A DNA stretch of 20,376 nt from a virus: the IMG/VR virus record IMGVR_UViG_3300031787_001038, positions 1-20,376 of that record; one strand, 5' to 3'. Positions 1-20,376 of the stretch are shown here, piece after piece; within the stretch, counting starts at the first letter, position 1, and the number at the start of each line of letters is the position of its first letter. The translations under genes and the position numbers were made by a program. The notes under the pieces were generated by a model that saw only the letters and a program-made list of their open reading frames with translations, searched no databases and was not told where the DNA came from.

Positions 1-252
1 AAATTCATTCTGGTGGGGTACGACATGCAGATCGACAGCGGTCTGCACTGGCACGGCGCGCACGGCAAGAACCTGAACAATCCAACACCAGTCAACGTGG
101 CGCGGTGGCGGCGGGTTTTGGACGGCGTTGCCGGGGAACTGAAGGCGCTCGGAGCCGAGGTCTACAACGCCAGCGCAGTGTCGGCGCTCACCGAATATCC
201 GAAGATCAGCTTTTCAGAGGCCGTGCAGAAGTGCTGCAATACATCAGGTTAG
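1..252 (+). CDS. DUF115/Maf-like glycan-associated protein, C-terminal part (partial at window start)
   Basis: The reading frame is open from base 1 and ends at TAG 250-252, so the window holds only the last 83 residues and the start lies outside. The visible part begins KFILVGYDM, has an HWHGAHG stretch, then a helix with LKALGAEVYNAS and ends PKISFSEAV. The same landmarks in the same order (K-I-V-L-F-G-F-D, WHH, LKG..VEVINAS, PK.S..EAV) occur in the C-terminal half of the next gene, so the two are tandem paralogues. Family knowledge: DUF115-type proteins (Maf flagellin accessory factors, GT42-like sialyltransferase relatives) act on nonulosonic acid or other sugar nucleotides. The exact activity here is unknown. 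It overlaps the next gene by 22 nt. Confidence 0.7.
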   Translation, partial: KFILVGYDMQIDSGLHWHGAHGKNLNNPTPVNVARWRRVLDGVAGELKALGAEVYNASAVSALTEYPKISFSEAVQKCCNTSG

Positions 253-884
253 GGACCGTTGGGCCGAAAGACTGGGGCGATAAGCCAGTTGCAATTGTGG
301 GCGGCGGCCCATCCCTCAAGGGGTTCGATTTCGAAAGACTCAAGGACCGCTTCACCATCGTGGCGGTCAATGCGTCCATGTTCGACATCCCGTTCGCGGA
401 TGCCGGGTTCACCATCGACAACAGGGCCATGAGAGAATGGTGGCCGCGGCTGCTGGGGATTTCCTACCCGCAGTTCTACGCCGTGCCGCACCACATCTTG
501 AGGCTCGCAGGGGGACCGCCGACCCGCCAGATGAATTTCATCCGGCGGCAGCAGGGCGCAGAGTTGACGACGATGCCCTCGCGCATCACTGCCGGCGGCA
601 CGTCTGGCTTCGGCGCACTGCATCTGGCGTTCCTGCGCGGCGCAAAGAAGATCGTGCTGTTCGGGTTCGACTACTCCTCTGGCAACGGCCAGTGGCACCA
701 CAATGAGGGTCACTACACGTTTCAGCAGCAGCAGGATGCTGCTCAGTGGCAGCGGTGGGCAAAGAATTTCGACCGGGCTGCCGTCATCCTCAAGGGCCAC
801 AACGTCGAGGTCATCAACGCCTCGCCGGAATCCGCAATCCAAGCCTTCCCCAAATGCTCAATTGAAGAGGCAGTATCTGCATGA
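231..884 (+). CDS. DUF115/Maf-like putative glycosyltransferase-related protein
   Basis: The protein is about 217 residues. I chose GTG 231 because AGAGG (216-220) lies 10 nt upstream and because the frame upstream of it is a shadow of the preceding gene. The N-terminal motif VAIVGGGPSLKGFD (about residues 20-33) is the nucleotide-binding-like GxGPSL signature shared by DUF115 proteins, Maf factors and GT42 sialyltransferases. It is followed by VAVNAS and FTIDNR, and later by AGGTSGFGALHLAFLRGAKKIVLFGFDY. The family is associated with addition of sugars to surface proteins or lipids, and substrate cannot be read from sequence. It is a tandem paralogue of the preceding gene, and its stop overlaps the next start as ATGA. 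It could instead be a sugar-phosphate nucleotidyl enzyme related to MptE. Family assignment is fairly sure, function is not. Confidence 0.75.
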   Translation: MLQYIRLGTVGPKDWGDKPVAIVGGGPSLKGFDFERLKDRFTIVAVNASMFDIPFADAGFTIDNRAMREWWPRLLGISYPQFYAVPHHILRLAGGPPTRQMNFIRRQQGAELTTMPSRITAGGTSGFGALHLAFLRGAKKIVLFGFDYSSGNGQWHHNEGHYTFQQQQDAAQWQRWAKNFDRAAVILKGHNVEVINASPESAIQAFPKCSIEEAVSA

Positions 885-1678
885 CGATCAGACTGGCCGT
901 AGCCTGTGACCCGAACCACTGCGATCTGGAGAGCCAGAGCGTTCTGGAGTGGAGTGTTCGCAAGAACACGTCGAGCCCGGTGGAGATAACTTGGGTGAAG
1001 CTCAGCCGGGATCCTGACGACTATGGCTACGGGTGGGCCACGGAGAAGTGGACGACCAGCTTTTCGGGCCTGCGCTGGGGGTTGGCCCAGATGTATGGCT
1101 TTGAGGGCCATTACATCTATTGCGACTCCGATCTCATCTTTCTCGGTGATCTGACCGAACTCTGGGAGCAGCCGTTTGAGCCCCGCAAGGTGGTCATGGG
1201 CAAGGGCGGTGGCTCTTGGCGGTATTGTGTCTCCAAGTGGGACGCCGCCGCGGCCTTGGATCACATTCCGCCACTTCCATGGCTCCGCGCCGAGGCGGGC
1301 TCGCATCAGCGCATGTCGGGCTATTTCAAGGAGCGGCCGGAACTCACGCAGGCGTTCGACGGCGACTGGAACTCTCTGGATGGTGAGGGCCACGGCAACC
1401 TCTTGGACGGCTCCCTGAAGGGCCTTCACTACACGTCGATCAACACCCAGCCGCAACTGCGCTACGCCATCCCACGGCTTCAGGCACAGGGGCGCAAGCA
1501 CTGGTTCGACGGGCAGATCAAACCGCATCCGCGGCCGGACGTGGAAGCGCTCTTCGACACGCTCTTGGCCGAGGCGATCGAAAATGGCTACGGGCCGCAG
1601 CGCTACGCCCAAGGCGAGCCCTATGGTGATTTCAAGAAGCAGTCGCTTGTCGGCTACCGCGGCAGGCCGGCCACATGA
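881..1678 (+). CDS. GT-A fold glycosyltransferase (GT8-like), first of two
   Basis: The protein is 265 residues. ATG 881 overlaps the upstream stop (ATGA) and has GAAGAGG (864-870) 10 nt before it. The metal- and nucleotide-sugar-binding DxD motif is DSD at residues 82-84, inside HYIYCDSDLIFLGDLTELW, the usual hydrophobic strand followed by an acidic loop. Near the C-terminus LHYTS (182-186) and KHWFDGQIKPHP resemble the His-containing metal-binding region seen late in GT8-type enzymes. It would transfer a sugar from a nucleotide donor in the cytoplasm; donor and acceptor are unknown. It is translationally coupled to a second DxD glycosyltransferase, and the module leads into the head-tail genes, so a virion protein or host-surface glycan is the likely acceptor (inference). 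Confidence 0.8.
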   Translation: MTIRLAVACDPNHCDLESQSVLEWSVRKNTSSPVEITWVKLSRDPDDYGYGWATEKWTTSFSGLRWGLAQMYGFEGHYIYCDSDLIFLGDLTELWEQPFEPRKVVMGKGGGSWRYCVSKWDAAAALDHIPPLPWLRAEAGSHQRMSGYFKERPELTQAFDGDWNSLDGEGHGNLLDGSLKGLHYTSINTQPQLRYAIPRLQAQGRKHWFDGQIKPHPRPDVEALFDTLLAEAIENGYGPQRYAQGEPYGDFKKQSLVGYRGRPAT

Positions 1679-2322
1679 TCGTCGCCTGTGTGAGGTCTGG
1701 GACGAAGTACGGGACCGAGTACGTCTATCGCCTGCGGGCGATGGTCGAGCGGCACCTCAAGATCCCGCATTGGTTCGTGTGTCTGACCGATTCCCCCGAG
1801 GACATGCCGGACGTGATGACCGTGGACATCAAGCGGTTCGGCCTGCCGGGCTGGTTCGCCAAGATGGCGCTCTTCGACGCCCCTTGGCGGCAGGGCCAGC
1901 GGGTTCTGTATTTCGATCTGGACACCGTGATCTGCGACGATCTCGCGCCTCTGGCCGCACTTGAGGTCGAGTTCGGAGTCTGCGCGAATTTCACCAAGGC
2001 AAAGGGCTACAGGACTCCCTGCAAGTATGGCTCATGCGTGATGACCATCGGGCCCGGCGCTCTGCCCGATGTCTGGCCCCAGTTCATTGATGACCCGGAG
2101 CGCTGGATCGCGGCGGCAGGCGGCTACGGGGACCAGTGGATTATCGAAAAGCTGGTGCCCGGTGCGACCCTGCTTCAAGACGCGCTGCCTGACGGCTTCT
2201 TCCTTGGCTACCGGGATCTCACCAGCCTCAAGCCGCCCGGCTGCTCCTTGGTGATTTTCGCGGGCAGCCACAAGCCGCACAATTGCAACGAACAGTGGAT
2301 TGCTGGCGAATGGACACTCTAG
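1675..2322 (+). CDS. GT-A fold glycosyltransferase, second of two
   Basis: The protein is 215 residues, starting at ATG 1675 in an ATGA overlap with the upstream glycosyltransferase stop. The core is GWFAKMALF followed by RVLYFDLDTVICDDL with the DxD motif (DLD) at residues 81-83. A GDQWIIEKL segment (152-160) resembles the catalytic acidic region of GT-A enzymes, and a C-terminal SHKPHN (198-203) supplies a late His. It is shorter than most GT8 proteins but contains all recognisable core elements. It is not a close copy of its neighbour: similarity is limited to the DxD region. It probably adds a sugar in sequence with the preceding enzyme. Donor and acceptor cannot be inferred. Confidence 0.78.
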   Translation: MIVACVRSGTKYGTEYVYRLRAMVERHLKIPHWFVCLTDSPEDMPDVMTVDIKRFGLPGWFAKMALFDAPWRQGQRVLYFDLDTVICDDLAPLAALEVEFGVCANFTKAKGYRTPCKYGSCVMTIGPGALPDVWPQFIDDPERWIAAAGGYGDQWIIEKLVPGATLLQDALPDGFFLGYRDLTSLKPPGCSLVIFAGSHKPHNCNEQWIAGEWTL

Positions 2323-2954
2323 GGTTTCACTCTGGCTCGGTCTGGGTCGAGTTGTACGGCGACGACCGCATCTGCGAGAAGGTGCGCGCCGGGAACCCGT
2401 TTGAGCCCGAGACCTTGCAGGCGTGGGCCGACTTCTGCCAGCCCGGCACCGTGGCGATCGACGTGGGGGCCTACTCTGGCCTGTTCTCCATCGTCGCCGC
2501 CAAGCGCGGGGCCCGCGCCATCGCCGTAGAGCCCCTGCCGGTCATGCAGAAACGGATTGCTGACAACGCCGCGCTCAACGAAGTCGAGATCGAAGTCATC
2601 GCTGGCGCTGCCTCGGACGCCACGGGTGAGGCGAACATCCGATACAACGACCGCGTCCACCTGACCTCTGGCGCATCACTTCTCTTGAAAAATGGTCTCA
2701 ATCTACGGATAAGGACGTTCAGACTGGATCATTTGGAGATTCAGGGCCCGGTCTCCGTGATGAAGATCGATGTCGAACGGCACGAACTGGCCGTTCTGGA
2801 GGGGGCCAGCGAACTCATCGTTCGGGATCGTCCTCACCTGATCGTAGAATTTCTGGACGCCAAGGCCAAGGAAGCCATCATCAAGATGCTGCCGGGCTAC
2901 ACGGTGCGTGCCGTGACGGATGTCCGCAACATGATCATGTCACCGCGGGAATAG
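2310..2954 (+). CDS. FkbM-family SAM-dependent methyltransferase
   Basis: The protein is 214 residues from ATG 2310, which lies 13 nt inside the upstream gene; a TTG at 2283 in the same frame is less convincing. Motif I, AIDVGAYSGLFSIVAA (about 49-64), binds S-adenosylmethionine, followed by the acidic ribose-binding strand IAVEPLP (71-77) and NAALN. The FkbM signature appears as MKIDVERHELAVLEGA (151-166), and the protein ends with HLIVEF and a C-terminal helical region. The family O-methylates sugars and polyketides, and is common in polysaccharide and glycoprotein clusters. In this context it most likely caps the sugar added by the neighbouring glycosyltransferases (inference). An oddity is Arg in place of the usual Gly in the KIDVEGxE motif. 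Confidence 0.85.
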   Translation: MDTLGFHSGSVWVELYGDDRICEKVRAGNPFEPETLQAWADFCQPGTVAIDVGAYSGLFSIVAAKRGARAIAVEPLPVMQKRIADNAALNEVEIEVIAGAASDATGEANIRYNDRVHLTSGASLLLKNGLNLRIRTFRLDHLEIQGPVSVMKIDVERHELAVLEGASELIVRDRPHLIVEFLDAKAKEAIIKMLPGYTVRAVTDVRNMIMSPRE

Positions 2955-2959
2955 CGAAA

Positions 2960-3331
2960 ATGGCAAAGCGGCCGGCTGGGTTGAACAGTGGCGATCTGCG
3001 CCACCTGATCACCATTGAGGAGCCCTATGTCTCCTCGTCTGGCCGGGCCAATGAGCCCATCGAGTCGTGGCGCAAGTGGCGTGACGCCTATGCCCACGTC
3101 ACGACGGCCCCGGGCCGCGAGTTCTACCAGCAGGGACCAAATTACCCCTCCACGGTGGGCCAGACCCGCTCGGAGCAGATCCACAGGTTCCACTGCCGCC
3201 ATTTCGAAGTGCAGAACGTGACGGCCACCATGCGGATCCGGTTTGAAAACAAGGTCTACGACATCACCGACATCAGGCCTGACCACAGCGGGCAGTCGCT
3301 GACGGTCATCGAAGCGAGGCTGGTGCAGTGA
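2960..3331 (+). CDS. Head-tail adaptor / head closure protein (Phage_H_T_join family)
   Basis: The protein is 123 residues, starting 5 nt after the methyltransferase stop. The pattern is typical of SPP1 gp16-like head-closure proteins: an N-terminal GDLRHLITIEEP strand, a turn with SWRKWRDAYAHV, REFYQQG, RSEQIHRF, then MRIRFENKVYDITDIRPD and a final LTVIEARLV strand. Length fits the family (100-130 residues). It closes the portal channel and provides the docking surface for the tail. There is little SD sequence before ATG 2960 (GCGAAA), so coupling to the upstream gene is likely. This is the first clearly structural gene after the glycan module. Confidence 0.85.
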   Translation: MAKRPAGLNSGDLRHLITIEEPYVSSSGRANEPIESWRKWRDAYAHVTTAPGREFYQQGPNYPSTVGQTRSEQIHRFHCRHFEVQNVTATMRIRFENKVYDITDIRPDHSGQSLTVIEARLVQ

Positions 3332-3777
3332 GGGTCAAGCTCCAAATCAAGGGCGACCGCAGGCTCCGCGCCAACCTCGCGCGCATGAAGCAGTTCAAGA
3401 AGTCGGAGATCAACCCGCTCATGGCAACGGCGCTGGAGCCCTTGCGTGAGACCACGGAGTCCAACGCGCGCGTCCTCCGCAATCCGGGCAACCCGAGAGG
3501 TGGTCACTTGGATCAGGGCGTTGTCGCCGTGCCCGTCCCGACCGTCTCGGCGGCCACCAGAACGACTTGGTGGGTGTCGTTCGCCCGGCGCGCACGCAAG
3601 ATCGCCCACTTGGTCGAATTCGGCACCGCCCCTCACGCCCAGCCGCGGCGTGGCATCATGCACCCGGGCGCTCGGCCGAAGCCGTTCTTCCGCCCGGCAT
3701 TCGACTCTACCAAGGGCGAAATCTTCGGCAGCCTCTCGCAGGGCATCAAGAGGTTGCTTCTGAGCAAGGTGAGGTGA
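3328..3777 (+). CDS. HK97 gp10-like head-tail connector protein
   Basis: The protein is 149 residues starting at GTG 3328, in a GTGA overlap with the preceding stop. The conserved block of the family is clear: KIAHLVEFGTAPHAQP (about 91-106) followed by MHPGARPKPFFRPAFD. The N-terminal half is basic and helical (LKIKGDRRLRANLARMKQF-type pattern). HK97 gp10-family proteins act at the head-tail interface of siphophages, between head closure and tail terminator, and this gene sits exactly there in the order adaptor, gp10-like, DUF3168. Confidence is high for family and moderate for precise role. Confidence 0.85.
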   Translation: MRVKLQIKGDRRLRANLARMKQFKKSEINPLMATALEPLRETTESNARVLRNPGNPRGGHLDQGVVAVPVPTVSAATRTTWWVSFARRARKIAHLVEFGTAPHAQPRRGIMHPGARPKPFFRPAFDSTKGEIFGSLSQGIKRLLLSKVR

Positions 3778-3778
3778 A

Positions 3779-4189
3779 ATGGCCAACTCGCTCGAAATCG
3801 TCGTCTCGCTCTTGCTTGATGATGCCGGTGTCGCCGCTCTGGTGGGCAACAGAATCTTTCCGGTTCTGGCCCCACAGAACGCGGTGATGCCGAACATTGT
3901 CGTGACTCAGATCAGCGACAACGATCCGCCGCATCTTGGTGGTGCCTCTCGGCTTCCCGACTCTCGGTTGTCAATCGTCAGCCGCGGCTCGACGGCCACC
4001 GAAATGATGAACGTGGCAGATGCCGTCAAGGCGGCGCTACGCGATGTGATCCACCAGTCGGTTGGTGGGTCTCCCCCGCTGTCTGACGATGTCACGATCT
4101 GGAAGACGGCCGTGGACATCACCTCTGTCTTCGACAACCCCACGACCTACGAGCAATCGGTCGATTACATGATCCGCTGGCGCGAATAG
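3779..4189 (+). CDS. Tail terminator / tail completion protein (DUF3168 family)
   Basis: The protein is 136 residues, with ATG 3779 one base after the previous stop and AGGTGA just upstream. The N-terminal LLLDDAGVAALVGNRIFPVLAPQNAVMPNIVVTQIS is characteristic of DUF3168 (SPP1 gp17 / lambda gpU-type tail terminators). The C-terminal region carries the usual VFDNPTTYEQSVDYMIRW pattern. It caps the growing tail tube and joins it to the head. It is the last gene before the only sizeable gap (113 nt) in the structural operon. Confidence 0.85.
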   Translation: MANSLEIVVSLLLDDAGVAALVGNRIFPVLAPQNAVMPNIVVTQISDNDPPHLGGASRLPDSRLSIVSRGSTATEMMNVADAVKAALRDVIHQSVGGSPPLSDDVTIWKTAVDITSVFDNPTTYEQSVDYMIRWRE

Positions 4190-4211
4190 CGCCGGCTCCC
4201 AAAACCAGCTT

Positions 4212-4260
4212 CCGCGGAAACGCGGTCCATCCGCCACTGCACCGTCGCTGGCAAACCAGC
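4212..4260 (+). promoter_or_regulatory. Two tetraloop hairpins in the leader of the major tail protein gene
   Basis: The 113-nt gap 4190-4302 contains two perfect short hairpins. The first is CCGCG-GAAA-CGCGG (4212-4225), a GNRA tetraloop. The second is GCTGG-CAAA-CCAGC (4247-4260). A further CCAGC at 4205-4209 could compete for GCTGG 4247-4251. No T-run follows, so they do not look like rho-independent terminators. They may stabilise or mark a processed 5' end of the major tail protein mRNA (inference). A strong Shine-Dalgarno, AGGAG 4291-4295, follows 7 nt before ATG 4303. I see no convincing promoter here. Confidence 0.45.
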
Positions 4261-4302
4261 AGGCCGATAGCGGTCCTGCATTCACACTAGAGGAGTTTAG
4301 AA

Positions 4303-4740
4303 ATGACTGCTTCAACCGGCAAGACCGGCGCTGGCATCACCTTCAAGGTCGGTGACGGTGCTTCCCCGGAGGTGTTCACGGCAATCGCGAACGCCACCAA
4401 CATCAACATCAACGGCCGTACGGTGGACGAGGTGGACTTCACCCATCTCGCCTCGACGGGTGGCTATCGCGAATTCCGCGCTGGCTTCAAGGACGCTGGC
4501 GAAGTGCAGATGACGCTGCATTTCGACCCGTCGAACCTCACCCACCAGAATCTGGAAGACCTCCTGAACTCGGGTGACGTGTTCAACTTCCAGATCGACT
4601 TCACCCCGGCAAGCTGGGCTTACAAGATGACGGGTGCGGGCTTCGTCCGCGGCTCGGACATCACGATCAACGTGGACGACCCGATCTCTGCGGACGTGAC
4701 CATCCGCGTGACTGGTCCCCTCGAAATCGTGGCCGCCTAA
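4303..4740 (+). CDS. Major tail tube protein
   Basis: The protein is 145 residues, with ATG 4303 preceded by the strong SD AGGAG at 7-nt spacing, fitting a highly expressed structural protein. The sequence is beta-rich with the usual tail-tube order: GAGITFKVGDG, ANATNININGRTVDEVDFTHL, GYREFRAGFKDAGEVQMTLHFDP, then a hydrophilic loop and C-terminal ITINVDDPISADVTIRVTGP. This matches the lambda gpV-N / GTA gp9-like tube fold. It polymerises into the tail tube around the tape measure. Position between the tail terminator and the tail assembly chaperone is diagnostic. The stop overlaps the next start (TAATG). Confidence 0.88.
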   Translation: MTASTGKTGAGITFKVGDGASPEVFTAIANATNININGRTVDEVDFTHLASTGGYREFRAGFKDAGEVQMTLHFDPSNLTHQNLEDLLNSGDVFNFQIDFTPASWAYKMTGAGFVRGSDITINVDDPISADVTIRVTGPLEIVAA

Positions 4741-5138
4741 TGGCGGATCGCCTGCGTGCAGAGGTGCCCTTCCCCGCTGCGGGGGAGGGCATCGCCCTCA
4801 AGTTCAGCAACTCGGGTTGTGCTGAGCTTCAGAAGCGGTTCGGTGCGGAGTGGTTCACGGCTGCTCACACGCGCCTGAACACCTTCGATCCCGACTTCAT
4901 CAAGGCCTGCATTGAGATTGGTGCGACCAAGGGCGGCAAGCCCGCCAAGGTCGAGTTCGACGCGATCGACATCCCGATGATGCAGATTGCCGAGACGGTT
5001 CTGGACGCCCTCTACGTCTGCGTCCACGGCATGACTTTCAGCGAGTACCTGATCGAACTCGGTAAGCGAGCGGAGGCGCTTGAAGCCTCCGGAAACCCTA
5101 CGAACGTGTCGAGCCCGGAGAATACCTCGCTCAGTTGA
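4740..5138 (+). CDS. Tail assembly chaperone, upstream (gpG-type; GTA gp10-like)
   Basis: The protein is 132 residues, with ATG 4740 in a TAATG overlap with the tail tube gene. Features include ALKFSNSGCAELQKRFG near the N-terminus and a helical middle with IPMMQIAETVLDALYVCVHG, as in the GTA gp10-like family that precedes tape measures in alphaproteobacterial phages. These proteins coat or fold the tape measure during tail assembly. The zero-frame C-terminus after Pro120 is short and polar (TNVSSPENTSLS). A slippery heptamer at 5093-5099 allows a -1 shift into the downstream frame to give a 226-residue fusion, as in the lambda G/GT arrangement. Confidence 0.78.
   Translation: MADRLRAEVPFPAAGEGIALKFSNSGCAELQKRFGAEWFTAAHTRLNTFDPDFIKACIEIGATKGGKPAKVEFDAIDIPMMQIAETVLDALYVCVHGMTFSEYLIELGKRAEALEASGNPTNVSSPENTSLS
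5093..5099 (+). promoter_or_regulatory. Candidate -1 programmed frameshift site AAACCCT in the tail assembly chaperone genes
   Basis: The zero-frame codons are AAC CCT, preceded by A, giving the canonical X XXY YYZ pattern A-AAC-CCT. After slippage the tRNAs re-pair on AAA and CCC. The -1 frame is open from 5084 (after a TGA at 5081-5083) through to TAA 5417-5419. The product would be residues 1-120 of the upstream chaperone joined to YERVEPGEYLAQLRRR and the downstream protein. This is the position where lambda-like and GTA-like phages conserve such a shift. I did not find a clear downstream pseudoknot by eye. Confidence 0.65.
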
Positions 5139-5419
5139 GGCGACGGGCTTTCAGGCTCGGCATGAAGCCCGCCGAGTTCTGGGACGAGGACTTGACGCCT
5201 TATGAGACCAACCTCTGGATCTTGGAGTCATCCAAGCAGGGGGTGATCATGGCGTGGAATTTCGCGGCCCTGAACCGCGCCGGCAAGACCAACCAGTTCC
5301 CGAAATCTCCACTTAAGCTGATTGGCGAAGACAAGAAGCTCAAGAGAATTTCGGATCAAGAATCCATAGCCAACGTGAAGCGCTTCTTTGAGGCGCAGCA
5401 AAAGCGGAAGAAGAAGTAA
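5135..5419 (+). CDS. Tail assembly chaperone, downstream (TAC; T part of GT fusion)
   Basis: Read alone this would begin at TTG 5135 (TTGA overlap with the upstream stop) and give 94 residues, but the nearest SD-like GGAG (5117-5120) is 14 nt away. Expression as a -1 frameshift fusion from 5099 is therefore more likely. The motif RRRAFRLGMKPAEFWDED, followed by LTPYETNLWI, matches the short TAC family next to tape measures in alphaproteobacterial phages (xxFWxLTPxE pattern). The C-terminus is very basic (QQKRKKK), consistent with contacting the tape measure. Its stop overlaps the tape measure start (TAATG). Confidence 0.75.
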   Translation: MRRRAFRLGMKPAEFWDEDLTPYETNLWILESSKQGVIMAWNFAALNRAGKTNQFPKSPLKLIGEDKKLKRISDQESIANVKRFFEAQQKRKKK

Positions 5420-8400
5420 TGGCCGTCGAAGTTGGTAGCCTTTTCGCTAGTCTGACGCTGGATCAGTCCGGCTTCAATCGCGGCTTCGCTCAGGCTGAGC
5501 GCACCGCTGATCGATCGCTGAACAGAATCCAGCGTCAGGCCGGCCTTACTTCTCGGTCGGTTGAGGGAGTGAACCGCTCCTTCAGCCAACCGATCCGCCC
5601 CTACAGCCTGATCGCGGTGTCGCGTGCCTTCGACAACACCGCCGACCGAGCCAACCTTCTCCGCGGCTCGCTCATTGCCACGTCCGCTGTGTTCGGCGGC
5701 TTCGCGGCGGCCCTGACCTCCAATGTCATCTTGAGGTATGCCGACACCTACACGCAGTTGAACAACCAGTTGCGTGTGGTTTCGGAGTCCTCGGCAGATC
5801 TCAAAGCACAGTTCCAGTTGCTGGAAGACGTTGCCAGCCGCAGCCGCGCTGGGCTCAAAGAGACCGCGATCCTCTATAGCCGTCTCTCCAAGGCCGCTCC
5901 CGACCTCGACCCGACCACGGCTCTTCGCTACACCGAGACCATCCAGAAGGCCTTGCAGCTTGGCGGTGCAACTGCACAGGAAGCGGCATCTGCTGCCATC
6001 CAGTTCTCGCAGGCCATCGCGTCGAACAGGCTGGGTGGTGAAGAACTTCGTGCCATTCTCGAAACCCCGCTTGGTGGCGCACTTGCCAAGGGACTCGGCG
6101 TCTCAATCGGCAGGTTCCGCGAACTCAGCATTCAGGGGAAGCTGACCGCAGATGTCGTGCTGGGCGCTCTCGAAAACATCGGCACCAGTGTTGACGAGCA
6201 GTTCTCCAAGTCTGTGCAGACGCTGGATCAGGCCATTACGCTGGCCGACAACCGGTTCATCGCCTACATCGGATCGGTCGATGAAGCCTATGGCGTCACC
6301 CGCCTGCTGGGGCAGGGGGTCGTAGCATTTGCCAACAACCTAGAAAACATTGGCAACGTGTTGCAATACGTCGTTCCCCTTATCAGTGGTTTGTTTGCAG
6401 CCAAATTCTTGGGCAACATCGGCCGCGGCTTCAGCGACTCCTTCGGTGATGCGATCAAGTCCATGCAGCGCGTCGAAGGCGCTGCTGAGCGGGCTGGATC
6501 CGGCATCACTGGCGCTTGGCGCGACATTAGGCAGCGCACGGCGGCCGAAGTCACAGGTACGCGCGAAGAAATCCGGAACTATGCCAAGAGGCTGGACGAG
6601 GCCCGTGTCGCGCAGGCCACGCTGAACCAGACAATTGCCACGTCACCGAAGAGTGCATTTGCTGACAAGAGCATCAACAATGCTTTGAAGCGCGATAAGG
6701 ATGAACTTTTCCGGCTCGACACCCGGCAGCTTGAGCTAAGAGACAGGATCTCTGAGTCCTACCAGAAGCTTGCGACGGTGACTGGCGGTGTCAGTCCTGC
6801 AATACTGAAGGCAACGAATGCGATTGCCGACGCTGAGTCAAAGGTCAATGTGTTGCTGGCTGAGCAGAAGCAGCTTCGCGCCGCTCAGCTTGCGAACCAG
6901 AAGCGTCAGGTGAATGCTGCGGTCGGCACCTTGCAGCGCCCGGGCCCCACCAAGCAGGCGCTCGCGGAAGTTCGCGAGGCGGCTAAGGAAGAAAAGCGCA
7001 TTCAGCGCGACATTGCCGCTGCCCAGAAAGATGCAGCGGCTGCCCGCGAAGCACTGTCCAAGCGTCTGGTCGGTCTGTCTGCGGCTGAAGCGGCCGCGGC
7101 TCGCGCCGCGTCTGCGGAGCGTATCACTGCGCTCACGCGCATCAACCAATTGACGGCTGAGGCTGCAAATCTGGAGCAGAAGCGTGCCGGCTTACAGGCC
7201 ACAATCGGTCAAAATGCAGTCAGGCGCGATCAGCAAGTACAGGCCAACATTGCCCGGCAGACCAAAGAAGCTGAGTCCGCGATCATTGGGTATTCCCGTG
7301 CTCTTGACGCCGCCAACGCGCGGCAGGCTTTGGCTGCCCGCTCGGCCACATTGCTTGCAAGGTCCATTTCCTTTGCAAGCGGTGCGTTCTCCAGCCTGTT
7401 CGGTTTCCTTGGTGGGCCGTGGGGCGTTGCGCTGACTGCGGCCACAATTGGTTTTACGGTCTACGCGGCTAAAAGCGCAGCAGCCGCACAGAGCGCCGCG
7501 AACGCTCAGGAAATCATTTCCCAGCGTCTTAACAAGATTGCGGATAGCAGTGACGCTGCCGGTGAGGCTCTTGAAAGGCTAAAGCAGAAAGCAAAACTCG
7601 ACGGGCTCAAGAAGGAACTTGAGGATGTCGGAACTGCATTTGACGAGATCGCCAACGAGATTCAGCGCCGTGCTGACCGTATAGACATCAATTTGGAAAA
7701 GGGCGGTGTAAGCAACGACTCTCCGTTCGGCTCGTTGTTGGACAAGTCGTTGCCGGCTCTCCGCAACGGCCTGACAGATGTCAATAAGCTGATCGGACAG
7801 ATCCGAGATCTTGGCAGGATCAACGCGGTCGATCCCCAAGAGGTCGAGGAGGTGGTGCTTCTGGTCAAGGCCATTGAGGAGTCTTCTCTGGCCCTAAAGG
7901 ACATCAAGAAGGACACCGATCAGGCCGAAGCCAGTTTTGGCAAGTTCGCCAGCACATTTTCGATGATGGCGAGTGCCATGCAGAAGGAGAACGATCTTCG
8001 CAGGGCGGTTGACGAGCAGGCATACACGATGCTTGTGGACAAGATTGCCGACAACGAAAAGAAAATCGCTGACGAAATGACCGCCGCGCTGAAGTCGAGG
8101 GATGCAAAGATTTCTAGCGCGCTTAACGATTACATAAAAAATCAAGCTCGCATGATTTCAACGCTGGACGGCATCAGGGCTGCGGCTGACGAGCCTCTTC
8201 CGAGTTCATTTGAGGATGATCGGTTCAAGTCGTCTGGCTGGAAAGATTCGTTCCGCTCAAACGTCAGATTTGTTCCGGGGCAGCAGCCACTTGAGACCGC
8301 CATGGTCGGAGATGAGTTGAACAAGCTCAACGAACTCATCAAGAAAATTCGTGAGGTCGGTCGCACCTATGGTGGTGCACGCCAATTGATACAAGATGGC

Positions 8401-9531
8401 GGGCCTCTGCTTAATGAGCAAGCCTTTGGTACAAACAGGGACGCCGATTCCGCCCGAAGGGTGATTGAACAAGTGCGCTTGGAGGCGCAGGCTCTTTCCG
8501 AAGGCCTCAACAGTGGCAAGCTTGGTGCGATCGAAGTCACCAACCGGTTGGAGGAACTTCGCTCAACCTTGATTGGATCGGGGGTCGAGGAAAACGTGGC
8601 GACACAGATTGTCTCTGACATTCAAGACGCCATCGTTGCAATCCCGAAGCTTGAGGCTCAGTACCAGTCCCTCGTTGGTCAGGTCCGCGCATTTGAGGGG
8701 GCAAACAGCACCTTCACCTCCCCCGGCGGGGCGAAGTTTATCAAGGTGCCATCCCCACAGCAGATTACAAACATTCCGGCACTCTCATCGTTCAGCCCGG
8801 GACAGGATCCTACGGCGGTCGCCGCTCAATCTGAGATCGACAGGGCGCGCGAACTGCTCAGCAATCTTAAGGCCGAGGCGGCCAGCTTGCCACAGAAGCT
8901 GCTGAACAAGGCGATGTTCGGTGATGACCCGCAGGCGTTCAGCACTGGGGTCAATCAAGCGAAGCTTCGTATTGGCGAGGTCACGCAAAAGATTGTCGAA
9001 GGCAAGATCCCCGCCGAGGATCTTGGTGTAGCCATTGCCTTCGTCAAGACCGGTCTTGTCGAGGCCGGGGCGCAGGCAGGCGCGCTTGACCCCTTCCTGA
9101 CCACCCTTCAGACCTCGCTGAGCAGCATCGATCCGGTTGTCTTGAAGATCGACCGGCTCACGCAGGCTATGGAGCGCCTTGCGACGGCCTCGGCCAAGGT
9201 AAAGCTGCCTGCGAGCGGCGGCGCTGACCCCGCCACTGGCAGTGCCCTGCCGCGGTTTGCCAAGGGCGGCGCTTTCAAGGTCGGTGGGCCGGGCGGCACG
9301 GACTCAAGGCTGGTGCAGTTCATGGCCTCGCCTTCAGAGACGGTTGCCGTGTTCACGCCCAACCAGATGAGGGCGCTCAGCGCGCGGCTTGATGGAGATG
9401 CTGGCGGCGTCAACGTCCAAGTGCCGATCACGATTGTGGCCTCCGATGCAAACTCCTTCAAGAACTCGCGGCGTCAGGTCCAGATGGACATCGCTGACGC
9501 CGTGTCCTCCACAGTGAACAGGATGCGGTAA
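5419..9531 (+). CDS. Tape measure protein
   Basis: The protein is 1370 residues, by far the longest gene, directly after the chaperones. The N-terminus (GSLFASLTLDQSGFNRGFAQAE) is the usual tape-measure opening. Residues about 105-255 carry the conserved tape-measure N-terminal domain (YADTYTQLNNQLRV, ETAILYSRLSKAAPDL, GGEELRAILETPLGGALAKGL, GKLTADVVLGAL). Residues about 380-650 are Ala/Lys/Glu/Arg/Gln-rich coiled coil. Hydrophobic segments lie at about 84-105, 313-330 and 650-690 (FGFLGGPWGVALTAATIGF), which may form the membrane-penetrating part. By the rule of about 0.15 nm per residue the tail would be near 200 nm. No peptidase or lysozyme domain is evident inside it. Confidence 0.92.
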   Translation: MAVEVGSLFASLTLDQSGFNRGFAQAERTADRSLNRIQRQAGLTSRSVEGVNRSFSQPIRPYSLIAVSRAFDNTADRANLLRGSLIATSAVFGGFAAALTSNVILRYADTYTQLNNQLRVVSESSADLKAQFQLLEDVASRSRAGLKETAILYSRLSKAAPDLDPTTALRYTETIQKALQLGGATAQEAASAAIQFSQAIASNRLGGEELRAILETPLGGALAKGLGVSIGRFRELSIQGKLTADVVLGALENIGTSVDEQFSKSVQTLDQAITLADNRFIAYIGSVDEAYGVTRLLGQGVVAFANNLENIGNVLQYVVPLISGLFAAKFLGNIGRGFSDSFGDAIKSMQRVEGAAERAGSGITGAWRDIRQRTAAEVTGTREEIRNYAKRLDEARVAQATLNQTIATSPKSAFADKSINNALKRDKDELFRLDTRQLELRDRISESYQKLATVTGGVSPAILKATNAIADAESKVNVLLAEQKQLRAAQLANQKRQVNAAVGTLQRPGPTKQALAEVREAAKEEKRIQRDIAAAQKDAAAAREALSKRLVGLSAAEAAAARAASAERITALTRINQLTAEAANLEQKRAGLQATIGQNAVRRDQQVQANIARQTKEAESAIIGYSRALDAANARQALAARSATLLARSISFASGAFSSLFGFLGGPWGVALTAATIGFTVYAAKSAAAAQSAANAQEIISQRLNKIADSSDAAGEALERLKQKAKLDGLKKELEDVGTAFDEIANEIQRRADRIDINLEKGGVSNDSPFGSLLDKSLPALRNGLTDVNKLIGQIRDLGRINAVDPQEVEEVVLLVKAIEESSLALKDIKKDTDQAEASFGKFASTFSMMASAMQKENDLRRAVDEQAYTMLVDKIADNEKKIADEMTAALKSRDAKISSALNDYIKNQARMISTLDGIRAAADEPLPSSFEDDRFKSSGWKDSFRSNVRFVPGQQPLETAMVGDELNKLNELIKKIREVGRTYGGARQLIQDGGPLLNEQAFGTNRDADSARRVIEQVRLEAQALSEGLNSGKLGAIEVTNRLEELRSTLIGSGVEENVATQIVSDIQDAIVAIPKLEAQYQSLVGQVRAFEGANSTFTSPGGAKFIKVPSPQQITNIPALSSFSPGQDPTAVAAQSEIDRARELLSNLKAEAASLPQKLLNKAMFGDDPQAFSTGVNQAKLRIGEVTQKIVEGKIPAEDLGVAIAFVKTGLVEAGAQAGALDPFLTTLQTSLSSIDPVVLKIDRLTQAMERLATASAKVKLPASGGADPATGSALPRFAKGGAFKVGGPGGTDSRLVQFMASPSETVAVFTPNQMRALSARLDGDAGGVNVQVPITIVASDANSFKNSRRQVQMDIADAVSSTVNRMR

Positions 9532-10124
9532 TGGTTGACAACGTCATACTGGATGAGCGCATCGCACTGGGCTTCCGGGCAAACCCGGTCTGGAAGACCA
9601 CGGTGGTGCAGGCCGCCAACGGCCGCGAAATCCGCAACGCTGCATGGTCGGACCCCATCATGCAGTACGACTTCAGCTACAACAATCTGCCCATCGAAGA
9701 TGCACGCGCACTGGCGGCTTTCTTCCACGGCCGGCGCGGCAGGCAGCGGGCCTTCCTGCTGAAGGCCTATGACGACTATGAACTGGAAAGCGAGGCCATC
9801 GGCACTGGCAATGGTGTCCTGACCCAGTTTCAGGCCATCAAGACCTATGACGCCGTGAACCCATGGGTGCGGACGATCCGCCACATCAAGAACGGAACGC
9901 TGACGGTGACGGTCAACGGCGTGCCCGCAACGGTGGCGTCCTACAGTTCCACGGGCATGATCACGCTTGCCACCCCGCCCGCTGGCTCTGCGATTGTCCG
10001 CGCGACTTGCGAATACTATGTGCCGGTGCGCTTCAATGTGGACGAGTTCAATGTGGTCGTGGACGGCCCTCAGGGGCGCTACGGACTCGTCACCGGCCTG
10101 AGTTGCGTGGAGGTTCGGGCATGA
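9531..10124 (+). CDS. Dit-like distal tail protein (DUF2460, GTA gp12-like)
   Basis: The protein is 197 residues, with ATG 9531 in a TAATG overlap with the tape measure stop. Family signatures are LGFRANPVWKTTVV, REIRNAAWSDPIMQYDFSYN, a mid segment ALAAFFHGRRGRQRAFLLKAYDDYE, and a C-terminal PVRFNVDEFNVV with the last strand GLSCVEVR. DUF2460 proteins form the distal tail ring beneath the tape measure and above the hub in GTA-type tails. A nearly invariant gene order (tape measure, DUF2460, DUF2163) supports the call. It is coupled to the next gene by ATGA. Confidence 0.88.
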   Translation: MVDNVILDERIALGFRANPVWKTTVVQAANGREIRNAAWSDPIMQYDFSYNNLPIEDARALAAFFHGRRGRQRAFLLKAYDDYELESEAIGTGNGVLTQFQAIKTYDAVNPWVRTIRHIKNGTLTVTVNGVPATVASYSSTGMITLATPPAGSAIVRATCEYYVPVRFNVDEFNVVVDGPQGRYGLVTGLSCVEVRA

Positions 10125-11038
10125 GGTCAGCTTCGGCCGGGTTCATCACGCTTCTCGCGCGCGATGAGACCTCATTCACGTTCATCTGCGAGATCACCAA
10201 GCGCAACGGGGACGTGGTCAGGCTTGCTTCGTGCGTGGGCAATGTCGTGTCGTCTGGCAACACGTTCTACGGCTCGCCCGGCTTCTCTCTCAGCAGCATC
10301 ACCTCGTCGGCCTTCGGGCAACCGCCGACAGTGGACATGCGGATCCCGGTGACGGTGGGTGGCCTGATCACGCCCGACGATGTGACCTTCGGCGCGCTGG
10401 ACGGCGCGCTCTTCGACATCTGGATGATTGACTATCTCAGCCCCGGCGACGGCCGCCTTGCCATGTTCCGGGGCAAGGTATCGACCGTCGAGATCAACGA
10501 CATCGGCGCTGCCGCGTTTCAGCTTGAGGGTTTCGCCTCGGACCTGACCGAACTGGTGGTGGAGACCTATGCCGCGGTCTGCCCGGCGTCTCTGGGCGAT
10601 TCCAGATGCCAGAAGAATCTGACCGCGTTCACGTTCAATGCCACGGTCAACACGGTGACTTCCCGGTCCCGGTTCTCCCTGACCATTACCGCCCCGGCAG
10701 CGGTCAATGGCTGGTTCGCCAACGGGGTTCTGCAATTCACATCTGGTGCGAACGACGGCTTTGCGTTCGATATTCGCAACTGGACGCAGTCCGGCAGCGT
10801 GGTGGACCTCTGGCTGCCTACGATCAAGGATGTGTCGCCGGGTGATACGCTTCAGATCGTGGCCGGCTGTGACAAGTTGCCAAGCACCTGTCAGCAGAAG
10901 TTCAACAACATCATCCACTTTCAGGGCTTTCCGTTCCTGCCCGTCAAGGCACAGCTTGAGTGCGGCGAGCAAGCCGGTTCCGAGCTTTCTGACAGGCCTC
11001 CGGTGGGCAGCACGACATTCATCATTGAGGACTGCTGA
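10121..11038 (+). CDS. Tail hub protein, DUF2163/phage_BR0599 (GTA gp13-like), probable Fe-S protein
   Basis: The protein is 305 residues. ATG 10121 is chosen because it forms ATGA with the upstream stop and has GGAGG (10109-10113) 7 nt before it; the frame extends further upstream only as a shadow. The N-terminal half (to about 145) is the DUF2163 baseplate fold. The C-terminal half is the BR0599 domain with four cysteines, C154, C163, C250 and C257, spaced C-x8-C and C-x6-C. The ending FNNIIHFQGFPFLPVK is typical. This cysteine arrangement recalls the [4Fe-4S] site of lambda tail-tip protein gpL. In GTA a cell-wall peptidase gene normally follows, but here the large hub gene follows directly. 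Confidence 0.87.
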   Translation: MRSASAGFITLLARDETSFTFICEITKRNGDVVRLASCVGNVVSSGNTFYGSPGFSLSSITSSAFGQPPTVDMRIPVTVGGLITPDDVTFGALDGALFDIWMIDYLSPGDGRLAMFRGKVSTVEINDIGAAAFQLEGFASDLTELVVETYAAVCPASLGDSRCQKNLTAFTFNATVNTVTSRSRFSLTITAPAAVNGWFANGVLQFTSGANDGFAFDIRNWTQSGSVVDLWLPTIKDVSPGDTLQIVAGCDKLPSTCQQKFNNIIHFQGFPFLPVKAQLECGEQAGSELSDRPPVGSTTFIIEDC

Positions 11039-11041
11039 TCA

Positions 11042-14000
11042 ATGAGCCAAGCCTCTGACAACTACTTTCTGAGCCTTCAGACTGCCAAGAACGCATCTGA
11101 TGCGGTGACGATCTTCAACGAGTCGACGCGCGCCAAGGCCGAAATCCCCGAGATCGACCGCGCGCCCACCGCGGGCAAAAGCATCCCGATCGTCGTCGGA
11201 GCCGTCAAGATGACGGGTGACGTGATCTGGATCCGCACGTTCAAGAACTCAAAGAACGAGTGCCGCGCTGACGTTGCGCTGTGCTTCGGCCGCAATATGT
11301 TCGGCCGTGCCATCGGTCTGGTCTCGCTGAGCCAAGGCGGCAATTACATCTATCGGCGCTCTGGTGGTGCGACCGTCGATCCGCCCAAAGCTGTGCGCTT
11401 CTATGATGGCACGCAGACCACCGCGGACCCCAAGATCGTGTCTTACGAAGGCGCGTCCAAGACGCCAGCATTTGAAGGCTACATCTACGCGGTGCTGGAG
11501 AACGTGAAGCTTGGCGACATCTCTGCCGAGTTCTCAGATCAGACGATTGAGCAGTCCGTCAGCACCTCTTTGGCTTGCGATCCCGCGCTCGCTGGCATCG
11601 ATCTTCAATATGATCCGTCAACTGGTCTGTACTACGGACTTGAAGACCCGATGTCTGGCGCTTCCTACATCATTGTTTCTGACGGGTGTCGGATCATCAA
11701 GCGCACAGCGGTGCAGACTCCCTTTGCGTCTGAGTACGAGCCTCCGATCGTTCAGCCAGAGCCGTTCTATGTGGACTCACTGTACCCTTTGCGCTGCGAA
11801 GGTCTTGTCGTTCTGAACGGTTTCTCGACTTATGACGGCACCGCTGGTGTATCTCCAGACTGGTACGGTGGTAGCTGGTCTCCCGTCTTTGATCCGTGGA
11901 CGGGTCGCATGATCCACAAGGCACTATATTTTGGCGACTCACAGACTCCTTTCAACTACCTTGGATCGGCAACGATTTGGCGCGACACCAGCCCGCCAGC
12001 GACCGAAATTGATTGGCTTGATTCCTACAAGCTGCCCGGTGAGTACGCCAGAGTAGCGTATATTCGGCTGTTCGATCCCAGTGATGCGGTTGCTGCACAG
12101 CCGGACTTTGGCATCCCTCTTGTCACAGACGATTACCCTGCGACCTTGAACGCCGGAAATATCTGCTGTCATGTGGTGCAAGTGACGACAGGCCAAGTCT
12201 GGTTTGACTACAGTTTGGCGCGCACCAACATCTCGCCTTACAGGCCATATCTCACTGCTTGGAACACGCGCGGCTCGCCACTTGTAGACGACGTGATGTT
12301 CTGCAAGTCGAACTTTAGTTCTGTGACTCTTGTTGGCGTGAAGCATAATGCGGGCTCGTTCACGGTCTACGTCATTGAGCATTCTTCCGGCGGGATGGCA
12401 GTCACCGTGACCGAGACGGTGACGCTTCCTACCGACTGGACCTCCGACAACCTCAACTACGATCCGGCAACGGAGACCATCCTTGTTGATGCGTCACCGC
12501 CGATCGGCAGTCTGACTTCTCCCAGATTGTATCTCATCTCGCTTGGCGGCTCTTCAAGCTATCAGATCATGGGCAACGGCTACACCAAGATGGTGCCACG
12601 TCCGAATGGCAAGCCGGCCAATGGGAAAGCGCCTGTGCAGAACAACAATGCGAGCCAGATTGGTTCGATGGATCTAGACACGGGCAGCATCACGGAGCTT
12701 TACAACGGTGCAGCGCCGACCGGCACTCCGGTGGTCGATCTCAATCGCCAGACGTTTAGCCTGCCAACGGTTGAAGGCGTGACGACATATGCCGCCAACC
12801 AAGTCGCTGCTGAGGAAATCCCGCTCACAAGCATCCTCACCGACTGCTGTGCGATCAAGGGCTATAACTCGGCCGATCTCGTCTTCCAGAATCTGTCCAC
12901 GTTCTCGGTTCTCGGGCTGCTGATCAACTCGACCATTCGTCTGACCGATCTTTTCAATCGCCTCGGCACCGTGTTTGGCTTCACCTTCGTGGAGACTGAT
13001 CGCAAGCTGAAATTCCTGAGGAAGAGGAGCGGTGGTTCGATAGCGATCGACGTGTCATTGACGGAGGACGACCTTGTGCGTCCCGACAACGAAGACTCGC
13101 CCATTCGGGAAATCCAGCGCGCGTCTGCCAACAACTTGCTGGGTGGCATGGACTTGGAGTTCATGAATCCGCTGAAGCTCTATGAGAACGACACCCTTAG
13201 GGTCAGGCGGCCTGTTGGTTCGTATGACACAGGTGCTTCTTCGCGCCTTGAGACCCTGTCTATCCCGGTTGCGATGGACCCTGATCTTGCGTACTCACTT
13301 GTGTATGAAGCCTTCTACAGTCTGATCAGGAAAGAGACCCGCGTTTCGTTTGTCGTTCCGTCGTGGCACGCGCGCATTGAGCCCGGTGACTGCGTGTCTG
13401 TCACCGTCGATGGCGTCACAACCATCGGCATCGCTGTGCGCGTCACCATGCGAGAGGACTTCGCTCAAGAGGTTGAGCTTGAGTCCTACATTGAGAACGG
13501 TGAGACGAATACCGGATCAGTCACGGCGAACACTCCAGAAATCACTGTGCCGCAGCTTATCTATGGCGACTACATCCACATTAACCTGAGGTCGTACCTG
13601 TCCAGAGACGATGTGGGTGGGCTGTCCAAGGTGATGCTCTACGCGGCCTTGAGCGCCGATGGTGCAGAACAGTGGTCTGGTGCAGACCTCTACAGGTCGT
13701 CGGAGAGCGGCTACTACACCAAGATCTTGGAATACAATTTGCCGCCCATCGCCGCGGCGAGAGCAGTCAATGTCCCTGCTGACCCGCCCCTCTTGTTCGC
13801 GACCGATGACATCAACTACCTCCACATCATGCCTTACAGCGGCAGCAGCGCCGAGTTCTCTTCGCAGACATATCTTCAGCAGATGAACGGCAACAAGATC
13901 GCAGCGTATGGCCGGCCCGGGCGCTGGGAGCTTATCTCTTGGCGGGATGTTGCTGAGCAGAGCGATGGCTCGCTCATTCTCACGAACTTGCAGAGGGGTC

Positions 14001-14578
14001 TTTATGGCACCCACCGTGAGTATGCGACTTTTGAAAACGGTGGCGACAACATTCCTCACCTCGTTGGAGACATCGTGTGCATTCTGGACAGCGTCAGGCT
14101 GATCAAGATGCAGCGGCTTGCCAGCGAGGTGGGCTTTTCCGACCGCTACGCTGTGGCAACAGACTCAGTGGGTGTCGATACTGCTCGAAAGGTCTGGGGC
14201 ACCGTGACAGGTCGTCAAAACCAGATCCCGCCAATCATGAATTTGCGGGCAATCCACGTCCCCGGCGAAACCACGATGAAGATCACATGGGACCAGATGT
14301 CTCCCGTGGCTGGCGGATGGCCTGACAACGGCGCAGAGAATCCTGTGCTTGAAGCAGTCTTGTACGCCATCGACATCTATGGATGGAGCGGCAACTACAA
14401 TTTTACGACCACTGACCGGGAGTTCATTTGGGAGGGCTACGGCGACGATGCTGGGGCCTATGGCAACGCCGAACAGTTCGAAATCTATATCGTCGTCACC
14501 GCTTACTCGGCAACCTACCCGAATGAGTTTCCATTTGATGGAGTGGTGTTTGGCGAAGTCTATGCAAGAGAAGGTTAA
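11042..14578 (+). CDS. Large tail hub / host-specificity protein (GTA gp15-like) with big central insertion
   Basis: The protein is 1178 residues; ATG 11042 lies three bases after the previous stop, with GAGG 11027-11030 upstream. The N-terminal about 175 residues (RAPTAGKSIPIVVGAVKMTGDV, DVALCFGRN) form a hub domain. Residues about 180-590 are beta-rich and unfamiliar, with repeated blade-like phrases (LQYDPSTGLYYGL, LNYDPATETILVD, MDLDTGSITELYN). From about 590 on is the conserved tail-tip part (LFNRLGTVFGFTFVETD, IREIQRASANNLLGGMDLEF, HARIEPGDCVSVTVDGVTTIG). The last about 115 residues resemble a fibronectin-III-like domain. It probably forms the tail-tip hub and, through the insert, contacts the host receptor. 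The tail part is sure, the receptor role is inferred. Confidence 0.82.
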   Translation: MSQASDNYFLSLQTAKNASDAVTIFNESTRAKAEIPEIDRAPTAGKSIPIVVGAVKMTGDVIWIRTFKNSKNECRADVALCFGRNMFGRAIGLVSLSQGGNYIYRRSGGATVDPPKAVRFYDGTQTTADPKIVSYEGASKTPAFEGYIYAVLENVKLGDISAEFSDQTIEQSVSTSLACDPALAGIDLQYDPSTGLYYGLEDPMSGASYIIVSDGCRIIKRTAVQTPFASEYEPPIVQPEPFYVDSLYPLRCEGLVVLNGFSTYDGTAGVSPDWYGGSWSPVFDPWTGRMIHKALYFGDSQTPFNYLGSATIWRDTSPPATEIDWLDSYKLPGEYARVAYIRLFDPSDAVAAQPDFGIPLVTDDYPATLNAGNICCHVVQVTTGQVWFDYSLARTNISPYRPYLTAWNTRGSPLVDDVMFCKSNFSSVTLVGVKHNAGSFTVYVIEHSSGGMAVTVTETVTLPTDWTSDNLNYDPATETILVDASPPIGSLTSPRLYLISLGGSSSYQIMGNGYTKMVPRPNGKPANGKAPVQNNNASQIGSMDLDTGSITELYNGAAPTGTPVVDLNRQTFSLPTVEGVTTYAANQVAAEEIPLTSILTDCCAIKGYNSADLVFQNLSTFSVLGLLINSTIRLTDLFNRLGTVFGFTFVETDRKLKFLRKRSGGSIAIDVSLTEDDLVRPDNEDSPIREIQRASANNLLGGMDLEFMNPLKLYENDTLRVRRPVGSYDTGASSRLETLSIPVAMDPDLAYSLVYEAFYSLIRKETRVSFVVPSWHARIEPGDCVSVTVDGVTTIGIAVRVTMREDFAQEVELESYIENGETNTGSVTANTPEITVPQLIYGDYIHINLRSYLSRDDVGGLSKVMLYAALSADGAEQWSGADLYRSSESGYYTKILEYNLPPIAAARAVNVPADPPLLFATDDINYLHIMPYSGSSAEFSSQTYLQQMNGNKIAAYGRPGRWELISWRDVAEQSDGSLILTNLQRGLYGTHREYATFENGGDNIPHLVGDIVCILDSVRLIKMQRLASEVGFSDRYAVATDSVGVDTARKVWGTVTGRQNQIPPIMNLRAIHVPGETTMKITWDQMSPVAGGWPDNGAENPVLEAVLYAIDIYGWSGNYNFTTTDREFIWEGYGDDAGAYGNAEQFEIYIVVTAYSATYPNEFPFDGVVFGEVYAREG

Positions 14579-14593
14579 AGCGAGAGGTTTGCT

Positions 14594-15358
14594 ATGGGAA
14601 GTAACAATCTTGAAGGCGCGCGAATTGGTGACAACCAGACTTCTGGTCAGAACCGAACAGCAAACGATGCGCTCAACACTCTTGATGCTGCGATCACTGC
14701 AACGGGCCCGGTGGACGTGGACGATACCAACGCGCGTGTCGTCGCCATGGGCACGCTCAGCAGCTACTTTCGCTTTCTAATCGGCGCGCTATCGCCGCCG
14801 CCCACTGCGGATGTGCAGCTTACCATCGGGCCCTTCAATCATAAGCAAAGGGGTCTGACGCTCTGGAAGAACGATCTTTCATACCCCGCCACTCTTGAGC
14901 ATTCGGATGGGCAGACCGAGCCCGCAGTCGTCATCCCGCCCGGCGCAATGGTTCTTGTCGATTTCGACTCCGAGAACGTGCGGTGGGCCAACAAGGCCCA
15001 GCCCTTCCACATGGTGCTGCCAGTTGGCGACGAGGCCACCGCAATAACGGCCGGCACGGGCAAGCTGACCTTCCGGATGCCAGCCCGCGTGTGGCTGACG
15101 GAGGTGCGTGCTTCCCTCAAGACGGCGCAGGCCACCGGATCCATCTTCACAGTGGACATCAATGAGGGCGGGGTCTCGCTCCTCTCGACCAAGATCACGA
15201 TCGACAACACTGAGAAGACCTCCAAAACTGCGGTCGCGGCTCCCGTCATCTCCGACAAGGCCTTGGCCGATGATGCCGAGATCACCATCGATGTGGATCA
15301 GGTCGGGGACGGCACCGCCGTGGGCCTCAAAATCACGCTGATCGGCATATCTTATTGA
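14594..15358 (+). CDS. Tail tip / minor fibre protein with conserved C-terminal beta domain
   Basis: The protein is 254 residues from ATG 14594, with GAGAGG (14582-14587) 6 nt upstream. The polar N-terminus (GSNNLEGARIGDNQTSGQNRTANDALNTLDAAI) is probably the attachment end. The middle has LTIGPFNHKQRGLTLWKNDL. Residues about 150-254 form a compact beta domain (LTFRMPARVWLTEVRASL, SIFTVDINEGGVSLLSTKITIDNTEKTS, DDAEITIDVDQVGDGTAVGLKITLIG) that I recognise as a recurring C-terminal module of phage fibre-like proteins, without a known ligand. It directly follows the hub gene, so a tail-tip accessory or receptor-binding role is likely. Function is inferred from position and fold pattern only. Confidence 0.65.
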   Translation: MGSNNLEGARIGDNQTSGQNRTANDALNTLDAAITATGPVDVDDTNARVVAMGTLSSYFRFLIGALSPPPTADVQLTIGPFNHKQRGLTLWKNDLSYPATLEHSDGQTEPAVVIPPGAMVLVDFDSENVRWANKAQPFHMVLPVGDEATAITAGTGKLTFRMPARVWLTEVRASLKTAQATGSIFTVDINEGGVSLLSTKITIDNTEKTSKTAVAAPVISDKALADDAEITIDVDQVGDGTAVGLKITLIGISY

Positions 15359-15404
15359 TATGTAAGTAGTTTTGGGTGGACTGCCGTCGCATTCGGACTT
15401 TCAC

Positions 15405-15422
15405 AGTAGTGGCTACTTTTTT
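15405..15422 (+). terminator. Candidate intrinsic terminator between tail and lysis genes
   Basis: AGTAG (15405-15409), loop TGG, CTACT (15413-15417), running directly into six T (15417-15422). The stem is only 5 bp and not GC-rich, so strength is uncertain. A competing 6-bp pairing CAGTAG (15404-15409) with CTACTG (15425-15430), and another AAGTAG copy (15364-15369) that can pair with CTACTT (15413-15418), suggest alternative structures. The 99-nt gap 15359-15457 holds nothing else I can support apart from the GAAAGG ribosome-binding site at 15445-15450. Confidence 0.5.
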
Positions 15423-15457
15423 CGCTACTGAAAACCAACCATACGAAAGGTGTCAAA

Positions 15458-15823
15458 ATGGACGACTCTGACGCATTTGGCCCGGAAGTAGGTAGCCGCC
15501 AAGATGGCATGGCGTCCGAAGAATATGGCCCCGCCCGACGAGCCATGAGAGGAGAGGCCAGTATGGCGAACAATGAGGAAAGTTGGCACTTGGATCGACG
15601 GGTTCCGCTGGCAATGATTTTTGCCTTCGTGGCGCAAACCCTTGTTCTTGTCTACGTCGGCACGACTTGGAAGGTCGAGGTCGAGTCCAGACTGAATGTC
15701 TTGGAGAAGTTTGACGAGCGGGCTCAGTCTCAGGAGTCTCGCGTCATCGTCGTTGAGCAGAAGCTCACATTCATCGCTGACAGCGTGCAGCGCATTGAGG
15801 ACGCTCTGGCCAAGAAGCCGTAG
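15458..15823 (+). CDS. Single-pass membrane protein with coiled coil (i-spanin-like topology), possible dual start
   Basis: From ATG 15458 the protein is 121 residues, with GAAAGG 7 nt upstream. A second in-frame ATG at 15563 has an even better AGGAGAGG (15550-15557) 5 nt upstream and gives 86 residues. The shorter form has a basic start (DRR), one transmembrane helix (VPLAMIFAFVAQTLVLVYVG, about 14-33) and then a charged coiled coil to the end. This N-in, periplasmic coiled-coil topology is that of Rz-type i-spanins, and the gene precedes the endolysin. No lipoprotein o-spanin partner is evident nearby, so a holin-like or other lysis role is also possible. The extra 35 residues of the long form are polar. 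Confidence 0.6.
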   Translation: MDDSDAFGPEVGSRQDGMASEEYGPARRAMRGEASMANNEESWHLDRRVPLAMIFAFVAQTLVLVYVGTTWKVEVESRLNVLEKFDERAQSQESRVIVVEQKLTFIADSVQRIEDALAKKP

Positions 15824-15883
15824 CGCGCCGGCCACGGCAAAGTGGCCTCATTCTTTCATTTTCGCCAAAGACTGGAGAATACC

Positions 15884-16570
15884 GTGAAGCCTGAACAGAC
15901 TTTTCGGCTCAAGGCCCCGTGGCTGATGCGGCGGCTGATTGCCGAGTTCAACATTTCGATCCTCGACGCAGCCGCGGTCGCCGGGAACGGCGGGCATGAG
16001 AGTGGCGGCTTCACCAAGCTTCAGGAGATCAAGCCCGTCGTGAAGGGTTCCCGCGGTGGCTACGGCTGGTTCCAGTGGACGGGCCCCCGCCGCCGCGACT
16101 ACGAGGCTTGGTGCAAGGCCAAGGGCCTCGACCCGGCGTCCGATGAGGCCAACTACGGCTTCCTTGTCCATGAGCTTCGCACGACCGAGAAGAAGGCGGT
16201 CCCGGCCACCATGAAGGCCAAGACCCTGCGGGACAAGGTCATCGCCTTTGAGATGGCCTACGAGCGGGCAGGGGTGAAGCACTACGACTCCCGCGTCAGG
16301 TGGGCTGAGATCGCGCTGGACGCCCATAAGAAGGCCAGCGCCAAGCCGGTGCAGCCGGTGCCCCCGGCAGCCCCTGTAGCCCCCGCGCCGAAGCCTGCGC
16401 CGACGCCAGCCCCGACACCAGCGCCCAGCCCCAAGCCGCCTGAGCCTGACATGCCTGTGGCCGACAATTCCGGCCCGCCCCCGGCCGCCGGCCGCAACGT
16501 GGCAGCCATTGTGCTGGGTGCCGCAGGCGCTCTCATCGCCGCCTTGGCGGCTTGGCTCATTGGAGGGTAG
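15884..16570 (+). CDS. Endolysin (phage tail-lysozyme-type domain) with Pro/Ala linker and C-terminal membrane anchor
   Basis: The protein is 228 residues from GTG 15884, chosen because GGAG (15874-15877) lies 6 nt upstream; an earlier GTG at 15842 has no SD. The catalytic domain covers about residues 10-150. AVAGNGGHESGGF contains the probable catalytic Glu39, and GGYGWFQWTGPRRRDYEAW is the substrate-binding block of the phage lysozyme family related to PF18013. Residues 154-202 are a Pro/Ala/Lys-rich linker and 206-226 (VAAIVLGAAGALIAALAAWLI) are one hydrophobic helix. It should cleave peptidoglycan glycan strands. A membrane tail at the C-terminus is uncommon for endolysins. It lies between a membrane coiled-coil protein and holin candidates, confirming a lysis cassette. 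Confidence 0.82.
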   Translation: MKPEQTFRLKAPWLMRRLIAEFNISILDAAAVAGNGGHESGGFTKLQEIKPVVKGSRGGYGWFQWTGPRRRDYEAWCKAKGLDPASDEANYGFLVHELRTTEKKAVPATMKAKTLRDKVIAFEMAYERAGVKHYDSRVRWAEIALDAHKKASAKPVQPVPPAAPVAPAPKPAPTPAPTPAPSPKPPEPDMPVADNSGPPPAAGRNVAAIVLGAAGALIAALAAWLIGG

Positions 16571-16574
16571 CATC

Positions 16575-16787
16575 ATGCGCGATTACATCAGACAGCGCTC
16601 CAAGGCCTTCGCAGCCGGTCTGGCGGCGGCCATCGTCACCGCACTCATCAAGTTGGCAGAGAAGAGCTTCGGCTTCGATCTGGAAGACGAAATCGAACTG
16701 ATGATCGTCAGCGCCGTGGCGGGCTACATCAACTGGCTGGTCGTTTACTGGGCCCCGGCCAACGCGCCCATGGATCCAAAGGCATGA
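16575..16787 (+). CDS. Two-helix holin candidate
   Basis: The protein is 70 residues from ATG 16575, with GGAGGG (16562-16567) 7 nt upstream, directly after the endolysin stop. It has a basic N-terminus (MRDYIRQRSK), a first helix AFAAGLAAAIVTALIKLA, an acidic connecting loop (FDLEDEIE) and a second helix LMIVSAVAGYINWLVVYW. Two helices with a short charged loop and small size match class II holins. It would form the membrane lesion that triggers lysis. Position next to the endolysin supports this. Its stop overlaps the start of a tiny downstream membrane gene (ATGA). Confidence 0.68.
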   Translation: MRDYIRQRSKAFAAGLAAAIVTALIKLAEKSFGFDLEDEIELMIVSAVAGYINWLVVYWAPANAPMDPKA

Positions 16788-16882
16788 TCCCGCTTGCCAT
16801 CGACATTCTGCAAGCCATCTTCGTTCTCTCAGGCGCTTTTATCGCAATCTTGATCAACCCGTATTGGGAGGGCGAGGAATGA
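16784..16882 (+). CDS. 32-residue single-pass membrane protein
   Basis: ATG 16784 overlaps the holin stop (ATGA 16784-16787), and its own TGA 16880-16882 overlaps the next gene start at 16879 (again ATGA). The coded protein is 32 residues: a short start, then AIDILQAIFVLSGAFIAILI (about 5-24) as one hydrophobic helix, then the polar end NPYWEGEE. The exact double overlap fits the packing of this operon and argues that it is translated by coupling. It may be a holin partner, an antiholin or another small lysis-timing protein. I do not recognise a family, and the role is inferred only from topology and neighbours. Confidence 0.6.
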   Translation: MIPLAIDILQAIFVLSGAFIAILINPYWEGEE

Positions 16883-17298
16883 TTGGCGCGTCGATCGCCA
16901 AGTCGATCGTGAACTGGATCACGAACGGCTTGGTGGACAAGATCCTCGACGGCTGGAACGCCTACCTCCGCAAGGAGATCTCGGAAGCCGAGTTTGAGAG
17001 CCGGGTCAGAATCTCCGCACAGGAGACGGCGGCCAAGGTCGAGGAAAGCTGGGCTCAGGCGGCCAGAGAGTCCATCAAGGCCGTCCACGCCAGCCTTGCG
17101 GTTTCTCCCACTCTGCAACGGGCGTGGGCAGCAGTGCTCTTCCTGCAAGTCGCTGTGCTGGTCTGGTATCAGATTGGTGCGCCCGCGTTCAAGGTCATCA
17201 CCGGAGTCCCATGGCCCGACCCGGGCGTAACGCTGGAGTGGGCCTATGTTCTGGTCGGCTCCCAACTCGGCATCGGAACCCTTATCTTCCGAAAATGA
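16879..17298 (+). CDS. Membrane protein, two C-terminal helices (GTA holin-like / lysis-associated)
   Basis: The protein is 139 residues from ATG 16879, with GAGG (16875-16878 region) close upstream. The N-terminal about 75 residues are helical and soluble (LVDKILDGWNAYLRKEISEAEFESR, AAKVEESWAQAARESIKAVHASL). Two hydrophobic helices follow, AWAAVLFLQVAVLVWYQIG (about 82-100) and WAYVLVGSQLGIGTLIF (about 121-137), with a polar hairpin PWPDPG between. Helical soluble N-terminus plus C-terminal membrane helices recall the 3TM GTA-release holins, but I cannot assign the family. It is the last plus-strand gene of the late operon. Confidence 0.65.
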   Translation: MIGASIAKSIVNWITNGLVDKILDGWNAYLRKEISEAEFESRVRISAQETAAKVEESWAQAARESIKAVHASLAVSPTLQRAWAAVLFLQVAVLVWYQIGAPAFKVITGVPWPDPGVTLEWAYVLVGSQLGIGTLIFRK

Positions 17299-17360
17299 TC
17301 CGCTGCCGCGTTTGTGGATCAGCAGATCAAAATTCTGAGCCGCTATATTTCAAAGCAGCA

Positions 17361-17428
17361 AGACAGCTATTTTCTGTCTCCGTGACAGATGCTTTCCGCA
17401 TATCCGTCACACACCCTTTCCTGTCACG
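17361..17428. repeat. Alternating GACAG/CTGTC inverted repeats at the convergent gene junction
   Basis: Between the last plus-strand gene and the last minus-strand gene there are four arms of the same short word: GACAG at 17362-17366, CTGTC at 17374-17378, GACAG at 17384-17388 and CTGTC at 17421-17425. AGACAG (17361-17366) pairs with CTGTCT (17374-17379), and CGTGACAG (17381-17388) pairs with CTGTCACG (17421-17428). GTGAC (17382-17386) can also pair with GTCAC (17406-17410). No T-run follows on either strand, so it is at best a weak or factor-dependent bidirectional terminator, or a binding site. The rest of 17299-17406 shows nothing I can support. Confidence 0.5.
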
Positions 17429-17595
17429 ATGCGCCGATGGCACTGGAAGCCATCGCGGTACTCCCACGGTGTGGCTTCAGCAACACCTTCAGCTATCAGT
17501 TCGTCCACGGCTTTCTTCTCATATGGCGAGGCCCACTCTTCCTGAGTGAGCGTCCGTCCTGCGAGAAGGCCTCGACGCATTTCGTCCTTGGTCAT
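17407..17595 (-). CDS. Small hypothetical protein, possibly winged-helix-like
   Basis: The protein is 62 residues, with ATG at 17595 in a TAATG overlap with the upstream gene stop and AGGGGCG a few bases before it. It is charged and helical (TKDEMRRGLLAGRTLTQEEWASPYEKKAVDELIAEGVAE), then TPWEYRDGFQCHRRIVTGKG. The pattern of three short helices followed by a basic beta-turn recalls small winged-helix phage proteins and I have seen similar short phage ORFs, but no function is known. It is the most distal gene of the minus-strand operon and ends at the repeat-rich junction. Confidence 0.6.
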   Translation of the reverse strand: MTKDEMRRGLLAGRTLTQEEWASPYEKKAVDELIAEGVAEATPWEYRDGFQCHRRIVTGKGV

Positions 17596-17816
17596 TACGC
17601 CCCCTGAGCTTTGACGCGCGGCCTGATAATGGCTTCATGCGTCTTGTTGCAGTCAGAACAGAGAACTGCGATTCCGATGGGATCAACAGGGCTCTTGTCC
17701 CAAAAGTTCGTTACCGTGGGATCGTAGGACGCGATGTAGCGGCTGTCTTCAATGTTGGCGTCATAGAATGCCTTGCCGCCACACAGGTCGCAGAGCTTGT
17801 AGTCAGCCGCAGCCAT
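17595..17816 (-). CDS. Small zinc-knuckle protein
   Basis: The protein is 73 residues, with ATG at 17816 preceded by AGGAGA at 7-nt spacing, overlapping the upstream gene by 14 nt. Two CxxC pairs, LCDLCGGKAFYDA near residues 9-12 and VLCSDCNKTH near 53-56, would form one treble-clef-type zinc site. The acidic stretch between (IEDSRYIASYDP) is not a DNA-binding pattern. I cannot name the family. Small CxxC...CxxC proteins of this kind are common in phage early operons, acting in nucleic acid binding or host takeover, but that is only a general possibility. Confidence 0.65.
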   Translation of the reverse strand: MAAADYKLCDLCGGKAFYDANIEDSRYIASYDPTVTNFWDKSPVDPIGIAVLCSDCNKTHEAIIRPRVKAQGA

Positions 17817-18258
17817 CGATCTTCTCCTGTGTAAGAGGGGGCGCGGGCATTGGCATCCAAAGCGTTGGAAGGTCTCCTGTCAGGTCATCGCCGCACGCGC
17901 TGAACCAGCACCAGCCATCTTCGTCAGTGCTTTCGCCAAACCATTGCCGATCATGTTCATTGGCCGGCTCTTCTGAGCGCGACTCGCAGAAGCTGGCCGT
18001 GAAAACTAAGGCGTCTTCGCGGTAGACAATGATCTCTGTGCCATCTTGCGGGGCGGTGTCGAACGGCCTCCATTCCGTCAAAGCTTTCAGCCGCTCCACC
18101 TCCGCACGGAGGCGGGCGATCTCGGCATCCTGCAACTGGATGTGCGCCCATGCTTTCGATGTCAGAACTTCTGCTGATCCGTCTCGGTTCGTGTATCTCT
18201 GTTTCAGGCGCGCGATCTCCTCTGGAGTCATGCGCTCAAGCGGGATGGCCACACTCAT
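17803..18258 (-). CDS. Coiled-coil protein with DUF551-like C-terminal domain
   Basis: The protein is 151 residues, with ATG at 18258 and AGGATAG upstream. The N-terminal third is a helix and leucine-type coiled coil (TPEEIARLKQRY, LQDAEIARLRAEVERLKAL, about 10-60). The C-terminal part has WRPFDTAPQDGTEIIVYRED and ends TLWMPMPAPP, the pattern of DUF551 (xPxDGxxVL ... HWMPLPxPP), a short phage and bacterial domain of unknown function. It overlaps the downstream zinc-knuckle gene by 14 nt and lies 4 nt after the previous gene stop. Role unknown. Confidence 0.72.
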   Translation of the reverse strand: MSVAIPLERMTPEEIARLKQRYTNRDGSAEVLTSKAWAHIQLQDAEIARLRAEVERLKALTEWRPFDTAPQDGTEIIVYREDALVFTASFCESRSEEPANEHDRQWFGESTDEDGWCWFSACGDDLTGDLPTLWMPMPAPPLTQEKIDGCG

Positions 18259-18262
18259 TCAT

Positions 18263-18703
18263 CTATCCTGTTGTGCTCGGGCGACCGTCACTGGAAGCCA
18301 TCGCCGGCCCAACCATCCACTTAGGTGGCAGCGCCAGTTCGCCTGTCTGAGGTCGCCACAGATGCAGGCAATAGGGATGGAAGTTGATGTGATCAGCTTT
18401 GGGCGGGTGAAGCTGAAAAGCGTATTCGTCATCGCGGAAGAACAGACTTTTCACATGCGACATTTCTGGCCAGTTTGGGCATCGCGTTGTGCGACTGATT
18501 GAGACGTGATCCCAGCCGTAGCCATCGCTGGCTATCACCCGCATCGGCGCATTGTCGATGGGCGACGGGATAAGGAAAACCCCATTGCCCTCGTTGCCGC
18601 GCTCGCCATAGGCGGCGATCTCGCCGCCAACATTGCGGAAAGCATCCAGCAGCATAAGGTTCCTCATGCTGCCTTCACCCGTTGGTGTCCGGAGGGGAGT
18701 CAT
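18263..18703 (-). CDS. Conserved phage protein, DUF7694-like
   Basis: The protein is 146 residues from ATG 18703, chosen because GAGAGGG lies 5 nt upstream; a downstream ATG at 18667 with weaker GAAGG is possible. It shows GEIAAYGERGNEGNGVFLIPS, LRVIAS-like MRVIASDGYGWDHVSIS, TTRCPNWPEMSHVKSLFF, FQLHPPKADHINFHPYCLHLWRP and PPKWMVGP. This order (aS-GWDHVSxS, PxWxEM, HxxxxxxxxHPxxLHLWRP) matches the phage family I know as DUF7694, whose function is unknown. Several His and Asp residues could bind a metal. The start lies 29 nt inside the upstream gene. Confidence 0.75.
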   Translation of the reverse strand: MTPLRTPTGEGSMRNLMLLDAFRNVGGEIAAYGERGNEGNGVFLIPSPIDNAPMRVIASDGYGWDHVSISRTTRCPNWPEMSHVKSLFFRDDEYAFQLHPPKADHINFHPYCLHLWRPQTGELALPPKWMVGPAMASSDGRPSTTG

Positions 18704-19079
18704 CTTGACCCTCTCGCTGGTCCGGATACCCCAGCCTGTAATCAGCCTCGACCTCCAGAATCCTGAAAACCGATTGATGATCACCAGCCTTCAGGTGCTG
18801 TTCGATGCGGGGCCAGAGGGTGTCGCTGGCATATAGCGATGAACCATCGTGCCAGCAGTTGCCCTTTATCAGCCAGCAATCAAGATGCGACGGAGCATCA
18901 TCCTTCATGTGCACTTGCGGGTAGCGGTAGTGAACTTCGATGCCAGCGCACACTCCGTGTCCCTCTGTGAGCGTGGCGTGAAAATGGATGCCGCCTCTTG
19001 CACCAACGAATTCGTAGCTGTGCCGCACACTCTGTTTGTAGGGGTTCGTCCAAGTGTACTTGTGATGCCGGTATCTCAA
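18675..19079 (-). CDS. Hypothetical protein, His-rich
   Basis: The protein is 134 residues. The start is TTG 19079 in a TTGA overlap with the upstream stop, with GGAG 7 nt before it; no better start exists in frame. It has many His and aromatic residues (HHKYTWTNPY, GIHFHATLTEGHG, VHYRYPQVHMKDDAPSHLDC, GNCWHDGSSLYASDTLWPRIEQHL). The pattern could provide a metal site, but I do not recognise a named family. The C-terminus is polar and charged (QREGQDDSPPDTNG). It lies in the middle of the minus-strand operon, overlapping both neighbours, which supports that it is translated. Confidence 0.62.
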   Translation of the reverse strand: MRYRHHKYTWTNPYKQSVRHSYEFVGARGGIHFHATLTEGHGVCAGIEVHYRYPQVHMKDDAPSHLDCWLIKGNCWHDGSSLYASDTLWPRIEQHLKAGDHQSVFRILEVEADYRLGYPDQREGQDDSPPDTNG

Positions 19080-19309
19080 TTGGTCGCTCCCTCTATTTTC
19101 AAGAGGCAGTAGTTGATCAAGGACAGTTCGGAGACCTCAAGGTTCTCTCTGCGGATGGCCGCTTCGATGTCAGCGACAACACTCATGTCATCGACTGGCT
19201 TGATGAGCGTGACAGCGCCGCGGCGGATGCCCCAAGAAAGTCCCTGACGCCAAAAAAACGATACGAAGTAGACATATCGGATTGGCACCGGCTTTAAGCC
19301 TTCAACCAT
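19076..19309 (-). CDS. Small hypothetical protein
   Basis: The protein is 77 residues from ATG 19309, with AAAGGGA about 5 nt upstream. It reads PVPIRYVYFVSFFWRQGLSWGIRRGAVTLIKPV, then an acidic helix (DDMSVVADIEAAIRRENLEVSEL) and a last strand SLINYCLLK. The hydrophobic part is beta-strand-like rather than a membrane helix. I have a general memory of similar short phage proteins with no function. The stop overlaps the next start as TTGA, and the 22-nt gap to the regulator gene upstream contains only its ribosome-binding site. Confidence 0.55.
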   Translation of the reverse strand: MVEGLKPVPIRYVYFVSFFWRQGLSWGIRRGAVTLIKPVDDMSVVADIEAAIRRENLEVSELSLINYCLLKIEGATN

Positions 19310-19331
19310 TTACATCCCTTTCCGGTTTGAT

Positions 19332-19658
19332 TTACAGCACTGCCGATGCAATGCGACTGAACGCAGACTTGGCGCGAGCAGTGAGCGACACCAGCTTCTG
19401 GCGATGATCGTCAGGGTTGGCGCGGAAGCAGATCCAGCCGACCTCTTCCAATTCGTTCAGGTATTTGTAGACCGTGGGCGGCGTGCCGATCTCCGCGTCA
19501 TGCACGATGTCGGTGACATTCATCACTCGGCCGTTGGTCTCCTCAATCCCGATGTACTCAAGGATAGAGTAGGCGGGCAGGCTCAGGTTGCTGAGCTTCT
19601 GCTTGCGCTCGGCCTCACGGCGGGCTGCTGCCATCGCGAAATAGTTCTGGTGACTCAT
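19332..19658 (-). CDS. MarR-type winged-helix transcriptional regulator
   Basis: The protein is 108 residues from ATG 19658, with a strong AGGAG 4 nt upstream. The helix-turn-helix lies at about residues 48-72 (VTDIVHDAEIGTPPTVYKYLNELEEVGWI), with recognition helix TPPTVYKYLNELEEVG, followed by the wing PDDHRQKLVSLTARAKSAF (82-100), matching the MarR DxR...LT.KG pattern. It is shorter than the usual 140-residue MarR and lacks most of the dimerisation helices, so it may dimerise differently. It probably regulates the minus-strand operon. A candidate operator is at 19705-19716. Confidence 0.82.
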   Translation of the reverse strand: MSHQNYFAMAAARREAERKQKLSNLSLPAYSILEYIGIEETNGRVMNVTDIVHDAEIGTPPTVYKYLNELEEVGWICFRANPDDHRQKLVSLTARAKSAFSRIASAVL

Positions 19659-19704
19659 GGTTCTCCTCTTGCTTTCGTGGTTGTGAATTGCAGTTCTTGC
19701 TTGA

Positions 19705-19716
19705 GTGCCAAGGCAC
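19705..19716. promoter_or_regulatory. Candidate operator for the MarR-type regulator (inverted repeat)
   Basis: GTGCC-AA-GGCAC is a perfect 5-bp inverted repeat with a 2-nt spacer, flanked by TGA (19702-19704) and TCA (19718-19720) that extend it with one bulged base. It lies in the 59-nt gap 19659-19717 immediately upstream of the regulator gene and just after the stop of the gene before it. The size and symmetry suit a MarR-type dimer site and autoregulation. The TTGGCA on the minus strand at its edge resembles a -35 box, but I see no good -10. It could alternatively form a small RNA hairpin at the end of the preceding gene. Confidence 0.45.
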
Positions 19717-19717
19717 G

Positions 19718-19882
19718 TCAGAGAAGCTTTGACTGGCCGGCAGCACGCGCCGCCAGTTCCTCATCGATCCGGCGCTCAAGGCGCTTGGACTCGTCAAGGT
19801 AAAAGCTGCCCCGGGTTTTGAAGTACGACTTCTGTGCGGCGCGCATCTGGCGCACCGTTTCGATAAGCTCAGCGTCAGTCAT
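19718..19882 (-). CDS. Small charged helical protein (54 residues)
   Basis: Read on the minus strand from ATG at 19882 to TGA at 19718-19720, giving 54 residues. It begins TDAELIETVRQMRAAQKSYF, continues FKTRGSFYLDESKRLERRID and ends EELAARAAGQSKLL. It overlaps the upstream gene stop exactly as ATGA (19879-19882), which with the strand-consistent packing argues it is real. Charged two-helix proteins of this form (VRxMRxAQKxYFKTR) recur in phage early operons without known function. It is followed by the 59-nt gap leading to the regulator gene. Confidence 0.68.
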   Translation of the reverse strand: MTDAELIETVRQMRAAQKSYFKTRGSFYLDESKRLERRIDEELAARAAGQSKLL

Positions 19883-20133
19883 CGCTTCGCCTTCTTCTTC
19901 TTCTTTTTCTTCTTCTTCTTGGGTGGGCTCTTCTTGGGTGGAGGAGGAGCGGCAGCCACGGCCGGAACCTCATTCGGTAACTGGGCTCGCTTGAATGGGT
20001 TGGCGACCGGCTCCCTGATGATGACGGCACATGGAGTCTTGCTCGCCAGTGTCACCCTCAGCACATGCGACTCATCGATGTGCGACACGCAAGACGCGCC
20101 TGAGAGGAAGACAACGGCGAGGATCTTGCTCAC
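19879..20133 (-). CDS. Small exported-looking protein ending in a ten-lysine run
   Basis: The protein is 84 residues from GTG 20133, in a GTGA overlap with the upstream stop and with GGAG close by. The first 15 residues (SKILAVVFLSGASC) look like a short signal peptide with a possible but imperfect lipobox at Cys15 (SGASC). The middle is beta-like (HVLRVTLASKTPCAVIIREPV). The C-terminal third is low-complexity: PAVAAAPPPPKKSPP then ten lysines and AKR. The family is not recognisable. Proline- and lysine-rich small lipoproteins can act as outer-membrane spanins, but this gene is far from the lysis cassette and on the other strand. DNA or RNA contact by the lysine tail is another option. Function is unknown. 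Confidence 0.55.
   Translation of the reverse strand: MSKILAVVFLSGASCVSHIDESHVLRVTLASKTPCAVIIREPVANPFKRAQLPNEVPAVAAAPPPPKKSPPKKKKKKKKKKAKR
19890..19920. repeat. CTT/CTTT pyrimidine tract (lysine codon run on minus strand)
   Basis: A 31-nt uninterrupted pyrimidine tract on the plus strand made of CTT units with one TTT. On the minus strand it encodes ten consecutive lysines as AAG codons with one AAA. Such a triplet tract can change length by slippage without breaking the frame, so lysine number may vary among relatives. Confidence 0.75.
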
Positions 20134-20376
20134 TCCGACTCATCCTTCTGGTCAACCACTTGCTGCATGGTGGGGGCAGCCACCTTGGGCTCGTCGCCCA
20201 GAATGTCTGCAAGCTCGGTGTCACGGATTTTAGCGCGATCCCTGATCCACACCTTGGTCGTTTCAAGGTCGCGGATGTGAGCATCAAGCCGTTCGACAAG
20301 CTGCTCGGCCATCTGGTTGCCAGCATCCTTCTCCGCTTTCACCTTGGTGAAAAGCTTGGTGATGAATGTGGTGATG
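20130..20376 (-). CDS. Helical/coiled-coil hypothetical protein (partial, start outside window)
   Basis: The frame is open from the window edge to TGA at 20130-20132, so the gene starts beyond 20376; a GTG at 20342 is an internal codon rather than a needed start. The visible part begins ITTFITKLFTKVKAEKD, continues as a charged helix (QMAEQLVERLDAHIRDLETTKVWIRDRAKIRDTELADIL) and ends PTMQQVVDQKDESE. The pattern is an amphipathic or coiled-coil helix and no family is recognised. It overlaps the next gene by GTGA and so belongs to the same operon. Confidence 0.65.
   Translation of the reverse strand, partial: ITTFITKLFTKVKAEKDAGNQMAEQLVERLDAHIRDLETTKVWIRDRAKIRDTELADILGDEPKVAAPTMQQVVDQKDESE

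Follow-up and report, generated by a model that had tools for sequence, protein, structure and literature searches.

A probable 32-codon membrane-protein gene, overlapped at both ends, in a viral lysis cassette

The lysis cassette and its 32-codon frame

The window, by which we mean the whole 20,376-base virus record analysed here, carries tail genes in its left part, recognised by matches to tail proteins, followed by a lysis cassette on the + strand (Table 1). Between the holin-like gene and a gene for a 139-aa membrane protein lies a short frame whose translation is MIPLAIDILQAIFVLSGAFIAILINPYWEGEE (32 residues). At its 5' end, the TGA of the holin-like gene falls within an ATGA whose ATG, at 16784, opens the frame, while at its 3' end the frame's own TGA (16880-16882) lies within a second ATGA, in which the ATG of the 139-aa gene begins at 16879. 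The initial annotation had proposed a one-helix protein of 32 residues here, joined to both neighbours by exact ATGA overlaps. The frame, its coordinates and both overlaps are confirmed in the sequence, and the single helix is borne out by prediction, as the peptide has one hydrophobic stretch of 19 residues (6-24) with a mean Kyte-Doolittle hydropathy of 2.39. The peptide contains four acidic residues and neither lysine nor arginine, and its C-terminal tail is NPYWEGEE. The initial annotation put its size below common gene-calling limits; Prodigal has a floor of 90 nt, and the gene, at 99 nt, is just above it.

Table 1. Coordinates of cassette features in the window and of a second tiny gene in related records.
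Feature	Record	Positions	Strand	Description
121-aa protein	window	15458..15823	+	a membrane segment predicted at 49-67 precedes a probable coiled coil; possibly spanin-like
Endolysin	window	15842..16570	+	Phage_lysozyme2 (PF18013, E 1.4e-22), proline-rich linker, C-terminal membrane segment
70-aa holin-like protein	window	16575..16787	+	two predicted membrane segments (11-29, 40-58); phrog_962 holin, E 0.021
32-aa one-helix membrane protein gene	window	16784..16882	+	ATGA overlaps at both ends; homologue in L030
Shine-Dalgarno-like stretch	window	16865..16878	+	in the last codons of the 32-aa gene, abuts the 139-aa start codon; same sequence in L030
139-aa membrane protein	window	16879..17298	+	long helix followed by a pair of predicted membrane segments close to the C terminus
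39-41 aa one-helix gene	L007	4672-4791 region		
39-41 aa one-helix gene	L008	4670-4795		
39-41 aa one-helix gene	L009	4679-4804		
39-41 aa one-helix gene	L027	2239-2358		
39-41 aa one-helix gene	L028	2654-2773		
39-41 aa one-helix gene	L029	2656-2781		

All of the cassette neighbours of the 32-aa gene have predicted membrane segments. The 70-aa protein has no match in Pfam, DUF7940 included, and has homologues in L012 (76% identity) and L002 (63%). The 139-aa protein is the conserved member of the cassette, with 22 relatives in IMG/VR, and its AlphaFold model is of low confidence (pLDDT 68). When members of its family were compared with PHROG, 19 of 20 matched phrog_12264, of unknown function, and 9 of 20 matched the 'holin' family phrog_3427 (best E 1.5e-4), so that the family appears distantly holin-like; the window copy itself matches phrog_12264 only (E 0.0055). 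The further suggestion in the initial annotation, that three consecutive small membrane genes form a multi-part holin system, is plausible, with the qualification that the 70-aa protein is only weakly holin-like by its phrog_962 match and that the holin matches of the 139-aa family do not extend to the window copy.

The membrane segment of the endolysin reaches a hydropathy of 2.40 at residues 222-240. A proline-rich stretch followed by a hydrophobic segment ends all 20 endolysins compared, those of the window and of 19 of the 22 relatives (L002-L012, L014, L018, L025, L026, L028-L030, and L115). The catalytic domains vary, the 10 scanned comprising 2 Phage_lysozyme2, 5 GH19 (one just under the Pfam cut-off), and 3 Phage_lysozyme domains, a pattern suggestive of a common tail anchor on swapped enzymes. 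C-terminal endolysin anchors are treated as limited to chi-like and related phages in the accessible text on Enc34 (PMC8943055). Directly before the endolysin, the 121-aa protein has homologues in L006, L011, L014, and L015 (34-44% identity), located upstream of their cassettes, and is possibly a spanin-like or lysis accessory gene.

Conservation of the frame and its expectation by chance

A homologous frame occupies the same slot in one other record, L030 (IMG/VR contig 3300031857_000472, positions 2903-3001), with GTGA overlaps at both ends and the product VIPLALDLWHAAIVLIGALVALVVNPHWEGEE. The two proteins are identical at 19 of 32 residues (59%) and positive at 26 of 32 (BLASTP, E 6e-15 in a single comparison), and both copies have a hydropathy peak above 2.3. 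Differences at codon positions 1, 2, and 3 number 13, 3, and 15, respectively, and the Nei-Gojobori method over codons 2-32 gives a dN of about 0.30 and a dS of about 1.05 (dN/dS about 0.28). Random placement of the same 30 changes leaves a mean of 12.3 identical residues, compared to the 18 of 31 seen, and only 32 of 20,000 trials reach 18, in a test that draws on one sequence pair and a simple placement model. The other two frames of the region are less conserved between the two records, and one of them has stops.

The overlaps taken by themselves prove nothing. Under a lax definition (ORFs of 25-60 aa that begin with ATG, GTG, or TTG and on each side overlap an ORF of at least 60 aa by 4 nt), the window holds 5 such cases against a mean of 2.51 per dinucleotide shuffle, and at least one occurs in 88 of 100 shuffles; because shuffled sequence so often gives the same geometry, this is not proof of a gene. 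These counts, together with the abundance of long open frames here, are what a chance open frame without a product has in its favour. Geometry combined with a strong hydrophobic helix is not common by chance. When starts are restricted to ATG and GTG and a hydropathy of at least 2.0 is required, the 32-aa ORF is the one case in the window and 200 shuffles yield none. The decisive evidence is the homologue, which occupies the very same position and whose amino-acid sequence is under selection. We therefore regard a chance frame as very improbable and 16784-16882 as very probably a coding gene. To that extent the initial annotation is upheld in seeing a genuine and conserved small membrane gene as part of the lysis cassette. 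The window and L030 frames, which share slot, homology, and both overlaps, make up a new family of two members so far, the gene being of a familiar kind.

Part of this conservation may be regulatory. All 14 nucleotides of the Shine-Dalgarno-like stretch match between the window and L030, third codon positions too, and because this stretch lies immediately before the 139-aa start, the WEGEE ending may be kept for translation of the next gene. Such identity fits a ribosome-binding rather than a protein constraint, and to that degree it counts against the functional peptide that we favour. The selection signal does not come from these last codons alone, since codons 2-27 give a dN of 0.38 and a dS of 1.08. 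The frame might then act mainly as a translational bridge, conveying ribosomes that leave the holin gene to the 139-aa gene, whose ribosome-binding site it also contains, with a peptide of little or no function. The exact overlaps at both ends, the shared Shine-Dalgarno-like stretch, the small size of the gene, and the lack of a clear ribosome site of its own at the usual spacing all agree with such a role. However, no bridge is needed, because 17 of the 22 relatives obtain the same coupling by a direct 4-nt overlap (RTGA or TTGA) of the holin stop and the 139-aa start, and the residues encoded ahead of the ribosome site show more conservation than chance would give, while third positions vary most. 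On these grounds we consider the bridge unlikely, though it is the strongest competitor to a functional peptide.

As for the kind of protein encoded, hydropathy predicts the single transmembrane helix of class III, or one-helix, holins, and no known holin family was matched in Pfam or PHROG at E values up to 1. Identity as an i-spanin or o-spanin was rejected, as 32 residues leave no space for a coil and cysteine is absent. A truncated i-spanin was weighed because many DUF7940-type holins are followed by an ATGA-overlapping gene with an N-terminal helix and a charged tail; it was set aside, given that both 32-aa proteins end in NPxWEGEE, that neither has a coil, and that the 139-aa gene comes next.

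Distribution among relatives

The junction between the holin and the 139-aa gene was compared across the 22 relatives, by script in 21 and from the ORF list in L115. The expectation that the frame would be conserved in relatives with similar neighbours holds for L030 and fails for the other 21, and since 21 of 22 do without it the gene appears to be optional rather than essential to the cassette. Besides the direct 4-nt overlaps, L024 has a one-base overlap and L031 (the contig of L012) a 12-nt gap, while in L115 a 94-aa membrane gene at the position of the holin directly overlaps the 139-aa homologue. In L032 (the contig of L002), the slot is filled by a two-helix frame of 53 aa that is apparently unrelated and is joined to both neighbours by GTGA overlaps (5210-5371 of L002). 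Between the endolysin and the holin, 6 of the 22 relatives have another, distinct tiny gene for a one-helix protein of about 39-41 aa, with YW near its start and a strongly hydrophobic second half (Table 1).

By profile, 19 of the 22 relatives, L030 among them, have a DUF7940-type holin in front of the 139-aa gene, and all 15 of the scanned holins of this type match PF25612 and phrog_1356, but the window 70-aa protein has no DUF7940 match. The two carriers thus have upstream holins of unrelated families and homologous 139-aa genes, so the 32-aa peptide is tied to the slot or to the 139-aa gene rather than to any one holin. In a tree built from 20 sequences of the 139-aa protein, one from the window and the others from 19 of the 22 relatives, the window copy clusters with those of L014 and L015 (91/86) and the L030 copy with that of L026 (96/92), and these three partners are without the 32-aa gene. 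The carriers form no clade and two changes are needed on the tree, the starred branches forcing two, so the gene has been gained or lost more than once, or has moved. The window and L030 records also have three right-end genes in common (19332-19658, 19879-20133, and 20130-20342; 50 to 71% identical where they match) and therefore represent related phages that differ in their lysis parts. The second of these, on the - strand of the window, is an 84-aa frame whose start is hydrophobic (VFLSGASC) and which carries a lysine run near its end; it has 71% identity over 48 residues to a frame in L033 (the contig of L030) and is a possible small lipoprotein.

An optional, patchy gene that stands behind two unrelated holins and marks no clade is what would be expected of an accessory gene, and the product could be a membrane peptide with a role outside lysis, for instance in superinfection exclusion or host takeover, riding in the late operon. 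Its location inside the lysis cassette and its coupling on both sides speak against this, and late expression would presumably be late for exclusion. We judge such a role to be quite unlikely.

Searches for further copies covered several collections. Scans of IMG/VR with the 70-aa protein and its alignment, the 139-aa protein and its alignments, and an alignment of DUF7940 holins (80 of 99 kept) recovered a single contig with a 32-aa homologue, and two DNA patterns for both ends of the frame added no homologue contig to L030; pattern matches L118-L121 have no homology past the pattern and were rejected. A two-copy profile run against all six-frame ORFs of the window and 115 loci, L001 being a piece of the window, gave no third copy (next best E 3.3). 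In GTDB genomes, the 139-aa alignment found nothing, and the one match to the 32-aa pattern, a Geodermatophilus gene, translates as a thiolase-like frame and is put down to chance. The phage and plasmid collections returned no copy of the 32-aa gene, and the phage collection no match for the 70-aa or 139-aa protein. As the 32-aa searches of the phage, plasmid, and GTDB sets relied on exact patterns or on tblastn, for which the query is short, more copies may exist. Among open-access papers, we found no description of the gene, no mention of DUF7940, and no report on small phage genes and holins.

Proposed role and comparison with known lysis systems

We hypothesize, at roughly even confidence, that the 32-codon frame is genuine and translated as a late gene, its product being a membrane peptide that serves the lysis cassette as an optional accessory. 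The gene would be coupled to its neighbours, and the peptide would tune the holin or the 139-aa protein. Position, coupling, and hydrophobicity make a role in lysis plausible, and it is on position that the assignment would chiefly rest. Ribosomes ending the holin-like gene would restart at the ATGA of the 32-aa gene, and those ending the 32-aa gene would restart at the 139-aa gene, aided by the Shine-Dalgarno-like stretch in the last codons. The peptide would insert in the inner membrane as a single acidic-tailed helix and may modulate when the holin, or the holin-like 139-aa protein, permeabilises the membrane, whereupon the membrane-anchored endolysin could reach the wall. We infer each of these steps (translation, membrane insertion, partner, and effect on lysis) from the arrangement and features of the genes.

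The contents of the junction (the 32-aa gene in the window and L030, the 53-aa gene in L002) also lend themselves to a more speculative reading, which we hold at low confidence, namely that it is an exchangeable one-gene slot bounded by RTGA...RTGA, in which tiny membrane genes recombine in and out cleanly at the repeated stop/start overlap as swappable lysis-timing modules. More generally, the 32-aa gene contributes an apparently coding membrane gene family of very small size to the multi-gene lysis cassettes, whose number is growing, and it suggests that whole genes can enter or leave such a cassette where a stop and a start codon overlap. Should the peptide indeed tune lysis, it would be a lysis regulator of very small size, and one readily tested, because nature offers cassettes both with the gene and without it.

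The nearest studied parallel to the 70-aa/32-aa pair, in layout, is LysF1a/LysF1b of the F1 mycobacteriophages, in whose lysis cassette a two-helix holin-like gene is followed, across a 4-bp ATGA overlap, by a one-helix gene; as described in the accessible text, efficient lysis needs both proteins and deletion of LysF1b has a phenotype (PMC13056207). The 32-aa gene shares with LysF1b the ATGA overlap with an upstream two-helix lysis gene. It differs in that LysF1b, with mycobacterial hosts, has 124 aa and a charged C-terminal domain (PMC13056207), whereas the 32-aa peptide is without basic residues and has the tail NPYWEGEE in place of a long charged domain. The cassettes of Gordonia phages, described as carrying up to four unrelated holin-like genes each, are alike in freely combining several small unrelated membrane genes, a likeness in layout between phages of different hosts (PMC9671378), and P1 is likewise described as using several holin-like genes (PMC9025707). 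In the available portions of the reports on Siskin (PMC6498227), M4Lys (PMC7143992), Enc34 (PMC8943055), and AP1 (PMC8879335), no 32-aa gene is reported beside the endolysin. The endolysins of Siskin and Enc34 have two C-terminal helices, unlike that of the window, and the catalytic domain of Enc34 belongs to another family (PMC6498227, PMC8943055). What the window has in common with all four, so far as these sources describe them, is a C-terminally anchored endolysin beside a holin-like gene.
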